Below are positions 1 through 64,000 of a stretch of DNA of 64,000 bases, in pieces. A program made the position numbers and the translations under genes. This DNA is from Microbispora catharanthi. GTDB taxonomy: Bacteria; Actinomycetota; Actinomycetes; Streptosporangiales; Streptosporangiaceae. Position 1 is the stretch's first letter. The number at the start of each line of letters is the position of its first letter. A model generated the notes under the pieces. It was not told where the DNA came from. It saw only the letters and a program-made list of their open reading frames with translations, and made no database searches. The DNA lies in assembly GCF_006334915.2 (NCBI RefSeq), contig NZ_VDMA02000006.1, forward strand, positions 124,001 to 188,000, in the 5' to 3' direction.

Positions 1-88
1 CCGCGACGAGCGCGGCCGATGCCAGGAGGACGAGGGAGCGCGGGGGGCGGCCCGCTTCGCGGGAATGACGTGCGGAGTCCACGCTCAC
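1..88 (-). CDS. N-terminal fragment of a membrane or exported protein
   Basis: A GTG codon at 88 opens a minus-strand frame that runs off the window edge after 29 codons. It begins with polar and basic residues (VSVDSARHSREAGRPPR) and turns hydrophobic (SLVLLASAALVA), as expected for a signal peptide or first membrane segment. An AGGGTGG tract just upstream could be its ribosome binding site. It is divergent from the oxidoreductase gene at 175. Nothing more can be said of its function because the body lies outside the window. Codon third positions are G/C-rich, which supports real coding, but the stretch is short. Confidence 0.45.
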   Translation of the reverse strand, partial: MSVDSARHSREAGRPPRSLVLLASAALVA

Positions 89-162
89 CACCCTGAGTTG
101 CGATACGACCACGTTGCGCACAGGCGGCTCGCACTCTAGCAAGTCGTGGACGCGGGGGCGGG

Positions 163-175
163 GATAATGGACGGA
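163..175 (+). promoter_or_regulatory. -10 element for a leaderless mRNA
   Basis: GATAAT at 163-168 lies six bases before the ATG at 175, so transcription should begin at or next to the start codon. No Shine-Dalgarno sequence precedes the ATG. I see no convincing -35 box at 17-19 bases. Leaderless starts of this form are common in actinobacteria. Confidence 0.5.
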
Positions 176-1092
176 TGAAATTGAGGATCTTCACCGAACC
201 CCAGCAGGGGGCGAGCTACGACGACCTGCTCAGGGTGGCGCAGGCGGCCGAGCGGCTCGGGTTCGACGCGTTCTTCCGGTCCGACCATTACCTGCGGATG
301 GGTGATGGCGACCCCGCCCCGGGCCCGACCGACGCGTGGATCACCCTGGCCGGTCTCGCGCGGGAAACCTCGCTTATCAGGCTGGGCACGCTGGTGAGCG
401 CCGCGACGTTCCGGTTGCCCGGGCCGCTGGCGATCAGCGTCGCCCAGGTCGACCAGATGAGCGGCGGACGTGTGGAGCTGGGTCTCGGCACCGGCTGGTT
501 CGAGGAGGAGCACACGGCGTACGGGATCCCGTTCCCCTCCCTGGGCGAGCGGTTCGAGCGCCTGGAGGAGCAGCTCGAGATCGTGACCGGGTTGTGGGCG
601 GCGGCCAAGCCGTTCTCCTTCGAGGGCGCGCACTATCGGCTGGCCGACTCACCGGGGCTGCCCAAGCCGGCGCAGCGGCCCCGGCCGCCCGTCATCATCG
701 GCGGCGGCGGCGCCAAGCGGACGCCGCGGCTGGTCGCGCGGTTCGCCGACGAGTACAACGTGCCGTTCCATCTCCCCGAGGACACCGCCGCGGCCTTCGA
801 CCGGGTCAGGCAGGCGTGCGACGCCGTGAGCCGGGAGACCGTCCTGCTGTCGGCGGCGCAGGTCGTCTGCGCCGGGCGGGACGAGGCGGAGATCGCCCGG
901 CGGGCCGCCAACATCGGCCGCGAGGTCGACGAGCTGCGCGTCAACGGGCTGGCGGGCACGCCGCAGGAGATCGTGGACAAGATCGGCCGGTTCGCCGATA
1001 TGGGCGCCGAGCGTCTCTATCTGCAGGTCCTCGACCTGCACGACCTGGAGCATCTGGAGCTGATCGCGGCCGAGGTGCTGCCGCACGTGTGA
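175..1092 (+). CDS. LLM-class F420-dependent oxidoreductase
   Basis: A 305-residue luciferase-like monooxygenase family protein, full length for the F420-dependent branch (TIGR03560-like). The N-terminus (MKLRIFTEPQQGASYDDLL) is the first beta strand of the TIM barrel, followed by the LGFDAFFRSDHY segment, the TLVSAATFRLPGPLAISVAQVDQMSGGRVELGLGTGW block near residues 82-118, and a PVIIGGGGAKRTPRLVARFADEYN phosphate-binding region written here as overlapping short motifs. Such enzymes use reduced deazaflavin F420 or flavin to reduce or oxidise small molecules in the cytosol; the substrate cannot be read from sequence. The gene is alone, leaderless, and ends in a tandem repeat that copies its last codons. 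Confidence 0.85.
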   Translation: MKLRIFTEPQQGASYDDLLRVAQAAERLGFDAFFRSDHYLRMGDGDPAPGPTDAWITLAGLARETSLIRLGTLVSAATFRLPGPLAISVAQVDQMSGGRVELGLGTGWFEEEHTAYGIPFPSLGERFERLEEQLEIVTGLWAAAKPFSFEGAHYRLADSPGLPKPAQRPRPPVIIGGGGAKRTPRLVARFADEYNVPFHLPEDTAAAFDRVRQACDAVSRETVLLSAAQVVCAGRDEAEIARRAANIGREVDELRVNGLAGTPQEIVDKIGRFADMGAERLYLQVLDLHDLEHLELIAAEVLPHV

Positions 1093-1160
1093 GAAGGGCG
1101 CTGCCGCACGTGTGAGAAGGGCGCTGCCGCACGTGTGATAGTGCCGCACGTCTGAAAAGC
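1078..1160 (+). repeat. 23-bp tandem repeat copying the 3' end of the oxidoreductase gene
   Basis: The unit CTGCCGCACGTGTGAGAAGGGCG occurs at 1078-1100 and 1101-1123, then as a shortened copy (CTGCCGCACGTGTGA) at 1124-1138 and a degenerate copy (GTGCCGCACGTCTGA) just after. (Read the 23-base unit as CTGCCGCACGTG followed by TGAGAAGGGCG.) Every copy contains the codons Leu-Pro-His-Val-stop, so the real stop codon sits in the first unit. Each unit carries the palindrome CACGTG. It fills most of the gap before the RNA-repair genes. Confidence 0.85.
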
Positions 1161-1199
1161 CATAGCCGGTCGAAGGGGGCATCCGGCACACTTTGCCGG

Positions 1200-2726
1200 G
1201 TGCTCCTCACGATCTCGACGACTCTGCGGCCCGCCACGGACCTCGGCTTCCTCCTGCACAAGCACCCCGACCGGGTGCAGGAGTTCGAGCAGTCGTTCGG
1301 CATGGCGCGGGTCTTCTACCCGGAGGCGGGCGAGGACCGGTGCACCGCGGCGCTGCTGCTGGAGGTCGACCCGGTGCGGCTGGCCCGTTCGCGGGGCTCG
1401 TCCTCGCCCGACTTCTCCCTGGGGCAGTACGTCAACGACCGGCCGTACGCCGCGTCCTCCCTGCTGGCGTCGGCGCTCGCCGACGTGTTCCGCACGGCGC
1501 GGACCGGCCGGTGCGCCTCCCGGCAGGACCTCGCGGACGGGCCGATCCCGCTGGAGATCGGCCTTCCGGCACTGCCGTGCCGGGGAGGGGCCGATCTCGC
1601 GCACCGGCTGTTCGGGCCGCTGGGCTGGGAGGTCGGCGCCGAGGCCGTGCCGCTGGACCCCGGTTTCCCCGAGTGGGGCGAGTCCCGGTACGTACGGCTC
1701 GCGCTGCGCGGCAACGTGCGCCTGGCCGACGCGCTCAACCACCTGTACGTCCTCCTCCCGGTGCTGGACGACGCCAAGCACTACTGGCTGGCGGGCGACG
1801 AGGTCGACAAGCTCGTCCGCGCGGGAGAGGGCTGGCTGGCCGGCCATCCGGACAAGGGGCTGATCACCCGTCGCTATCTCGGCCGGCGGTGGGCGCTCAC
1901 CCGCACCGCCTTCGCCCGTCTCGCCGAGCTGGGCGACGATGTGGAGGAGAGCCTGGACCCGCCGGTGGAGGAGGAGCCGGGCGCCGAGGCCCCCGGCTCC
2001 GCCGCACCGGTCAGCGGAGCCGGGCAGGCGGAGCCCGACATCACCGACCCCGATGTCGCCGACCCCCAGATCGCCGAGCCCGGCCGCACGCCCGACGCCG
2101 CCCCTGAGGAGCGGGTGCCGCTGAACACGCTGCGCCGGGAGGCCGTCGTGGCGGTGCTGGAGGAGGTCGGCGCCCGCACCGTGCTCGACCTCGGCTGCGG
2201 CTCGGGGCAGCTGCTGTCGGCGCTGCTCGCCAAGCCGGCCTTCGCCAAGGTGGCCGGCATGGACGTGTCGGCCCGCGCGCTCGCGATGGCCAAGCGCCGC
2301 CTGCGCGCCGACCGGATGCCGGACGCCAAGCGGGCCAGGCTGGAGCTGTTCCAGGGCTCGCTGACCTACACCGACGCGCGCCTGGCCGGGTATGACGCCG
2401 CGGTGCTGATGGAGGTCGTCGAGCACGTGGACCCGCCGCGCCTTCCCGCGCTCGAACGCGTGGTCTTCGGCACGGCGCGGCCCGCACACGTGATCGTCAC
2501 CACGCCCAACGTGGAGCACAACGTCAGGTACGAGCTGCTCGCGGGGGCGCGCCGGCACCCCGACCACCGGTTCGAGTGGAGCCGGGCGGAGTTCGCCCGG
2601 TGGGTGGCGGGCGTGTGCGAGACGTACGGCTACACGGCCGAATCGCGGCCGGTCGGCGAGGACGACCCCGAGGTGGGCCCGCCCACCCAGATGGCGGTCT
2701 TCAGCAGGAGGGAGGAGCGGCCGTGA
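1200..2726 (+). CDS. hen1: 3'-terminal RNA ribose 2'-O-methyltransferase Hen1
   Basis: A 508-residue bacterial Hen1. The N-terminal half (LTISTTLRPATDLGFLLHKHP onward, roughly residues 1-240) is the Hen1 N-terminal domain that partners the Pnkp ligase module. A low-complexity acidic linker follows, then the methyltransferase domain with the SAM motif TVLDLGCGSGQL near residue 327 and the metal-binding EVVEHVD motif near 403 with a later TPNVEHN. In the known pathway it methylates the 2'-OH at the 3' end of cleaved RNA before sealing, so that repaired RNA resists a second cut. The GTG start at 1200 lacks a close Shine-Dalgarno. Its stop overlaps the start of pnkp (GTGA), which shows translational coupling. 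Confidence 0.95.
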   Translation: MLLTISTTLRPATDLGFLLHKHPDRVQEFEQSFGMARVFYPEAGEDRCTAALLLEVDPVRLARSRGSSSPDFSLGQYVNDRPYAASSLLASALADVFRTARTGRCASRQDLADGPIPLEIGLPALPCRGGADLAHRLFGPLGWEVGAEAVPLDPGFPEWGESRYVRLALRGNVRLADALNHLYVLLPVLDDAKHYWLAGDEVDKLVRAGEGWLAGHPDKGLITRRYLGRRWALTRTAFARLAELGDDVEESLDPPVEEEPGAEAPGSAAPVSGAGQAEPDITDPDVADPQIAEPGRTPDAAPEERVPLNTLRREAVVAVLEEVGARTVLDLGCGSGQLLSALLAKPAFAKVAGMDVSARALAMAKRRLRADRMPDAKRARLELFQGSLTYTDARLAGYDAAVLMEVVEHVDPPRLPALERVVFGTARPAHVIVTTPNVEHNVRYELLAGARRHPDHRFEWSRAEFARWVAGVCETYGYTAESRPVGEDDPEVGPPTQMAVFSRREERP

Positions 2727-5209
2727 CCGAGATCAGCGTGCCGGAGCTGTCGCTGGTGGTGCTCGTCGGCATCTCCGGGAGCGGCAAGTCGACGTTCGCG
2801 GCCCGGCACTTCGCGCCCACGCAGGTCGTCTCGTCCGACTTCTGCCGGGGCCTGGTCGCCGACGACGAGAACGACCAGACGGCCACGCCCGAGGCGTTCG
2901 ACCTGCTCCACCACATCGTGGGCATCCGCCTGAGGCGGGGCCTCCTCACGGTGGTGGACGCGACCAACGTGCAGTGGGAGGCCCGCAAGAAGCTCATCGA
3001 GCTGGCCAGATCTCACGACGTGCTCGCCGACGCGATCGTGCTCGACGCGCCGGAGGAGGTGGCGCGCGCCCGCAACGCGGCCCGCCCCGACCGGGCCTTC
3101 GGACCTCACGTGATCACGCGGCAGCGCAAGGAGCTGCGCCGGTCGCTCGGCAAGATCGCCAAGGACGGCTTCCGCCGGGTCCACGTGCTGCGCGGCGACG
3201 AGATCGACGACGTGACCGTCACGTACGAGAAGGCGTGGACCGACAAGACCCACCTCACCGGGCCGTTCGACATCATCGGCGACGTGCACGGCTGCCGGGC
3301 CGAGCTGGAGTCCCTGCTGGTGAAGCTCGGCTGGGAGGTCGGGCCGAACGGCGCCGTCCACCCCGAGGGGCGGACCGCGGTCTTCGTCGGCGACCTGGTC
3401 GACCGTGGCCCGGACACGCCGGGCGTGCTGCGGCTGGTCATGAGCATGGTCGAGGCCGGGACCGCGCTGTGCGTGTCCGGCAACCACGAGCAGAAGCTGG
3501 TGCGGGCCCTCGACGGCCGCAAGGTGCGGGTCGCCCACGGCCTTGAGCGGTCGCTGGAGCAGCTCGCCGCCGAGCCGGAGGAGTTCCGCACGGCCGCCAG
3601 GACGTTCATGGACGGTCTCATCAGCCACTACCGCCTCGACGGCGGCAGGCTGGTGGTCGCGCACGCCGGGCTCAAGGAGGCCTACCACGGGCGGGCCTCC
3701 GGGCGGGTGCGGGCGTTCGCTCTGTACGGCGACACGACCGGGGAGACCGACGAGTACGGCCTGCCGGTGCGCTACCCCTGGGCGAACGACTACCGGGGGC
3801 GTGCCATGGTCGTCTACGGGCACACCCCGGTGCCCGAGCCGGAGTGGGTCAACAACACGATCTGCCTCGACACCGGCGTGGTCTTCGGCGGGCGGCTGAC
3901 CGCCCTGCGCTACCCCGAGCGCGAGCTCGTCTCGGTCCCGGCCGAGGACGTCTGGTATGAGCCGGTTCGGCCGCTGGCCGCGGCCACCCCCGCCCGCGAT
4001 CCCGGCGTGCTGGACATCGGCGACGTGGACGGCACCCGCTTCGTGGAGACGCGGTTCGGCGGCCGGATCAGGATCGCGGAGGAGAACTCCCGCGCCGCGC
4101 TGGAGATCATGAGCCGGTTCGCCGTGGACCCCCGCTGGCTGGTCTACCTCCCGCCGACCATGGCCCCGCCGGAGACCTCCGCGCTGGAGGGCTACCTGGA
4201 GCACCCGGCCGAGGCGTTCGACGAGTTCGCCCGGGCGGGGGTGACCCGGGTGGTGTGCGAGGAGAAGCACATGGGCTCGCGGGCGATCGCCGTGCTGGCG
4301 CGGACGCCGGAGGCCGCCGCCCGCCGCTTCGGCGTCGCCGACGGCACGACGGGCAGCGTATACACCCGCACCGGGCGGCCCTTCTTCGACGAGCGCGTGC
4401 CGGAACTGGTGGACCGGCTGCGCGAGGCGGCCGCGCCGCTGTGGGAGGCGCTGGAGACCGACTGGGTGGTGCTCGACTGCGAGCTGCTGCCGTGGTCGGC
4501 CAAGGCGGAGGGACTGATCCGCGACCAGTACGCCTCGGTGGGGGCGGCCGCCCGGGTGGCGCTGCCCGAGGCGGTCGCCGCGCTGGAGTCGGCGGCGGGA
4601 CGTGGCCTGGATGTAGGCGCTCTGCTCGACCGCACCCGCCGCCGTGCCCACAACGCTGCCCGGTTCCGCGACGCCTATGCCCGCTACTGCTGGCCGGTCT
4701 CGGGCCTCGACGGCGTACGGCTCGCGCCGTTCCAGATCCTCGCCTGCGAGGGCAGGGCGACGGCGGCGGAGGAACCGCACGAGTGGCACCTGAAGACGCT
4801 CGGCCTGATGGACGCGCCGATCGTCACTCCGACCCGCCACGTCTTCGTCTCCCTCGACTCGCCGGAGGAGCGGGAGGCGGCCGTCGCGTGGTGGACGGCG
4901 CTGACCGAGGCCGGGGGCGAGGGCATGGTGGTCAAACCGGCCGCGAATCAGGAGGGACGGGTGCAGCCGGGCGTGAAGGTGCGGGGCCGTGAGTACCTGC
5001 GGATCATCTACGGCCCCGACTACACCGAGTCGCTCGACGTGCTGCGGCGCAGGTTCACCGGCAGGAAGCGGTCGCTGGCGCTGCGGGAGCACGCGCTCGG
5101 CCTGGAGGCGCTGACGCGCCTGGCCGGGGGTGAGCCGCTGTGGCGGATCCACGAGGCGGTCTTCGCCGTCCTCGCGCTGGAGTCCGAGCCGGTCGACCCC
5201 CGTCTTTGA
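2723..5209 (+). CDS. pnkp: Polynucleotide kinase-phosphatase-ligase Pnkp (RNA repair)
   Basis: An 828-residue three-module RNA-repair enzyme. The kinase module opens with the P-loop GISGSGKST (about residues 15-23). The metallophosphoesterase module has GDVHGC (about 185), GDLVDRGPD (about 222) and GNHEQK (about 252). The ligase adenylyltransferase module has the KxxG nucleophile in EEKHMGS (Lys about 514) and the KPA motif near VVKPAANQ. It heals 5'-OH and 2',3'-cyclic phosphate ends left by ribotoxins and, with Hen1, reseals the RNA. I chose the GTG at 2723, which overlaps the hen1 stop and follows GGAGGAGCGGCC, over an in-frame start 147 bases upstream that lies inside hen1. Confidence 0.95.
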   Translation: MTEISVPELSLVVLVGISGSGKSTFAARHFAPTQVVSSDFCRGLVADDENDQTATPEAFDLLHHIVGIRLRRGLLTVVDATNVQWEARKKLIELARSHDVLADAIVLDAPEEVARARNAARPDRAFGPHVITRQRKELRRSLGKIAKDGFRRVHVLRGDEIDDVTVTYEKAWTDKTHLTGPFDIIGDVHGCRAELESLLVKLGWEVGPNGAVHPEGRTAVFVGDLVDRGPDTPGVLRLVMSMVEAGTALCVSGNHEQKLVRALDGRKVRVAHGLERSLEQLAAEPEEFRTAARTFMDGLISHYRLDGGRLVVAHAGLKEAYHGRASGRVRAFALYGDTTGETDEYGLPVRYPWANDYRGRAMVVYGHTPVPEPEWVNNTICLDTGVVFGGRLTALRYPERELVSVPAEDVWYEPVRPLAAATPARDPGVLDIGDVDGTRFVETRFGGRIRIAEENSRAALEIMSRFAVDPRWLVYLPPTMAPPETSALEGYLEHPAEAFDEFARAGVTRVVCEEKHMGSRAIAVLARTPEAAARRFGVADGTTGSVYTRTGRPFFDERVPELVDRLREAAAPLWEALETDWVVLDCELLPWSAKAEGLIRDQYASVGAAARVALPEAVAALESAAGRGLDVGALLDRTRRRAHNAARFRDAYARYCWPVSGLDGVRLAPFQILACEGRATAAEEPHEWHLKTLGLMDAPIVTPTRHVFVSLDSPEEREAAVAWWTALTEAGGEGMVVKPAANQEGRVQPGVKVRGREYLRIIYGPDYTESLDVLRRRFTGRKRSLALREHALGLEALTRLAGGEPLWRIHEAVFAVLALESEPVDPRL

Positions 5210-5215
5210 GACAGG

Positions 5216-5270
5216 ACGGCCCCCGGTCCGGCCTCCCGCTCACGCGACGGGAGCCGTACTCGGGGGCCGT
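5216..5270. terminator. Nested inverted repeat between convergent genes
   Basis: ACGGCCCCCG (5216-5225) and CGGGGGCCGT (5261-5270) are perfect complements, and CTCCCG/CGGGAG pair inside the loop. The structure lies between the convergent pnkp and MFS genes, so it can act as a bidirectional terminator. There is no clear U tract, as is usual in high-GC actinobacteria. Confidence 0.65.
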
Positions 5271-5322
5271 GGTCAGGGAGCCGTGGTCAGGGGACAGGGC
5301 TCGGCGGGACAGGGCTCAGCGG
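5267..5322. repeat. Two short tandem duplications at the MFS 3' end
   Basis: A 14-bp unit (CCGTGGTCAGGGAG) is repeated nearly perfectly at 5267-5280 and 5281-5294. It is followed by a 15-bp unit, GACAGGGCTCGGCGG at 5293-5307 and GACAGGGCTCAGCGG at 5308-5322. The second 15-bp copy contains the stop codon of the MFS gene. Confidence 0.8.
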
Positions 5323-6896
5323 GACTCGGCCGCGGCGGGCGCGTCCGCTCCGGCGGCGGCCGGCTCGGCCAGGTCCACGCTGTCGCGCAGCCGCACCTGC
5401 GGGAGGAACAGCACGGCGAGGATGCCGACGACCGCGATGCAGGCCGAGATCAGGAAGATGTGGCCGGTGGCGTCTCCGTAGGCGGCCCGCACGATGGTGC
5501 GGATCGGCTCGGGCATCGCCTTGATGTTGAGGGTGCCGGCGCCCTGCGACCCGGTCGGCCGGATGCCGGCCTTCGCGAGGCCCGCGACGATGTTCTCGGT
5601 GACCCGGTTCGCCAGCACGGCGCCGAGGATCGAGACGCCGATCGTGCCGCCCAGCGAGCGGAAGAAGGTGACGGCGCCGCTTGCCGCGCCCAGCTCGCGC
5701 AGCGGGACGGTGTTCTGCACGGCCAGGACGAGGTTCTGCATGGACATGCCGACGCCGACGCCGACCACCAGCATCCCCGCGCCGACGAGGACCAGCGAGG
5801 TCTGGTGGTCGATCGTGGACAGGGCCAGGAAGCCGAGCGTGAGCACGATCGAGCCGACGAGGATGTACGGCTTGACCCGTCCGCTGCGGGACACCATCCG
5901 CCCCGAGATCGTGGACGACACGAGGACGCCGAACATCATCGGGATGGTGAGCAGGCCCGCCTCGGTGGGGCTGTAGCCGCGGCCGATCTGGAAGTACTGG
6001 CCCAGGAAGACCGCGCCGCCGAACATCGCCATGCCCACGGCCAGGCTGGCCAGGATGGCGAGGGCGGGCACGCGCCGCCGCACGACGTGCAGGGGGACGA
6101 CGGGCTCCCGGACCACGGTCTCGACCCACACGGCCAGGACCAGCAGCACGATCGCGGCGCCGACCATGGCGAAGGTCTGCCAGGAGATCCAGTCGAAGGA
6201 GTTGCCGACGAACGTCACCCAGATCAGCAGGACGCTCACGCCGATCGCGATCAGGAGGGCGCCCACGTAGTCCACCGAGGTCTCCGGACGGCGGATGGAC
6301 GCCACGTCGAGCGTGCGGTGCAGGACGACCAGGGCGATGAGGGCGAACGGGATCGGCAGGAAGAAGCACCACCGCCAGCCGAGCCAGGAGGTGTCGGTGA
6401 TCAGACCGCCGAGCAGCGGGCCGCCGACCGTGGCCACGGCGATGACCGCGCCGAGGTAGCCGTTGTACTTGCCGCGCTCCTTCGGCGGGATCATCGCGGC
6501 GATGACGACCTGGACCAGGATCTGCAGGGCGCCCATGCCCAGGCCCTGGACCGCGCGGAAGGCGATCAGCATCGGGGTGTTCTGGGCGAAACCACAGGCG
6601 ATCGAGGCGACCAGGAAGATGCCGATGGCGACCTCGATCAGCAGCTTCTTGCTGAACAGGTCGGCGAGCTTGCCCCAGATGGGGGTCGAGGCGGTCGTGG
6701 TGAGCAGCGCCGCGGTGACCACCCAGGTGTACTGCGACTGGGTGCCGTTCAGCGCACCGATGATCTGGGGGAGCGCGACCGACACGATCGTGCTGCTGAT
6801 CATCGCGATGAACAGGACGAGGAGCAGGCCGCTCAGCGCTTCGAGTACCTGCCGGTGGCTTTTCGGGCCGGCCTCCGGCAGCGTGGGTGCGCTCAC
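5316..6896 (-). CDS. DHA2-family (EmrB/QacA) MFS drug exporter
   Basis: A 526-residue 14-helix major facilitator antiporter. The first helix carries SGLLLVLFIAMISSTIVSVALP, with the DHA2 motif (STIVSVALP) and the motif A loop GKLADLFSKK after helix 2. The length and the helix pattern fit EmrB/QacA proton-coupled efflux of amphipathic drugs across the cytoplasmic membrane. The GTG start at 6896 is preceded by GGAGG six bases upstream. It is divergent from a TetR gene with an operator-like palindrome in the 105-bp gap, so it is probably repressed by that TetR and induced by its ligand. Confidence 0.9.
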   Translation of the reverse strand: MSAPTLPEAGPKSHRQVLEALSGLLLVLFIAMISSTIVSVALPQIIGALNGTQSQYTWVVTAALLTTTASTPIWGKLADLFSKKLLIEVAIGIFLVASIACGFAQNTPMLIAFRAVQGLGMGALQILVQVVIAAMIPPKERGKYNGYLGAVIAVATVGGPLLGGLITDTSWLGWRWCFFLPIPFALIALVVLHRTLDVASIRRPETSVDYVGALLIAIGVSVLLIWVTFVGNSFDWISWQTFAMVGAAIVLLVLAVWVETVVREPVVPLHVVRRRVPALAILASLAVGMAMFGGAVFLGQYFQIGRGYSPTEAGLLTIPMMFGVLVSSTISGRMVSRSGRVKPYILVGSIVLTLGFLALSTIDHQTSLVLVGAGMLVVGVGVGMSMQNLVLAVQNTVPLRELGAASGAVTFFRSLGGTIGVSILGAVLANRVTENIVAGLAKAGIRPTGSQGAGTLNIKAMPEPIRTIVRAAYGDATGHIFLISACIAVVGILAVLFLPQVRLRDSVDLAEPAAAGADAPAAAESR

Positions 6897-6935
6897 GCGC
6901 AGCCTCCAATCGGATGGGTGAGGACAACTGCCCCA

Positions 6936-6978
6936 AGATTACATGCCCATTGGGCAACTTTGCGCAGTGGGCAATCTT
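6936..6978. promoter_or_regulatory. TetR operator between exporter and regulator
   Basis: TGCCCATTGGGCA at 6944-6956 is a perfect palindrome, and a further half-site TGGGCA lies at 6968-6973. Outer arms AAGATT (left) and AATCTT (right) extend the symmetry, giving an imperfect long inverted repeat over the divergent promoter region. Confidence 0.65.
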
Positions 6979-7001
6979 TGAGCGGCTAAGCTGAGCCCAC
7001 C

Positions 7002-7598
7002 ATGGAGACGACGGCGGGATTGCGCGAGCGTAAGAAGGCCGAGACGCGGCAGGCCATCCACAAGGCCGCCCTGCGGCTCGCCGTGGAACGCGGGCTCGAC
7101 CACGTCACCGTCGACGACATCGTGGAGGCCGCCAACATCTCGCGCCGGACCTTCTCCAACTACTTCGGCAGCAAGGAGGACGCCCTCCTGTACGGCGAGG
7201 AGGAGCGGGTCCGGTCCCTGGTGCGGGCGATCCGCGAACGGCCGGCGGGGGAGTCGGGCTGGCAGGCGCTGCGCGGCGCCGTGCGCGACGAGCTGGAGGA
7301 CATGGGCGAGCTCGACCGCGAGTGGGCGGTGCGCACCTCGCTCACCAAGCGCCACCCGTCCCTGCTCGCCCGGCAGCTCGCCAACCACGCCGCGCTGGAA
7401 CGGGAGCTGGTCCAGGCGATCTTCCATCGTGACGGGGCGGGAGAGCCGGCCGCCGACCTGAAGTCCCGGATCATGGCCGCCGCCTTTCTCGTCGCGTTGC
7501 GCATCGCGACGCACGTCTGGATCGAGGAGCAGGAGGCCCGCCCGCTCTCCCAGATCATGGAGCAGGCCCTCGACGAGGTGGCGCGGCCTTTCCCCTGA
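7002..7598 (+). CDS. TetR-family regulator of the adjacent exporter
   Basis: A 198-residue TetR repressor. The helix-turn-helix spans about residues 15-60 (RQAIHKAALRLAVERG, then VDDIVEAANISRRTFSNYF), which is canonical. The C-terminal half is the variable ligand-binding domain. It is divergent from the DHA2 exporter and most likely controls both genes from the shared palindromes at 6936-6978. A TAAGCT hexamer ten bases before the ATG may be its -10 box, and there is no Shine-Dalgarno, so the mRNA may be leaderless or nearly so. The inducer is unknown. Confidence 0.9.
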   Translation: METTAGLRERKKAETRQAIHKAALRLAVERGLDHVTVDDIVEAANISRRTFSNYFGSKEDALLYGEEERVRSLVRAIRERPAGESGWQALRGAVRDELEDMGELDREWAVRTSLTKRHPSLLARQLANHAALERELVQAIFHRDGAGEPAADLKSRIMAAAFLVALRIATHVWIEEQEARPLSQIMEQALDEVARPFP

Positions 7599-7676
7599 GC
7601 CTCGGGCCCTTCCGCCGGCCGGTATGGGCCCCCGTCTGGACGCCCGGTTCGGGCCTCGGGAGCTCGGCGGTGGGGC

Positions 7677-8249
7677 TCAGCCCGTGAAGCGGGCCAGGAG
7701 CAGCCCGAGCCTGAGCTCGTGGTGCTCGCGCGGGAGCCGGCCGCCGCGCATGAGGGTCACCAGGCCGTGCAGGGCGGCCCAGAAGGTCTCGGTCAGCGCG
7801 CCCAGGTTGTCGCCGCCCGCGTGGGGGCGGACGGTCTCGGCCAGCTCGCCGAAGGCCGCCTGCAGGGCGGGCGGGGCCTCGGGGGTGGCGAACGGCAGCG
7901 GGACGGCCTGGCTGAACATCACGTCGTAGAGGGCCGGGTGCCGGTCGGCGAAGGCCACGTAGGCCGCGCTGACGCCGGCGATGGCTAGGCGGGCGTCCGG
8001 CGCCGCGGTCCGGGCCGCGCGCAGCTCCACGGCCAGGTCGGCGCAGCCCTCCACGGCGACGGCCGCCATGATCGCGTCCTTGCCCTTGAAGTGGCTGTAG
8101 AGCACCGGCTGGCTGTACTCGACCCGCTCGGCCAGCCGCCGGGTCGTCACCGCCTCCCAGCCCTCGGCCTCGGCCAGCTCACGGGCCGCCGTGATGATCA
8201 GCTTCTCGCGCTCGGCGCGCTCGCGCTCCCTGCGTGACTGGATAGACAT
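7677..8249 (-). CDS. TetR-family regulator of the DUF4267/cupin pair
   Basis: A 190-residue TetR protein. Residues 14-60 hold the DNA-binding domain (REKLIITAARELAEAEGWEA then RRLAERVEYSQPVLYSHF). The C-terminus resembles the WHG/TetR_C_13-type domain (CADLAVELRAA, AYVAFADRHPALYDVMFS). It is transcribed away from the DUF4267 gene, and the 88-bp gap holds two copies of a 13-bp near-palindrome, so it very likely autoregulates and controls the opposite operon. Confidence 0.9.
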   Translation of the reverse strand: MSIQSRRERERAEREKLIITAARELAEAEGWEAVTTRRLAERVEYSQPVLYSHFKGKDAIMAAVAVEGCADLAVELRAARTAAPDARLAIAGVSAAYVAFADRHPALYDVMFSQAVPLPFATPEAPPALQAAFGELAETVRPHAGGDNLGALTETFWAALHGLVTLMRGGRLPREHHELRLGLLLARFTG

Positions 8250-8259
8250 GCTTGGGACT

Positions 8260-8322
8260 CTAGCAGCGCTAGCGTTTATCGCAATGCTCTGCTAGCGTCA
8301 TTCTCGTTCCTAGCGCTGCTAG
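8260..8322. promoter_or_regulatory. Paired TetR operators
   Basis: CTAGCAGCGCTAG (8260-8272) and CTAGCGCTGCTAG (8310-8322) are exact reverse complements of one another, and each is itself nearly palindromic. A third partial copy (GCTAGCG) lies near 8291-8297. The sites flank the divergent promoters of the TetR and DUF4267 genes. Confidence 0.75.
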
Positions 8323-8337
8323 TTCTCGGAGAGAGAC

Positions 8338-8709
8338 ATGCTCACCCCCATCGCGTACGGGCTCGCCGTCGTCCTCAACCTGTTCGTCCTGTTCATCGGA
8401 GCCCGTTTCCTGCTCGTGCCGCACGCGGCGGCCGCCGGCTACGGCGTCCCGGCCAAGAAGGACGGCGACGTCGCCTACCTGACGATCAAGGGCCTGCGTG
8501 ACGGGGGCTACGGTCTGCTGGGTCTGGCCCTGCTGGCCTTCGCCGGCGCCCGCGCCGAGGCCTGGTACATGCTGATCGTCGCCCTGTTGCCCCTGGGCGA
8601 CACCCTGATCGTGCTGCGCAACGGCGGCACCCGGGCGGTCGCCTTCGGCATCCACTTCGCGACCGCCGTGATCGTGCTCATCAGCGCCGCCCTGCTCTTC
8701 GCCGTCTGA
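8338..8709 (+). CDS. DUF4267 small integral membrane protein
   Basis: A 123-residue protein with four hydrophobic segments, starting with LAVVLNLFVLFIGARFLLVP and ending with FATAVIVLISAALLFAV. The conserved GLRDGGYGLLGLALLA block marks the DUF4267 family, whose role is not known. The start has the purine-rich GGAGAGAGAC just before the ATG. It leads a two-gene operon with the cupin gene 39 bases downstream, under the divergent TetR. Confidence 0.8.
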   Translation: MLTPIAYGLAVVLNLFVLFIGARFLLVPHAAAAGYGVPAKKDGDVAYLTIKGLRDGGYGLLGLALLAFAGARAEAWYMLIVALLPLGDTLIVLRNGGTRAVAFGIHFATAVIVLISAALLFAV

Positions 8710-8748
8710 CCCCGCATCCGTCGCACCACTTTGTCGAAGGACTCCCAA

Positions 8749-9252
8749 ATGTCGCTGACCGTCCCCCATTTCGCCGAATCCGTGATCGTGCGCTCCGCCG
8801 ACGCCGAGGTCATCGGCCGGGCCCCCACCACCATGCGGCTGCTGGCCGACAGCAGCGCCACGGGCGGCGCCCTGTCCGCCCAGCGCATCACCCTCAACGA
8901 CGGCGCGGACGGCGCCGCCCCCCATCACCACTCCGGCTCCGCCGAGCTGTTCTACCTGCTCGACGGCTGCGCCCAGCTTCTGACCGGGGACGAGGTCGTC
9001 ACCGCCGAACGCGGCGACCTCGTCATCGTCCCGCCCGGGCTCGCCCACGCGTTCGCCGCCGCCCCCGGCCACGACGCCGACATCCTCATCGTCGTCACAC
9101 CGGGCGTGGAGCGCTTCGAATACTTCCGTCAACTGGAGCGCATCGCCTACGGCGAGCAACCCCCGGAGTCCCTCCTGGAGGTTCAGGAGCTCTACGACAA
9201 CCACCTGCGCACCAGCGCCGTCTGGAACGCGACCAGGAGCGGGCGGCACTAG
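8749..9252 (+). CDS. Cupin-domain protein
   Basis: A 167-residue single-domain cupin. Motif 1 is visible in PHHHSGSAELFYLLDG and motif 2 in RGDLVIVPPGLAHAFAA, so the metal-binding histidines and glutamate are present. Cupins of this kind are dioxygenases, isomerases or sensors, and the substrate cannot be inferred. I chose the ATG at 8749, with GAAGGA nine bases upstream, over a TTG 18 bases earlier. It follows the DUF4267 gene and is probably co-transcribed with it. Confidence 0.8.
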   Translation: MSLTVPHFAESVIVRSADAEVIGRAPTTMRLLADSSATGGALSAQRITLNDGADGAAPHHHSGSAELFYLLDGCAQLLTGDEVVTAERGDLVIVPPGLAHAFAAAPGHDADILIVVTPGVERFEYFRQLERIAYGEQPPESLLEVQELYDNHLRTSAVWNATRSGRH

Positions 9253-9261
9253 CATCGCGGC

Positions 9262-9801
9262 ATGGCCCCCACCAAGGCCGACCTCGAGGCGGCCAGGAAC
9301 GCGACGATCGAGGACGTGCTCGGCCCCGGGCTCGACGTGCTGTTCTGCGGGATCAACCCCAGCCTCTACTCGGCCGCGACCGGTCACCACTTCGCGCGGC
9401 CGGGCAACCGGTTCTGGCCCGCCCTGCACCTGTCCGGTCTCGTGCCGCGCAGGCTCGCGCCGTCCGAGCAGCAGCTGCTCCCGGCGTACGGGCTGGGCAT
9501 CACCAACATCGTGGCCCGGGCGACCGCCCGGGCCTACGAGCTGGCCCCGGAGGAGCTCCGCGTGGGCGGTGAGCGGCTCGCGCGGCTGGTGGCGGAGGTC
9601 CGCCCCCGCGTCCTGGCGATAGCGGGGGTGTCGGCCTATCGGGTCGCCTTCGCGCGCCCCGCGGCCCGGATCGGCCCGCAGGAGGACGCGATCGGCGGGA
9701 CGGCGCTGTGGGTCCTGCCCAACCCCAGTGGGCTGAACGCCCACTGGAGGCTGGAGGACATCGCGGCCGAGATGGCCCGCCTGCGCCCGCCGCGTTCCTG
9801 A
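9262..9801 (+). CDS. mug: G/U mismatch-specific DNA glycosylase (Mug/TDG type)
   Basis: A 179-residue uracil-DNA glycosylase superfamily protein of the Mug/TDG branch. The activating-water motif appears as FCGINPSLYSA near residue 30 (GINPS, Asn kept), and the DNA-insertion motif as NPSGLNAHW near residue 154. It removes uracil, thymine or ethenocytosine opposite guanine, starting base excision repair. It starts ten bases after the cupin stop. TAGCAT six bases before the ATG could also serve as a -10 box for a leaderless transcript. It converges on the esterase gene with an 18-bp gap. Confidence 0.9.
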   Translation: MAPTKADLEAARNATIEDVLGPGLDVLFCGINPSLYSAATGHHFARPGNRFWPALHLSGLVPRRLAPSEQQLLPAYGLGITNIVARATARAYELAPEELRVGGERLARLVAEVRPRVLAIAGVSAYRVAFARPAARIGPQEDAIGGTALWVLPNPSGLNAHWRLEDIAAEMARLRPPRS

Positions 9802-9819
9802 CGGGATCGACCGCGGCGG

Positions 9820-10788
9820 TCAGGGGCGGCCCGCCCTGGGCTCCTCAGGGTCCTCGGAGTCCTCCGGGTCCAGGCGCCGGTCCGCCTGTGCCTCGTGCCC
9901 GGCCCGCACCCGCGCGGACAGGAAGCGGGCGGCCTCGTCGAGCGCCTCGTCGGCCTCGTCGAGGTGGCCGAAGTGGTTCTGGAAGACGTGCGGCACCTGC
10001 GGCCAGACCCGCAGCGTGACCTCCACCTCGTCGGCGGCCGCGCGCCCGGCGAGCCGGACGGCGTCGTCCAGCAGGATCTCGTTCGAGCCGGCCTGCACCA
10101 GGAGCGGGGGCAGGCCCCGCAGGTCGGCGAACACGGGGCTCGCCAGCGGCTGGGCGGGATCCTGACCGGCCAGGTAGGGGGTGGCGAGCGCCTGGAGCGC
10201 CTCCCGGGTGAAGATCGGGTCGGCGTCCTTCTTCGTGCGCATGCTCTGCCCGCCGAGTGTCAGGTCGACCCACGGGGAGAAGACGACGGCGCCCGCCGGC
10301 TGCGGCAGGCCGGCGTCGCGAGCCGCGACCAGGGTGGCGACGACCAGCCCGCCGCCCGCGGAGTCCCCGGCGAGCACCAGTTCCTCCGCTCGCACACCCC
10401 CGTCGAGCAGTGCCCGGTAGGCGGCGAGGCCGTCGTCCACCGCGGCGGGGAAGGGATGCTCGGGGGCCAGCCGGTAGTCCACGGACGTCGCCCGAAGCCG
10501 GGCACGGCGCGCCAGCTGGGCGGTGACTCCCGCGTGCGTGCCGGGCGACCCCACGACGTAGCCGCCGCCGTGGAAATGGAGCAGCCGCCCGCGGCCGGTG
10601 GCGCCTGCCGGGGTCAGGTCGAGCGCGGGACGGCCGGCGAGCACCGTCTCGTGCGCCGCGACGTCGCCGGGCAGGGGCCGGGAAATTGCCTGGGCGAATC
10701 CGGCGCGCCGCTCCGCCAGCGTCGGGTTCGGGTGGACGGGGGCGTTGCGGTACAGGGCGTCGACGGCCTCGCGCTGCCTGCGGGTCAT
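9820..10788 (-). CDS. Alpha/beta hydrolase, HSL/esterase family
   Basis: A 322-residue hormone-sensitive-lipase type esterase. The oxyanion motif HFHGGGYVVG lies at residues 71-80 and the nucleophile at Ser143 in GDSAGGG. A catalytic His is plausible in WPQVPHVFQNHF near the end, and an acid residue in SNEILLDDA. It should hydrolyse short-chain esters in the cytosol. I chose the ATG at 10788 because GGAGG sits five bases upstream; a longer frame reaches 10851 but crosses the operator palindrome. It is divergent from a MarR gene that probably represses it. Confidence 0.88.
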   Translation of the reverse strand: MTRRQREAVDALYRNAPVHPNPTLAERRAGFAQAISRPLPGDVAAHETVLAGRPALDLTPAGATGRGRLLHFHGGGYVVGSPGTHAGVTAQLARRARLRATSVDYRLAPEHPFPAAVDDGLAAYRALLDGGVRAEELVLAGDSAGGGLVVATLVAARDAGLPQPAGAVVFSPWVDLTLGGQSMRTKKDADPIFTREALQALATPYLAGQDPAQPLASPVFADLRGLPPLLVQAGSNEILLDDAVRLAGRAAADEVEVTLRVWPQVPHVFQNHFGHLDEADEALDEAARFLSARVRAGHEAQADRRLDPEDSEDPEEPRAGRP

Positions 10789-10819
10789 CAGGACCTCCAT
10801 GATGTCGGGGGTGAGAGGA

Positions 10820-10884
10820 TGCATTCCGTGGAATGCACATATGACCCTCAATCCGATTCCGCAGAAGATGATTCCCGGGAATCA
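10820..10884. promoter_or_regulatory. Two MarR operator palindromes
   Basis: TGCATTCCGTGGAATGCA at 10820-10837 is a perfect 18-bp palindrome. TGATTCCCGGGAATCA at 10869-10884 is a perfect 16-bp palindrome. Both share the core ATTCCnnGGAAT, with centres 48 bp apart. They lie between the chosen esterase start (10788) and MarR start (10894). Confidence 0.8.
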
Positions 10885-10893
10885 ACCGAATCG

Positions 10894-11343
10894 GTGGATG
10901 TGACGGACATCACTCGTCTGTTCACCGATCTCGTCCGCGTCGAGACCCGGCTGTACAACGTGGTGAGCGACCGGCTGCGCGCAGAGCACGGCGTCGGCCT
11001 GGGTCAGTTCGAGTTCCTGGAGATCATCGACGGCCGCCCCGGGTGCCGGGTGCTCGACATCGTGCGCGAGGTGGGGATCACCGTCGGAGCCGTGAGCAAG
11101 GCCGTCGACCGGCTCGAGAGCGCGGGCCTGTGCGTGCGCGCGGCGCATCCGGAGGACCGGCGGTCCTCGGTGCTCAGCCTCACCCCGGAGGGTTCCCGGC
11201 TCCTGGCCGCGGCCCGTCCGACCTTCGAGGCCGAGCTGGCCGCCTACACCGCCACCGTCCCGGCCGCCGACCTCACCCGCACCGCCGCGACGCTCGCCAC
11301 CCTGCGCGCGGTGCTGGAGGAGCACCGGCGGGACGGGGCCTGA
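10894..11343 (+). CDS. MarR-family transcriptional regulator
   Basis: A 149-residue MarR protein with the winged helix in full: LGQFEFLEIIDGRPGCRVLD, then VREVGITVGAVSKAVDRLES (recognition helix) and the wing AAHPEDRRSSVLSLTPEG. It is expected to bind as a dimer to the paired ATTCCnnGGAAT palindromes upstream and to control itself and the divergent esterase. The GTG at 10894 is chosen because an earlier in-frame ATG at 10819 would place the operators inside the coding region. No strong Shine-Dalgarno precedes it, so a start a few codons away is possible. Confidence 0.85.
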   Translation: MDVTDITRLFTDLVRVETRLYNVVSDRLRAEHGVGLGQFEFLEIIDGRPGCRVLDIVREVGITVGAVSKAVDRLESAGLCVRAAHPEDRRSSVLSLTPEGSRLLAAARPTFEAELAAYTATVPAADLTRTAATLATLRAVLEEHRRDGA

Positions 11344-11345
11344 GC

Positions 11346-11399
11346 CCTGTCCCGCCGGCTGGTGCTGGCGCGTCTCAGGGGTGACCGGGGCGGGACAGG
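11346..11399. terminator. Inverted repeat between MarR and the peptide locus
   Basis: CCTGTCCCGCC (11346-11356) and GGCGGGACAGG (11389-11399) are perfect 11-bp complements between the convergent marR and DUF6879 genes. The right arm lies inside the last codons of the DUF6879 gene. The left arm belongs to a 16-bp sequence shared with the MFS 3' end. Confidence 0.6.
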
Positions 11400-12004
11400 A
11401 TCCGCCGGGCGACCGGCGGCGGCAGGTGCGCCACCTCGCGGTCGTGGAAGGCCACCATGTCCTCGGCGTCGGCGTACAGTTCGGCGACGGCTCGGGCGCA
11501 GCCCTCGACGACCCGGGTGTCCGTTATCCGTCGTCCGCCCACGTGGGCGCCGATCTCGTCGTAGAGGACCTCGTACATCAGGTCCCGGTCGAGGATCAGC
11601 AGCTCGGGCAGCGGCGCGCGGCTCTCCAAGTGGCGTACGGACCGGGCGTGCAGCGCCCGTGCCCGCTCGCCCGCCCGCGTGCGCGCCGCGAGCAGGACGA
11701 TCTCCCACTGCAGGTAGGGCGTCGGCGGCATCTCGACGATCCGCAGCCGGCGCAGCTCCGCCCGGGGCGGCAGGTCGTCGGCGAAGCGCATCTCGTCCAT
11801 CAGCGCGAGCGACCGGTCCCAGTTTCCGCTCATCATGGCGACCCAGCTCGGGGTGTCGGGTTCGTGGAAGTGCTGGGCGCGTTCCAGCTTCCATACCACG
11901 CCCTCGATCCGGCGCAGGTGGTCGTAGAGCTCGGTCCGGTACTCCGCCGCGGGAAGAACCTGTCCCGTGGCCTGTCTGACGTGCTCGAACGCTTCTCCGG
12001 GCAT
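11375..12004 (-). CDS. DUF6879-family protein, second copy
   Basis: A 209-residue protein of the DUF6879 family. It shares with the upstream copy the blocks VVWKLERAQHFHEP, TPYLQWE, LESRAPLPEL and YEVLYDEIGA. Its function is unknown; in many actinomycetes the family sits beside XRE regulators, but here it follows a small peptide gene. The ATG at 12004 has AAGGAG six bases upstream. It is the last gene of the minus-strand peptide locus. There is no signal peptide or membrane segment, so it should be cytosolic. The several conserved His and Glu residues make metal or ligand binding possible but unproven. Confidence 0.8.
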   Translation of the reverse strand: MPGEAFEHVRQATGQVLPAAEYRTELYDHLRRIEGVVWKLERAQHFHEPDTPSWVAMMSGNWDRSLALMDEMRFADDLPPRAELRRLRIVEMPPTPYLQWEIVLLAARTRAGERARALHARSVRHLESRAPLPELLILDRDLMYEVLYDEIGAHVGGRRITDTRVVEGCARAVAELYADAEDMVAFHDREVAHLPPPVARRILSRPGHP

Positions 12005-12108
12005 GAAGTCTCCTTCGGCCGAAGCCGAATCGCTGGTCGGAGCGCGCCAGGTTCCGGCCCGGATCTGGAAACGTGGCGCGCGTGGGTCTTCCGCGGACGT
12101 CCGGTGGA

Positions 12109-12237
12109 TCAGTTCCCCGTCGAGTTGCTGCACACGGCCGTCTCCGTCGCGTCCAGCAGCCTGATCCTGATCTGCCTCGTCCCCGCCGTTCCTTCGGTCT
12201 CCTGCACCACCTCGGGTTCTGGCTCGGCCGGCTTCAT
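12109..12237 (-). CDS. Candidate RiPP precursor peptide 2
   Basis: A 42-codon gene. The ATG at 12237 is preceded by GGAGGG four bases upstream, a strong ribosome binding site. The N-terminal half is acidic and Pro-rich (MKPAEPEPEVV). The middle holds IRIRLLDATETA and the tail is VCSNSTGN, with one Cys and a C-terminal Asn. The middle aligns with precursor 1 (IAIRRLDKIETT), giving IxIRxLDxxET as a likely leader recognition motif. It lies between the two DUF6879 genes, 80 bp after one and 104 bp before the other. The match to the other tiny gene and the Shine-Dalgarno are direct observations; modification of the tail is inference. Confidence 0.75.
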   Translation of the reverse strand: MKPAEPEPEVVQETEGTAGTRQIRIRLLDATETAVCSNSTGN

Positions 12238-12317
12238 CTCACCCTCCGTTCGTCGGCGTGGCCGCAAACTCTCCCCCGAGGGCGACATGTCGATCGTTGG
12301 CCGCTCCCGATCCGGGG

Positions 12318-12956
12318 TCAAGGCCCAATCTGGGCGGGCTTGTCCGACAGGCCGGGCGGAGGCGGCAGCGGGGCCACCTCACGCTCGAAGAACGGCAGCA
12401 GGTCCTCGCCCTCGCCGTACAGGGAGACCAGGGCGGACAGGCAGGGTGAGACGACGCCGGGATCGGTGATCCGGCGGGCGCCGACGGCGGCCCCGATCTC
12501 GTCGTAGCGGACCTCGTACAGCAGGCCCGGGCCGAAGACCACCAGTTCGGGCAGCGGCGCCCGGGTCTCCAGCGGTGCGACCGCCGCAGCCCCGATCACC
12601 CTGATCTCCTCGCCCGCCGCCACCCGCACGGCGAAGATCTGCGCCTCCCACTGCAGGTAAGGGGTCAGGGGCAGCTCGACGACGCGCAGCCGCCGGAACG
12701 GGGCCCGCTCGCGGTACATCGCGGTCAGCGGGGCCCGCATCTCCTCGATGAGCTCGACGGCCAGCGCCCAGTCGCCCGCGTCGGCGGCCCGCCAGCTCGG
12801 CACGGCCGGCTCGTGGAAGTGCTGGGCGCGCTCCAGCTTCCACACCACCCCCGCCGCGTCGCGGTAGACCTCCTCGAACTCGGCCTGGTAGGCGTCCAAT
12901 CCGAGGAACTCGCCGTCGGCGGCCCTGACGTCATCGAACACGTCGCTCGGGATCAC
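12318..12956 (-). CDS. DUF6879-family protein, first copy
   Basis: A 212-residue paralogue of the protein at 11375-12004, sharing VVWKLERAQHFHEP, LTPYLQWEAQ, LETRAPLPELV and YEVRYDEIGA. The GTG start at 12956 follows GAGGAGGAACC and overlaps the last 26 bases of the M50 peptidase gene, so the two are co-transcribed. The function is unknown. The pairing of each DUF6879 copy with a nearby peptide gene hints at a role in peptide binding, maturation or immunity, but sequence alone does not settle this. Confidence 0.8.
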   Translation of the reverse strand: MIPSDVFDDVRAADGEFLGLDAYQAEFEEVYRDAAGVVWKLERAQHFHEPAVPSWRAADAGDWALAVELIEEMRAPLTAMYRERAPFRRLRVVELPLTPYLQWEAQIFAVRVAAGEEIRVIGAAAVAPLETRAPLPELVVFGPGLLYEVRYDEIGAAVGARRITDPGVVSPCLSALVSLYGEGEDLLPFFEREVAPLPPPPGLSDKPAQIGP

Positions 12957-14145
12957 GGTTCCTCCTCAGCAGTCCGGCGGCACGGCGCGCCTTCGGGCCG
13001 TGCCTGCGCCACCACGTTGTGGCCCAGAGAACGTGGAACCCGGTGACGACCAGCACCGTGACCACGCCGTCCGCCGCGGCGACCCAGCCGGGCGGGTCGA
13101 GCAGCGCGCGCACGGAACCGGCGAGCAGCCCCAGGGTCGCGGGAATCGTCACCGCGACGGCGAGGCAGAGGCACAGCGCGGTCCCGGCGAGGAGCAGCGC
13201 GGTGTACGCCCGGACCCAGCGGCCCTCGGTCCGCGGCAGCCGGGTGAGCGGATCGGCCGACCGGCGCAGCAAGGCCCGGCGGCACACGTGCGCGGCGTAC
13301 GCGGCGGAGTCGCCGTACAGGTTCCGGCAGCCCGTCACGTCCTGCAGGACGAAGTAGAGATCGGTGCGCATGAACACCAGGAACTGGGCCGACAGCATGA
13401 GCAGCGCCGTCATCGCGACGACGGACAGGGCCGGTCGCGGGCCGGCCGGCACGGTCAGCAGGAGGCAGACCGCGCACACGGCGGCGTCCAGCGCCATGCC
13501 GGAGAGGTAGACCGTCAGCCGGACCCGGCGCTCCGCCAGCCAGATGCCCGACACCTCGGTCTGCGCCGTGAGGAACTGCAGACGGGTGCCGAACCTGATG
13601 CGCCCGGGCACGCCGGCGGCGCGAGCCGTGCACAGGTGGGCCAGCTCGTGCAGGAGGATCAGCAGCCATCCGGCCGCCGTCTGCGCGAGCAGGACCAGCG
13701 TCCCGCGGTCGCTCCAGAGCAGGTCCCGCCAGCCGGGTACGACGGCGGGCCGCAGCACTGCCACCGCCGCCCCGGCCAGGATCACGGCCGCCAGGGCGGC
13801 GTGCAGGAACGGGTTGAGCGTCCACCGCACGTGGCGGGGCAGCAGCCGGGGAAAGGTGGGCGGCGGGGGAGGGGCCGCGGGAACGGGGCATCCGTCGACC
13901 GCCGCTACCAATCCCGCACGGACCAGGCCGTCGACGAACCCGCCCACGTTCACCCGGGTGCCGGTCTCCGCGCCGAGCCGCCGCTCCACCTCGGGGACCG
14001 TCGCCCCCTCCTGGAACAGGCGGATGACCCGCATGCCCTGCGCGGGCACGGCGATGACGTCGCCCGTCTCCACCCGCCCGACGATCCACTCCTCGCGATC
14101 CCGGCGTACGCCGAGGTCGTGCAGGGTGACCCGGGTCGGTGTCAT
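12931..14145 (-). CDS. PqqD-like domain fused to M50-type membrane metalloprotease
   Basis: A 404-residue protein. Residues 1-80 (LHDLGVRRDREEWIVGRVET to GLVRAGLVAA) resemble a PqqD/RRE winged helix, the module that binds RiPP leader peptides. A Pro-rich linker follows, then about six membrane segments with the zinc motif HELAH (in LLHELAHLCTARAAG) and the M50-style region MRTDLYFVLQD, where the Asp could be the third ligand. Related fusions occur in peptide-modification clusters as putative peptide zinc metalloproteases. Its likely job is to cut the leader and release or export the peptide at the membrane. The ATG overlaps the stop of the repeat ORF (ATGA). Confidence 0.85.
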   Translation of the reverse strand: MTPTRVTLHDLGVRRDREEWIVGRVETGDVIAVPAQGMRVIRLFQEGATVPEVERRLGAETGTRVNVGGFVDGLVRAGLVAAVDGCPVPAAPPPPPTFPRLLPRHVRWTLNPFLHAALAAVILAGAAVAVLRPAVVPGWRDLLWSDRGTLVLLAQTAAGWLLILLHELAHLCTARAAGVPGRIRFGTRLQFLTAQTEVSGIWLAERRVRLTVYLSGMALDAAVCAVCLLLTVPAGPRPALSVVAMTALLMLSAQFLVFMRTDLYFVLQDVTGCRNLYGDSAAYAAHVCRRALLRRSADPLTRLPRTEGRWVRAYTALLLAGTALCLCLAVAVTIPATLGLLAGSVRALLDPPGWVAAADGVVTVLVVTGFHVLWATTWWRRHGPKARRAAGLLRRNRDPERRVR

Positions 14146-14423
14146 GACGAGTGGCCCGTGGGGCGCACCGGGGCGGGCGTACGGCCCGCCCCGGTTTCGG
14201 TGGCTGGAAGATCACGCCCTGCTGCGCGCGGCCAGGGCGGCACCTCGCCGCGCATCACCCATGGGGAGCTCCTCGCGGGCACGGACTTTTCGCGGGGCCC
14301 GAAATCGTCGCCCCGCCCGTGGGAATTCCCCGCATGCTCGGAATTCCTGCGGGGCCCGAAACCCCACTCGCGAGAATTCCCCGTAGGCTCGGACTTTCCG
14401 CGGAACCCGGGAAAGGCGCCCAT
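14142..14423 (-). CDS. Repeat-bearing small ORF of unknown status
   Basis: An open frame of 93 codons from the ATG at 14423 (121 codons if a GTG at 14504-14506 is used) ends in an ATGA overlap with the M50 start. It encodes three imperfect repeats of the form GxRx(K/N)S(E/V)(P/H): GFRGKSEPTGNS, GPRRNSEHAGNS and GPREKSVPARSS. The DNA repeat periods, 57 and 51 bases, are both multiples of three. The G/C share at third positions is about 77 percent, lower than in neighbouring genes. It could be a second type of precursor, a small partner protein, or only a structured leader upstream of the M50 gene. Confidence 0.4.
   Translation of the reverse strand: MGAFPGFRGKSEPTGNSREWGFGPRRNSEHAGNSHGRGDDFGPREKSVPARSSPWVMRGEVPPWPRAAGRDLPATETGAGRTPAPVRPTGHSS
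14266..14420. repeat. Three imperfect 51-57 bp direct repeats
   Basis: Copies begin near 14266, 14323 and 14374. The best-conserved parts are GAATTCCCCGCATGCTCGGA (second copy) and GCGGGGCCCGAAA (first and second copies). Each copy contains EcoRI-like GAATTC or related half-palindromes and a GGGGCCC palindrome, so the region may fold strongly. It lies between precursor 1 and the M50 gene. Confidence 0.75.
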
Positions 14424-14520
14424 AGCTCCGCTACGGCCTCCTCCGCCTCGCGGTGCGTCCACCCGGATCCCCGCTCCCGCTCCTGACGGGCAGCATGTGT
14501 CAGGCACTCGCGGGCCGGCC

Positions 14521-14646
14521 TCAGGTGGAGTTCCCCTGACTGAAGGCCGTCGTCTCGATCTTGTCCAGTCTGCGGATAGCGATCTCGGCGGCGACAGGTT
14601 CGGCCGATTCCTCCGGCTGGGTCTGGTTTTGCTCTTGAGGGGTCAT
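14521..14646 (-). CDS. Candidate RiPP precursor peptide 1
   Basis: A 41-codon gene directly downstream of the E1 enzyme gene. The ATG at 14646 has AAGGTG upstream with a short spacer. The N-terminus is Gln/Glu-rich (MTPQEQNQTQPEES), the middle is IAIRRLDKIETT and the tail is AFSQGNST. The middle matches precursor 2 in the pattern IxIRxLDxxET, and both tails are short and rich in Ser, Asn, Gly and Thr. This two-fold occurrence beside an E1 enzyme and a PqqD-peptidase fusion is what marks it as a precursor. Stop codon TGA at 14521-14523. Confidence 0.75.
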   Translation of the reverse strand: MTPQEQNQTQPEESAEPVAAEIAIRRLDKIETTAFSQGNST

Positions 14647-14726
14647 CGAGCACCTTCTGCTGTGGATTGTTGGTGCGGACCTCGCGCGAGAAAACATCTA
14701 AATGTTCGGATGCCGCACATGATCGG

Positions 14727-15836
14727 TCAAGTCCTATTTTGCGACTCGGTCGATTTCCGCTGACTTCCACAGACGGGGCAGTCCGGACGAGGCGGATGCC
14801 GCACCCAGACGTGCTGGTCCGGTGCGATGAGGTTCAATCCGACGACCGTTCCGGTGACAGGCTCGGGCACTCCGGTGATCAGCGAGATCACCGAGTGGGC
14901 GACCAGGTGGCCCGAGACGCCGGCCGAGGCGGCGACCACGCCCGGTCCTCCGAGGTCCACCGGAAGACCCGGCCTGCGGCGGCGCGCCTCGCCCGCGGCC
15001 AGGCACTCGTAGCAGGCGCCCCGCCCGGGGGCGAAGGCGCCCACGGTCACGAGGGGACCGTTGTAGCCTCCGCCGACCCACGGCACGCCGGCCCGCGCGC
15101 AGATCCGGTTGGCCCAGATCCGGATGCCGGGCTCCCTCGGCTCGTCGGCGCACAGCGCGAGGACGTCGGCGTCCGCCACCACGGACAGCAGGTCCCCCTC
15201 GCTGCCGATCGCCCGCCGCTCGCCGGTGACCTCGATGTCGGAGTTGAGCCGGCGCAACCTGCCGACGGCCGCGTCCACCTTGGCGCGGCCGAGGTCGTCC
15301 TCCGTGTAAAGGACCTGCCGGTTCAGGTTCGACAGTTCCACCACGTCGGCGTCGACGCAGTGCAGGCGACCGACGCCGGAGGCGGCGAGCGCCCACGCGG
15401 CGTGGCTCCCCGTGCCGCCGAGGCCCAGCACCACGACCCGGGCGGTCCGCAGCCGGATTTGCGCATCCCACCCTTGCCGTCCCGGCGAGAGGTCGACCTG
15501 ATGGAAGAACGCCTGGCTCCTGTCGTACCGCTCGCGCTCCCGTTCGCTGAGCTCCCCCGGTATCGGGGCCGAGGCGTCCTCCACATGTCCCGACGCGATG
15601 AGGGCGGCGACGATCCGCGATGCCTGGGGCGCGGAAACGCCGGGCAGCCGCCGGCACACGGCCTCCGCGACGTCGGCGGGAGACCGGGTGCCGTCCATCA
15701 GGGTGAGCGCGGCCCACGCGCCGCCCGTCGGATCGCTGATCTCGGTGGCCAGCCCGTAGATCTCGCCTCCGATGCGCACCGTTCCGTCATCGAAGCGGTG
15801 CGGCTCGTGCTTCCGCTTGACCCGTGGCAACAGCAC
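14727..15836 (-). CDS. ThiF/MccB-like E1 adenylyltransferase with N-terminal RRE-like clamp
   Basis: A 369-residue E1-like enzyme. Residues 1-95 (LLPRVKRKHEPHRFDDG to IASGHVEDAS) resemble the winged-helix peptide clamp of MccB and PaaA. The ATP-binding Rossmann motif is VVVLGLGGTGSHAAWALA, followed by VELSNLNRQVLYTEDDLG, and zinc-binding Cys pairs are in CYEC and CPVC. MccB adenylates the terminal Asn of microcin C, and PaaA remodels pantocin A, so this enzyme should activate a carboxylate of the neighbouring peptides by adenylation. I chose the GTG at 15836, preceded by GAGGAGGAG; a frame from a TTG at 15911 is possible. The length fits MccB (about 350). Confidence 0.85.
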   Translation of the reverse strand: MLLPRVKRKHEPHRFDDGTVRIGGEIYGLATEISDPTGGAWAALTLMDGTRSPADVAEAVCRRLPGVSAPQASRIVAALIASGHVEDASAPIPGELSERERERYDRSQAFFHQVDLSPGRQGWDAQIRLRTARVVVLGLGGTGSHAAWALAASGVGRLHCVDADVVELSNLNRQVLYTEDDLGRAKVDAAVGRLRRLNSDIEVTGERRAIGSEGDLLSVVADADVLALCADEPREPGIRIWANRICARAGVPWVGGGYNGPLVTVGAFAPGRGACYECLAAGEARRRRPGLPVDLGGPGVVAASAGVSGHLVAHSVISLITGVPEPVTGTVVGLNLIAPDQHVWVRHPPRPDCPVCGSQRKSTESQNRT

Positions 15837-15921
15837 GTGTCCCGGCTCCTCCTCGGCAGACGGCTGACGCGCTCCTACCGAGAAGTCATCACCTGGAGCT
15901 CCATTACGCAAGACCCGGAGG

Positions 15922-16635
15922 TCAGTGCCGGGTGGGGTACCGGTGGTGACGGCGGTGGTGGGCCAGGCCGAGCACCACCTTCACCAGCAGGGCGACGAAC
16001 AGAAGCTTGAGCACCAGGAAGGGCGGCCACATCGGACCGGCCGCCAGGACGACGATCGCGGCCACCGGGATGAGGAACATCGCCGGATGCCGATGGCGGC
16101 CGTGCCGTCGCGGGGCCATGCCGTGTCCCCAGTTGCCGTATGCCCAGTTGCCGTACGCCCAGTGCGGGCCGCCGGGCCGGGAGGGACCGTACGAGCCGTA
16201 CGGCCCGGGGCGGGAGCCCACGGGGGAGCCGGGGAAACCGGGCAGGCCGGCGGGCGGGAAGCCCAGGCGCCACGGGCTCCCGGCCCGCGCGTCGCCTGCC
16301 CAGCGGCCGCCGCCCGGCGCGCCCCCCGTCCGGGCGTCGTCCGGCCACGCACCGGGCAGGTCGGCGGTCACCCGCCGCAGGTCCTCGGCCGTGCGCGCCG
16401 AGAGCGTCGCGTCGAGGCGCTCGTCGAGTTCCTCGCGGGTGATGCGGCCCTGCGCGAACGCGTCGTGCAGGAGCCGCGTCACCTCGTCGCGCTCCCGGTC
16501 GCCGATCCGCAACCCGCCGTTCGCCGAACCGCTCGGCGGGGCGTGGCCCGCTGACCCTGCGCTCGGCGCCTCGCCGCCGCGGGAGGCGTGTGCGCCGCCT
16601 GCGGCGGCGGGCTCGTCGGGGGAGACCATCGTCAT
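15922..16635 (-). CDS. DUF1707 (SHOCT-like) membrane protein
   Basis: A 237-residue protein. The DUF1707 domain covers about residues 40-95: RIGDRERDEVTRLLHDAFAQ, then GRITREELDERLDATLSART. A Gly/Pro/Tyr-rich linker with a YGNWAYGNW duplication follows, then two C-terminal hydrophobic segments (MFLIPVAAIVVLAAG, FLVLKLLFVALLVKVVLGLA). The family is of unknown function and often sits beside PadR regulators. Its ATG overlaps the PadR stop (ATGA), so it is translated with it. Only 10-86 bases separate it from the E1 gene, so read-through into the peptide locus is possible. Confidence 0.85.
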   Translation of the reverse strand: MTMVSPDEPAAAGGAHASRGGEAPSAGSAGHAPPSGSANGGLRIGDRERDEVTRLLHDAFAQGRITREELDERLDATLSARTAEDLRRVTADLPGAWPDDARTGGAPGGGRWAGDARAGSPWRLGFPPAGLPGFPGSPVGSRPGPYGSYGPSRPGGPHWAYGNWAYGNWGHGMAPRRHGRHRHPAMFLIPVAAIVVLAAGPMWPPFLVLKLLFVALLVKVVLGLAHHRRHHRYPTRH

Positions 16636-17378
16636 TCCTCCACAGGGTCGCCGTCGGCGAGGATCCGGTACAGCTGCCGCCTGGTCTCGGTCAGGACCTG
16701 CCTCGCCTGCCTGACCTGCCCCTCGGTGCCCGAGTGGGCGATCTGGAACAGCGCGGACGCCGCCTGTCTGGACAGGTCGAACAGCTCGTGGACGTTGTCC
16801 CCGATGTCCGGCGTCATCTCCTCCCAGGGCGCCCGGACCTCGTCCCCGTGCTCCTCGACGTAGGCGCGGCCGGCCTCGGTGAGCTGGAACGTCTTGCGCC
16901 CGTCGGTCTCCTCCGCGCGCACCAGGCCCTCGTCGGTGAGCTGCTGCAGCGCCGGGTAGACCGCGCCCGGGCTGGGCTTCCATCCACCCTGGCTGCGCTC
17001 GGCGATCTCCTGGATGATCTGGTAGCCGTTGCGCGGCTCCTCGGAGAGCAGGGCGAGGATCGCCGCCCGTACGTCACCGCGCTTGGCCTTCCTCGGCCGC
17101 CCGAAGCCCCGGGGGCCGAACGGAAAGTTGCCGCCCGCCCACGGCGGCCCGAACGGGCCGGGCCCGAAGCCGCCCCAGGGGCCGCGCCCCCGCATGCCGC
17201 CCCTGTGCCGGTGCTCGTGAGGGCCCCCGCCCTCGTGATGTTCCTGGTGCCACATGACTGCCCCCTTCACCAACGCCTCGCGCAGCGCGCGCCGCATCTC
17301 ATGCCTGAACTCGTGTCGGAACCGGTGTCCGAACTCCGGGCGGGCCCAGGGCCCGCCGACCGCGTGTGCCGAACTCAT
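16632..17378 (-). CDS. PadR-family transcriptional regulator
   Basis: A 248-residue PadR protein. The first 95 residues are His/Gly/Pro-rich (for example WHQEHHEGGGPHEHRHRGG) and may bind metal. The PadR winged helix follows, KRGDVRAAILALLSEEPRNG, YQIIQEIAERSQGGWKPSPG, AVYPALQQLTDEGLVRAEE, then the C-terminal helical dimer region. The ATG at 17378 has GAAGGGGG upstream. It overlaps the DUF1707 gene and probably represses itself through the AACGAT/ATCGTT inverted repeat at 17437-17456. Confidence 0.88.
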   Translation of the reverse strand: MSSAHAVGGPWARPEFGHRFRHEFRHEMRRALREALVKGAVMWHQEHHEGGGPHEHRHRGGMRGRGPWGGFGPGPFGPPWAGGNFPFGPRGFGRPRKAKRGDVRAAILALLSEEPRNGYQIIQEIAERSQGGWKPSPGAVYPALQQLTDEGLVRAEETDGRKTFQLTEAGRAYVEEHGDEVRAPWEEMTPDIGDNVHELFDLSRQAASALFQIAHSGTEGQVRQARQVLTETRRQLYRILADGDPVEE

Positions 17379-17436
17379 CGCAGTGCCCCCTTCTGGTTCA
17401 CGATTCGTCTGGTTCACGATCCGTTCTCGATGGCTC

Positions 17437-17456
17437 AACGATATATCGCGATCGTT
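17437..17456. promoter_or_regulatory. PadR operator
   Basis: AACGATATATCGCGATCGTT has outer arms AACGAT/ATCGTT and the inner palindrome CGATATATCG. It lies about 60 bases upstream of the PadR start. PadR sites with ATAT-centred palindromes are common, which supports autoregulation. Confidence 0.65.
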
Positions 17457-17550
17457 CTCGCGACAATCCCCGGGTAAGAGTGACATAGCTCACGCGGAAG
17501 TTTTTCGAGTAGGGGGAACAGGCCCCGAGACCGTAGCGTTATCTCTCACG

Positions 17551-17614
17551 AAGACGGGATCGTTCTGCTCTGAGAGGGCTGGGGGGTGCTCTTGGAGCGG
17601 GACGATCCCGTCTT
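17551..17614 (+). ncRNA. Long hairpin in the padR/DUF457 divergent gap
   Basis: AAGACGGGATCGTTCTGCTC (17551-17570) pairs along all 20 positions with 17595-17614 if the plus strand is transcribed, with two G-U pairs and a 24-base loop. On the minus strand the same two positions would be A-C mismatches, so selection, if any, favours plus-strand RNA. The right arm is followed by TTGTGTTTT, like an intrinsic terminator. No plus-strand gene lies upstream within the gap, so it may end a short RNA or sit in the 5' UTR of the next gene. TAGCGTTAT at 17534-17542 could be a -10 region. Confidence 0.45.
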
Positions 17615-17749
17615 TGTGTTTTCGGCCGCCGTCACGTGACACGTTCCTGCCGTTGCCGTGCCCCTGGGGTGCGACACGGGCCCGGGCGGGTGGGCGCTTC
17701 GCGGAATTTGTCGGTGCTTTGCCGTAGAGTCTCAAAGCGTGATCTTGTC

Positions 17750-18472
17750 ATGATGGGGCACTCGCACGCCCTCAGCGGGGCGGCGGTGTGGCTGGCGGTC
17801 GCGCCGGCCCTGGTGGCGCTGCCGGACGCGCTGGGACATCCGGAGCTGGCGACGTTGACGGGGCCGATCCTGACCCCGCCCGAGCTTGTCGCAGGCGCCG
17901 TGGTGTGCGCGGGCGCGGCCATGCTGCCCGATCTCGACCACCCCAGTGCCACGATCGCCCAGACCTTCGGACCGGTGACCTGGCTGCTCAGCAAGGGTGT
18001 GAACTTCGTGAGCGGCGGGCACCGGCACGCCACCCACTCGCTGCTGTTCAGCGTCCTGGCGGGAGTGGGCGCGCACCTGCTCGGCGACCGCTACGCCATC
18101 GGCCGCGACATCCTGGTCGTGCTGATGATCGGCCTGGCGATCCGCGCCGTGGGCATCGGCGTGCCCGGCAAGACGCTCACCTCCGCGATCGTGAACGTGG
18201 GACTCACCGCGGGGCTGTTCCTGACCTTCATGACGCTCGGGGTCACCTACTCCTGGCTGGGGCTGGCCATCGGCGTCGGCTGCCTGGTGCACGTGATCGG
18301 CGACTGCCTGACCGAGCGCGGCTGTCCCGTCTTATGGCCGATCCAGGGGCGCTGGCTCCTGCCGTGGGACATCGGCATCAAGACCGGCAAGGCGTTCGAG
18401 AAGCAGTTCCTCGGCCCCGCCCTGTCGATCGTCGTGATCGCGCTGTTCTGCCTGCGGCTGATGCCCGCCTGA
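17750..18472 (+). CDS. YdjM-like (DUF457) membrane-bound metal-dependent hydrolase
   Basis: A 240-residue protein of the DUF457 family. His and Asp motifs expected for this family are visible: GHSHALSGAA at the start, MLPDLDHPSAT near residue 60, GGHRHATHSLLF near 85, and HVIGDCLTERG near 185. Four to five hydrophobic segments place it in the membrane. The E. coli relative YdjM is SOS-linked, but the reaction is not known. The start is an ATGATG pair at 17750/17753 with a weak upstream Shine-Dalgarno. The gap before it holds the hairpin at 17551-17614. Confidence 0.8.
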   Translation: MMGHSHALSGAAVWLAVAPALVALPDALGHPELATLTGPILTPPELVAGAVVCAGAAMLPDLDHPSATIAQTFGPVTWLLSKGVNFVSGGHRHATHSLLFSVLAGVGAHLLGDRYAIGRDILVVLMIGLAIRAVGIGVPGKTLTSAIVNVGLTAGLFLTFMTLGVTYSWLGLAIGVGCLVHVIGDCLTERGCPVLWPIQGRWLLPWDIGIKTGKAFEKQFLGPALSIVVIALFCLRLMPA

Positions 18473-18573
18473 GCGGGGACGCGCTCGGCGCGTCCGCAGG
18501 AACTTCCCGAAAGCTGAAAAATCCGGCTGTTTGCCGATGTCAGCGCTTTGGCCGATGGCCTACCCGCAAGTAA

Positions 18574-18614
18574 CTTGATGTCGAGATATCTTGAGGGATA
18601 TCTTGACGTCGAGA
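18574..18614. promoter_or_regulatory. Twin CTTGAyGTCGAGA elements upstream of aconitase
   Basis: CTTGATGTCGAGA (18574-18586) and CTTGACGTCGAGA (18602-18614) repeat with a 28-bp period, each an imperfect palindrome, with a further ATCTTGA between them. They look like paired binding sites for one regulator of the aconitase gene. I cannot name the regulator. Confidence 0.6.
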
Positions 18615-18631
18615 CATCCGCCGACCCGCAC

Positions 18632-18648
18632 AGGTTAGGGCAACCTAA
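18632..18648. promoter_or_regulatory. IdeR/DtxR-type iron box
   Basis: AGGTTAGGGCAACCTAA matches positions 3-19 of the IdeR/DmdR consensus (TTAGGTTAGGCTAACCTAA) at 15 of 17 bases. It lies 80 bp before the aconitase start. Iron-loaded DtxR-family repressors bind such boxes, so aconitase is probably tuned to iron supply. Confidence 0.75.
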
Positions 18649-18727
18649 TTGTCAGGAGTGTCCCGTGCGTGCGGGAGGATGCACACGAAACCTGAGACAA
18701 GCCCGGAACCCTGGGGAGGCGAACTTC

Positions 18728-21502
<2,775 letters not shown>

Positions 21503-21528
21503 GCCGAATCCTTATCGGACATGACGCT

Positions 21529-21560
21529 GTCCTGGACGGGATCTCAGTCCCGTCCAGGAC
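21529..21560. terminator. Strong bidirectional terminator hairpin
   Basis: GTCCTGGACGGGA (21529-21541) and TCCCGTCCAGGAC (21548-21560) form a perfect 13-bp stem with a six-base loop. It lies between the convergent aconitase and mazF-like genes. Confidence 0.85.
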
Positions 21561-21574
21561 GGCGCCGCTGTTCT

Positions 21575-21907
21575 CTACAGCATGTCGACGACCCAGTCGG
21601 CGATCTCCGACAGTATGTCGGGCGGAACGACTCCGATTCTTGTGCCGAACCGCTCAGGTGAGAGCGCGCGTAGCTGTTCGACCATGGCCCAGCTTGTCTT
21701 CGGCAGCCCCGTTTCCTCAGGCGCTATCTCGATGTGCGTGTCCCAGCCGCGGAATCGCGTCGTCAACGGGACGGCAAGCACGGGGTCCCGTACGAGCCTG
21801 TTGAAGATGTCGTTGCTGACGACGACGGCAGGCCGGCCGTACCCTTGCTCGCGGCCGATCGGCTCGCCGAGGCTCGCCCACCAGATGTCGCCTTGCCTAA
21901 CCCTCAT
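21575..21907 (-). CDS. MazF/PemK-type toxin (endoribonuclease)
   Basis: A 110-residue PemK/MazF-fold protein. The N-terminal RQGDIWWASLGEPIGREQGY, GRPAVVVSNDIFNRL and AVPLTTRF blocks are those of the family, as is LPKTSWAMVEQLRAL. Such toxins cut single-stranded RNA at short motifs and stop growth. The start overlaps the antitoxin stop by 11 bases, the usual arrangement for a type II pair. The strong hairpin at 21529-21560 ends the operon. Confidence 0.9.
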   Translation of the reverse strand: MRVRQGDIWWASLGEPIGREQGYGRPAVVVSNDIFNRLVRDPVLAVPLTTRFRGWDTHIEIAPEETGLPKTSWAMVEQLRALSPERFGTRIGVVPPDILSEIADWVVDML

Positions 21908-22223
21908 CCCTCTCCTTGGGTTCGTTGGGGAGATCGTCGGGCAGATCGATCAGACCCTCCCACTCCGGGGCGATGCGGTTTGACGGAGGGCCGAGCCACA
22001 GGTCGCGCTCTGCGACGTACTCCGCCCAGCTTTCCGGGTCGTCCCTTCGGGTCCGCTCCATCTGCTCTGCGACACGCTGCCAGCGGAGCTTCTTCCTGTG
22101 CTCCCTCACGGCGTCCTCGACCAATGCGGTCATGCTCTTGCCTTCCTGCTCCGAGAGTTGCGCTATCAGGTCTCTGATCTCGACGCTGACCCGGATCGTC
22201 GTGTGGCGTTGCTCGCTCCCCAT
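21897..22223 (-). CDS. Ribbon-helix-helix antitoxin
   Basis: A 108-residue protein whose N-terminus fits a ribbon-helix-helix fold: TTIRVSVEIRDLIAQLSEQE followed by GKSMTALVEDAVREH. The acidic, Pro-rich C-terminus (LIDLPDDLPNEPKERDEG) is the likely toxin-neutralising tail. It should bind the MazF-like toxin and repress their shared promoter. No Shine-Dalgarno precedes the ATG at 22223, so the mRNA may be leaderless. Confidence 0.85.
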   Translation of the reverse strand: MGSEQRHTTIRVSVEIRDLIAQLSEQEGKSMTALVEDAVREHRKKLRWQRVAEQMERTRRDDPESWAEYVAERDLWLGPPSNRIAPEWEGLIDLPDDLPNEPKERDEG

Positions 22224-22400
22224 ACCGCGAGGCTACGATCCTGTCTACAAAAAGCGCTATGGCGATGTCGCCACGTGGGAGTCTACGAAGGCTCTGATTA
22301 CTCTGACAACATATTTCAATTACTGACGGTGATTGTCCGAGTTCCTGGGCCCGGATAACCGGTTGCCGGGTGGCACGCGGGCACCGCTAGGGTCCGGCGC

Positions 22401-23126
22401 ATGGATCACGACGTGGCGTTGCTGCTCATCGCGGGCGTGTCCGTCTTCATCGGCGCGGTCGTGCAGGGCGGGGTGGGGTTCGGGCTGGGCCTGGTGGCCG
22501 CACCCCTGATCACGCTGCTCGATCCCTCGGTCATGCCGGGGGCGGTCCAGGTCGTCAACATGGCGATGCCGATGTTCACCCTGGCCAGGGAGTGGCGCAG
22601 GGCCGAGTGGCGGGGGGCGGGGTGGGCCCTGCTGGGCCGGCTGCCGGGCAGCGCGATCGGCGCCCTCGTGGTCGTCTACGTGAGCGCGGCGACGCTCGGC
22701 GCGCTGGTCGGCGTGATGGTGCTGGTCGCGGTCGTGCTGACGGCCCGCGCCGTGTCCGTACCGCGCAACGGCGCGACGCTGACGGCCGCCGGGTTCCTCT
22801 CGGGGATCACCGGCACGGCCACCGGGATCGGCGGCCCGCCGATCGCCCTCGTCTACCAGAGCGCCCGGGGCCCGCAGATCCGGGCGACGCTGGCGATGTT
22901 CTTCTGCGTGAGCGCCGCCCAGTCGCTCGTCATCCTCGCCGTCCTCGGCAGGCTTCCGGGGCGCGCCCTGGCCGCGGGAGCGGCACTGGTTCCCTTCGTC
23001 CTGCTCGGTTTCGCGGCCGCGGGGCCGCTGCGCCGCTACCTCGACGGCGGGCGGGTCCGTACGGCCGTCCTGGCGGTGGCCGTCGTCTCCGCCTGCGCGC
23101 TGCTCGGGCAGAGCCTCGCCCACTGA
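22401..23126 (+). CDS. TauE/SafE-family permease
   Basis: A 241-residue membrane protein of about eight helices. The family glycine-rich motifs appear in GAVVQGGVGFGLGLVAAPL and in the second half as SGITGTATGIGGPPIALVYQ. TauE/SafE proteins export sulfite or related sulfonates or organic anions; the substrate here is not known. TAGGGT lies shortly before the ATG and could serve a nearly leaderless transcript. It stands alone between the toxin-antitoxin pair and a small membrane protein. Confidence 0.85.
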   Translation: MDHDVALLLIAGVSVFIGAVVQGGVGFGLGLVAAPLITLLDPSVMPGAVQVVNMAMPMFTLAREWRRAEWRGAGWALLGRLPGSAIGALVVVYVSAATLGALVGVMVLVAVVLTARAVSVPRNGATLTAAGFLSGITGTATGIGGPPIALVYQSARGPQIRATLAMFFCVSAAQSLVILAVLGRLPGRALAAGAALVPFVLLGFAAAGPLRRYLDGGRVRTAVLAVAVVSACALLGQSLAH

Positions 23127-23205
23127 GCGCGCCTGTCGGAGATCCGCGGACTGGACAGTCCCTCTCAAGATCGGCAGTCTTGTGTCCTCACACGTTGGGG
23201 GACCG

Positions 23206-23400
23206 ATGATCCGCAGCGTCCTGGGGGTGCTCATCTCGGTCGCCGTTTCGGCGACCGTGATGTTCTTCGTCATCTACTGGGCCGTGCGGCTGGGATTGCG
23301 GCACGAGCGGATCAGGGCGCAGCACGCGCAGGTGATTCAGCAGCCCGCATACGGTCCGCCGCAGCGGCCTTACGGGCCGCCGCCGGGTCACGGCGGATAG
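23206..23400 (+). CDS. Small single-span membrane protein
   Basis: A 64-residue protein. One hydrophobic helix (VLGVLISVAVSATVMFFVIY) is followed by a short basic stretch and a Pro/Gly/Tyr-rich tail (YGPPQRPYGPPPGHGG). The ATG at 23206 has GGGGGA upstream, which decides the start over a GTG 24 bases earlier. I do not recognise a family. Confidence 0.65.
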   Translation: MIRSVLGVLISVAVSATVMFFVIYWAVRLGLRHERIRAQHAQVIQQPAYGPPQRPYGPPPGHGG

Positions 23401-23427
23401 CCGTCGGCGGCAGACCGCGGAATCGGG

Positions 23428-23704
23428 TCAGGCGGACGACTCCCGCAGGCGCCGCCGGGCGGCCGCGTACAGGGCCAGGACGGCGCGGCCGAGGGCGAGC
23501 AGGGCGGCGGCGCCCGCCGCCACGACGAGGAGGATCAGCGCGAGACCCGGCCCCTCGCTCGCATAGCCGGTGCGCAGATCAGCGGTGGTGCGGGTGGACA
23601 GATCGGCACCCCGGCGGCGCGATGTCGAGCGACAGGTCGTGCACGACCTCACGGCCGCCGGCGCGGCAGCTCGGCGACTGGCAGGACAGGACGGGCTGGG
23701 GCAT
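23428..23704 (-). pseudogene. Small Cys-containing membrane protein with a homopolymer frameshift
   Basis: The ATG at 23704 has a good GGAGG six bases upstream and encodes MPQPVLSCQSPSCRAGGREV with two Cys. This frame stays G/C-rich at third positions until a run of four G (23609-23612, minus strand), then stops early. The downstream part (GADLSTRTTADLRTGYASEG, then a membrane helix LALILLVVAAGAAALLALG) continues in another frame to a TGA at 23428. Removing one G gives a 91-residue protein with a Cys motif, a linker and one membrane helix. It is either a broken gene, a phase-variable one, or a sequencing error. Confidence 0.55.
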
Positions 23705-24084
23705 CACCGGCCTCCGCATCGCCGGCCCCGCCGCCACACACGGAGGGCGTCCCTGCCGACGGTAGGAGTAGCGGGATCACGAACGTGTCACGATCATCCG
23801 TCGAAGCCGGGCGGGACGTAACGCCGTCCGATGTTGATCGTGCGTTTCTTCATTGTTACCGCGGACAACAAACGTTACCGTCCTGTGTCTTTCACCACCT
23901 GGGCTTTGGGCTTACGTTGTCTCAAACAACATTCCCTGGAGCGGTGAACGCCGTGACCCGGCCCCTGCCGTACCGGGTGGCCAAGGTGCCTACAGCCCAC
24001 AAGATCTGCCCAGACGGCGGGAAGGGGCACCGGCTCGGCCGCACCCCCTCATAGACCCCCAGCCAAAGAAAGGACCCACGCATC
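23705..24084 (+). promoter_or_regulatory. Upstream region of the sugar ABC operon
   Basis: This 380-bp stretch has no gene that I can support. It contains GTTGTCTCAAACAAC (23916-23930), an inverted repeat, and TTGTTACCGCGGACAACAA (23853-23871), a looser one, plus a GTTACCG direct repeat. TTGGGC (23906-23911), 17 bases, then ACATTC gives a possible promoter with the first repeat in its spacer. These are candidate sites for the downstream ROK regulator. Confidence 0.45.
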
Positions 24085-25206
24085 ATGCGCAAGGGGATCC
24101 TCAGCATCGGCGCCGCCGCCGCGGCGCTCACCCTCGGTCTCACCGCCTGCGGGGGCGAGAGCGGTGACACCTCCGCGCAGACCAGCGGCGCCCCCTCGGC
24201 CGCCGCCGGCGACGCCAAGCCCGGCAAGATCGGCGTCATTCTGCCGGACAGCAAGTCCTCCGCCCGGTGGGAGACCGCCGACCGCAAGTACCTGGAGGAG
24301 GCGTTCAAGACGGCGGGCGTCCAGTACGACATCCAGAACGCCCAGGGCGACAAGACCGCCTTCCAGACGATCGCGGACCAGATGATCACCAACGGCGCGA
24401 CCGTCCTGATGATCGTCAACCTCGACAGCGGCACCGGCAAGGCCGTCCTGGACAAGGCCAAGTCGCAGGGCGTCGCGACGATCGACTACGACCGCCTCAC
24501 GCTCGGCGGCAGCGCCTCCTACTACGTGTCGTTCGACAACACGGCGGTCGGCAAGCTGCAGGGCGAGGGCCTGGTCAAGTGCCTGACCGACAAGAAGGCC
24601 GACAAGCCGATCATCGCCGAGCTGAACGGCTCGCCGACCGACAACAACGCGACGCTGTTCAAGCAGGGCTACGACGGCGTGCTGCAGCCGAAGTACGACT
24701 CCGGCGACTACAAGAAGGGCCCGGACCAGTCGGTTCCCGACTGGGACAACACCCAGGCAGGCACGATCTTCGAGCAGATGCTGACCCAGGAGCCGAAGAT
24801 CGCCGGTGTCCTCGCGGCCAACGACGGCCTCGGCAACGCCGCGATCTCCGTGCTGAAGAAGCAGAAGCTGAACGGCAAGGTCCCGGTCACCGGCCAGGAC
24901 GCCACCGTGCAGGGCCTGCAGAACATCCTCGCCGGCGACCAGTGCATGACGGTCTACAAGGCCATCAAGAAGGAGGCCGACGCCGCCGCGCAGCTCGCCG
25001 TCTCGCTGGCCAAGGGCGAGCAGCCGCAGGCGAGCGGCACGGTCAAGGACACCGAGGGCAACCGTGACGTCCCCTCCGTGCTGCTGGAGCCCCAGGCCAT
25101 CTTCTTCGACAACGTCAAGGACGTCGTGGCCGACGGCTTCGTGAGCAAGGACGAGCTGTGCACCGGCGACTTCGCCGACAAGTGCACCGAGGCCGGCGTC
25201 AGCTAA
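24085..25206 (+). CDS. xylF: Sugar ABC transporter substrate-binding lipoprotein (XylF type)
   Basis: A 373-residue periplasmic-binding-protein-like lipoprotein. The lipobox is LTAC with Cys22 as the lipidated residue. After a Ser/Ala/Gly linker, the type 1 binding fold starts at GKIGVILPDSKSSARWE, with NAQGDKTAFQTIADQMITNG and later AGVLAANDGLGNAAISVL. It resembles the D-xylose binding protein XylF. AAAGGA lies upstream of the ATG. It is followed by the ATPase and permease genes and by a ROK regulator, the same order as the xylFGH/rok7B7 locus of Streptomyces from memory. Confidence 0.9.
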   Translation: MRKGILSIGAAAAALTLGLTACGGESGDTSAQTSGAPSAAAGDAKPGKIGVILPDSKSSARWETADRKYLEEAFKTAGVQYDIQNAQGDKTAFQTIADQMITNGATVLMIVNLDSGTGKAVLDKAKSQGVATIDYDRLTLGGSASYYVSFDNTAVGKLQGEGLVKCLTDKKADKPIIAELNGSPTDNNATLFKQGYDGVLQPKYDSGDYKKGPDQSVPDWDNTQAGTIFEQMLTQEPKIAGVLAANDGLGNAAISVLKKQKLNGKVPVTGQDATVQGLQNILAGDQCMTVYKAIKKEADAAAQLAVSLAKGEQPQASGTVKDTEGNRDVPSVLLEPQAIFFDNVKDVVADGFVSKDELCTGDFADKCTEAGVS

Positions 25207-25281
25207 GCACATCCATCCACCGGGTGCGTACGGCGACGCGGACCCCCTGAGCGGGTGACGTGCTGAGCCGCGACGAGCACC

Positions 25282-25340
25282 GTGCGGGGCGCCCCGTCCT
25301 GACCTGGCACCGTTCTGACCAGGCACAGGGCGCCCCGCAC
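25282..25340 (+). terminator. Intercistronic hairpin between xylF and xylG
   Basis: GTGCGGGGCGCCC (25282-25294) and GGGCGCCCCGCAC (25328-25340) are perfect 13-bp complements, with CCTGG/CCAGG pairing inside the 33-base loop. It sits in the 206-bp gap after the binding-protein gene and probably causes partial termination or stabilises the xylF part of the mRNA. Confidence 0.75.
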
Positions 25341-25412
25341 CGCCCGGAGCGACGAGAGGCGGCCCGGAGAACGGCGCCGTACCGGCCCCATCGATCTACG
25401 GAGTAGCCCATC

Positions 25413-26189
25413 GTGTCCCAGGGACCGATCCTGGAACTGCGCGGCATCAACAAGAGCTTCGGCCCCGTGCAGGTCCTTCACGACGTCGCCTTCTCGGCCT
25501 ATCCGGGCGAGGTGACAGCACTCGTCGGCGACAACGGCGCCGGCAAGTCGACGCTGGTCAAGTGCATCGGCGGCATCCACCCGATCGACTCGGGCGAGTA
25601 CTTCTTCGATGGCGAGCGGGTCCACGTGAGCGGGCCCAGGGACGCGGCGGCGCTGGGCGTCGAGATCGTCTACCAGGACCTCGCCCTCTGCGACAATCTC
25701 GACATCGTGCAGAACATGTTCCTCGGCCGCGAGCGCCGCAGCGGTCTGGTCCTGGACGAGGACACGATGGAGGAGATGGCGGCCAAGACCCTGGCCGGCC
25801 TGTCGGTCCGCACCGTCAAGTCGCTGCGCCAGCACGTCTCCAGCCTGTCCGGCGGTCAGCGGCAGACCGTGGCGATCGCCAAGGCCGTGCTGTGGAACAG
25901 CAAGGTCGTCATCCTCGACGAGCCGACCGCCGCCCTCGGCGTCGCGCAGACCGCCCAGGTGCTCGAGCTGGTCCGCCGCCTGGCCGACAGAGGTCTCGCG
26001 GTGGTGCTCATCTCCCACAACATGAACGACGTCTTCGCCGTGTCCGACCGGATCGCGGCGCTGTACCTGGGCCGGATGGCGGCCGAGGTCAAGGCATCCG
26101 AAGTGACCCACGCGCAGATCGTGGAACTGATCACCTCCGGGCGCAGCGGGGAGCTCGGCCTCAAGAACGGCAACGGAGCGGCATCATGA
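25413..26189 (+). CDS. xylG: Sugar ABC transporter ATPase (single domain, XylG type)
   Basis: A 258-residue ABC ATPase. Walker A is GDNGAGKST, the signature is LSGGQRQ, Walker B is VVILDEPTAA, and the H-loop is LISHN. Classical XylG and RbsA proteins have two ATPase domains and about 500 residues, while this one has a single domain, so it presumably works as a homodimer with one permease pair. The GTG at 25413 has GGAG upstream. Its TGA overlaps the permease start (ATGA). Confidence 0.92.
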   Translation: MSQGPILELRGINKSFGPVQVLHDVAFSAYPGEVTALVGDNGAGKSTLVKCIGGIHPIDSGEYFFDGERVHVSGPRDAAALGVEIVYQDLALCDNLDIVQNMFLGRERRSGLVLDEDTMEEMAAKTLAGLSVRTVKSLRQHVSSLSGGQRQTVAIAKAVLWNSKVVILDEPTAALGVAQTAQVLELVRRLADRGLAVVLISHNMNDVFAVSDRIAALYLGRMAAEVKASEVTHAQIVELITSGRSGELGLKNGNGAAS

Positions 26190-27433
26190 CAACCGAAACG
26201 CTCCCCAAGCAGGAGAACGCCGAGTCCGCGCTCGGCGGGCACGTCAAGGGCTACCTCGAGCGGGTCAAGGGCGGTGAGCTGGGGGCGCTTCCCGCGGTCT
26301 TCGGCCTCGTCATCCTCTGCGTGGTCTTCTCGGTCCTGCGCCCGGCCTTCCTGTCGGCGGTCAACTTCGCCAACCTGTTCACCCAGGGCGCGGCGGTCGC
26401 CGTCATCGCCATGGGCCTGATCTTCGTGCTCCTCCTCGGCGAGATCGACCTGTCCGCCGGTTTCGCGAGCGGCGTCTGCGCGGCGGTGCTCGCCGTGCTG
26501 CTGACGCTGCAGGGCTGGCCCTGGTATCTCGCGGTCCTGGCCGCGATGGTCACCGGCGCGGTCATCGGCCTGGTTCTCGGGTCGCTGGTGGCCAAGCTCG
26601 GCATCCCGTCCTTCGTGGTCACGCTGGCGGCGTTCCTGGCCTTCCAGGGCGTCGTGCTGCTGCTGGTGAAGGACGGCACCAACATCTCGATCCGCGACGA
26701 GACGATCCTCGCGATCGCGAACAAGAACGTCCCGCCGGTCGCCGGCTGGGCGGCGCTGGTCGTGGGCGTCGCCGCGTACGCCGCCATCCAGTTCGTGCAG
26801 GCGCGCCGCCGCGCGTCCCGCGGCCTGGTCGCCACCCCCGTCGCGGTCATCGCGGCCCGGGTCGCGACGCTCGCCGTGGTCGCCGGGATCGCGGTGTACG
26901 TGCTCAACCTGGAGCGCAGCCGCAACGCGGCGCTCGTGTCGCTCAAGGGCGTGCCGATCGTCGTCCCGCTGATCGTGATCCTGCTGATCGTCTGGACCTT
27001 CGTGCTGCGGCGCACGGCGTACGGCCGGCACATCTACGCGGTCGGCGGCAACGCCGAGGCCGCCCGCCGGGCCGGCATCAACGTGGACCGCATCCGCATC
27101 TCCGCCTTCGTCATCTGCTCCTTCATGGCCTCGCTCGGCGGCATCATCGCGGCGTCGCGGGCCAACTCGGTCGACCCCAACACCGGCGGCAGCAACGTGC
27201 TGCTGTTCGCGGTGGGCGCTGCCGTCATCGGCGGCACCAGCCTCTTCGGCGGCAAGGGCCGGGCGCTCGACGCGCTGCTCGGCGGCGCGGTCGTCGCGGT
27301 CATCGAGAACGGCATGGGCCTCATGGGCTACAGCGCCGGCGTCAAGTTCGTCGTGACCGGCTCGGTGCTCCTGCTCGCCGCGGGCGTGGACGCGCTGTCG
27401 AGGAAGCGCGCGGCGGCGACCGGCAGAAGATGA
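26186..27433 (+). CDS. xylH: Sugar ABC transporter permease (XylH type)
   Basis: A 415-residue membrane permease of the BPD_transp_2 family. About ten hydrophobic segments are visible, starting with AVFGLVILCVVFSVLRPAF. The family cytoplasmic coupling motif is present as GGNAEAARRAGINVDRIRIS. A central stretch with a basic loop (FVQARRRASRGLVATP) gives it the extra length typical of XylH. The ATG at 26186 overlaps the xylG stop. Confidence 0.92.
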   Translation: MTTETLPKQENAESALGGHVKGYLERVKGGELGALPAVFGLVILCVVFSVLRPAFLSAVNFANLFTQGAAVAVIAMGLIFVLLLGEIDLSAGFASGVCAAVLAVLLTLQGWPWYLAVLAAMVTGAVIGLVLGSLVAKLGIPSFVVTLAAFLAFQGVVLLLVKDGTNISIRDETILAIANKNVPPVAGWAALVVGVAAYAAIQFVQARRRASRGLVATPVAVIAARVATLAVVAGIAVYVLNLERSRNAALVSLKGVPIVVPLIVILLIVWTFVLRRTAYGRHIYAVGGNAEAARRAGINVDRIRISAFVICSFMASLGGIIAASRANSVDPNTGGSNVLLFAVGAAVIGGTSLFGGKGRALDALLGGAVVAVIENGMGLMGYSAGVKFVVTGSVLLLAAGVDALSRKRAAATGRR

Positions 27434-27514
27434 CGTGATCGGGCCCGATAAGGTGATCTCCGACCCCTGACCTGCTCAGGTTCCCCCCGACCCCCGGAAT
27501 CCGAGGCTGCCCCG

Positions 27515-28720
27515 ATGATGCGCGCCGGTCCCTCACAGGAGGAGATCCGCAAGCACAATCTCGGGACGCTGCTGCGGCACGTCCATCTCGGAGGGCCGAC
27601 CTCGCGGGCCGAGCTGACCTCGCTGATGGGGCTGAACCGGAGCACCATCATGGCGCTCACGGCGGACCTGACGGCGGCCGGCCTCGTCAGGGAGGAACTG
27701 CCCAAGGACACCGGCCGGGCGGGACGGCCGTCGCTGGTCGTCCGCCCGGAGACGGCCCGCGTCTACGTGCTCGCCTTCGAGGTCGGGGTCGACCGGCTGG
27801 CGGCCGCGCGCATCGGCCTCGGCGGCGTGATCCTCGACCGCCGCGAGGCGGCGCGGGCGCGCGAGCCGTTCGACATGGCACAGGTCGTGGGGACGCTGGC
27901 GGGCTTCGCCCGGCAGATGCGGCGCAAGACGCGCGAGGACACGATCTGCGTCGGCGCGGCGGCGGCGGTCTCCGGAGTGGTCCGCGCCTCCGACGGTGTG
28001 GTCAGGATCGGGCCGAACATCGGCGCGTTCGAGGTGCCGCTGGGGGAGGAGCTGACCAAGCGGCTCGCGCTCGGGCTGCCCGTGGCGATGGGCAACGAGG
28101 CGAACCTCGGCGCGCTCGCCGAGCACACCCGCGGGATCGGCGCCGGCTGCCGTGACCTGATCTACCTGCACGGCGACGTGGGCATCGGCGGCGGCATCAT
28201 CGTGAACGGCCAGCTCCTCGGGGGGTACGGCGGGTATGGCGGAGAGGTGGGCCACATGATGGTCAACCCCGACGGCCGCCCGTGCGCCTGCGGCTCGCGC
28301 GGCTGCCTGGAGGCCGAGGTGGGGGAGCCGGCTCTGATGGAGCACGCCGGCCGGTACGGCGAGATGATCGGCAGGGACGCGGTCCGCGCCGTCGTCGACG
28401 CCGCCGACCGGGGCGACGTGATGGCCCAGGAGGCCCTCGCCCACGTGGGCAACTGGCTCGGGCTCGGCGTGGCCAGCCTGGTGAACATCTTCAATCCCGA
28501 GATGGTCGTCTTCGGCGGCATCCTGCGGGAGATCTACCTGGGCTCGGCCGCCCAGGTGCGCAGCCGGATCGCCACCGGCACCCTGCGCGCGACGCGGGAG
28601 CAGGTGCGGCTGCGCACCTCGGCCCTGGGCGACGACGCGACGCTGATGGGGGCGGCCGAACTGGCGTTCGCCCAGGTGCTCGCCGACCCCCTCGAAGCGC
28701 TGTCCCGGGTCGCCCCCTGA
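27515..28720 (+). CDS. ROK-family transcriptional regulator (Rok7B7-like)
   Basis: A 401-residue ROK regulator. Residues 1-75 form a winged helix (HNLGTLLRHVHLGGPTSRAE, MGLNRSTIMALTADLTAAG). The kinase-like ROK fold follows, with GGYGGEVGHMMV and the zinc motif CACGSRGCLE near residue 255. Position after xylFGH suggests orthology to Rok7B7, which in Streptomyces controls xylFGH and affects carbon control and antibiotic production (established, from memory). Expected targets are the inverted repeats before xylF. Start at ATGATG 27515, 81 bp after xylH. Confidence 0.9.
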   Translation: MMRAGPSQEEIRKHNLGTLLRHVHLGGPTSRAELTSLMGLNRSTIMALTADLTAAGLVREELPKDTGRAGRPSLVVRPETARVYVLAFEVGVDRLAAARIGLGGVILDRREAARAREPFDMAQVVGTLAGFARQMRRKTREDTICVGAAAAVSGVVRASDGVVRIGPNIGAFEVPLGEELTKRLALGLPVAMGNEANLGALAEHTRGIGAGCRDLIYLHGDVGIGGGIIVNGQLLGGYGGYGGEVGHMMVNPDGRPCACGSRGCLEAEVGEPALMEHAGRYGEMIGRDAVRAVVDAADRGDVMAQEALAHVGNWLGLGVASLVNIFNPEMVVFGGILREIYLGSAAQVRSRIATGTLRATREQVRLRTSALGDDATLMGAAELAFAQVLADPLEALSRVAP

Positions 28721-29016
28721 GTGACGGCGTCGGGTGGCGCGGCGGGCGGCGCCGTCCCAGCCGGCTGGTGGACCGCCTGGTGGACGCCGGTCTCGTCCAG
28801 CGGCGCATTCCCCCGGACGACCGCCGCCGCGTCGAGATCACGCTGACTCCACGGGGGCGGGCCCTTGCCCCCGAGATCATCCAGGCCCAGCAGTCGATGC
28901 TGGCCTGGGGCGCGCAGGCGCTCACCGGCCACGACGTGGCCGGCGTCCTGGCGGCCCTGCACGCCATCCTCCGCGACAGCCCGCTGGCGGACGTCCTCGG
29001 TGTCACCCCCGGGTGA
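28721..29016 (+). pseudogene. Remnant of a MarR-family regulator (C-terminal part)
   Basis: One frame encodes the recognition helix and wing of a MarR protein, PSRLVDRLVDAGLVQRRIPP, DDRRRVEITLTPRGRAL, followed by the C-terminal dimer helices (IIQAQQSMLAWGAQALTGHD). The N-terminal 50 or so residues are missing, and the frame merges upstream with the ROK gene without a start codon. It begins right after the ROK stop and runs into the 3' end of the AraC gene, so the 5' half has been deleted. Confidence 0.75.
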
Positions 29017-30022
29017 CCCGCCCGTGCGGCGCCGGCCCTCGCCGGGCGGCGTCACCGGCCGGTCCAGGTGCTTCGGCACCCGTGCCCGGGTACGGGCCCT
29101 CCTCCTGATCAGGCGGCTCGGGATGCGGGTAGGTGGCCCGGTAGCGGCCGGGCGTGATGCCGTACTCGCGTTTGAACGCGGCGGCGAACGCGATGTCCGA
29201 CGAGTAGCCCGTCCGCCGCGCCACCGTGCGCAGCGGCAGGTCGGACTCGCGTAGCAGCCGTGCCGCGATCGTCATGCGCCACCAGGTGAGGTATGTCAGG
29301 GGTGGCCGTCCGACCAGCGTGGTGAACCGGCCGGCGAAGGCCGCGCGGGACAGCCCCGCCCGCGCGCCCAGCTCGGCGACCGTCCACTGCCGGTCGGGAG
29401 CGGTGTGAATGGCGGTGAGTGCCGCCATGACGGCCGGGTCGGCCAGCGCCGCCGTCCAGCCGTCGGCCGCGGGGTCCCCGGCCCGCTCCTCGAACCAGGC
29501 CCGGACGATGTAGAGCAGCAGCGTGTCGAGCAGTGCCGACACGGCGGCCGTCGCCCCGGGTCGCGGCTGCTCCAGTTCGGCGCCGAGAAGGTCGACGGCG
29601 GCGCGCAGCGACAGGTGGCGGCCGATGCGCGCGGGCAGGTGGACGACCGGTGGAAGCTCCGACAGCAAAGGGTGCGCCCTGCCGGCGTCGAGCAGGTAGG
29701 CCCCGCAGAGCACGACGGCGGCGACCCCGTCACTACGAGGCCGGACGTTCGGGCGCCGCGGGTCGAAGTCCACCAGCGAGCTGGTGGGACTGTCGGCGAT
29801 CCCGTGTATGCCGGTGCCGTGCAGGAACGCCACATCGCCGGCGCCGAGCCGGATCGGCGCGCCTTCCGGCGGCAGCAGCCAGCACGACCCTTGCAGCACC
29901 ACGTGGAACCCGGCCCCCTGGCCGTCGGGGAATCGCATGCCCCACGGGGCGCACAGCTCGTAGCGGTTCGCGTGCGGCCGGCCCGCGCGCATGACGGTGA
30001 TCGCATCGCTCAGGACGTCCAT
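29003..30022 (-). CDS. AraC-family transcriptional regulator with cupin domain
   Basis: A 339-residue AraC regulator. The N-terminal cupin_6 type domain has GFHVVLQGSCWLLPPEGAP and IRLGAGDVAFLHGTGIHG. Two helix-turn-helices are at the C-terminus: WTVAELGARAGLSRAAFAGR, and LRTVARRTGYSSDIAFAAAF with KREYGITPGRYR. I start it at the ATG at 30022 (MDVLSDAITVMRAG), a usual start for this subfamily, rather than at a frame reaching 30073. It is divergent from a quinone-reductase-like gene, which it probably activates or represses. Confidence 0.88.
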   Translation of the reverse strand: MDVLSDAITVMRAGRPHANRYELCAPWGMRFPDGQGAGFHVVLQGSCWLLPPEGAPIRLGAGDVAFLHGTGIHGIADSPTSSLVDFDPRRPNVRPRSDGVAAVVLCGAYLLDAGRAHPLLSELPPVVHLPARIGRHLSLRAAVDLLGAELEQPRPGATAAVSALLDTLLLYIVRAWFEERAGDPAADGWTAALADPAVMAALTAIHTAPDRQWTVAELGARAGLSRAAFAGRFTTLVGRPPLTYLTWWRMTIAARLLRESDLPLRTVARRTGYSSDIAFAAAFKREYGITPGRYRATYPHPEPPDQEEGPYPGTGAEAPGPAGDAARRGPAPHGRVTRG

Positions 30023-30157
30023 GTCCGGGAGTGTATGTCGATAGACGATCGCTTGGCCGGAGTGGACTTTCACTTATTGAGGGTCCAGATCCGGCGCTCG
30101 TACGGTGATCGTGCATGCCCGCGTAGGAGCGGGCGGCACGACACGAGGAGATCGGCG

Positions 30158-31156
30158 ATGACCACGGCAGTGCTCTTTGACGAGATCGGCGGGCCGGACG
30201 TGCTCCGACTGGAGGAGGTCACGCTGAGGGAACCAGAGCAGGGCGAGGTCCGCCTACGGGTCGACGCCATCGGCCTGAACCGGGCGGAGGCGTTGTTCCG
30301 TTCCGGCACCTACGTCTACCCCGCGAACCTCCCCGGATCCCGGATCGGATACGAGGCCGCCGGTGTCGTGGAGGCCGTCGGCGAGGGAGTCGAAGGGTTC
30401 GCCCCGGGCGACGCCGTCAGCACGGTCCCCACGTTCCCGATGACCGACTACGGCACCTACGCCGATTCGGCCATCCTCCCGGCGCGTGCCCTGGTCCACC
30501 GCCCCGACGGCGTGGACGCCGTGACCGGCGCGGCCACCTGGATGGCCTACACCACCGCCTACGGCCTGCTGATCGAGTTCGGCCGCATCAACCCGGGCGA
30601 CACCGTGCTCGTCAATGCGGCCTCCAGCAGCGTCGGGCTGGCAGCCATCCAGGTCGCCAACCACATCGGCGCCGTCCCCATCGCCACCACCCGCACTCAC
30701 GCCAAGAGACAACGGCTGCTGGACGCGGGCGCCGCCCACGTCATCGCCACGGAAGAGGAGGACCTGGTCAAGGAGGTCGCCGCCGTGACCGGCGGCAGGG
30801 GAGTGGAACTGGCCGTCGACGCCGTCATGGGCCCAGCGGTGACCACCCTCATCCAGACGGTCGCCCCGGACGGCACCCTCCTGTTCTACGGCTGGCTCGA
30901 CCCCACCCCCGCACCGATGCCCATCGCCCCCGACTTCCGCGGCCGAAACATCCGCACTTATGCGTTCACCGAGCTCACCGTCGAGAACGAGCCGATGCTG
31001 CGCCGTGCCAAGCACTTCATCGACGCGGGCCTGCGCATCGGCTCCCTCTCCCCGTTGATCGACCGCTCGTTCGACCTGACGGACGTCGTCGCCGCCCACC
31101 GCCACCTGGAGTCCAACACCCAGTTCGGCAAGATCGTCCTCACGGTACGGCGTTAG
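30158..31156 (+). CDS. Zinc-free MDR-family NADPH:quinone reductase-like oxidoreductase
   Basis: A 332-residue medium-chain dehydrogenase/reductase. The GroES-like part contains GEVRLRVDAIGLNRAEALFR and the nucleotide domain has NAASSSVGLAAIQVANHIGA. The structural zinc Cys cluster is absent, as in quinone oxidoreductases (QOR). It should reduce quinones or enones with NADPH. ATG at 30158 follows GAGGAG. It pairs with the divergent AraC gene across a 135-bp gap, an arrangement often used for induction by reactive electrophiles. Its stop overlaps the convergent metallopeptidase gene by four bases. Confidence 0.88.
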   Translation: MTTAVLFDEIGGPDVLRLEEVTLREPEQGEVRLRVDAIGLNRAEALFRSGTYVYPANLPGSRIGYEAAGVVEAVGEGVEGFAPGDAVSTVPTFPMTDYGTYADSAILPARALVHRPDGVDAVTGAATWMAYTTAYGLLIEFGRINPGDTVLVNAASSSVGLAAIQVANHIGAVPIATTRTHAKRQRLLDAGAAHVIATEEEDLVKEVAAVTGGRGVELAVDAVMGPAVTTLIQTVAPDGTLLFYGWLDPTPAPMPIAPDFRGRNIRTYAFTELTVENEPMLRRAKHFIDAGLRIGSLSPLIDRSFDLTDVVAAHRHLESNTQFGKIVLTVRR

Positions 31157-31944
31157 GCGGTCCTGGACGCGGGGGCGGAGAACGTGTCGCACACCCGCGG
31201 GCCGCCGCCGGACCAGCCGCGCTTGAGCCAGTAACGGATGTTGCCCGTCCTGCCGTGCCACCTGTCGCCGACGACCCACGTGAGCTGCTCGTCCCAGTCG
31301 TGCCGGTCGCGGCCGAGCGAAGGCCAGACGCTGGCGACGAAGGCGCCGGAGAAGCACTCGGCCTGCAGCTCGACGCGGCGGTTGAGGTCGTCCGCCCGCT
31401 TCCTGCCCAGCGTGTGGGACTGCCGGGCGAACTCGGCCAGGATGCCGGCGCGGTCCTGCGCGTAGTGGCCGTACTCGTGGGCGACGACCGTGAAGAGATC
31501 GAACCCCGTGGGGTCGGACAGCTCCTCCTTGGACAGCAGGATCCACATCGTCTTGTTCCTGGGGCAGTACAGGCCCGCGGCGTAGCTCGCCACGTACTGG
31601 CCGCAGCCCGTGTTCACGCTCTTTGTGATGTAACGCACCTTGGGCGGGGAGAACCTCAGCCCGGCCTGCCGGAACTCCTCGCGCCAGGCCCGGTCGAGGC
31701 AGCCGAACAGGTCGTCCAGGTAGGCCCGGTAGGAGTCGAGGTCGCCGGCCCGGCGGCCCGGCTCGGCGCACTTCGAGGATTCGAACTCGCCCGTGGTGTA
31801 GAGCGGGTTCCTCGTCAGCGCTCCCGGGCCGGTGGGCACCGGCCGCGCCGGGGTGCCGGAGGCGCCCGCCGTGCCGGTGAGGGACAGGGCTCCCGCCACC
31901 GCCGTGACCGCGACGGCGGCCACGTGGAGGCTTATGCGAATCAT
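31153..31944 (-). CDS. Secreted neutral zinc metallopeptidase
   Basis: A 263-residue exported protein. The signal peptide is ISLHVAAVAVTAVAGALSLT ending near AGAS. The zinc site is HEYGH, in FTVVAHEYGHYAQDRAG, with a downstream Glu in VELQAECFSGAFVAS, matching the neutral zinc metallopeptidase (YpfJ-like) family. Four Cys residues near CAEPG, CLDRA, CGQY and LYCPR may form disulfides outside the cell. The substrate is not known. I used the ATG at 31944; a start at 31959 in the same frame is possible. It is convergent with the oxidoreductase gene. Confidence 0.85.
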   Translation of the reverse strand: MIRISLHVAAVAVTAVAGALSLTGTAGASGTPARPVPTGPGALTRNPLYTTGEFESSKCAEPGRRAGDLDSYRAYLDDLFGCLDRAWREEFRQAGLRFSPPKVRYITKSVNTGCGQYVASYAAGLYCPRNKTMWILLSKEELSDPTGFDLFTVVAHEYGHYAQDRAGILAEFARQSHTLGRKRADDLNRRVELQAECFSGAFVASVWPSLGRDRHDWDEQLTWVVGDRWHGRTGNIRYWLKRGWSGGGPRVCDTFSAPASRTA

Positions 31945-32184
31945 CAGTGGGCATCCCAAGCGGACAGAGAGCTAGTCAGGAATGTGGCGAATCGCCCGAA
32001 GATCCCATAATGCGGATTTTCCTTCCGATGGATCATGAGGGTAGGGCAGGAGGCGGCGACGGGTAAAGCGGGATCGACGTCGGCACCGGGAGGGTCTTGT
32101 GGAGGTTCGGTGCAACCCCTGATACCCCCGCACCTTCCTCGAACTAGACTCGATCCGTTCGATGGCGAGCGGGAAGGATGAGCG
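31945..32184 (+). promoter_or_regulatory. Divergent promoter region of the peptidase and dxs
   Basis: No gene is seen in this 240-bp gap. TAGACT at 32145-32150 could be the -10 box for dxs. The string TGCAACCCCTGATACCCC at 32112-32129 resembles TGCAACCCCTCAAACCCC before the hydrolase gene at 59372. GGGAAGGA before the dxs start at 32185 is its Shine-Dalgarno. Confidence 0.4.
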
Positions 32185-34098
32185 GTGGGGATTCTGGAGA
32201 CGATCAAGGACCCGCTCGACGTGAAGCGCCTTGAAGAGGGGGAGCTGACCGTGCTGGCGGCGGAGATCCGCGACCTGCTGGTCTCCTCCGTCGCGAAGAC
32301 CGGCGGCCACCTCGGGCCCAACCTCGGCGTCGTCGAGCTGACGATCGCCCTCCACAGGGTCTTCGACTCGCCGCGCGACCCGATCCTGTTCGACACCGGC
32401 CACCAGGCGTACGTGCACAAGATGCTGACCGGGCGGGCCGGGCAGTTCGGCACGCTGCGCCAGGAGGGCGGCCTGTCGGGGTATCCCAGTCAGGCCGAGT
32501 CCGAGCACGACGTCATCGAGAACTCGCACGCCTCCACCGCCCTGTCGTACGCCGACGGGCTGGCCAAGGCGATCACGCTGCGCGGGGAGGCCGGCCGCAC
32601 GGTGGTGGCCGTGATCGGCGACGGCGCGCTGACCGGCGGCATGGCCTGGGAGGCGCTGAACAACATCGCCGGGCGCAAGGACCTGCCGCTGATCATCGTG
32701 GTCAACGACAACGGCCGCTCCTACTCGCCGACGATCGGCGGTCTCGCCTCCCACCTGTCGTCGCTGCGGATGACCCAGGGTTACGAGCACGTGCTCGAAC
32801 TGGTGAAGAGCAACCTCGGCCGGGTGCCCGTGGTCGGCGCGCCGCTGTACGACACGCTGCACGGCATCAAGAAGGGCCTGAAGGACATCCTGACCCCGCA
32901 GGTCATGTTCGAGGACCTCGGGCTGAAGTACGTCGGCCCGATCGACGGCCACGACGAGGGGGCGGTGGAGGCCGCGCTGCGCCGCGCCAGGGGCTTCCGC
33001 GGGCCCGTCATCGTCCACGTGCTCACCCGCAAGGGCAACGGCTACACGCACGCGGAGAACCACGACGAGGACTGCTTCCACGGTCCCGGCCCGTTCGACC
33101 CGCTGACGGGCGAGGAGCGGCCCAAGCCGCACAGCTGGACCAACGTGTTCAGCGAGGAGATCGTGAAGATCGGCGGCGAGAGGGACGACGTCGTCGCGAT
33201 CACCGCGGCGATGCTCCACCCGGTCGGCCTGGCGGCGTTCGCCGAGGCGTACCCGGACCGGACCTACGACGTGGGCATCGCCGAGCAGCACGGCCTGACC
33301 AGCGCCGCCGGGCTCGCCATCGGCGGCCTCCACCCGGTCGTGGCCCTCTACGCGACATTCCTCAACCGCGCCTTCGACCAGCTCCTGATGGACGTGGCGC
33401 TGCACCGCCTGCCGGTCACCGTCGTGCTCGACCGCTCGGGGGTGACGGGGGACGACGGCCCCAGCCACAACGGCATGTGGGACCTGTCGATCCTGCAGGT
33501 GATCCCCGGGCTGTCGATCGCCGTCCCGCGCGACGGCGCGCGGCTGCGCGAGCTGCTGGCCGAGGCGGTCGGGATCGACGACGGCCCGTCGGTGGTCCGC
33601 TACCCCAAGGGCGCCCTGCCCAAGGACGTGGAGGCCGTCGGCAAGCTCGGCGAGATGGACGTGCTCCGCGCCGGCGACGCCGACGTGCTGCTGGTCGCGG
33701 TCGGCCCGATGGCCGAGATCTGCATGGAGGCCGCGAACCTCCTCGACGCGCAGGGCATTTCGGCCACCGTGGTGGACCCCCGCTGGGTGAAGCCGCTGGA
33801 CCAGGCCCTGGTGCTGGCCGCCGCCGCGCACAAGCTGGTCGTCGTCGTGGAGGACAGCGGCCGGGTCGGCGGCGTGGGCGACGCCGTCGCGCGCCTGCTG
33901 CGCGACGCCGACGTGGACGTGCCGGTGCGGACCTACGGCATCCCCCAGCGCTTCCTCGACCACGCCAAGCGGGCCAAGATCCTCTCCGAGATCGGCCTGA
34001 CCGGGCAGGACCTCGCCCGTCAGATCACCGAGGCCGTGGCGCGCCGGTCGCAGGTGATGGAGAGCCATCCGGCGCGGCTTGTGCAGCCCACCGATTGA
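32185..34098 (+). CDS. dxs: 1-deoxy-D-xylulose-5-phosphate synthase
   Basis: A 637-residue thiamine-diphosphate enzyme that joins pyruvate and glyceraldehyde 3-phosphate in the first step of the MEP isoprenoid pathway. The thiamine motif is [16 protein letters not shown] near residue 150. The catalytic blocks [29 protein letters not shown] and [16 protein letters not shown] are all present. Full length for Dxs. The GTG start follows GGGAAGGATGAGCG. Next gene downstream is an amino-acid permease, an order I recall also from Streptomyces. Confidence 0.97.
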
Positions 34099-34164
34099 TA
34101 ACCAGGAGTAATACCGGTGTGACCGGGAAGTCTGCAGGTCATCGACGTGATGAGGAGCCTGCGG

Positions 34165-35646
34165 ATGAGCCTTTTCCGGACGAAGCCGGTAGAACAGTCG
34201 ATTGAGGATGCCGAGGGCGGCGAGCATCGGCTCAGGCGCAGCCTGAGCGCTCTCGACCTCACCGTCTTCGGCATCGGCGTCATCGTGGGCACCGGCATCT
34301 TCGTGCTGACCGGCGTGGCGGCGCGCAACACGGCCGGTCCGGCCGTCGCGATCTCCTTCGTGGTCGCCGGGATCGTGTGCGCGCTCGCGGCCCTGTGCTA
34401 CGCCGAGTTCGCCGCCACGGTCCCGGTCGCCGGCTCGGCCTACACCTACGCGTACGCGACGGTCGGCGAGTTCCCGGCCTGGGTCATCGGCTGGGACCTG
34501 ATGCTGGAGCTGGCACTGGGTGCGGCGGTGGTCGCCTCGGGCTGGTCGGGCTACTTCGCCTCGCTGCTGAAGAACTTCGGGATCTACCTGCCGTCGTCCA
34601 TCGCCGGCGACGACGCCGTCTTCAACATCCCGGCGGCGCTGATCGTGATCCTGCTGACCGGGGTGCTGGTGGCCGGGATCAAGATGTCGGCCCGGTTCAA
34701 CGGCGCCATGGTGGCGGTCAAGCTGGCCGTCGTGCTGCTCGTGATCATCGCAGGGTTGTTCTTCATCAAGGGGGCCAACTACCGGCCGTTCATCCCGCCG
34801 GCCCACCATATGGCCGCCGGAGAGGGCATGAAGGCCCCGCTCATCCAGGTGCTGTTCGGCGTGCAGCCGGTCGCGTACGGCGTCTTCGGCGTCTTCACGG
34901 CCGCGGCCCTGGTGTTCTTCGCCTACATCGGGTTCGACGTCGTGGCGACCGCGGCCGAGGAGACCCGTCGCCCGCAGCGCGACCTGCCGATCGGGATCAT
35001 CGCCTCGCTGGTCGTCTGCACGATCCTCTATGTGGCGGTCTCGCTCGTGGTCGTCGGCATGCAGCACTACTCGGAGCTCAGCGCGTCGGCCCCGCTCGCC
35101 GACGCGTTCCGGTCGGTGGGCCAGCCCTGGATGGCGACGCTGATCAGCGTCGGAGCCATCGCCGGGCTCACCACCGTCGTGATGATCCTCATGCTGGGCC
35201 AGAGCCGGGTGCTGTTCGCCATGTGCCGCGACAGCCTGCTGCCCCGGTCCCTCGCCAAGGTCCACCCGACGTTCCGCACGCCGTACCGGATCACGATCGT
35301 CATCGGCGCGGTCACCGCGCTGCTCGCGGCGCTGATCCCGCTGAGCGCCATCGCGGAGCTGGTGAACATCGGCACGTTGTTCGCGTTCGTGATCGTCGCG
35401 GTGGCGGTGGTGGTCCTGCGCAGGACCCGCCCCGACCTGCCCCGTTCCTTCCGCACGCCGTTCGTGCCGGTGGTGCCGATCCTGTCGGTGCTGGCCTCGG
35501 CCTACCTGATGCTCAACCTGCCCGTGGAGACCTGGATCCGGTTCTTCGCCTGGATGGTCGTGGGCACCGCCGTCTACTTCCTGTACGGCCGCCGCCGCAG
35601 CAGGGTGGCCGCTACCACCCCTGGGGAAGCAGTCCTCGAACGGTGA
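34165..35646 (+). CDS. APC-family amino-acid permease
   Basis: A 493-residue 12-helix permease. The helix 1 motif is IGVIVGTGIFVLTGVAARNT, characteristic of the amino acid-polyamine-cation superfamily, and helix 6 has FFAYIGFDVVATAAEETRRP. It resembles cationic amino-acid transporters. The ATG at 34165 is chosen because AGGAG lies seven bases upstream; in-frame starts exist at 34147 and 34150. The 3' end overlaps the convergent lysE-type gene by 35 bp. Confidence 0.9.
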   Translation: MSLFRTKPVEQSIEDAEGGEHRLRRSLSALDLTVFGIGVIVGTGIFVLTGVAARNTAGPAVAISFVVAGIVCALAALCYAEFAATVPVAGSAYTYAYATVGEFPAWVIGWDLMLELALGAAVVASGWSGYFASLLKNFGIYLPSSIAGDDAVFNIPAALIVILLTGVLVAGIKMSARFNGAMVAVKLAVVLLVIIAGLFFIKGANYRPFIPPAHHMAAGEGMKAPLIQVLFGVQPVAYGVFGVFTAAALVFFAYIGFDVVATAAEETRRPQRDLPIGIIASLVVCTILYVAVSLVVVGMQHYSELSASAPLADAFRSVGQPWMATLISVGAIAGLTTVVMILMLGQSRVLFAMCRDSLLPRSLAKVHPTFRTPYRITIVIGAVTALLAALIPLSAIAELVNIGTLFAFVIVAVAVVVLRRTRPDLPRSFRTPFVPVVPILSVLASAYLMLNLPVETWIRFFAWMVVGTAVYFLYGRRRSRVAATTPGEAVLER

Positions 35647-36232
35647 GCACGGCGCCGACGGCGGCGAGCAGCGCCCCGCTCGCGCCCAGCAGCAGGCGGT
35701 AGCCGCGGGGGGTCAGCCGGTGCCGGCCGGCCCCCACGGCTCCCGCCAGGGCCACCTTGGAACCCACCAGGACCAGGTAGAACCCGCCCACGAAGGCCAG
35801 CGCGTACGCCGGGAGCCGGTCCCACGCCGAGACGAAGATCGGTGAGCCGACCGCGATCCAGAAAAGCCAGGGGTGGGGGTTGAGCAGGTTCACCACCACA
35901 CCGCGCAGGACCTCCCGGGGCGAGGAGGGCGCGTCCTCGCCGGGGCGGGGCGGCAGGGCCGTACGGGCCTCGCGCAGCGTCTCCACGCCCAGATACACGA
36001 CGTAGAGCCCGCCTCCGACCGACAGCACGCGCAGGAGCACCTGCGGCAGCGCCCCGACGGCCGTCACGGCGAGCAGCACCACGGGCAGGTCGGACAGCAG
36101 CGGCACGCAGGCCAGGCGCACCCCCGAGCGGAACCCGCCGCGCAGGCTCGCCGTGATGACGAGCGTCAGCAGAGCACCGGGCGTGACCCCCGCGCCCAGG
36201 CCGAGGCTGAGCCCCATCAGCAGTTCCGTCAC
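35612..36232 (-). CDS. LysE/RhtB-family amino-acid exporter
   Basis: A 206-residue membrane protein of six helices. The family start is LLMGLSLGLGAGVTPGALLT, and later segments YVVYLGVETLREAR and NPHPWLFWIAVGSP are typical of LysE translocators. It exports basic or neutral amino acids, or other small metabolites. The GTG at 36232 has GGGAGG eight bases upstream; a longer frame from 36259 exists. It marks the left edge of the accessory region. Confidence 0.85.
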   Translation of the reverse strand: MTELLMGLSLGLGAGVTPGALLTLVITASLRGGFRSGVRLACVPLLSDLPVVLLAVTAVGALPQVLLRVLSVGGGLYVVYLGVETLREARTALPPRPGEDAPSSPREVLRGVVVNLLNPHPWLFWIAVGSPIFVSAWDRLPAYALAFVGGFYLVLVGSKVALAGAVGAGRHRLTPRGYRLLLGASGALLAAVGAVLTVRGLLPQGW

Positions 36233-36519
36233 GCCGGTAACCTCCCGTTTCGTCCGCACGAGAGGCTATCGCCGGTCGATCAGCGCGAGTACGCGGCAGG
36301 CGAGATCACCCCGGGCGAACCACCACGCCGGCGCGATCGCGGCCCGTCGCCGCCCCGATCGAGGCGTGGTCACCCCACCGGCGACCATGGCCGGTTGCTG
36401 GGCCGGTTGTGCTGATTGACCCCGGTTCACGCCGAATGAACCGGCGGTGGACCCGGTCCTGATCTCCTTGCGGCGAACCATCGCGGTTCTGTGTGTACCC
36501 CCCGCTCGTTGGAGACCCG
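36233..36519. other. Intergenic region before the secreted LamG protein
   Basis: I see no gene in these 287 bases. A CGGTTGCTGGGCCGGTTG tract and GACCCCGGTTCACGCCGAATGAACCGGCGGTGG include the loose inverted repeat CCGGTTCA/TGAACCGG around 36421-36444. It may be the promoter region of the 36520 gene. Confidence 0.4.
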
Positions 36520-39500
36520 ATGCGCCTTCGCCCGCGCGGCATCGCCCTGGCCGCCACCGTCCTGCTGACGGCCGGTGCCGTACACCTCGGATCCGCGCTG
36601 CCCGCGGCGGCCGGGCCCACCTCCGGCCCGACGCCGTCTCCGGCCGTCGCCCATACGGAGAGGGAGGCGGTCGAGCTCGCGCGGACGTCGCGGCAGCGGG
36701 TGGAGGTGCTGTCGCTGCGTACGGAGAACCGCCAGGTGTTCGCCAACGCCGACGGCAGCCTCACCTCGGAGACCTCGGCGCTGCCCGAGCGGGTACGGCG
36801 TGGCACCGGCTGGGCCGATGTCGACCCGACTCTGGTCTTCGGCGCGGACGGGACCGTGCACACGGTGGCGACCCCGCTGGAGCTGACCTTCTCCGGAGGC
36901 GGGACGGCCCCTCTGGCCGCGATAGGCGAGGGCGGGCGTTCGGTGGCGATGACCTGGCCGGAAAGTCTGCCCAAGCCGTCCCTTGAGGGGGACGTCGCGA
37001 CGTATGCCGAGGTGCTGCCGGGGGTGGACCTGAAGGTGACCGCGTCGGTGCTCGGCTTTTCCGAGGTGCTCGTGGTCAAGTCCAGGGAGGCCGCCGCCAA
37101 CCCCGCGCTGAACCGGCTCACCTTCGGCCTGCGCGCCAACGGGCTGAGCGTGCGCAAGACGGCGACCGGCGGTTTGAGCGCGGTCACCGAGTCGGGGACC
37201 GAGGTGTTCCACGCGCCCGCGCCGCGTATGTGGGACTCCTCGGGCGGGCAGGCCGCCGCCGCCACGCTTAAGGCGGGGCCGGCGGGCGAGGGCAGGCAGG
37301 CCGTCATGGGCGTGGACGTCGGCCCGGACCGTGTCGCGCTCACCCCGGACGAGAACCTGCTGACCGCCGCCGACACCACCTATCCGGTCTACATCGACCC
37401 CCAGTGGTCGGGGTCGAAGCTGGCCTGGACGTACGTGGACAAGGCCTACCCGTCGCAGGAGTACTGGAACTCCAGCCACATGCCGGAGGCGGGCTCCTAC
37501 GGCGGCGGCGTCAAACGGTCGTTCTTCCGGATGGACTCCGACAACGTCAACGGCAAGCACATCCTGAAGGCGACGTTCCGCATCACGCAGGTCAAGTCGT
37601 GGGGCTGCACCTCCGATCCGCAGGCCGTGCAGCTCTGGCTGACCGGCGGCATATCGTCCTCGACGACCTGGAACCGTCAGCCGTCCTGGAGCAGCCATCT
37701 GGACAGCGTCGCCTCCGACGCGGGATACAGCTCCTCCTGCCCGGACAAGGGCATCGAGTTCGACGTGACCGGCGCGATCGTCAAGGCCGCCAAGTCCGGC
37801 TGGTCGAACACGACGTTCGGACTGAAGGACTACAACGACACCGGCGGCAGCGTGTGGGGCTGGAAGGGCTTCAGCAGCTCGCCGAAGCTCGTCATCGACT
37901 ACAACACCCCGCCGGCGGCCCCGTCGGGCATCGGCACCTATCCGGCGACCCCCTGCGTCACCGGAGCCTCCCGCCCGGCCGTGAACGCCGGTGACGCGGC
38001 CAACCCGCTCCAGCTCAAGGCCCGCATCTACGACCCGGACAAGGCCAACGACGGCGTACGGGCCGAGTTCGTCCTGCACCACTACAACGCGGCCACCGGC
38101 GTGTGGGACGACATCACCTCGACCATGCCCGGCGGCGGCAAGACCGCCTACAAGTACACCACCTCGGCCACCGACCACTCGGTCAAGCTGGCCGGGCTCG
38201 TCACCGGTCACAGCTACGGCTACAAGGTAAGGGCCTACGACGGCACCGACTCCAGCGCGTGGAGCAAGTGGTGCGAGTTCACCGTGGACACGATCGACCC
38301 GACCACCCTCCCCAAGGTGACCTCCGCCGACTATCCGGCCGACACCCCCGACGACTGGAAGGGCAGCGTGGGCTGGGCGGGCGCGTTCACGCTGGCCCCC
38401 GGCGACGGCGAGAGCGACGTGACGGCCTTCCGGTGGGCGCTGGACGACCCGGCCCTGGCCACCGCCGCCACCCAGGTGCAGATCCCCGCCGGGCAGACGT
38501 CCGTCAACGTGCGCCTCGCCCCTCGCCATGACTGGCTGAACGCCCTGTACGTCTATCCGGTCGACCGGGCGGGCAACGTCGGCAAGACCCCCGCCGTCTA
38601 CAGCTTCTACGTCGACGCCGGGTTCGGCCCGGAGGGGCACTGGCGGCTGGACGAGACCTCGGGCACCACGGCGGCCGACTCCGGGGCGACGACACATCCG
38701 GCGACGATCGCGGGCGGCGCCACCTGGTCCGGCGGCCGCGTGGCCGGGGGTCTGCGCCTGGACGGCGGCACCGGGTACGGCAGCACGGACGGTCCGGTGG
38801 TGCACACCGACAGGAGCATGAGCGTCTCGGCCTGGGCGCTGCTGAACGACAAGAGCAAGAACTCCACCGTGGTCAGCCAGGACGCCGTACGCGGCACGGG
38901 ATTCCAGCTCTACTACTCCTCCGGCTCCAAGCGGTGGGTCTTCAGCAAGTTCGACGCCGACGTCGACGACAAGACCATCATCCGGGCGATCAGCGACGCC
39001 GAGCCGACGACCGGCATCTGGACCCACCTGACCGGCGTGTGGGACGCTCCCCACAGGCAACTGCGCCTTTACGTCAACGGCATCCTCCAGTCCACGACGG
39101 GTCCCTTCCCCTACGCGCCCTGGGACGCGACCGGCCCGCTGCAGATCGGCCGGGTGCGGTCGCACGGCGCGTACATCGAGAACTTCGCCGGCGACGTCGA
39201 CGACGTGAAGATCTGGAAGCGGGAGCTGTCGGACGACCCGCGCACCGTCAACGACCCGGCGCTCGGCAACGAGATCGCCGCCATGGCCAAACAGCCGCCC
39301 ATCCAGCGCGGCTGGTGGACGTTCGAGGAAGGCGCCGGCACCACCGCGGCCAACTCCACCGACAGCCGCTGGCCCGCGGCGCTCGGCGGCGGCGCCGGCT
39401 GGTCCGGCGACGGCTTCGACGGCGGCGGCGCGCTCAGCCTCAACGGCACCACCGGCTACGCGACCACCCCGTCGGCGCCGCTGCGCACCGACCACAGCTA

Positions 39501-39993
39501 CGCGGTGACGGCCTGGGTGCGCCTGTCAGGCGACGACACCTGTGTGCTGCCGAGCCACGCGATCACCGTCCTGGCCCAGGACGGAGCCGCCTACAGCTCC
39601 TTCTACCTCGGTTACCGGCTCATCGCCGAGAACGGTGTCGCGGTGCCGCACTGGTCGTTCTCGACGACCCCTGACGCCGCCAGCGGCACCCTGACGCACG
39701 CCATCTCGGCCGAGCCCGTCGACTGCTCGGCGCTCAACACCTGGACCCACCTGGCGGGCGTGTACGACGAGCAGTCCAAGCAGATCCGCCTCTACGTCAA
39801 CGGCCAGCTCAACGACCAGCGTCCCGTCACCGGCGGATGGGCGGCAGGGGCGCTGCAGATCGGCCGCGCCAAATACCGCAGCGCGGCCGTGGACTACTTC
39901 AGCGGTGACATCGACGACGTCCGCGCCTACACCGGCATCCTGACCGACCGCCAGGTCGTCAACATCGCGATGAACCTCCCCCTGGACGGCTGA
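36520..39993 (+). CDS. Secreted DNRLRE/LamG-domain protein
   Basis: A 1157-residue exported protein. The signal peptide (RPRGIALAATVLLTAGAVHL) ends near LPAAAG. A beta-rich N-terminal part is followed by a DNRLRE-like domain (about residues 290-470, with QEYWNSSHMPEAGSYGG and SSTTWNRQPSWSS), an FN3-like part, and two LamG jellyroll domains (about 700-930 and 930-1157), each with the WTHL, LYVNG and LQIGR strands. It likely binds glycans or cell surfaces. The ATG at 36520 follows GGAG. The RHS gene begins 45 bp downstream with its own Shine-Dalgarno, so the two are probably co-transcribed and may act together outside the cell. Confidence 0.85.
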   Translation: MRLRPRGIALAATVLLTAGAVHLGSALPAAAGPTSGPTPSPAVAHTEREAVELARTSRQRVEVLSLRTENRQVFANADGSLTSETSALPERVRRGTGWADVDPTLVFGADGTVHTVATPLELTFSGGGTAPLAAIGEGGRSVAMTWPESLPKPSLEGDVATYAEVLPGVDLKVTASVLGFSEVLVVKSREAAANPALNRLTFGLRANGLSVRKTATGGLSAVTESGTEVFHAPAPRMWDSSGGQAAAATLKAGPAGEGRQAVMGVDVGPDRVALTPDENLLTAADTTYPVYIDPQWSGSKLAWTYVDKAYPSQEYWNSSHMPEAGSYGGGVKRSFFRMDSDNVNGKHILKATFRITQVKSWGCTSDPQAVQLWLTGGISSSTTWNRQPSWSSHLDSVASDAGYSSSCPDKGIEFDVTGAIVKAAKSGWSNTTFGLKDYNDTGGSVWGWKGFSSSPKLVIDYNTPPAAPSGIGTYPATPCVTGASRPAVNAGDAANPLQLKARIYDPDKANDGVRAEFVLHHYNAATGVWDDITSTMPGGGKTAYKYTTSATDHSVKLAGLVTGHSYGYKVRAYDGTDSSAWSKWCEFTVDTIDPTTLPKVTSADYPADTPDDWKGSVGWAGAFTLAPGDGESDVTAFRWALDDPALATAATQVQIPAGQTSVNVRLAPRHDWLNALYVYPVDRAGNVGKTPAVYSFYVDAGFGPEGHWRLDETSGTTAADSGATTHPATIAGGATWSGGRVAGGLRLDGGTGYGSTDGPVVHTDRSMSVSAWALLNDKSKNSTVVSQDAVRGTGFQLYYSSGSKRWVFSKFDADVDDKTIIRAISDAEPTTGIWTHLTGVWDAPHRQLRLYVNGILQSTTGPFPYAPWDATGPLQIGRVRSHGAYIENFAGDVDDVKIWKRELSDDPRTVNDPALGNEIAAMAKQPPIQRGWWTFEEGAGTTAANSTDSRWPAALGGGAGWSGDGFDGGGALSLNGTTGYATTPSAPLRTDHSYAVTAWVRLSGDDTCVLPSHAITVLAQDGAAYSSFYLGYRLIAENGVAVPHWSFSTTPDAASGTLTHAISAEPVDCSALNTWTHLAGVYDEQSKQIRLYVNGQLNDQRPVTGGWAAGALQIGRAKYRSAAVDYFSGDIDDVRAYTGILTDRQVVNIAMNLPLDG

Positions 39994-40038
39994 CCGCCGC
40001 CTCGTCCCCCTCTCATCCACGTTCAACCGGAGGTAGTC

Positions 40039-43000
40039 GTGCTCGCTTCATGGCGAGGCTGGGCCGGGGTCGCCGGAATGCTGGCGGTCGTGGTGCCGGC
40101 CGCTCTGGCCGTACCCGTCCCGGAGGCGCGGGCGTCGGGCGACCCGGGCTGGCACGAGGCGCAGGACCAGCGTCCCGTGCCCGGCCACGAGAGCCGCACG
40201 CGGGCCGCCGTGCCGGACCCCGGGGCCCGGTTCGACCTCAGGGGCGCCCCCGTGGTGACCTGGCCGCAGGCCGGCGCCGCGGTGGTCTCCCTCGGCTCCC
40301 CGGCCGGGAACGCGGCGGCCGCCACGGCGCCCGCGGGCGCGGGGGCGGGCATGGCGCGGGCCGGCCTGCTGCCGGTGTGGATCGGCCCGGCGGGCGCGGC
40401 GAAACCCGGCACGGCGCCGCCGTCCTCGGACGCCCCCGCCGCGGCGAGAGCCGGCACGGCGCCGCCGTCCTCCGGCGCCTCGGCGGCGGCCGTACAGGTG
40501 CGGGTGCTCGACAGACCCACGGCTGAGCGGTCGCACGTCACCGGCCTGGGCCTGCAGCTGACCCCGCAGGCGGGAGGCGCGGCACGGCGGGTCGCGGTCG
40601 AGGTGGACTATTCCGGATTCCGGTACGCTTACGGCGGCGACTGGGCGTCCCGGCTGCGCCTGGTACGCCTGCCGGACTGCGCGGCCGCCACCCCCGATCG
40701 GCCCGGCTGCCAGACGCGTACGCCGCTGCCCACGCGTAACGATGTCACGACCGGCCGGCTGACCGCCGACGTGGATCTCGCCGCCGCGACGACGATGACG
40801 CTGGCGGCGGAGGCCGCGCCCTCGGGGTCGGCGGGCACCTACGAGGCGACCTCGCTGTCGCCGTCCGCGACGTGGAGCGTGAGCAACCAGACCGGCGCGT
40901 TCTCCTGGGCTTATCCGCTCCGGCTGCCGCCGGTGCCCGGCGGTCCGACGCCGAACATCGGGTTCGCCTACTCCTCCGGCAGCGTGGACGGCCGCACGGT
41001 CGCCACCAACAACCAGGCCTCCTGGATCGGCGAGGGCTTCGACTACTGGCCCGGGTTCATCGAGCGCAGATACAAGGCATGCGCCGACGACGGCGTCACG
41101 CCCAAGCGCAACGACCAGTGCTGGGGCAACTCGAACGCGACGCTGTCGCTGAACGGGCAGGCCACCGAGCTGGTGCTGGACGACGCGACCGGCACCTGGC
41201 AGCCGAAGGACGACGACGGCGCGAAGATCGAGAAGCTGTCCGGCGCCGGCAACGGCGACTTCGACGGCGACTACTGGCGCGTCACCAGCCCCGACGGCAC
41301 CCAGTACTACTTCGGCCGCAACCACCTGCCAGGCTGGGCCGACGGCGAGGCGGAGACGAACTCCACCTGGACGGTGCCGGTCTTCGGCGACGACGAGGGG
41401 GAGCCATGCCACAAGAGCGCCTTCTCCGACTCCTGGTGCCGGCGGGCCTGGCGGTGGAACCTCGACTACGTCGTCGACCCGCACGGCACGGTCAGCACCT
41501 TCTGGTACGGCAAGGAGACCAACTACTACCGCCGTGACGTCACCACGCTGACCGACGGCGTCCCCAACGGCACCCCGACCTCCTACGACCGGGGCGGTTA
41601 CCTCAAGCGCATCGACTACGGCCAGCGCTCGAACGCGATCTTCACCTCGTCCGCCCCGGCGCGGGTCTCCTTCGACGTGAGGGAGCGGTGCATCCCGACG
41701 TCGAGCTTCGACTGCGCGGAGAGCAAGTTCACCAAGGACAACGCCAAGTACTGGCCCGACGTGCCGTACGACCAGAACTGCGACTCCGGTGAGAAGTGCA
41801 TCGACAAGTACTCCCCGACGTTCTGGACGCGCAAGCGGCTGGCCGCCGTCACCACCCAGGTTCTCTCCGGCGGCACGTACAAGGACGTCGACACCTGGAC
41901 TCTTGACCAGCAGATGCGCGCCCCCGGCGACGGCACGGCCGCCACGCTCTGGCTGGCGGGGATCACCCACACCGGCAAGGTCGGCGGCACGGCGTCGCTG
42001 CCGTCGGTGAGGTTCGCGGGCGTCCAGAAGCCCAACCGCGTCGACGCCCTCGAAGGACGCCCGCCGCTGACCAAGTGGCGGATCTCGGCGATCGACAACG
42101 AGACCGGCGGCTCCCTGTCCGTCGCGTACTCCGGCGAGGACTGCACGGCCGACGACAAGCCGGACATCGGGACCAACACCCGGCGGTGCTACCCGCAGTA
42201 CTGGTCGCCCGAGGGCGCGACCTCGCCCAAGCTCGACTGGTTCCACAAGTACGTCGTCACCCAGGTGCGGGAGATCGACCGTACGGGCGGCGCGCCCGAC
42301 GAGGTGACGAGCTACGAGTACCTCGGCGGCGGCGCGTGGCACCACGACGACGACGACGGGCTGACCAAGGAGAAGTACAAGACCTGGTCGCAGTGGCGCG
42401 GGTACGGCAGGGTGCGGGTCACCCACGGCGAGGCGCCCGAGCAGCGCTCTCGGTCGGAGTACCTCTACTTCCGCGGCATGGACGGCGACGAGCTGCCCGG
42501 CGGGGGCACGCGGAACGTGAAGGTCACCGACTCGGCGGGCACCGCGGTTGACGACGCCGACGACCTGCAGGGACGGGTCCGCGAGGAGATCCACTTCGAC
42601 GGTCCCGAGGGCGCGGCGTTGACCGGCACCGTCACCGGTTACTGGGTGAAGCGGACGGCCAAGCGAGTGCGGTCCTGGGGCACGACCACCGCGAGCATGG
42701 TGCGCGAGGACACCGAGCGCGCCCGCACCGCACTGGCCTCCGGCGGCTGGCGCCGCACCCTGACCGACACCGACTACAACGCCGACGGCCTGCCCACCCA
42801 GGTCGACGACCTCGGCGACGAGTCGACCGCGAGCGACGACCAGTGCATCCGCACGGAGTACGCGCGGGACGAATCCCGCTGGATGATCTCCTATGTCTCC
42901 CGAGTGGAGACCGTCACCAAGGCGTGCGACCTCACTCCGAAGCGGCCGGACGACGTGGCCTCCGACGTGCGCAAGTACTACGACGGAAAGGCGTTCGGCG

Positions 43001-46000
43001 CCGCGCCGTCCAAGGGCGACGTCACCAGGACCGAGAAGCTCGGCTCGTGGAACGGCGGCCCGCAGTACGTCACCGTCGGCACCACCGCGTTCGACGCGTA
43101 CGGCCGGCCGCTGGTGGTGACCGACGCCTCGGGCGGCAAGACGACAACGGCCTACACCCCGGCGACCGGCCTGGTCACCGGCACCACGGTGACCAACGCG
43201 CTCGGGCATGTGGACAAGACCGAGGTCGAGCCGGCCTGGGGGCTCCCCACCGCCACGATCGACCTCAACGGCAAGCGCACCGACCTGGCGTACGACCCGC
43301 TGGGCCGGCTCGCCGCCGTGTGGCTGCCGGGCCGGGCGAAGGCGTCGTACGCCTCGACCCCGAACATGAAGTTCGGATACCGGATCCGCACCGACGGGCC
43401 GACCACGGTGACCACCTCGACGCTCCGCAACGACGGGGCGACCTACACCACCGGCTACGCCCTCTACGACGGCCTGCTCCGTCACCGGCAGAGCCAGCAG
43501 CCCGCCCCCGGCGGCGGCCGCGTGGTGAACGACACGCTGTACGACACCCGCGGCCTGGTCTACAAGACCAACGCGGACTACTACGTCGAGGGGGCGCCGG
43601 GTGCCACGCTGTGGACCCCGGGCAGCGACGACGACGTCCCCGGGCAGAGCGTCACCCTCTACAACGGCATGGAGTGGCCCACCGCGCAGATCTTCCGCAA
43701 GCGCGGCAGCGAGCAGTGGCGGACCACCACCACGTACGGTGGCGACCGCATCAGCGTCGACCCGCCGGCCGGAGCCACTCCGACCACCAGCATCACCAAC
43801 GCGCGCGGGGAGCTCGTCGAGTTCCGGGAGTACGGGAGCGACGGCCCGGCCGGGGACTACGACGCCACCACCTACACGTACACGCCCACCGGACGGCCCG
43901 AGAGCATCAAGGACGCCGACGGCAACGCGTGGACCTACCACTACGACCTGCGTGGCCGCCTCGTTCAGCTCGACGACCCCGACAAGGGCACCGCGAAGCT
44001 GACCTACGACGACACGACCGACCGGCTGCTGACGACCACCGACGCCCGCGGCAAGAGCGTCTTCTTCACCTACGACGCGCTCGGCCGCAAGACCGCCGAG
44101 TATGAGGGCACCTCGGCGAGCGGCACCAAGCTCGCCGAATGGAGGTACGACACCCTGCTCGACGGCACCGTGGTCAAGGGCCAGCCGACCGCCTCCATCC
44201 GGTACGTCAGGAACGCCACGACCGGCGCCATGGACGCCTACACCACGGCCGTCACCGGCTTCGACGACGCCTACCGGACACTCGGCGCCCAGACCGTCAT
44301 CCCCGCCTCCGAGGGCGCGCTGGCCGGCACCTACAAGGTCAGCACCGACTACAACCTCGACGGCACCGTCCACCGCACGGTGCTGCCCGCGGCCGGTGGT
44401 CTGCTCGCCGAGACGATGCTGTACGGCTATGACGAGCTCGGCCACCCCACCACGACGCGCGGCCTGACCAACTACGTCACCTCCACCACCTACTCCAAGC
44501 TCGGCCAGGTGCTCGACATGACCATGAGCACCGGTCTGAAGCGGGTGAAGGAGACCAACTTCTACGAGGAGGGGACGGGCCGGCTCACCCGATCCCTCTT
44601 CGAACGGGAGACCTCCCCGATCTCGATCGCGGACACCAACTACTCGTACGATCCGTCGGGCAACATCACCAAGATCGCTGACACTCCGTCCGGCCAGACG
44701 CCCGACGTGCAGTGCTTCCGGCAGGACCATCTGCAGCGCCTGACCGAGGCCTGGACCGCCACCGACGGCTGCGCTTCGGGGCCCTCGGCCGCAGTGATCG
44801 GCGGAGCCGCGCCGTACTGGCAGTCCTTCGGCTACGACAAGGTCGGCAACCGCACCAAGGAGGTCGACCACCAGGCGAACGGCGACGTCACCAAGACCTA
44901 CGCGTACGCGGGGGCAGGCAAGCCGCAGCCGCACACGCTGACGTCGGTCGCCTACCAGGGCGGCGACCGCGACGGGCAGATCGACAGCTACACCTACGAC
45001 GCCGCCGGCAACACCACCGAGCGCGGCTCGGGCCGGGCGCTGGAGTGGGACGTCGAAGGGCACCTCGCCAAGTCCACCGATCCGTCCGGCGTCAGCACCT
45101 TCGTCTACGACGCCGGCGGCGAGCGCCTGATCCGCCGCGATCCCGCCTCGACGACCCTCTACGTCGCGGGCATGGAGATCCGGCTGGACAAGACCACCGG
45201 GGCCAAGACCGCCACCCGTTACTACTCACACGGCGGCCAGGTCGTCGCCGCCCGCACCACCGGCAAGGCCCTCACCTGGCTCGCCGCCGACCATCACGGC
45301 ACCACCGACGTCTCGGTGACCGACGACGACGCGCAGACACCCGTCCGTCGCCACTTCACCCCCTTCGGGCAGCAGCGCGGCACGCCGCCGTCGTCCTGGC
45401 CCGGTCAACGGGGCTTCGTCGGCGGCGTCATCGACGAGGCCACCGCTCTCACCCACCTCGGCGCCCGCGAGTACGACGCCGAGACCGGGCGCTTCATCTC
45501 CGTCGACCCGGTGTTCGACGCCTCGGACCCCCAGAGCTGGAACGGTTACGCCTACGCCGACAACGACCCGGTGAACGGGTCGGACCCGACGGGACTGATG
45601 CTCGACGGCGGCGGCCAGTGCGGCGTCATCCCGTCGAATCCGTGCAATCCGCCTTCCGGTGGTCACGGCGGTGACGGTGACGGCGGTGGCGGCGGTCACC
45701 CGACGTACAACCCACCGCCTCCGCCGAGCAGCCCGCCGCACTGCGGGCGCTGGAACTTCGGCTGCAAGGCCAAGAACCTCTGGCACGAGCACAAGGCCAC
45801 CATCGTCAACGTCGCCGTCTCGGTGACCGTGACCATCGGCTGCGAGGTGGCCACGGGAGGCGTCGGCAGCGTCGGCTGCGCCGCGGCGGGAGGAGCCGCC
45901 GGCAACCTCGCCGGATACCTCGTCTCGACGCCGCGTGACCAGTGGAGCATGGGCGGCGCGTTCAAGTCCGCGGCGGCCGGAGCCATCGCCGGGGCGGCCG

Positions 46001-47058
46001 GCGGGGTGCTCGGCAAGGCGGCCGGGGCGGCGCTCGGCAAGCTGGCCACCACGGCGGCGGGCAAGACCGTCGCCGGGGTCGTCGGCAAGGCCGCGAGCAG
46101 GGCGAGATCGGCACTGGGCAAGGTGGGCGGCGCCGCCGAGGACGCGGCCGCGGCGGGAGAAGGCGCGGCCGCGCGATCGGCCGGCAGGAGCGCGGCCCGC
46201 GGGAAGCCGCGCGCCTCGTCCGGAGCCCCTCGGGGCTGTAACAGCTTCGTCGCCGGCACCCTGGTCAAGCTCGCCGACGGCGCCACCAAGGCCATCGAGA
46301 AGGTCAAGCCCGGCGACAGGGTCCTCGCCACCGACCCGTCGACCGGCAGGACGGCGCCCAAGCTCGTCGTCGCCGCCTTCTCCGGCGTCGGCTATCTGGG
46401 CCTCGTCCAGATCACCGTCGACACCGACGGCGAGAAGGGCCACGACACCGGCGTCGTCCTCGCCACCGAGCACCACCTGTTCTGGGACAGTCAGGACAAG
46501 GCGTGGGTCCGCGCCGACCGGTTGACGCCGGCCGACCGTCTCCGGACCCCGTCCGGCGCCACCGTCCAGGTCGTCGGCACCACCGCCGTCCCGGCCCACC
46601 CCACCGTCTACGACCTCACCGTCGCCGACACCCACACCTTCTACGTCCAGGCCGGCCCGGCTCCGGTCCTGGTCCACAACTGCCCCCCTGGCCTGCACAC
46701 CGCCGGCGGACCTCGCGTACGCCCCCGTGACCCGGCCACGGGCAGGGGCGACATCACCGTCGACGATCAGGGCATGGTGCATCCGCCGAGCGCGGAGGAC
46801 CTGGAGAACCTCAGTGTGGAGGGTCTGTCGACGTACGACACCGTGGAGAATCTCCGCGCTATCGGGTTGAGCGGTCAGGTGCGTCAGCCGACCAAGCCGC
46901 TGGCGGAAGGTCTGGGCGTCGTCTCGGACGGTGCCGGTGTCGGCGGGCCCATGCCAGAGGGGCATCACACCATCTATCCGACGGAGAGCATGCCCTTCGA
47001 CGACTTCGTCGGACTCATCAAGAGCATGGACTGGCAGAACATCGGCGTTAAGCTCTAG
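40039..47058 (+). CDS. Sec-exported RHS/YD-repeat polymorphic toxin with Hint domain
   Basis: A 2339-residue protein. A signal peptide (WAGVAGMLAVVVPAALAVPV) leads to a SpvB/TcdB-like region (TWSVSNQTGAFSWAYPLRLP), then many YD repeats (for example YHYDLRGRLVQLDDPDKG, FFTYDALGRKTAEYEG), the RHS core (REYDAETGRFISVDPVFDAS near residue 1811), a Gly/Ala-rich hydrophobic stretch (about 1900-2060), and a Hint autoprotease (about 2067-2214; catalytic Cys in GCNSFVAG, LATEHHLFW, ending VLVHN/C). Cleavage would release a 125-residue tip from residue 2215. The GTG start follows GGAGGTAGTC. Such proteins deliver toxins to competing cells. Confidence 0.92.
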   Translation: MLASWRGWAGVAGMLAVVVPAALAVPVPEARASGDPGWHEAQDQRPVPGHESRTRAAVPDPGARFDLRGAPVVTWPQAGAAVVSLGSPAGNAAAATAPAGAGAGMARAGLLPVWIGPAGAAKPGTAPPSSDAPAAARAGTAPPSSGASAAAVQVRVLDRPTAERSHVTGLGLQLTPQAGGAARRVAVEVDYSGFRYAYGGDWASRLRLVRLPDCAAATPDRPGCQTRTPLPTRNDVTTGRLTADVDLAAATTMTLAAEAAPSGSAGTYEATSLSPSATWSVSNQTGAFSWAYPLRLPPVPGGPTPNIGFAYSSGSVDGRTVATNNQASWIGEGFDYWPGFIERRYKACADDGVTPKRNDQCWGNSNATLSLNGQATELVLDDATGTWQPKDDDGAKIEKLSGAGNGDFDGDYWRVTSPDGTQYYFGRNHLPGWADGEAETNSTWTVPVFGDDEGEPCHKSAFSDSWCRRAWRWNLDYVVDPHGTVSTFWYGKETNYYRRDVTTLTDGVPNGTPTSYDRGGYLKRIDYGQRSNAIFTSSAPARVSFDVRERCIPTSSFDCAESKFTKDNAKYWPDVPYDQNCDSGEKCIDKYSPTFWTRKRLAAVTTQVLSGGTYKDVDTWTLDQQMRAPGDGTAATLWLAGITHTGKVGGTASLPSVRFAGVQKPNRVDALEGRPPLTKWRISAIDNETGGSLSVAYSGEDCTADDKPDIGTNTRRCYPQYWSPEGATSPKLDWFHKYVVTQVREIDRTGGAPDEVTSYEYLGGGAWHHDDDDGLTKEKYKTWSQWRGYGRVRVTHGEAPEQRSRSEYLYFRGMDGDELPGGGTRNVKVTDSAGTAVDDADDLQGRVREEIHFDGPEGAALTGTVTGYWVKRTAKRVRSWGTTTASMVREDTERARTALASGGWRRTLTDTDYNADGLPTQVDDLGDESTASDDQCIRTEYARDESRWMISYVSRVETVTKACDLTPKRPDDVASDVRKYYDGKAFGAAPSKGDVTRTEKLGSWNGGPQYVTVGTTAFDAYGRPLVVTDASGGKTTTAYTPATGLVTGTTVTNALGHVDKTEVEPAWGLPTATIDLNGKRTDLAYDPLGRLAAVWLPGRAKASYASTPNMKFGYRIRTDGPTTVTTSTLRNDGATYTTGYALYDGLLRHRQSQQPAPGGGRVVNDTLYDTRGLVYKTNADYYVEGAPGATLWTPGSDDDVPGQSVTLYNGMEWPTAQIFRKRGSEQWRTTTTYGGDRISVDPPAGATPTTSITNARGELVEFREYGSDGPAGDYDATTYTYTPTGRPESIKDADGNAWTYHYDLRGRLVQLDDPDKGTAKLTYDDTTDRLLTTTDARGKSVFFTYDALGRKTAEYEGTSASGTKLAEWRYDTLLDGTVVKGQPTASIRYVRNATTGAMDAYTTAVTGFDDAYRTLGAQTVIPASEGALAGTYKVSTDYNLDGTVHRTVLPAAGGLLAETMLYGYDELGHPTTTRGLTNYVTSTTYSKLGQVLDMTMSTGLKRVKETNFYEEGTGRLTRSLFERETSPISIADTNYSYDPSGNITKIADTPSGQTPDVQCFRQDHLQRLTEAWTATDGCASGPSAAVIGGAAPYWQSFGYDKVGNRTKEVDHQANGDVTKTYAYAGAGKPQPHTLTSVAYQGGDRDGQIDSYTYDAAGNTTERGSGRALEWDVEGHLAKSTDPSGVSTFVYDAGGERLIRRDPASTTLYVAGMEIRLDKTTGAKTATRYYSHGGQVVAARTTGKALTWLAADHHGTTDVSVTDDDAQTPVRRHFTPFGQQRGTPPSSWPGQRGFVGGVIDEATALTHLGAREYDAETGRFISVDPVFDASDPQSWNGYAYADNDPVNGSDPTGLMLDGGGQCGVIPSNPCNPPSGGHGGDGDGGGGGHPTYNPPPPPSSPPHCGRWNFGCKAKNLWHEHKATIVNVAVSVTVTIGCEVATGGVGSVGCAAAGGAAGNLAGYLVSTPRDQWSMGGAFKSAAAGAIAGAAGGVLGKAAGAALGKLATTAAGKTVAGVVGKAASRARSALGKVGGAAEDAAAAGEGAAARSAGRSAARGKPRASSGAPRGCNSFVAGTLVKLADGATKAIEKVKPGDRVLATDPSTGRTAPKLVVAAFSGVGYLGLVQITVDTDGEKGHDTGVVLATEHHLFWDSQDKAWVRADRLTPADRLRTPSGATVQVVGTTAVPAHPTVYDLTVADTHTFYVQAGPAPVLVHNCPPGLHTAGGPRVRPRDPATGRGDITVDDQGMVHPPSAEDLENLSVEGLSTYDTVENLRAIGLSGQVRQPTKPLAEGLGVVSDGAGVGGPMPEGHHTIYPTESMPFDDFVGLIKSMDWQNIGVKL
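46681..47055 (+). other. C-terminal toxin tip of the RHS protein
   Basis: These 125 codons follow the Hint HN/C junction. The tip includes DITVDDQGMVHPPSAEDLEN, LSTYDTVENLRAIGLSGQVR and PEGHHTIYPTESMPFDDFVG. The HH and conserved Glu/Asp suggest an enzyme active site, but I do not recognise a known toxin fold. Codons here use fewer G/C third bases than the rest of the gene (for example GAGGGTCTGTCGACG, ATCGGGTTGAGCGGT), consistent with exchange of tips. Confidence 0.65.
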
Positions 47059-47125
47059 GGCTCGTTCCTGAAGTCGGCAGCATCCACTGACCCGGCCCAC
47101 GAGCTACACGCACAGCGGAGGATGA

Positions 47126-47626
47126 ATGGGTCAGCAGGCCACCGATCGGCGTATGTGGGAGGCGATCGTCGCAGCCGAGCAGCAGTCCGCTCGGCTGCGC
47201 GCCGACTTCTACCGCCACGCGGCGTCGAGGGCCGACACGCTCTCGGCCGCGCTGAGGGGTTCCACCTGGGATCGTGGAGCGGCGCTGACATTCCTGCAGA
47301 CGTTTCCCTCCGATGTCCCGGCTCTCCTGCGCCCGCTCGTGGAGTTGGCCCTGTCGCAGGCGTGGGCCCTGGACGCCAGGAAGGCGATCGCCCGGGGGAG
47401 GAGGGATCTCGTGCTGCCCAGACTGCGGGACATGGTGGTCGAACGACTTCCCACGGCGGATGCGGACGACCTTCGCAGGATGGCCGAACTGCTCGGCAGC
47501 ATCGAAGCCTGGCAGATCCTGCGGGTCCTGGTCCAGAACGCCGCCGGCAGCGATGATCTCGATGCCCGTGAAGTAGCCGAGGATTTCACCGGCCGCTACG
47601 GTCCGATGCTGGTGACAGGTGGTTGA
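47126..47626 (+). CDS. Likely immunity protein for the RHS toxin
   Basis: A 166-residue soluble protein, predicted all-helical, with no signal peptide (MGQQATDRRMWEAIVAAEQQ, then LTFLQTFPSDVPALLRPLVE and DDLRRMAELLGSIEAWQILR). It starts 67 bp after the toxin with GGAGG next to the ATG. Small helical proteins in this position are typically the cognate immunity factor, kept in the cytosol to bind the toxin. I recognise no named family, so the role rests on position, size and lower codon bias shared with the tip. Confidence 0.65.
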   Translation: MGQQATDRRMWEAIVAAEQQSARLRADFYRHAASRADTLSAALRGSTWDRGAALTFLQTFPSDVPALLRPLVELALSQAWALDARKAIARGRRDLVLPRLRDMVVERLPTADADDLRRMAELLGSIEAWQILRVLVQNAAGSDDLDAREVAEDFTGRYGPMLVTGG

Positions 47627-47702
47627 TCCGGGCGCCGGAGGTGATCGGGAAGCCCGATCGAGTGAGGGGCCACACCGTGATCTTGCTCTGAGTCAGGGGG
47701 AT

Positions 47703-47717
47703 GCCTAGGATCTAGGC
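47703..47717. promoter_or_regulatory. Palindrome upstream of the SARP regulator
   Basis: GCCTAGGATCTAGGC is a perfect 6+3+6 inverted repeat 27 bp before the start. GAGTCAGGG and GACTCAGGG flank it as an imperfect direct repeat. Likely regulator site, or part of the promoter. Confidence 0.55.
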
Positions 47718-47743
47718 GTCTTGCGACTCAGGGTGGAGGCGGC

Positions 47744-50689
47744 GTGGATTACCGGCTCCTCGGTTCCGTCCGGGTCCGCGACGCGGACGGCCGGGAGATC
47801 CCGCTCGTCCGCCCCAAACACCGCCAGGTCCTCGTCGCCCTGCTCGTGAGCGCCAACAGGGCCGTCACGGCCGATCAGCTCGTGAGGCATCTGTGGGACG
47901 GCGCCGCGCCCCGTTCTGCCCGGGGCAACCTCAAGACCTACATCTCGGCCCTGCGCCGGCTGCTGTCGCCCGCGGACCCGGGGGCCGCACCGATCGAGAC
48001 GGTGGGAGACGGCTACCGCCTCGACGTACGACCCGGCGAGCTCGACCTCCTCACGTTCAGGGACCTTGCCCGGCAGGGGCGCCGCACGCTGCAGGCAGGT
48101 GACGTACGGCGGGGGGAGGCCACGCTCCGGCGGGCCCTCCTTCTGTGGCGCGACGACCCCTTCCACGACGTGCCGCGCACCCTCGCGCTTGAGGAGATCG
48201 CGGTAGGGCTGCGGGAGGAGCGGCTGGGGGTCTTCGAAGACTGGGTCGACGCGCGGCTCGAACTCGGCCTGCACACCGAGGCGATCGGCCCGCTCAGACA
48301 GTGCGTGCGCGACAACCCCTTGCGTGAGCGCCCATGGGGCCAGCTGATGCTGGCCCTGGCGCGTGACGGCCGGCGTGCGGAGGCGCTCGCGGCCTTCCAC
48401 GAGCTCAGAACGCGTCTGGTCGGGGATCTCGGTGTGGAGCCGGGTCACCCCGTCCAGCGGCTCCACCAGCGAATCCTCGCCGGAGACGCTGAACTTCTCC
48501 TCGGCGCCCCCTCACCGCATGCCGCGGGCGACGTCCCCAAGGCGTCCGACGGCGAGGCATCGGCGAGGCCTCCGACGGTGCCGAGGCAGCTTCCCTCGGA
48601 CGCGCCGCACTTCGTGGGCCGGGAGCGGGAGCTGAGCCGCCTCGAGACCTGGCTGAACCCGCCGGACGGGTCGCCGCCGACGCCGGTGGTGGCGATCTGC
48701 GGCCCGCCGGGTGCGGGCAAGTCCGCCCTGGCACTTCACGTGGCGCACCGGGCCGCGGCCCGTTTCCCCGACGGCCAGGTGTACGTCAACCTGCGCGGCG
48801 CGATGCCCGGGGTGCGGCGGCTCGACGCGGGCGAGCTGATCGGCCGGCTCCTGCGGACGTTCGGCACGCCGGGGTCGGAGGTTCCGGCCGACGTCGACGA
48901 GGCCGCCTCGGCCCTGCGTACGATCCTCCACGACAGGCGAGTGCTCTTCCTTCTCGACGACGCCTCCTCGATCGCGCAGGTCGGTCCCCTCCTGCCGATG
49001 ACGGCCGGCTCCACCGTCCTGCTCACGTCCCGCCAGAACCTGGCGCAGGCCGCTCCCGCCGCGCACGTCGACCTCGGCCCCATGACACGGGGCGAGGCCG
49101 TCGCCATGCTGACCCGGCGGTTCCAGGCCGGTGGCATCGGGTTCTCGCAGCGAGCCGTCGAACGGCTGGCCGACCTCTGTGACGGGTTCCCCCTGGCTCT
49201 GCATGTCGCCGGCGCCCGGTTGGCGAGCCGCTCCGGCTGGTCGGCCGACATGCTCATCGAACGCCTGGAGGACGAGAGCAACAGGCTGGACGAGCTGCGC
49301 ACCGGGGATGCCGGCGTGCGGAGCAGCATCGCGGTCAGCTACACGGCCCTGGCCGACAGCGGGCAGGCCCTCGACCGCGAGGCCGCGCAGGCGTTCCGCC
49401 TGATCGGCCTGCTCCGCGTACCGGATTTGAGCCTGGAGGTGGTGGCCGCGCTGCTGGACGTGCCGCCGCGGGCCGCCGAGCAGGTCGTCGAGAGGCTGTT
49501 CGACGCGCGGCTGGTGGAGAGCCCGACTCCGGGCCGCTACACGATGCACGACCTCATCAGGTTGTACGCGCAGGAGCGCGCACTGGACACCGAACCGCCG
49601 GACCGGCGGAAGGCCGCGCTCCGCCGCGTGCTCGGCTTCTTTCTCGCCACCACGAGCGCGGCCGTGCGCGTGATCGACCCGCACCGCCTGCATGCCGGCG
49701 TGCCGGAGGTGCCGCAGACGCCCAAGCCGTTGCACGATCGGGAAGAGGCGACCCGCTGGCTGGAAAGGGAACGGCCCAACCTGATGACGATCGTCGGCCA
49801 GGCCTGGGACGCGGATGCCGCGACGGCCCGTCTCGCCGTCGGCCTGGCCCTCAGCCTGCAATGGCATCTCGCCGCGCAGGGATACCGTCACGAGATGCTC
49901 TGGCTCGGCACGAGGTCGCTGCAGACCGCGCGCCGGCTCGCAGACCGGGGGAGCGAGGCACAGGCGCTGGCGATGGTGGCGATGGCGCACCGCCTGCTCA
50001 ACCACGACGCGGAAGAACTGAAGTGCCTCAACGAACTGCTGGATTTGTGCCGGGAGCTCGCAGACCCCCTCGGAGAACTGCGGGCGCTCGGCAACCTCGC
50101 CAGCGCCTGTCTCCTCCTGGAGCGTCCGGAGGAGGCGTTGCGGTACGCCGAGCGGCAGTTGACGATCAGTCGCCGGGTCGGGTCCTCCGTGGGCGAGCGC
50201 TATGCGCTGATGATGATGGGCGACGCGCGTCTGGTGCTCGGATCCCCCGCCGAGGCCGTCGCGACGCTGCGGCAGGCGCTGCGACGCGCCCGGGAGGCGG
50301 GTGACGCGATGCACGAGGCGATGACGCTCCGGCGCCTCGGGGAGGCGTACCTCGCGGCCGGGGACGCCGTCGCCGCCCGCGCGCATCTGCGGGACTCGCT
50401 GTCGAGCTTCGACGCCTGCGCGCAGGGGCCGCAGGAGCGTTCTCAGGCCCTTGTCGCGCTCGCCAGGTCGTCCCGCATGCTCGGCGACCTCGGTGAGGCG
50501 GCGAGGCACGTCGCGGAGTCGCTGCGGATCGCCAGGGAGAGCGGCGACAGGCATGACGAGCGACGCGCCCTCGCGGAGCAGGCCGAGATCCACGGCCACT
50601 GCCGGCCGTTCCGGGGCCGTCCGAACTTTCTCGTCAGGAAGGGCGTTGATTTCCCCGAAGGAAGGCAGTCCGAATGGGAGGAAAGATGA
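47744..50689 (+). CDS. AfsR/SARP-type regulator with NB-ARC and TPR domains
   Basis: A 981-residue regulator. Residues 1-95 form the OmpR-like winged helix (MDYRLLGSVRVRDADGREIP, NLKTYISALRRLL), and about 100-250 the bacterial transcriptional activation domain (VGLREERLGVFEDWVDARLE). The NB-ARC ATPase follows with Walker A GPPGAGKSALAL near residue 318, and TPR-like helices fill about 700-960. Such proteins activate secondary-metabolite genes and may sense a ligand through the TPR part. The GTG start follows GGTGGAGG. Its stop overlaps a 45-codon secreted peptide gene (ATGA). Confidence 0.92.
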   Translation: MDYRLLGSVRVRDADGREIPLVRPKHRQVLVALLVSANRAVTADQLVRHLWDGAAPRSARGNLKTYISALRRLLSPADPGAAPIETVGDGYRLDVRPGELDLLTFRDLARQGRRTLQAGDVRRGEATLRRALLLWRDDPFHDVPRTLALEEIAVGLREERLGVFEDWVDARLELGLHTEAIGPLRQCVRDNPLRERPWGQLMLALARDGRRAEALAAFHELRTRLVGDLGVEPGHPVQRLHQRILAGDAELLLGAPSPHAAGDVPKASDGEASARPPTVPRQLPSDAPHFVGRERELSRLETWLNPPDGSPPTPVVAICGPPGAGKSALALHVAHRAAARFPDGQVYVNLRGAMPGVRRLDAGELIGRLLRTFGTPGSEVPADVDEAASALRTILHDRRVLFLLDDASSIAQVGPLLPMTAGSTVLLTSRQNLAQAAPAAHVDLGPMTRGEAVAMLTRRFQAGGIGFSQRAVERLADLCDGFPLALHVAGARLASRSGWSADMLIERLEDESNRLDELRTGDAGVRSSIAVSYTALADSGQALDREAAQAFRLIGLLRVPDLSLEVVAALLDVPPRAAEQVVERLFDARLVESPTPGRYTMHDLIRLYAQERALDTEPPDRRKAALRRVLGFFLATTSAAVRVIDPHRLHAGVPEVPQTPKPLHDREEATRWLERERPNLMTIVGQAWDADAATARLAVGLALSLQWHLAAQGYRHEMLWLGTRSLQTARRLADRGSEAQALAMVAMAHRLLNHDAEELKCLNELLDLCRELADPLGELRALGNLASACLLLERPEEALRYAERQLTISRRVGSSVGERYALMMMGDARLVLGSPAEAVATLRQALRRAREAGDAMHEAMTLRRLGEAYLAAGDAVAARAHLRDSLSSFDACAQGPQERSQALVALARSSRMLGDLGEAARHVAESLRIARESGDRHDERRALAEQAEIHGHCRPFRGRPNFLVRKGVDFPEGRQSEWEER

Positions 50690-50823
50690 ACAGGCACATG
50701 AAGCACCTCCTGGTCGCCGCGTTGATCGGAGCGGGGCTGGTCGCGGGGGTCCGCGTCGTTGCTCCGGCCCATCACGTCAAGGCGATCGTCCCGGCCCCCA
50801 TCCCGGTGGGCAGCTGCTGCTGA
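50686..50823 (+). CDS. Small secreted peptide coupled to the SARP regulator
   Basis: A 45-codon gene with a perfect GGGAGGAAAG just before its ATG, which overlaps the regulator stop. It encodes a basic start (MNRHMKH), a hydrophobic helix (LLVAALIGAGLVAGVRVVAP) and a short tail (AHHVKAIVPAPIPVGSCC) ending in two Cys. It looks like a signal peptide followed by a small exported peptide, or a single-span membrane peptide. A tiny ORF after an AfsR-like gene recalls afsS; a TPR regulator overlapping a secreted peptide recalls Rap-Phr pairs. Neither relation is proven. Confidence 0.7.
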   Translation: MNRHMKHLLVAALIGAGLVAGVRVVAPAHHVKAIVPAPIPVGSCC

Positions 50824-51334
50824 CCGGCCGGGGATCCGGAAAACAGCGGCCCCCGGCGATACGGCAGTAATGAGGACTGGTCAAGCGCCGGCGACGGTTG
50901 CGCCGTAAACATTACGGGTTACGTTTCCGGTGGGAACAGGATTCACCGCCGGACGCGTCGCTCGCAGAAAACCGGCCGTCCGGCGCCAGCCGCCGCCGGA
51001 CAGTGGACATTTACGAGGTCGCCCTTGCGTCCGGGGGCCGGCGCCATATTCGCCGTGCTCCCCTGGACGTGACATGCCCTGGGCCGACGCCGCAGAGCCG
51101 TCCTGCCCTGGCCGCTGTGCGCGATTCGGCGGCGTACTTTCAGAGGCTTGTGTTTCCAAACTGTATCAATTACCTTGACTCGGTGGAATCGGGACTGATA
51201 GCGCTCGCGGCTGAAAGAGAGTGAATGCGCCCGTGACGGCGGAGGTCAGGACGCGGAATTCACGGCCGCATTCCACCGATGTGTCAGGTCGGTAGGTCGG
51301 ACCGACCGCTGTCGGCCATCAAGGGAGTTTCGGT
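50824..51334. other. 511-bp region without a supported gene
   Basis: Base composition is mixed and AT-rich islands occur near 50908-50935 and 51150-51180. An open frame of 108 codons at 50898-51224 lacks the usual G/C third-position bias and a ribosome binding site. Just before the esterase gene, GGTCGGACCGACC (51295-51307) is a palindrome preceded by another GGTCGGT, a possible operator. Confidence 0.5.
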
Positions 51335-53515
51335 ATGACGTTGTTCCATCACGGCAGCGTGCGCCCCATGGGCGTACGCCGGCTCTCGGCGGTGATCGCC
51401 GCCGGAGTCATGGCGATCGCGTCGGTTCTGGTCGCGCTGCGACCGGCGGTGGCGGACACGCCGTGGCTGAGTGTCTCGGACGACGGCTACGTGTCGATCA
51501 GCGTCCCGGCGGCCTACATCGAGGCCAACATGGGCCAGGTGTCCCAGGTTGCCGTCGAGGGGAACTTCGGTCCCTCCTCCGCCTGGGCGGAGTACGGTCT
51601 GACCCGCAGGGGCGACGTCTGGTGGGGGGCCCTCGGCCCGCTCAAGCCGGGGCTGTACTACTACCAGGTCACGGGTGACGACACCAAGGGTCTGAAGGAC
51701 CCGACGAACGGCACCACCGTGGCGTCCAAGCCCCTGTGGAGCACTTTCCTCGTTGCGGGCGACTCGGCGCGTCTGCTGGCGGACGCGCCTGAGGGGCAGG
51801 GCGGCAAGGTCGAGACCCTGGCCTATCGGGTCAAGACGGAGGAGCGGTCGGCTCTGGTCTGGACCCCGGCCGGGTACTCGGCCAAGGGCGGCAAGCCATA
51901 TCCGGTGCTGTTCCTGCAGTCCGGCGCGGACAGGAGTGCCACCGACTGGCTCGACCTCGGTCGCGCCAAGCAGATCCTCGACAACCTGTCGGCTCAGGGC
52001 GCCGTGGAGCCGATGGTGGTCGTGATCACCGACGGTCGCGGGCCGGACGACGACAAGGACCTCAAGGACCTCCGTAAGGCGGTCGGGGACGCCTACCACG
52101 TCTATCGCGACCGGGAGCATCAGGCGATCGCCGGTGTGTCCGAGGGCGGGTCGCAGGCGTTGCGCGCCGCGCTGACCGGCCCGGGCCAGTTCGCCTACGC
52201 CGGCTCGTTCTCGGGTCTTCTGACGAACGGCGTGGGCCGGGCGAAGGCCAACGCGACCGACCGCAACCTCAAGCTGGTGCGTCTGTACACCGGGAACGTG
52301 ACCGATCCCGCGTACAACGCGACCGTCCGCCTGACGAAGGCGCTGAAGCACGCCGGTGTCAGGTACGAGTTCGACGGGGTCAACCCCGACGCCGGGGCGA
52401 ACTGGGCCGCCTGGCAGGAGAACCTGATCGATTTCGTGCCGAGGCTGTTCCGCAAGGTGTCGGACCACGGTCCGAGCGCCGGGCACGGGCCGCTGAAGGG
52501 CGAGTTCACCCCGCCGCCGGCGGGTACCACCCCGACGCCGTTCGTGTCCGAGGGCGGCTTCGTCACCTTCGAGACCACGACGGACTTCAAGGACGCCAAG
52601 CACGTCACGGTGTGGGCGAACGACGCTCCCGGCGGAAGCTGGCTCCGCGTTCCGATGTCCCGTGACGGCGACCGGTGGCGGGTGACCGTGGGCCCGCTGG
52701 ACCCGTGGTTCTACTACTACCAGTGGATCGTGGATCGGGTCTCGGTCAAGGACGCGTCGAACCCGACGAAGGTGACCTCCGAGCCGAACTGGAGCACCTT
52801 CTTCATCCCGGGCGAGAGGTCGCGCCTGCTTTCGGACGTTCCCGCCGGCCAGGGCGGAAAGGTGGAGAGCCTGACCTACCACAGCAATGTCGCGAATGCG
52901 GACCGGACGGCGTTGGTGTGGACCCCGCCCGGATACGACCCGAACCGCGCGGAGCCGTACCCCGTTCTCTACCTCCAGCACGGCAGCGGTCAGAGCTACA
53001 CGGACTGGGTGGAGATGGGGCGCGCCAAGCAGATCCTCGACCATGAGTCCCTGGACGGCAAGCTGGTGCCGATGGTGGTCGTGATGGGCAACGGCAACGT
53101 GTCCGACTTCAACAAGGAGCTGCTGGAGAACATCGTTCCGGCGGCCCGCGCGCACTACAACGTCTCCGGCGACCCGTCGCGGCAGGCACTCGCCGGTCTC
53201 TCGATGGGCGGTGTGCAGACGCTCGGGGTGCTCAAGGCGTACCCGGGGAAGTTCGCCTACGTCGCGGCGTTCTCGTCCTGGTTCGGCGACGGTACCGGCG
53301 TCGACGTGGCGGCGATCAACAACGGGACCACGATGCTGCGCCTGTACGTCGGCGATGTGACCGACTTCGTGCAGCCGTTCTTCATGTCGTCGCTGACCAC
53401 GATGAAGGATCTCGGCATCCGCTACGAGTTCGACGGGGTCACCCCCGGACCGCACGGCTGGGACGTGTGGCAGAAGAACCTCATCGACCTGGCGCCGCGT
53501 CTGTTCAAGCGCTGA
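51335..53515 (+). CDS. Secreted tandem-duplicated esterase (enterochelin-esterase type)
   Basis: A 726-residue exported protein. After a signal peptide (LSAVIAAGVMAIASVLVAL), the same module occurs twice: an immunoglobulin-like E-set domain (WWGALGPLKPGLYYYQVTGD; then YYYQWIVDRVSVKD) and an esterase-D domain (residues about 150-380 and 520-726). The second copy has GLSMGGVQTL, LYLQHGSGQSYTDW and HGWDVWQKNL, so Ser, oxyanion His-Gly and catalytic His are present. In the first copy the equivalents are GVSEGGSQAL, LFLQSGADRSATDW and NWAAWQENL, so the His residues are lost. It may hydrolyse esters of siderophores, mycolates or polysaccharides outside the cell. Confidence 0.85.
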   Translation: MTLFHHGSVRPMGVRRLSAVIAAGVMAIASVLVALRPAVADTPWLSVSDDGYVSISVPAAYIEANMGQVSQVAVEGNFGPSSAWAEYGLTRRGDVWWGALGPLKPGLYYYQVTGDDTKGLKDPTNGTTVASKPLWSTFLVAGDSARLLADAPEGQGGKVETLAYRVKTEERSALVWTPAGYSAKGGKPYPVLFLQSGADRSATDWLDLGRAKQILDNLSAQGAVEPMVVVITDGRGPDDDKDLKDLRKAVGDAYHVYRDREHQAIAGVSEGGSQALRAALTGPGQFAYAGSFSGLLTNGVGRAKANATDRNLKLVRLYTGNVTDPAYNATVRLTKALKHAGVRYEFDGVNPDAGANWAAWQENLIDFVPRLFRKVSDHGPSAGHGPLKGEFTPPPAGTTPTPFVSEGGFVTFETTTDFKDAKHVTVWANDAPGGSWLRVPMSRDGDRWRVTVGPLDPWFYYYQWIVDRVSVKDASNPTKVTSEPNWSTFFIPGERSRLLSDVPAGQGGKVESLTYHSNVANADRTALVWTPPGYDPNRAEPYPVLYLQHGSGQSYTDWVEMGRAKQILDHESLDGKLVPMVVVMGNGNVSDFNKELLENIVPAARAHYNVSGDPSRQALAGLSMGGVQTLGVLKAYPGKFAYVAAFSSWFGDGTGVDVAAINNGTTMLRLYVGDVTDFVQPFFMSSLTTMKDLGIRYEFDGVTPGPHGWDVWQKNLIDLAPRLFKR

Positions 53516-53527
53516 CCGGCGGCTTTC

Positions 53528-53567
53528 CGCGGCGCGGTCGTCCGGCATCACGGGCGGCCGCGCCGCG
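53528..53567. terminator. Terminator after the esterase gene
   Basis: CGCGGCGCGG (53528-53537) and CCGCGCCGCG (53558-53567) form a perfect 10-bp stem with a 20-base loop, 12 bases after the stop. The rest of the gap to 53754 holds nothing I can support. Confidence 0.7.
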
Positions 53568-53754
53568 TCCACGGCGCCGCATCTGAGTCCTCACCTGCCC
53601 GGGACGAACGCGCCCCGCTGATCGCGGAGACGCACCGATGGCCGTACAGCGGGCATGGCTCCTGTGGGCGGCTCCGCGGGTCGCGTCGGGCAGGCAGATC
53701 CGGCCGTGACCTCGTGTCAGCCGCGCAGCGGCCGACAGCCGGCCAGGGCGGGCC

Positions 53755-54123
53755 TCACCGGGGGGTCTGCTGGTGGAAGGCGAGCTTCCAGCCATCCTGC
53801 CTGAGCACGTACAGGCTGCTCATCAGCGCCGAGTACGCGGGGCCGCCGTCCCGTTTGGCGACGACCCCATACGTCACCAGTCCGGTGTCGTCGGTGAGGC
53901 GTACCACGCGCGAGTCGTGGAGTTCGTAGGAGGTCCACGGCTGTCCAGCCATGGACTTCACGATCGCTGCTCGGTCGTCGAGCACCATGCCGCCCGGCAG
54001 AAGCATGACGACGGTACGGTCGAGGACCCGCTCGTAAAACGCGGCGGCGGCCTCGGGGGTGGAGGAAAGTGCCGCCCAGCCCTCCCTCTCCAAAGCGATC
54101 AGTTCGTCGTGTGTCCTTTCCAT
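53755..54123 (-). CDS. NTF2-like (DUF4440/SnoaL) protein
   Basis: A 122-residue single-domain protein of the SnoaL/DUF4440 fold: ELIALEREGWAALSS, AAAFYERVLDRTVVMLLPGG, DRAAIVKSMAG and the C-terminal SLYVLRQDGWKLAFHQQTP, which is diagnostic. The cone-shaped fold binds small ligands or acts as an isomerase or lyase, and the role here is unknown. The ATG at 54123 is used since upstream codons show no coding bias. AGAGGCCGG lies upstream. Confidence 0.82.
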   Translation of the reverse strand: MERTHDELIALEREGWAALSSTPEAAAAFYERVLDRTVVMLLPGGMVLDDRAAIVKSMAGQPWTSYELHDSRVVRLTDDTGLVTYGVVAKRDGGPAYSALMSSLYVLRQDGWKLAFHQQTPR

Positions 54124-54390
54124 GTCCGGCCTCTTCTCGTCGTCGTGAACGATGACACAAGGGCTGCTTTCCCGATCGCCGGCGAGCATGCGATTTCCGC
54201 GGAGGCCGGAGGGCGGCGCGCAGCAACTTGCTGCCCCATCCGTCGTGACGGCTGTCCTCGCGCACCCGGGCGGGGCGTGTGGCACCGGAGGGCCCGCGAG
54301 ATCGTGACCACCGCTCGACGGTCGGCCCTGCGGTGGGAGGAAACGCGGCGCTCACCTGGCGACAGGGTGCGAGAGGGCGCGGAATTCGGC
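54124..54390. other. Divergent intergenic region
   Basis: No gene is supported here. The stretch includes GGAAATCGCATGCTCGCCGGCGATCG-like half-palindromes near 54175-54195 and then the promoter described at 54391-54419. Confidence 0.35.
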
Positions 54391-54419
54391 TTGACCGCAT
54401 AACGATCACTGGGCATATT
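54391..54419 (+). promoter_or_regulatory. Sigma-70-type promoter giving a leaderless mRNA
   Basis: TTGACC (54391-54396) and CATATT (54414-54419) are separated by 17 bases. The ATG at 54427 is eight bases after the -10 box, so the transcript should start at or next to the start codon. No Shine-Dalgarno is present. Confidence 0.7.
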
Positions 54420-54426
54420 CGCCGAC

Positions 54427-55233
54427 ATGTCTGATGGGACCGAGCCGAGATCCTCCCGGTCACGACTTCTGTGGATCGCGGGTCCGCTCGTCGTCGCCGT
54501 ACTGATCGCCGCCGCCTGGGGGCTTCCCCGGCTGCTGGCCGGTCCGGCCGGGCCGCCTCAGGGGCCTCTCCCGCCGCCGCCCGGCCCCTGGCCCACGACC
54601 GGCACGTTCCAGGTGGGCTTCGATTCGGCGACCGAGGCCCAGAAGAAGGCCGTCGTCGCCGCGCTGGAGGCCCGCTCCGACGTACGCGAGGTCAGGTACC
54701 GCTCGGCCGAGCAGGACTGGAAGGAGTACCAGGAGTCCGGCAAGGTCACCTGGATCAGAGATGGCGGACCCGCGTTCAGCCGCGAAGACATGAGCGACAC
54801 CGTCCTCGGCGTCCTGCTCGACCGGTCGAAGTCCGACGAACTGTCCCGCGTGATCGAAGCACTGCCGGGTGTGGACGCCGTCTATTCCCAGGGCGACGGA
54901 TTCTGGTACGGCAAGGCGCACGTGACGCTGCGCCTGTGCCTGCGTAAGCCGATCGAGGGAACCGGCTGCCGCGAGCCCCTGACCACGGCACAGCAGGACG
55001 CAGTCGTCGAGGCCATCCGCGGCACGCCGGAGGTCGAGGCGTTCTACTTCGAGGATCCCGAGCACGCCACCAAGGACCTGCGGTCTCGCACCGACAGCGA
55101 CTTTACAGCTGAGGTGTCCTACTACCACCTGAAGCTCAAAGACCCCGACGACGTCCAGACTGTGATCGACCGCTTCCGCGGCATGAAAGGCCTTTGGCAG
55201 GCCCGGCCGGTCGAGCGCTGTCTGCTGTGCTGA
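54427..55233 (+). CDS. Membrane-anchored protein with FtsX-ectodomain-like modules
   Basis: A 268-residue protein with one N-terminal membrane helix (LLWIAGPLVVAVLIAAAWGL) and a Pro-rich linker. Outside, a segment with TEAQKKAVVAALEARSDVRE and another with TAQQDAVVEAIRGTPEVEAF resemble the extracellular domain of the division protein FtsX, present twice. The FtsX membrane core is absent. Cys residues occur in LRLCLRKP, GCREP and CLLC. FtsX ectodomains bind cell-wall hydrolases, so this may be a stand-alone decoy or adaptor; that is inference. Leaderless start. Confidence 0.7.
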   Translation: MSDGTEPRSSRSRLLWIAGPLVVAVLIAAAWGLPRLLAGPAGPPQGPLPPPPGPWPTTGTFQVGFDSATEAQKKAVVAALEARSDVREVRYRSAEQDWKEYQESGKVTWIRDGGPAFSREDMSDTVLGVLLDRSKSDELSRVIEALPGVDAVYSQGDGFWYGKAHVTLRLCLRKPIEGTGCREPLTTAQQDAVVEAIRGTPEVEAFYFEDPEHATKDLRSRTDSDFTAEVSYYHLKLKDPDDVQTVIDRFRGMKGLWQARPVERCLLC

Positions 55234-55409
55234 AGCAGGGCCGTGCCGGGCACCGCGTTTCCTCGGGCAGCTCGGAGATCCGCCACCTATGCGCGAAGGC
55301 ATGAAACGCACCCAGGTCAAGGCCTGCCCTCGTCGCCGCTGGACCTCGCCAGGAGAACATCGAGGCTCGCTTGCCGGTGAGGCGGGGTGATCAGTTCTGT
55401 GGCGGATAG

Positions 55410-55571
55410 CTATGGCCATTCGAGGCGAACAAGGTGGCTCTCACGCTGCTCCTCCAGGACGACGTAAGTGGCTAGGCCTCGTTCACCGAAGGGGTGGGTG
55501 AGCATTTCGATCTCGGCTTGGGCACGAAGTCGTGCGGCTGCGCTGTCATGTCCTGCTCCCTTCCTGCTCAT
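55410..55571 (-). CDS. Small ORF of unknown function
   Basis: A 53-codon minus-strand frame (MSRKGAGHDSAAARLRAQAE, then IEMLTHPFGERGLATYVVLE and EQRESHLVRLEWP). The G/C content is about 58 percent, well below the window. No Shine-Dalgarno precedes the ATG, and a second short frame (MTAQPHDFVPKPRSK) overlaps it with a GGGAGCAGGAC upstream. It may be a foreign remnant. Not recognised. Confidence 0.3.
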   Translation of the reverse strand: MSRKGAGHDSAAARLRAQAEIEMLTHPFGERGLATYVVLEEQRESHLVRLEWP

Positions 55572-55582
55572 GGAGACTACAG

Positions 55583-55637
55583 AGGAGGGGTGACATCCTC
55601 GGCGTTCCAGGGCTTCAGAGCCCACCCAGGTCGCAGC
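55583..55637 (-). mobile_element. Possible solo end of an IS200/IS605-family element
   Basis: On the minus strand GGGTGGGCTCTGAAGCCCTG is followed by GAACGCCGAGGATGTCACCC. GAGGATGTCAC after a short hairpin is the usual right end of TnpB-carrying IS200/IS605 elements. No transposase frame remains next to it. The local drop in G/C supports foreign origin. Confidence 0.35.
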
Positions 55638-55649
55638 TTCGGTAATGGG

Positions 55650-55679
55650 GAGCCGCCGCGCCGGGTGGCGCGGCGGCTC
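55650..55679. terminator. Terminator hairpin after fadB
   Basis: GAGCCGCCGCGCC (55650-55662) and GGCGCGGCGGCTC (55667-55679) form a 13-bp stem with the loop GGGT. It is downstream of the minus-strand fadBA operon. The stretch from 55680 to 55846 holds GC-rich repeats (GGGGCCCC) and no gene that I can support. Confidence 0.65.
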
Positions 55680-55846
55680 GGATCGGGGCCCCTGTGGTGC
55701 GGGGCCCCGCTGTTCCGCGCGGCCCTGCGGATGGAGGGCCTGGTGGGTCCGCGGTCTCGTGGTTCGCGGGTCCGTGGCGGAAGGATCAGGCGGGCCGCCC
55801 GGCGCGGGGCGTGTCAGCTCGGGCCGGGCGGCTCGTGCAGGAGAAC

Positions 55847-57952
55847 TCAGGCCGGTACGGAGGCGACGCCGGGCTCCAGGAAGCGGGAACCGGTGACCTC
55901 CTCGGAGATGCCCGTCCGGTCGAGGTAGGGCGTGATGCCGCCGGTGTGGAACGGCCAGCCCGCACCGAGGATCATGCACAGGTCGATGTCCTGCGGGGCC
56001 GAGACCACGCCCTCGTCGAGCATGAGCCTGATCTCCTGGGCGAGGGCCCGGAGCGCGCGCAGCCGCACATCGTCCGCCGTCGAGGGGGACGAGCCGCCCT
56101 CGAACAGCGCCCGCACCTCCGGGTCGATCTGGAAGTCCGGGCCGTAGAGGCCCGGCTTGCCCGCCGCGACCAGCTTGGCGAGGTTCTCCGAGACGCCGAA
56201 CCGGTCCGGGAACGCCGCGTGCATCGTCTCGGCGACGTGCAGCGCGACGGCCGGGCCGACGAGCTGGAGCAGCGCGAACGGCGTCATCGGCAGGCCGAGC
56301 GAGTCGAGCGCGTGGTCGGCGACCTCCAGCGGGGTGCCCTCGTCGGCCGCCGCCGTGACCTCGCCCATGAACCTCGTCAGCAGCCGGTTGACGACGAAGG
56401 CAGGCGCGTCCTTGACCAGCACGCACGACTTCTTCAGCGTCTTGCCGACCGCGAAGGCCGTGGCCAGCGTCGCGTCGTCGGTGGCGGCGCCCCGGACGAT
56501 CTCCAGCAGCGGCAGCACCGCGACCGGGTTGAAGAAGTGGAAGCCCACCACCCGCCCCGGGTGCCGCAGGCCGGCCGCCATGTCGGTGACCGACAGCGAG
56601 GAGGTGTTGGTGGCGAGCACGCAGGTCTCGGAGACGACCTCCTCCACCTCGGCGAAGACCTTCTGCTTCACGCCGAGGTCCTCGAACACCGCCTCGATCA
56701 CGAAGTCGGCGTCGGCGAAGGCGTCCTTGGTCAGCGACCCCGTCACCAGGCCCTTCAGCCGGTTGGCCTGGTCGGCGGAGATCCGGCCCTTGCCCAGCAG
56801 CTTGTCGACCTCGGCGTGCACGTAGCCGACGCCCTTGTCGAGCCGGGCCTGGTCGAGGTCGGTCAGCACGACCGGGACCTCCAGGCGGCGGGCGAACAGC
56901 AGCGCGAGCTGCGAGGCCATCAGCCCGGCGCCCACGACGCCGACCTTGGTGACCGGGCGGGCGAGCGACCTGTCCGGCGCGCCGGCCGGTCGCTTGGCCC
57001 GGCGCTGCACCAGGTCGAAGGCGTACAGCCCGGCCCGCAACTCGTCGCTCATGAGCAGGTCGGCCAGCGCCTCGTCCTCCGCGGCGAAGCCCTCGTCGCG
57101 CGACGCCGTACGGGCCAGGGCCATGAGATCGAGCGCCCGGTAGGGCGCGGGGGAGGCCCCGCGCAGCTTGAGATCCACGAGGGTCCTGGCCTGGTCGATC
57201 ACCGGCGCCCAGTCCGCGGCGGTGTGGTCGGCCCGCTCGACGGTCACCTCGCCGCGCAGCACCTGGGCCGCCCACCGCAGCGACTCCTCGACGAAGTCGG
57301 CCGGCTCGAACATCGCGTCGGCGATCCCGAGGGCGAACGCGTCGCGGCCCTTGATCATGCGGTTCTGCGACAGCGGGTTCTCGACGATCAGCTTCAGCGC
57401 CTTCTCCGGGCCGATCAGGCGGGGGAGGAGCTGGGTGCCGCCCCATCCGGGCACCAGACCGAGGAAGCACTCCGGCGTCGCGACGGCCGGGACGCCCGAC
57501 GACACGGTGCGGTAGGTGCAGTGCAGGGCGATCTCCAGCCCGCCGCCCATCGCCGCGCCGTTGACGAACGCGAACGACGGCACGCCCAGCTCGCCGAGGC
57601 GGCGGAACACGTGGTGCCCGAGCTGTCCGATGGCCAGCGCCTCCTCGCGGGAGGACACCGCCGCCGCGCCCTTGAGGTCGGCCCCGACGGCGAAGATGAA
57701 CGGCTTGCCGACGACGCCGACGGCCGCGAGGTCGGAGCGTGCGGCGATCGCGTCGAGCGCGCCGTTCAGCGCGAGCAGGCCGTGCGGGCCGAAGGTGTTG
57801 GGCTTGGTGTGGTCGAGGCCGTTGTCGAGCGTGATCAGGGCCATCGTGCCCGCGCCGTACGGAAGCTCGACGTCGCGCACGAGCGCCTTGGTGACGACCT
57901 CGTCGGCGTTCTTGCCCTCCAGGAGGGCCTTCCAGGTCTCGATCGTGCTCAT
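55847..57952 (-). CDS. fadB: Fatty-acid oxidation multifunctional enzyme (FadB/FadJ type)
   Basis: A 701-residue enzyme. The enoyl-CoA hydratase part covers about residues 1-200, with NGAAMGGGLEIALHC and ATPECFLGLVPGWGGTQ keeping both catalytic Glu residues. The 3-hydroxyacyl-CoA dehydrogenase part starts at KVGVVGAGLMASQLALLFAR (NAD-binding) with FHFFNPVAVLPLLEIV, and has two C-terminal domains. It hydrates enoyl-CoA and oxidises the 3-hydroxyacyl-CoA in beta-oxidation. The ATG at 57952 overlaps the thiolase stop (ATGA). Confidence 0.93.
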   Translation of the reverse strand: MSTIETWKALLEGKNADEVVTKALVRDVELPYGAGTMALITLDNGLDHTKPNTFGPHGLLALNGALDAIAARSDLAAVGVVGKPFIFAVGADLKGAAAVSSREEALAIGQLGHHVFRRLGELGVPSFAFVNGAAMGGGLEIALHCTYRTVSSGVPAVATPECFLGLVPGWGGTQLLPRLIGPEKALKLIVENPLSQNRMIKGRDAFALGIADAMFEPADFVEESLRWAAQVLRGEVTVERADHTAADWAPVIDQARTLVDLKLRGASPAPYRALDLMALARTASRDEGFAAEDEALADLLMSDELRAGLYAFDLVQRRAKRPAGAPDRSLARPVTKVGVVGAGLMASQLALLFARRLEVPVVLTDLDQARLDKGVGYVHAEVDKLLGKGRISADQANRLKGLVTGSLTKDAFADADFVIEAVFEDLGVKQKVFAEVEEVVSETCVLATNTSSLSVTDMAAGLRHPGRVVGFHFFNPVAVLPLLEIVRGAATDDATLATAFAVGKTLKKSCVLVKDAPAFVVNRLLTRFMGEVTAAADEGTPLEVADHALDSLGLPMTPFALLQLVGPAVALHVAETMHAAFPDRFGVSENLAKLVAAGKPGLYGPDFQIDPEVRALFEGGSSPSTADDVRLRALRALAQEIRLMLDEGVVSAPQDIDLCMILGAGWPFHTGGITPYLDRTGISEEVTGSRFLEPGVASVPA

Positions 57953-59133
57953 GCGAGGTTCTCCCAGATGACCGTGCCGCCCATGCCCATGCCGACGCAC
58001 ATCGTGGTGATCCCGTAGCGGACGTCGGGACGCTCGGCGAACGCGCGCGAGAGCTGGATCATCAGCCGGACGCCCGACGACGCGAGCGGGTGGCCGAACG
58101 CGATCGCGCCGCCGTACGGGTTGACGCGCGGATCGTCGTCGGCGATGCCGAAGTGCTCGAGGAAGGCCAGCACCTGTACGGCGAACGCCTCGTTGATCTC
58201 GAACAGGCCGATGTCGTCGACGGACAGCCCGGCCAGGCGCAGCGCGCGCTCGGTGGAGGGGATCGGGCCGATGCCCATCACCTCGGGGTCCACACCCGCG
58301 AAAGCGTAGGACACGAGCCGCATGCGCGGGGTCAGGCCCAGCTCCCCGGCCACGTCCTCGGCGGCCACGATGCAGCCGGTCGCGCCGTCGTTGATGCCGG
58401 AGGCGTTGCCCGCCGTGACCCGCCCGTGCGCGCGGAACGGCGTCTTGAGCGTGCGCAGGCCCTCCAGCGTCGTGCCGGGGCGCGGCGCCTCGTCCACGGT
58501 GGCCAGGCCCCAGCCCTCGGCGGCCTTGCGGGCGGCCACCGGCACCAGGTCGCGCTGGATCCTGCCGTCGGCGTACGCCTTGGCGACCTTCTCCTGGGAG
58601 GCGACGGCGAAGGCGTCGGCGCGCTCCTTGGTGATGGACGGGTAGCGGTCGTGCAGGTTCTCCGCGGTCATGCCCATGACCAGCGCCGAGCCGTCCACGA
58701 GCTGCTCGGACAGGAACCGGGGGTTGGGGTCCACCCCCTCGCCCATGGGGTGGCGCCCCATGTGCTCGACGCCGCCGGCGATGGCCACGTCGTACGCGCC
58801 GAAGGAGATGCCGCCCGCCACCGTGGTGACGGCGGTCATCGCGCCGGCGCACATGCGGTCGACGGCGTAGCCGGGGACCGACTTCGGCAGGCCGGCGAGC
58901 ACCGCCGCGGACCTGCCGATGGTCAGGCCCTGGTCGCCGATCTGGGTGGTGGCCGCGATGGCCACCTCGTCCACCCGCTCCGGCGGGAGGCCGGGGTTGC
59001 GCCGCATCAGCTCGCGGATGACGCGGACTACCAGGTCGTCGGCACGCGTCTCGGCGTACAGGCCCTTCGGGCCCGACTTGCCGAAAGGCGTCCGAACGCC
59101 GTCGACGAAGACGACTTCACGGGACGCAGGCAC
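57949..59133 (-). CDS. fadA: Acetyl-CoA C-acyltransferase (thiolase, FadA)
   Basis: A 394-residue thiolase, full length. The nucleophile Cys is in VDRMCAGAMTAV, the His in GGAIAFGHPLASSGVR and the second Cys in TTMCVGMGMGG. It removes acetyl-CoA from 3-ketoacyl-CoA, the last step of the beta-oxidation cycle carried out with the downstream fadB product. GTG start at 59133. The upstream region has two TACTkGTCrGTA palindromes, likely sites for a TetR or FadR regulator. Confidence 0.95.
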   Translation of the reverse strand: MPASREVVFVDGVRTPFGKSGPKGLYAETRADDLVVRVIRELMRRNPGLPPERVDEVAIAATTQIGDQGLTIGRSAAVLAGLPKSVPGYAVDRMCAGAMTAVTTVAGGISFGAYDVAIAGGVEHMGRHPMGEGVDPNPRFLSEQLVDGSALVMGMTAENLHDRYPSITKERADAFAVASQEKVAKAYADGRIQRDLVPVAARKAAEGWGLATVDEAPRPGTTLEGLRTLKTPFRAHGRVTAGNASGINDGATGCIVAAEDVAGELGLTPRMRLVSYAFAGVDPEVMGIGPIPSTERALRLAGLSVDDIGLFEINEAFAVQVLAFLEHFGIADDDPRVNPYGGAIAFGHPLASSGVRLMIQLSRAFAERPDVRYGITTMCVGMGMGGTVIWENLA

Positions 59134-59144
59134 GGGTTCGCTCC

Positions 59145-59186
59145 TACTTGTCGGTAGCTTCCGGCCCCCTATGCTACTGGTCAGTA
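59145..59186. promoter_or_regulatory. Twin operators upstream of fadAB
   Basis: TACTTGTCGGTA (59145-59156) and TACTGGTCAGTA (59175-59186) are related near-palindromes 30 bp apart, just before the fadA start. Similar ACCGGT/TACTGACCAGTA-type sites are used by TetR regulators of lipid genes. The regulator is not in the window. Confidence 0.65.
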
Positions 59187-59304
59187 ACCGGTCCCGGGAT
59201 CGGCGGGTCCGCCGCGCCTGTGAATGATCGTTAACCGGTCGGAAACTGGCAGGAATCAGCGCATGCCGCCAGTGGCGATCTCATTCGGGATGCAACCCCT
59301 CAAA

Positions 59305-59349
59305 CCCCAAGAATCCCTCCTGTAGCTCTCGTGGGCGGCTTTCTTGGGG
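59305..59349 (+). promoter_or_regulatory. Leader hairpin before the secreted hydrolase
   Basis: CCCCAAGAA (59305-59313) and TTCTTGGGG (59341-59349) are perfect 9-bp complements around a 27-base loop, ending 22 bases before the ATG at 59372. The stem could occlude or stabilise the 5' UTR. No nearer Shine-Dalgarno than AAAGGA is seen. Confidence 0.5.
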
Positions 59350-59371
59350 CATTGCACTCGAAAAGGAACCA

Positions 59372-61786
59372 ATGCGCTCTCCTGTGCGCGCCTGGGCCAA
59401 GGCGCTCGCCGCGGCCGTCACGGCCGCGACCCTGTCCACCTCCCTCCTCACGGGATCCGCGCACGCCGCGCCGCCCGGCTCACCCGGCGAGGACGGCACC
59501 TGGACCGTCGAGCCCGTCGGCGGCGGCCACCGTGTCACCCTCCACCTGAACAAGCCGCTGCCGGTCCGCGACGCCGTCCCCGAACTCGCGGCGGACGGCC
59601 GGTCGCTCGGCCCGGCCGAGGAGTCACCGGACGGCATGACGCTGACCGTCGTCACCCCCGACCCCTCCGTCGCCACGGCGTCGTCCGTCGACGTGGCCTG
59701 GAACGGCGAGGTGCCCGAGGCCGCCGCGGCGGCCGCCGGCAAGGCCGCGCCCACGCCCGCCGACCCGCCCGCCAAGACGCACGGCAGGCCGGCTCCCGCG
59801 CCCGTCGACCCCGCCGCGCCCGGTCCGTACGCCGTGACCCACGACGAGTACGACCTCGGCGACACCGCCATCACCCTGGAGGGGCTCGGCGGCCGTCAGG
59901 CCGAGATCCGGGCGAAGGTCTACCTGCCGGAAGGCGCCCGCGGCAGGCGCCCGCTGGTCGTCTTCCTGCACGGCCGCCACTCGGCCTGCTACGACCCCAC
60001 GGCCTGGACGACGTCCAACACCCAGTGGCCCTGTCCGGCGGGGCAGCGGCCCATCGCCAGCTACCAGGGCTACGACGGCCCCGCCGACGTGCTCGCCGGC
60101 CACGGATACGTCGTCGTGTCGGTCAGCGCCGACGGCGTCAACGCCGCCGACAACCCCTACAGCGAGGACCGGGGCGCGCTGGCCCGGGGCGAGGTCGTCA
60201 TGCGGCACCTCGACCTGCTCGCCGACGCCGACGAGGGCGTGGGCGACGCGAAGCTGGTGAGCCTGTTCAAGGGCCGCCTCGACATGTCCGACGTCGGCCT
60301 GATGGGCCACTCGCGCGGAGGCGAGGGCGTCGTCAAGGCCGCGCTGATGAACGCGGGCAGGGCCAGGCCGTACGGCATCAGGGCGGTGCTCCCGCTCGCC
60401 CCGACGGACTTCGCGCGGGCGACCCTGCCCGGCACGCCGATGGCCGTCATCCTGCCGTACTGCGACGGGGACGTCTCCAACCAGCAGGGCCAGCACTTCT
60501 ACGACGACTCCCGGTACGCCGTGGACGGCGACCCGGCCTTCCGCTCCTCGCTGATGGTCATGGGCGCCGACCACAACTTCTTCAACACCGAGTGGACGCC
60601 GGGCGTGGCGCACGCGCCCGCGTCCGACGACTGGTCGAACCGCAACGATCCCGTCTGCGGCGGCGCCGCGCCGTCGCGGCTGACCGCCGCCGAGCAGTAC
60701 GCCGTCGGCACCGCGTACATCGCGGGGTTCTTCCGCCTGGTCCAGGGCGGCGAGCAGGGCCTGCTGCCGCTGTTCGACGGCAGCGGCGGCACCCCCGCCT
60801 CCGCCGGGCGGGCCCTCGTGCACGCGGTCGCCCAGGCGCCCGCGGGCAAGCGCCTCGACGTGGCCTCCTTCGCGTCGCTCGCGCCGTCCGCGCGGGTCTC
60901 CGGCTCGGCCGCCGCGGTCGTCTGCGCCGGGATGCTCGACCGCTCGCCGCAGAGCCGCCTGCCGTCCTGCGCCTCCACGCTGACCACCGCGCAGGCGCCG
61001 TCCTGGACGCCCGCGACGTACGCGAACAACGTCGCCTCGACACCGGTGCTGCGGTTCTCCTGGAGCGACCCCACGGGCACGGTGACGGTGCCGCTGGACA
61101 CGCCGGACCAGAACGTCTCCCGCTACGACGCGCTCACCTTCCGCGCGGCGAGGGACGAGACGGCGACCGGCGACGTGGACCTCGCGGTCGAGATCGTCGA
61201 CAGGCGCGGCGCGTCCCGCACGGTCAAGGTGTCCGAGGTCGGCGACGCGCTCACGGCGTTCCCCGGCGCGTCCTCGCCGCTGCCCAAGACCTGGCTGCGC
61301 ACGGTCCGCGTCCCGCTGAGCTCGCTCACCGGCGTCAAACCGCAGCAGATCAGCGAGATCCGGATCTCGGGTGCGAGCCGGAAGGGCGCGGTCTACCTCG
61401 CGGATCTCGCGTTCACCGCGACGGCGGCGGGTGAGGTCTCCACCGACAGGCTGCCGCAGGTGTCGGTGGAGGGCGCCACGGTGGGCGAGGGCGACGGGCC
61501 GGGCACGGCCACGATGACGGTGCGGCTGTCGGAGAAGAGCGCCACGCCGGTGACGGTCCAGATCCAGACGATCGCGACCGGGGCCGCCCCGGTGATCGCC
61601 TCGGCGGCGCAGGAGGTCGTCATCCCGGCCGGGTCCCTGGAGGCGTCCTTCCGGGTGCCCGTCAACGGCGACACCGCGGTGGCGTCCGCGCCGCAGTCCT
61701 ACCAGGTGGTCGCCTCGGTGCCGGTCAACGCGACGATCGGCGGCGGCTTCGCCCGGCTCGTCGTCGTCGACGACGACGCGAGCTGA
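59372..61786 (+). CDS. Secreted alpha/beta hydrolase with Calx-beta-like domain
   Basis: An 804-residue exported protein. The signal peptide (AKALAAAVTAATLSTSLLTG) ends near SAHAAP. The hydrolase core spans about residues 170-500: LVVFLHGRHSACYDP, GLMGHSRGGEGV (Ser nucleophile), then PYCDGDV (acid) and MVMGADHNFFN (His). A jellyroll-like part follows (about 520-680), and the last 110 residues (VSVEGATVGEGDGPGTATMT, VRLSEKSATPVTVQ) look like a Calx-beta domain. The substrate is unknown. AAAGGA precedes the ATG. Confidence 0.85.
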   Translation: MRSPVRAWAKALAAAVTAATLSTSLLTGSAHAAPPGSPGEDGTWTVEPVGGGHRVTLHLNKPLPVRDAVPELAADGRSLGPAEESPDGMTLTVVTPDPSVATASSVDVAWNGEVPEAAAAAAGKAAPTPADPPAKTHGRPAPAPVDPAAPGPYAVTHDEYDLGDTAITLEGLGGRQAEIRAKVYLPEGARGRRPLVVFLHGRHSACYDPTAWTTSNTQWPCPAGQRPIASYQGYDGPADVLAGHGYVVVSVSADGVNAADNPYSEDRGALARGEVVMRHLDLLADADEGVGDAKLVSLFKGRLDMSDVGLMGHSRGGEGVVKAALMNAGRARPYGIRAVLPLAPTDFARATLPGTPMAVILPYCDGDVSNQQGQHFYDDSRYAVDGDPAFRSSLMVMGADHNFFNTEWTPGVAHAPASDDWSNRNDPVCGGAAPSRLTAAEQYAVGTAYIAGFFRLVQGGEQGLLPLFDGSGGTPASAGRALVHAVAQAPAGKRLDVASFASLAPSARVSGSAAAVVCAGMLDRSPQSRLPSCASTLTTAQAPSWTPATYANNVASTPVLRFSWSDPTGTVTVPLDTPDQNVSRYDALTFRAARDETATGDVDLAVEIVDRRGASRTVKVSEVGDALTAFPGASSPLPKTWLRTVRVPLSSLTGVKPQQISEIRISGASRKGAVYLADLAFTATAAGEVSTDRLPQVSVEGATVGEGDGPGTATMTVRLSEKSATPVTVQIQTIATGAAPVIASAAQEVVIPAGSLEASFRVPVNGDTAVASAPQSYQVVASVPVNATIGGGFARLVVVDDDAS

Positions 61787-61844
61787 GTGAACAGGCTCCC
61801 GGGGCGCGCCGGCGACGGCCGCGCATCCGGGAGCCGCCACGTGC

Positions 61845-62009
61845 TCACGCCGGTTCGAGGAACTCCAGGCGGTTGCCGACGTTGTCGTGGGCGTAGAAGC
61901 GGCGGTGGCCGATCTCGGTCATCCCGAGCACGCCCACGTAGAAGGCGCGGCAGTCGTCCTCCGCTCCGGGCGGAACGGCGAGCTGGACGTGGTGCGGGCG
62001 GTAGCCCAA
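61845..62009 (-). pseudogene. VOC-family protein with a large internal deletion
   Basis: A 54-codon frame joins the typical beginning of a VOC/glyoxalase protein (GYRPHHVQLAVPPGAEDDCR, AFYVGVLGMTEI) directly to its typical end (GHRRFYAHDNVGNRLEFLEP). Intact members have about 60 more residues between these parts, including the middle metal ligand. The TTG start has GGGAGG upstream. The frame is still open, so a short product may be made, but it cannot form the normal fold. Confidence 0.75.
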
Positions 62010-62042
62010 GGGGGACCTCCCGTCCGGCCGTCGCCCCGCATG

Positions 62043-63266
62043 TCACACCTCTCCCTTGATCTCCAGCCGCTCCAGTGCCTTGGCCAGCGGGTGGACGGTC
62101 AGGCCGATCTGCCACTCCCGCGCGCCGAGTGAGCGCAGCCGCGCCGCCACGGTCTCCTCGCTGATCGGCGCGGGCGGCTCCCAGGTCAGCCTGCGTACGG
62201 CGTCGGGCTGGAGCAGGTTCTCGGTCGGCATGCGGTGTTCGTCGGCGAGCGCGGCGACGACGGCCCGTGCCGCCACGAGCCGCTTGGCGGCGGCCGGGTC
62301 GCGGTCGGCCCACCGGTTGGCCGGGGGAGGGCCGTCCCCGGGCCCCACGGGCTGCGGCAGCGCCGTCTCCGGCATCGTGCGGGCCCGGTTCACCGCCGCC
62401 AGCCAGTCGTTGAGGTGGCGGCGGGCGCTGCGGCCGACGAACGGGGTGATCTCGGTGAGGGCCTTGGTCGTGCGCGGCTGGTCGAGGGCGGCCTGCACGA
62501 TCGCCGAGTCGGGCAGCACGCGGCCCGGCGCGAGGTCGGCCTCCCGCGCGATCTCGTCGCGCAGCGTCCACAGCTCCCGCACCACGGCGAGCCCGCGCAG
62601 CGTGCGCACCCGGTGGATGCCCGAGGTGCGCCGCCACGGGTCGGTACGCGGGGGATGGGCGGGAGCGGCCAGGATCGACGCGAACTCCTCCAGCGCCCAC
62701 TCCAGCTTGCCGGTGGCGGCCAGCTCGTCGTGCAGGACGTCGCGGAGCTCGACCAGCACCTCCACGTCGAGCGCCGCGTAGCGCAGCCAGTCCTCCGGCA
62801 GCGGGCGGGCCGACCAGTCGGCCGCGGAGTGCCCCTTCTCCAGCCGCAGGCCGAGGACGAGCTCGACCATGGTCCCCAGCCCGACCCGCTCGTAGCCGAG
62901 CAGCCGCCCGGCCAGCTCGGTGTCGAACAGCCGCCGCGGGCGGAAGCCCAGCTCGGCCAGGCACGGCAGATCCTGGTTCGCGGCGTGCAGGACGATCTCG
63001 GTGTCGCGTACGGCCTCGTCCAGGGCCGACAGGTCGGGACACTTGACGGGGTCGATCAGCGCGGTGCCCGCACCGGCCCGGCGCAGCTGCACCAGGTAGG
63101 CGCGGCCGCTGTAGCGGTATCCGGAGGCACGCTCGGCGTCGACGGCCACCGGCCCCGTCCCACGGGCGAAGGCGTCCACGGCGGCCACGAGCGCGGCGGA
63201 GTCCTCGATGACGGGCGGGATTCCCTCGCGCGGCTCCAACAGAGGCTGGACTACGGGTTCTGTCAC
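62043..63266 (-). CDS. rnd: Ribonuclease D
   Basis: A 407-residue 3'-5' exoribonuclease. The DEDDy exonuclease motifs are visible: VAVDAERASGYRYSGRAYLV (Exo I), LHAANQDLPCL (Exo II) and YAALDVEVLVEL (Exo III Tyr-Asp). An HRDC domain follows at about residues 215-290 (VVRELWTLRDEIAREADLAP), then a second helical domain. It trims tRNA and other RNA 3' ends. It begins three bases after the DUF3000 stop, so the two form an operon. Confidence 0.92.
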   Translation of the reverse strand: MTEPVVQPLLEPREGIPPVIEDSAALVAAVDAFARGTGPVAVDAERASGYRYSGRAYLVQLRRAGAGTALIDPVKCPDLSALDEAVRDTEIVLHAANQDLPCLAELGFRPRRLFDTELAGRLLGYERVGLGTMVELVLGLRLEKGHSAADWSARPLPEDWLRYAALDVEVLVELRDVLHDELAATGKLEWALEEFASILAAPAHPPRTDPWRRTSGIHRVRTLRGLAVVRELWTLRDEIAREADLAPGRVLPDSAIVQAALDQPRTTKALTEITPFVGRSARRHLNDWLAAVNRARTMPETALPQPVGPGDGPPPANRWADRDPAAAKRLVAARAVVAALADEHRMPTENLLQPDAVRRLTWEPPAPISEETVAARLRSLGAREWQIGLTVHPLAKALERLEIKGEV

Positions 63267-63269
63267 GGG

Positions 63270-63866
63270 CTAAGGAACTTTCGGATCATCTCGGCGGGCG
63301 GGGCGCCGATGCAGCGTGGCGACGTCGGGCGGCAGCGGGGGGATGCCGGCGGCCAGGCACATGAGGTCGCACCAGGCGGCCGCGTGCGACGACAGGTCCT
63401 CGTCGAGCGGCGACCACGAGGCCCGCAGCTCGATCTCCGTGGTGACGGGGTCGTCCGCCTTGCCGCCGAACCCCTCCGAGACGGCGCGGGTGACCGTGCC
63501 GCCCACCGCGGCGTACCTCGCGCCGTGGGCGTCGAGCGCCTCGGTCAGCCAGCTCCAGGCCACCGGCCCCAGCAGCGGGTCTGTGGTCATCTCCGGCTCC
63601 ATGTCGGCGCGTACGTAGGCGACGAGGCGGAACGGCCCCTCCCAGCCGCGCTGGCCCTCGGGGTCGAACAGCATGATCAGGCGGCCGACGGCGAGTTCGT
63701 CGTCGTCACGGTACACGGAGGCCCCGACCGCACCGGAATACGGCGCGAGCCGCTGGGGGGCGGGGATGTCCTCCAGCTCGATCTCCGGCCGTACCTCGGC
63801 GGGGCGCAGCGTCTCCAGCGCGCGCCGGAAGGCGGCGGGAGGCGCGGGCGGTTCACCGAGGGTCAT
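63270..63866 (-). CDS. DUF3000-family protein
   Basis: A 198-residue actinobacterial protein of unknown role. Family features include AFRRALETLRPAEVRPEIEL, PYSGAVGASVYRDDDELAVG and GRLIMLFDPEGQRGWEGPFR. It has no signal or membrane segment. In actinomycetes it commonly lies between rnd and hemE, and here it directly precedes rnd. I start it at the ATG at 63866. Confidence 0.88.
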   Translation of the reverse strand: MTLGEPPAPPAAFRRALETLRPAEVRPEIELEDIPAPQRLAPYSGAVGASVYRDDDELAVGRLIMLFDPEGQRGWEGPFRLVAYVRADMEPEMTTDPLLGPVAWSWLTEALDAHGARYAAVGGTVTRAVSEGFGGKADDPVTTEIELRASWSPLDEDLSSHAAAWCDLMCLAAGIPPLPPDVATLHRRPARRDDPKVP

Positions 63867-64000
63867 GACGGAAGAGTAGGTCGGATTCGGGATAGCGCGA
63901 AGCAGGGGGGCGGCTGTGGGGGGCATCGGAAGTCGTCAAACCGTCGCCGCCAGTCGAGCCGTCACCCGGTCGGCCGTCCGTGCCGGGGCGCGCCCGCGCA
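63867..64000. other. Window end, upstream of DUF3000
   Basis: This holds the promoter side of DUF3000. A GTG at about 63917 on the plus strand opens a frame to the window edge (VGGIGSRQTVAASRAVTRS). hemE would be expected on this side by synteny, but the fragment is too short and not convincing. Confidence 0.3.

Follow-up and report, generated by a model that had tools for sequence, protein, structure and literature searches.

The window analysed here is a stretch of 64,000 nucleotides from Microbispora catharanthi. Within it, positions 11375..15836 encode on the minus strand, in order, an E1 (ThiF-like) adenylyltransferase, a short peptide, a membrane protease, a DUF6879 protein, a second short peptide and a second DUF6879 protein. 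All parts named in the original prediction for this locus are thus present at their predicted places on that strand. The E1 gene (14727..15836, start GTG) encodes 369 amino acids, and its stop codon is separated by 80 bases from the gene for candidate precursor peptide 1 (14521..14646, 41 codons), which has AGAAGG before its ATG and encodes the motif IAIRRLDKIETT and the tail AFSQGNST. Peptide 1 and the protease gene are separated by 375 bases that contain three imperfect 48-base direct repeats, so the genes do share one strand, but the overlaps or short gaps that had also been claimed do not hold at this point. The membrane M50-type metalloprotease (12931..14145, 404 amino acids) has HELAH at residues 166-170 and six hydrophobic segments. 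Its gene overlaps by 26 bases that of DUF6879 protein 1 (12318..12956, 212 amino acids), which scores 113.3 bits against the Pfam DUF6879 cut-off of 23.9. Candidate precursor peptide 2 (12109..12237, 42 codons) has GGAGGG before its ATG, the motif IRIRLLDATETA and the tail VCSNSTGN, and DUF6879 protein 2 (11375..12004, about 209 amino acids from the likely ATG, in a frame open to 12133) scores 102.5 bits against the same cut-off. The two DUF6879 copies are 50% identical to each other. MFS transporter genes adjoin some loci of the E1 family.

The E1 enzyme and its neighbouring proteins

The E1 enzyme matches the Pfam ThiF domain at an E value of 9.7e-47. Its ATP site consists of GxGGTG at 138-143 with R173, Q174, K186 and D231, and G138, G140, G141, G143 and these four residues are invariant in all 41 aligned E1 sequences (out of 59 non-redundant); the family also has four invariant cysteines (275, 278, 353 and 356). 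R173, K186 and D231 are spaced like R167, K180 and D225 of EnfB (PMC12250964), the comparison being of spacing between unaligned sequences. At the N-terminus, an RRE-like domain of about residues 1-92 is predicted to have strands at 19-22, 30-34 and 85-87 and helices at 39-46, 53-63 and 69-81. MccB is the best sequence relative of the enzyme in the PDB, and the sequence match to PaaA extends over the N-terminal domain. The structural model aligns with MccB over 321-335 residues; the residues aligned with MccB and PaaA exceed the ThiF part alone and so include part of the N-terminal domain, whereas most other structures matching the model cover only the ThiF part. Family profiles and this fold match thus bear out the predicted adenylating enzyme of the E1 type and its RRE-like N-terminal clamp.

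The ThiF domain is also matched by E1-E2 models of PADLOC (31 families with E values of 0.01 or less, best 6.5e-17), which could suggest a conjugation or defence system that uses the E1 enzyme, with the peptides as regulators and no natural-product pathway. However, the 25 matches listed all fall inside the generic ThiF domain (residues 111-293), PADLOC models match none of the other three proteins, no E2 or JAB partner came to notice incidentally, and the nearest relatives of known structure that share the N-terminal domain belong to RiPP pathways. We consider such a system highly improbable.

The M50-type protein of the window, searched alone, matches Pfam Peptidase_M50 weakly (E 0.013, below the cut-off), and NCBIfam gives no match up to an E value of 1. 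Among its relatives, of which 30 of 35 non-redundant sequences were aligned, all 30 match Peptidase_M50 at E up to 1 (best 6.3e-5), 11 match NCBIfam daptide_HExxH (best 2.6e-10), eight YydH/LiaK (best 0.029) and six lasso_PqqD_Strm (best 0.0014); RseP, a protease that does not belong to RiPP pathways, also matches 19 of the 30. Locus L109 scores 25.9 bits for the daptide metalloprotease NF041824, whose curated cut-off of 300 places it outside that family. The M50 gene is present in 39 of the 77 loci and missing from the other 38, and is therefore not the fixed part of the system that it had been taken for.

The protease has an N-terminal RRE/PqqD-like domain of its own, at about residues 5-90. 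For PqqD, the window E1 alone gives no significant match (E 0.19, 12.5 bits versus 23.4) and the window M50-type protein alone gives none. At E up to 1, by contrast, PqqD is found in 20 of 41 E1 relatives (best 5.8e-5), which also include 13 matches to PaaA-like_N (best 5e-4), and in nine of 30 M50 relatives (best 2.4e-6), as well as in five of 12 M50 N-termini (best 9.9e-8). A profile built from these 12 N-termini (A5) matches the lasso-peptide RREs TbiB1 (E 0.0015) and TfuB1 (E 0.24). When the M50 and E1 N-termini were compared by hhalign, the probability was 36% (E 6.4e-5); two mismatched controls reached 0.06% and 0.03%. The PqqD-like N-terminus that had been proposed is thus not significant in the two window proteins singly but is seen across both families, and far from lacking an RRE-like fold, both N-termini resemble one, the protease more weakly.

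The DUF6879 genes, originally regarded as core parts, are absent from 41 of 77 loci. In seven other loci DUF6879 is paired with such peptides where no E1 was found, and the peptide-2 type likewise occurs beside DUF6879, unlinked to E1, in other genomes. DUF6879 is therefore accessory. The AF2 model of protein 1 (pLDDT 94.2) has PLD-like structure matches; the invariant and near-invariant columns of 17 aligned DUF6879 sequences (of 30 non-redundant) contain no His and hence no HKD signature, and by sequence DUF6879 matches no solved structure.

A peptide family tied to the E1 enzyme

Both window peptides belong to one family, which combines the motif I-x-[IV]-R-x-L-[DE]-x-x-E-T with a variable tail. 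Their motif scores are 45.4 (peptide 1) and 31.5 (peptide 2), with profile E values in their own genome of 1.5e-10 and 1.3e-8. Among 82 distinct peptides, position 4 is Arg in 77 and Lys in five, position 6 is Leu in 81, position 10 is Glu in 79, and position 11 is Thr in 74, Cys in three, Ser in one, Pro in two and Met or Lys in the rest. Start codons for the 82 peptides were set by rule, with several leader lengths probably wrong, and one L107 peptide, IEIRKLDKLDKLDKLECT, was counted in a register that places its ECT in the tail. Searches of the peptides against Pfam and NCBIfam (the latter also with 29 trimmed peptides) gave no credible family; an AGAO-like_N2 match (E 0.053) was weak and taken as chance. 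A 12-position motif matrix, derived from the same 77 loci, of which at least two were fetched twice, finds short-tailed forward matches of 17.9 to 50.8 (best per locus) in 67 of the 77. On the reverse strands it exceeds 12 once (15.9), and it does so in four forward long frames (14.0-14.4). The motif matches thus exceed chance.

The peptides are also closely linked to the E1 enzyme, as had been predicted. Among 150 genomes of the order, a peptide was found at E up to 1e-3 in 43 of the 46 with E1 and in none of the 104 without it, a zero that depends on the cut-off: when E values up to 1 are admitted, weak matches appear in 11 E1-negative genomes, the best at 0.0065. The profile used was built from E1-linked peptides. 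A peptide lies within 4 kb of the E1 gene at 54 of 65 E1 places, and 60 of 70 peptide matches are near an E1, so that most homologous loci have a peptide and are not, as the opposite outcome would have had it, peptide-free. At E up to 1e-3, 11 of the 65 places have none. Three of these hold a degenerate peptide (L093, L095 and L098), which in the closely related L093 and L098 has GPT in place of ETT and keeps the rest of the motif; L076 and L077 lack the peptide though close relatives have one, and the remaining six are solitary Microbispora E1 genes without a peptide in reach. At L023, what may be a degenerate peptide upstream was left out of the count, and L024, with a broken E1 frame, was scored as a miss.

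Outside the set from which the motif was built, E1, protease and peptide occur together in all three plasmid loci examined, the first three of ten listed from 358 matching plasmid records, with H4 (Nonomuraea) left out. In genome G787, two peptides found by peptide search alone are both adjacent to an E1 gene of the opposite strand; G698 has a peptide match (E 3.3e-6) and no E1 of the family. In a phylum-wide sample, two of 396 genomes, one of them the source genome itself, encode the E1 (E cut-off 1e-50), and a class-wide peptide search has matches at E up to 0.01 in 13 of 394. The weakest of the latter (G172) is a long frame with no E1 nearby and was rejected. Eleven loci of distant E1 relatives (L025-L035, non-actinobacterial by title) have no M50, DUF6879 or motif peptide, and were therefore taken to lie outside the family.

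The tails are short, mostly hydrophilic and so varied (52 different ones among the 82 peptides) that no nucleophile is universal among them, although the distance from motif start to stop is 18-23 residues in 81 of 82. In a tree of the E1 enzymes (72 rows from 77 loci), tails mostly track E1 clades. In four Microbispora sequences of peptide 1, all tail changes are synonymous (6 versus 0 nonsynonymous, 48 pairwise codons). The peptide-2 group, whose 12 sequences include some from Planotetraspora-type loci, has 48 synonymous versus 20 nonsynonymous changes in the tail and 72 versus 183 in the motif, and the C13 group has 7 versus 30 in the tail. We therefore do not claim that purifying selection acts uniformly on the tail and the motif.

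The last residue of the 82 peptides is Asn in 44, Gly in 18, Ser in eight, Thr in six and another in six. Tails ending in Asn, such as SNSVGN and SGNSN, together with the extended match to MccB, could point to a peptide nucleotide of the microcin C type, in which the E1 enzyme adenylates a C-terminal Asn and a phosphoramidate-linked nucleotide stays in place; the MccB product has its N-P bond at the C-terminal Asn (PMC7136475). However, 38 of 82 peptides have another last residue, including Thr in window peptide 1, and all 13 loci of a distant E1 clade have Gly-ended peptides, so that Asn is not the general acceptor that microcin C membership would call for. A product of this type is very unlikely.

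A probable RiPP pathway of the ThiF kind

The peptide-E1 linkage, the plasmid loci, the match to MccB and PaaA and the RRE-like N-terminus of the protease support the reading of the locus as a ThiF/E1-type RiPP pathway, to which we assign a probability of roughly 0.8. The statement that it fits no RiPP class went too far, since ThiF-like RiPP pathways are already a known kind (MccB, PaaA, GrcB, EnfB and IndF; PMC12250964 and PMC12150305). In such a pathway, the peptides of 41 and 42 residues would be precursors, whose patterns of conservation suggest leader-like and core-like parts. The strand-like motif would be the part recognised, docking on the RRE domain in the E1 enzyme as well as on the RRE-like one in the protease, and the tail after the motif would be the core. 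With ATP, the E1 enzyme would adenylate a core carboxylate, most likely the C-terminal one, whereupon a nucleophile could close a ring or add a group. The membrane protease would remove the leader and may help in export, and DUF6879 might be an accessory partner of particular precursors. The choice of carboxylate and nucleophile is a guess; candidates for the activated group are the C-terminal carboxylate and the near-invariant Glu.

One such guess is an autoinducer-like ring of about 8-13 residues, such as a macro(thio)lactone, between the C-terminal carboxylate and Thr, Ser or Cys at position 11. That position is at a near-fixed distance from the C-terminus, the Gly-ended tails GLREGG, ALREGG and MLRQFG offer no hydroxyl or thiol except in ETT, and IndF and EnfB couple the C-terminus to an internal nucleophile (PMC12150305, PMC12250964). 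However, four of 82 peptides have Pro, Met or Lys there (the Lys case being a repeat-bearing peptide out of register), and a role of the Thr as a protease or leader signal is just as conceivable. We regard this ring as possible but rather unlikely. The activated carboxylate could instead be that of Glu 10, which stands at the tail border and might be joined to a tail residue, much as GrcB couples Glu35 to Cys39 in its thiolactone (PMC12250964). The replacement of ETT by GPT in L093 and L098 argues against this, as does the chance that the Glu belongs to the recognition motif, and we think it unlikely. Finally, the short, mostly hydrophilic tails would suit a pearlin-like scaffold, in which the E1 enzyme would attach a small group to the last residue of the peptide and one modified residue, or a few, would be cut away by the M50 protease; TglG and TmoG, which are M50 proteases, do remove the modified residue at the C-terminus of their peptides (PMC10885120). 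Tail variety exceeds what a one-residue carrier needs, however, no peptidyl aminoacyl-tRNA ligase came to notice incidentally among the neighbouring genes, and a scaffold appears quite unlikely.

The gene set occurs in many relatives of Microbispora and on a few plasmids, and the pathway is probably a so far undescribed variant of the ThiF-like RiPP pathways. As judged by titles and abstracts, the papers listed by literature searches include no description of the E1/M50/peptide set, and nothing was found on 'DUF6879' or on motif strings. Nevertheless, enzymes of this type may sit unnamed in the network of 27,400 RRE-ThiF fusions of PMC12150305, which covers RefSeq and has further clusters in its supplement. 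The pathway is easily missed, because the peptide genes are absent from the gene tables of the three plasmid records examined, tables that describe themselves as incomplete. We propose only tentatively, at less than even odds, a new ThiF-made RiPP family, mainly of Streptosporangiaceae, in which E1 enzyme and membrane protease both recognise the same short motif and the E1 linkage is new for ThiF-like enzymes. If so, that linkage could be, for example, a macrolactone joining the C-terminus to the conserved Thr/Ser/Cys, and stand-alone pairs of precursor and DUF6879 would be modified in trans, so that one enzyme would serve several scattered precursors. ThiF-like enzymes reach very different bonds from one common step, carboxylate adenylation, and PMC12250964 and PMC12150305 both state that many of their pathways are still to be found. 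The compact set of a small peptide, a soluble enzyme and often a protease, with 52 tails on a near-constant motif, suits in vitro tests and peptide engineering.

Comparison with known systems

Unlike the MccB system, the loci described here have precursors with a separate conserved recognition motif and many different end residues, and a membrane M50 protease in about half of cases. The core of pantocin A, made by PaaA, is EEN, which occurs in none of the 52 tails. A likeness in cluster design exists with IndF/IndA, EnfB/EnfA and GrcB, which, according to PMC12150305 and PMC12250964, are small clusters of a precursor and an RRE-ThiF-like enzyme that adenylates a carboxylate, and which yield an indolylamide, enterofaecin and a thiolactone, respectively. 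The IndA core EDTTNWYFI is freed by a metalloprotease (PMC12150305); this protease, IndP, is of the M16 type, whereas that of the window is M50-type. IndF, EnfB and GrcB have been described from streptococci and enterococci, and their precursor motif differs from that of the window. With the M50 metalloproteases of other RiPP pathways (daptide HExxH, YydH/LiaK, EpeP and TglG), the window protease shares a membrane HExxH architecture, but it differs from them in having an RRE-like N-terminus and a linkage to an E1 enzyme.

Gene order in the window and in its genome

The genes lie on the minus strand of the window and encode, in transcription order, the MccB/PaaA-like adenylating enzyme E1 (15836-14727), a peptide of 41 codons (peptide 1, 14646-14521), the HELAH membrane protein M50 (14145-12931), a first DUF6879 protein (12956-12318), a peptide of 42 codons (peptide 2, 12237-12109) and a second DUF6879 copy (12004-11375). 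A purine-rich segment precedes the ATG of each peptide gene (AGAAGG, GGAGGG). Between the peptide 1 and M50 genes, at 14254-14409, are three imperfect 48-base direct repeats, of which the outer copies are 65% and 77% identical to the middle one. The source genome (9.25 Mb) is Microbispora-like, and the closest named relatives of its E1 are from Microbispora siamensis (96% identity), M. rosea (93%) and M. hainanensis (92%). It carries two further E1 copies, 66% and 57% identical to that of the window; one (locus L036) has its own peptide, DUF6879 and M50 alongside, and the other (L037) is solitary.

Association of E1 with a motif-bearing peptide

Among 77 stretches around E1 genes, the window included, 67 have a small frame with the motif I-x-[IV]-R-x-L-[DE]-x-x-E-T and usually 6-11 residues at the end; 39 of the stretches contain M50 and 36 contain DUF6879. 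The ten stretches without a motif frame are L023, L024 (whose E1 reading frame is broken), L076, L077, L037, L094, L099, L100, L101 and L105. L076 and L077, both from Microbispora, retain E1 with flanking genes that resemble the L036 ones, and the peptide, DUF6879 and M50 genes are missing. The last six belong to a clade of solitary E1s from six Microbispora genomes, and no peptide, M50 or DUF6879 was found in the stretches retrieved around them; their substrates may be peptides encoded elsewhere. Loci L108-L120, 13 in all, form a more distant E1 clade; there the peptide gene is found upstream of E1, M50 comes after E1, and the remaining neighbours are mostly different.

In 150 sampled genomes from the order, E1 was called in 46 (E up to 1e-60) and the peptide in 43 (E up to 1e-3), all 43 being E1 genomes; none of the 104 E1-negative genomes had a peptide at that threshold (Fisher p 2e-34, which is a guide only, the genomes being related). 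At a looser cut-off (E up to 1), 56 genomes match, 11 of them E1-negative (best E 0.0065). The peptide is within 4 kb of E1 at 54 of 65 E1 places, and 3 of the other 11 have a degenerate peptide.

Because the peptide profile was built from E1-linked peptides, we examined loci outside the profile set. The E1-M50-peptide set also occurs on large plasmids in Streptomyces, Actinacidiphila and Nocardia (L170-L172), and all three loci have M50 and one or two motif peptides, with cysteine-containing tails (AVCHEDVPCS, AQSCPRCA, NSPCANAS, GLPCSGNGAS). In a peptide-first search of the class sample, both matches in genome G787 adjoin an E1 encoded on the other strand, and in one case M50 is there too. 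Genome G698 lacks this E1 despite a stand-alone motif peptide (L183, IVIRPLDKKETTGDSNSQGA, E 3.3e-6). At seven loci (L158-L164) a motif peptide is immediately 5′ of a DUF6879 gene, and a span of about 6 kb contains no E1; at six of them the peptide is of the CSNSTGN type, like peptide 2.

Leader-like motif, variable tail and protease

Across 82 distinct peptides, motif position 4 is always Arg or Lys, position 6 is Leu in 81, position 10 is Glu in 79, and position 11 is Thr in 74, Cys in 3 and Ser in 1. For 81 of the 82, the stretch from the first motif residue to the stop spans 18-23 residues; the tails are of 52 different kinds. Tail types mostly track the E1 tree: INRGGxSG, KxREGSG, SNSVGN, CSNSTGN and SGNSNS each occur in one clade, and GLREGG in two subclades. 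Judged by sequence, a conserved motif with a varied tail is how a leader and core would behave, which is not proof. Some precursors at L107 and L168 are barely more than motif and tail. L107 has a row of four precursor genes about 1.2-1.7 kb past the E1 stop; ECT replaces ETT in all four, and one has an internal LDK repeat (IEIRKLDKLDKLDKLECT). The E1 and M50 of L168 are more divergent and accompany a precursor of about 20 residues with Cys at its end (ETTGNSNSC), possibly a thiolactone case.

All 30 aligned M50 relatives match Peptidase_M50 (best E 6.3e-5) and nine match PqqD (best 2.4e-6), both at E up to 1. The NCBIfam models matched are daptide_HExxH (11 of 30, best 2.6e-10), YydH/LiaK (8, best 0.029), lasso_PqqD_Strm (6, best 0.0014) and the non-RiPP protease RseP (19, best 0.0013), and none of five M50 proteins scored against NCBIfam models reached a cut-off. 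Among solved structures, a profile of 12 M50 N-termini matched two lasso RREs, TbiB1 (E 0.0015) and TfuB1 (0.24). Aligned to each other, the N-terminal profiles of E1 and M50 are collinear across 80 columns, with E 6.4e-5 and a probability of 36%; the two controls, both mismatched, gave probabilities of 0.06% and 0.03%. This comparison is suggestive rather than strong.

Proposed pathway and relation to ThiF-like RiPP systems

Our confidence is high that the E1/M50/peptide set forms a pathway of the RiPP type, but low for any one product. From predicted fold and conservation, the motif probably pairs with the RRE of E1. By analogy with MccB, PaaA, GrcB, EnfB and IndF, the tail would then probably extend to the E1 active site, where a carboxylate would be adenylated and then attacked, and the M50 protease would probably take off the leader via its own RRE-like domain.

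As in microcin C, 44 of the 82 peptides end in Asn; however, the other 38 do not, and Asn-dependent phosphoramidate chemistry therefore cannot be the reaction common to the family. What the sequences still have in common is the carboxylate of the C-terminus itself, together with Glu10 and Thr/Ser/Cys11. Among the papers listed by full-text searches, none, judged by title and abstract, describes this set. It belongs to the known ThiF-like RiPP pathways, but differs from the published examples compared with it in its precursor motif, protease and hosts.
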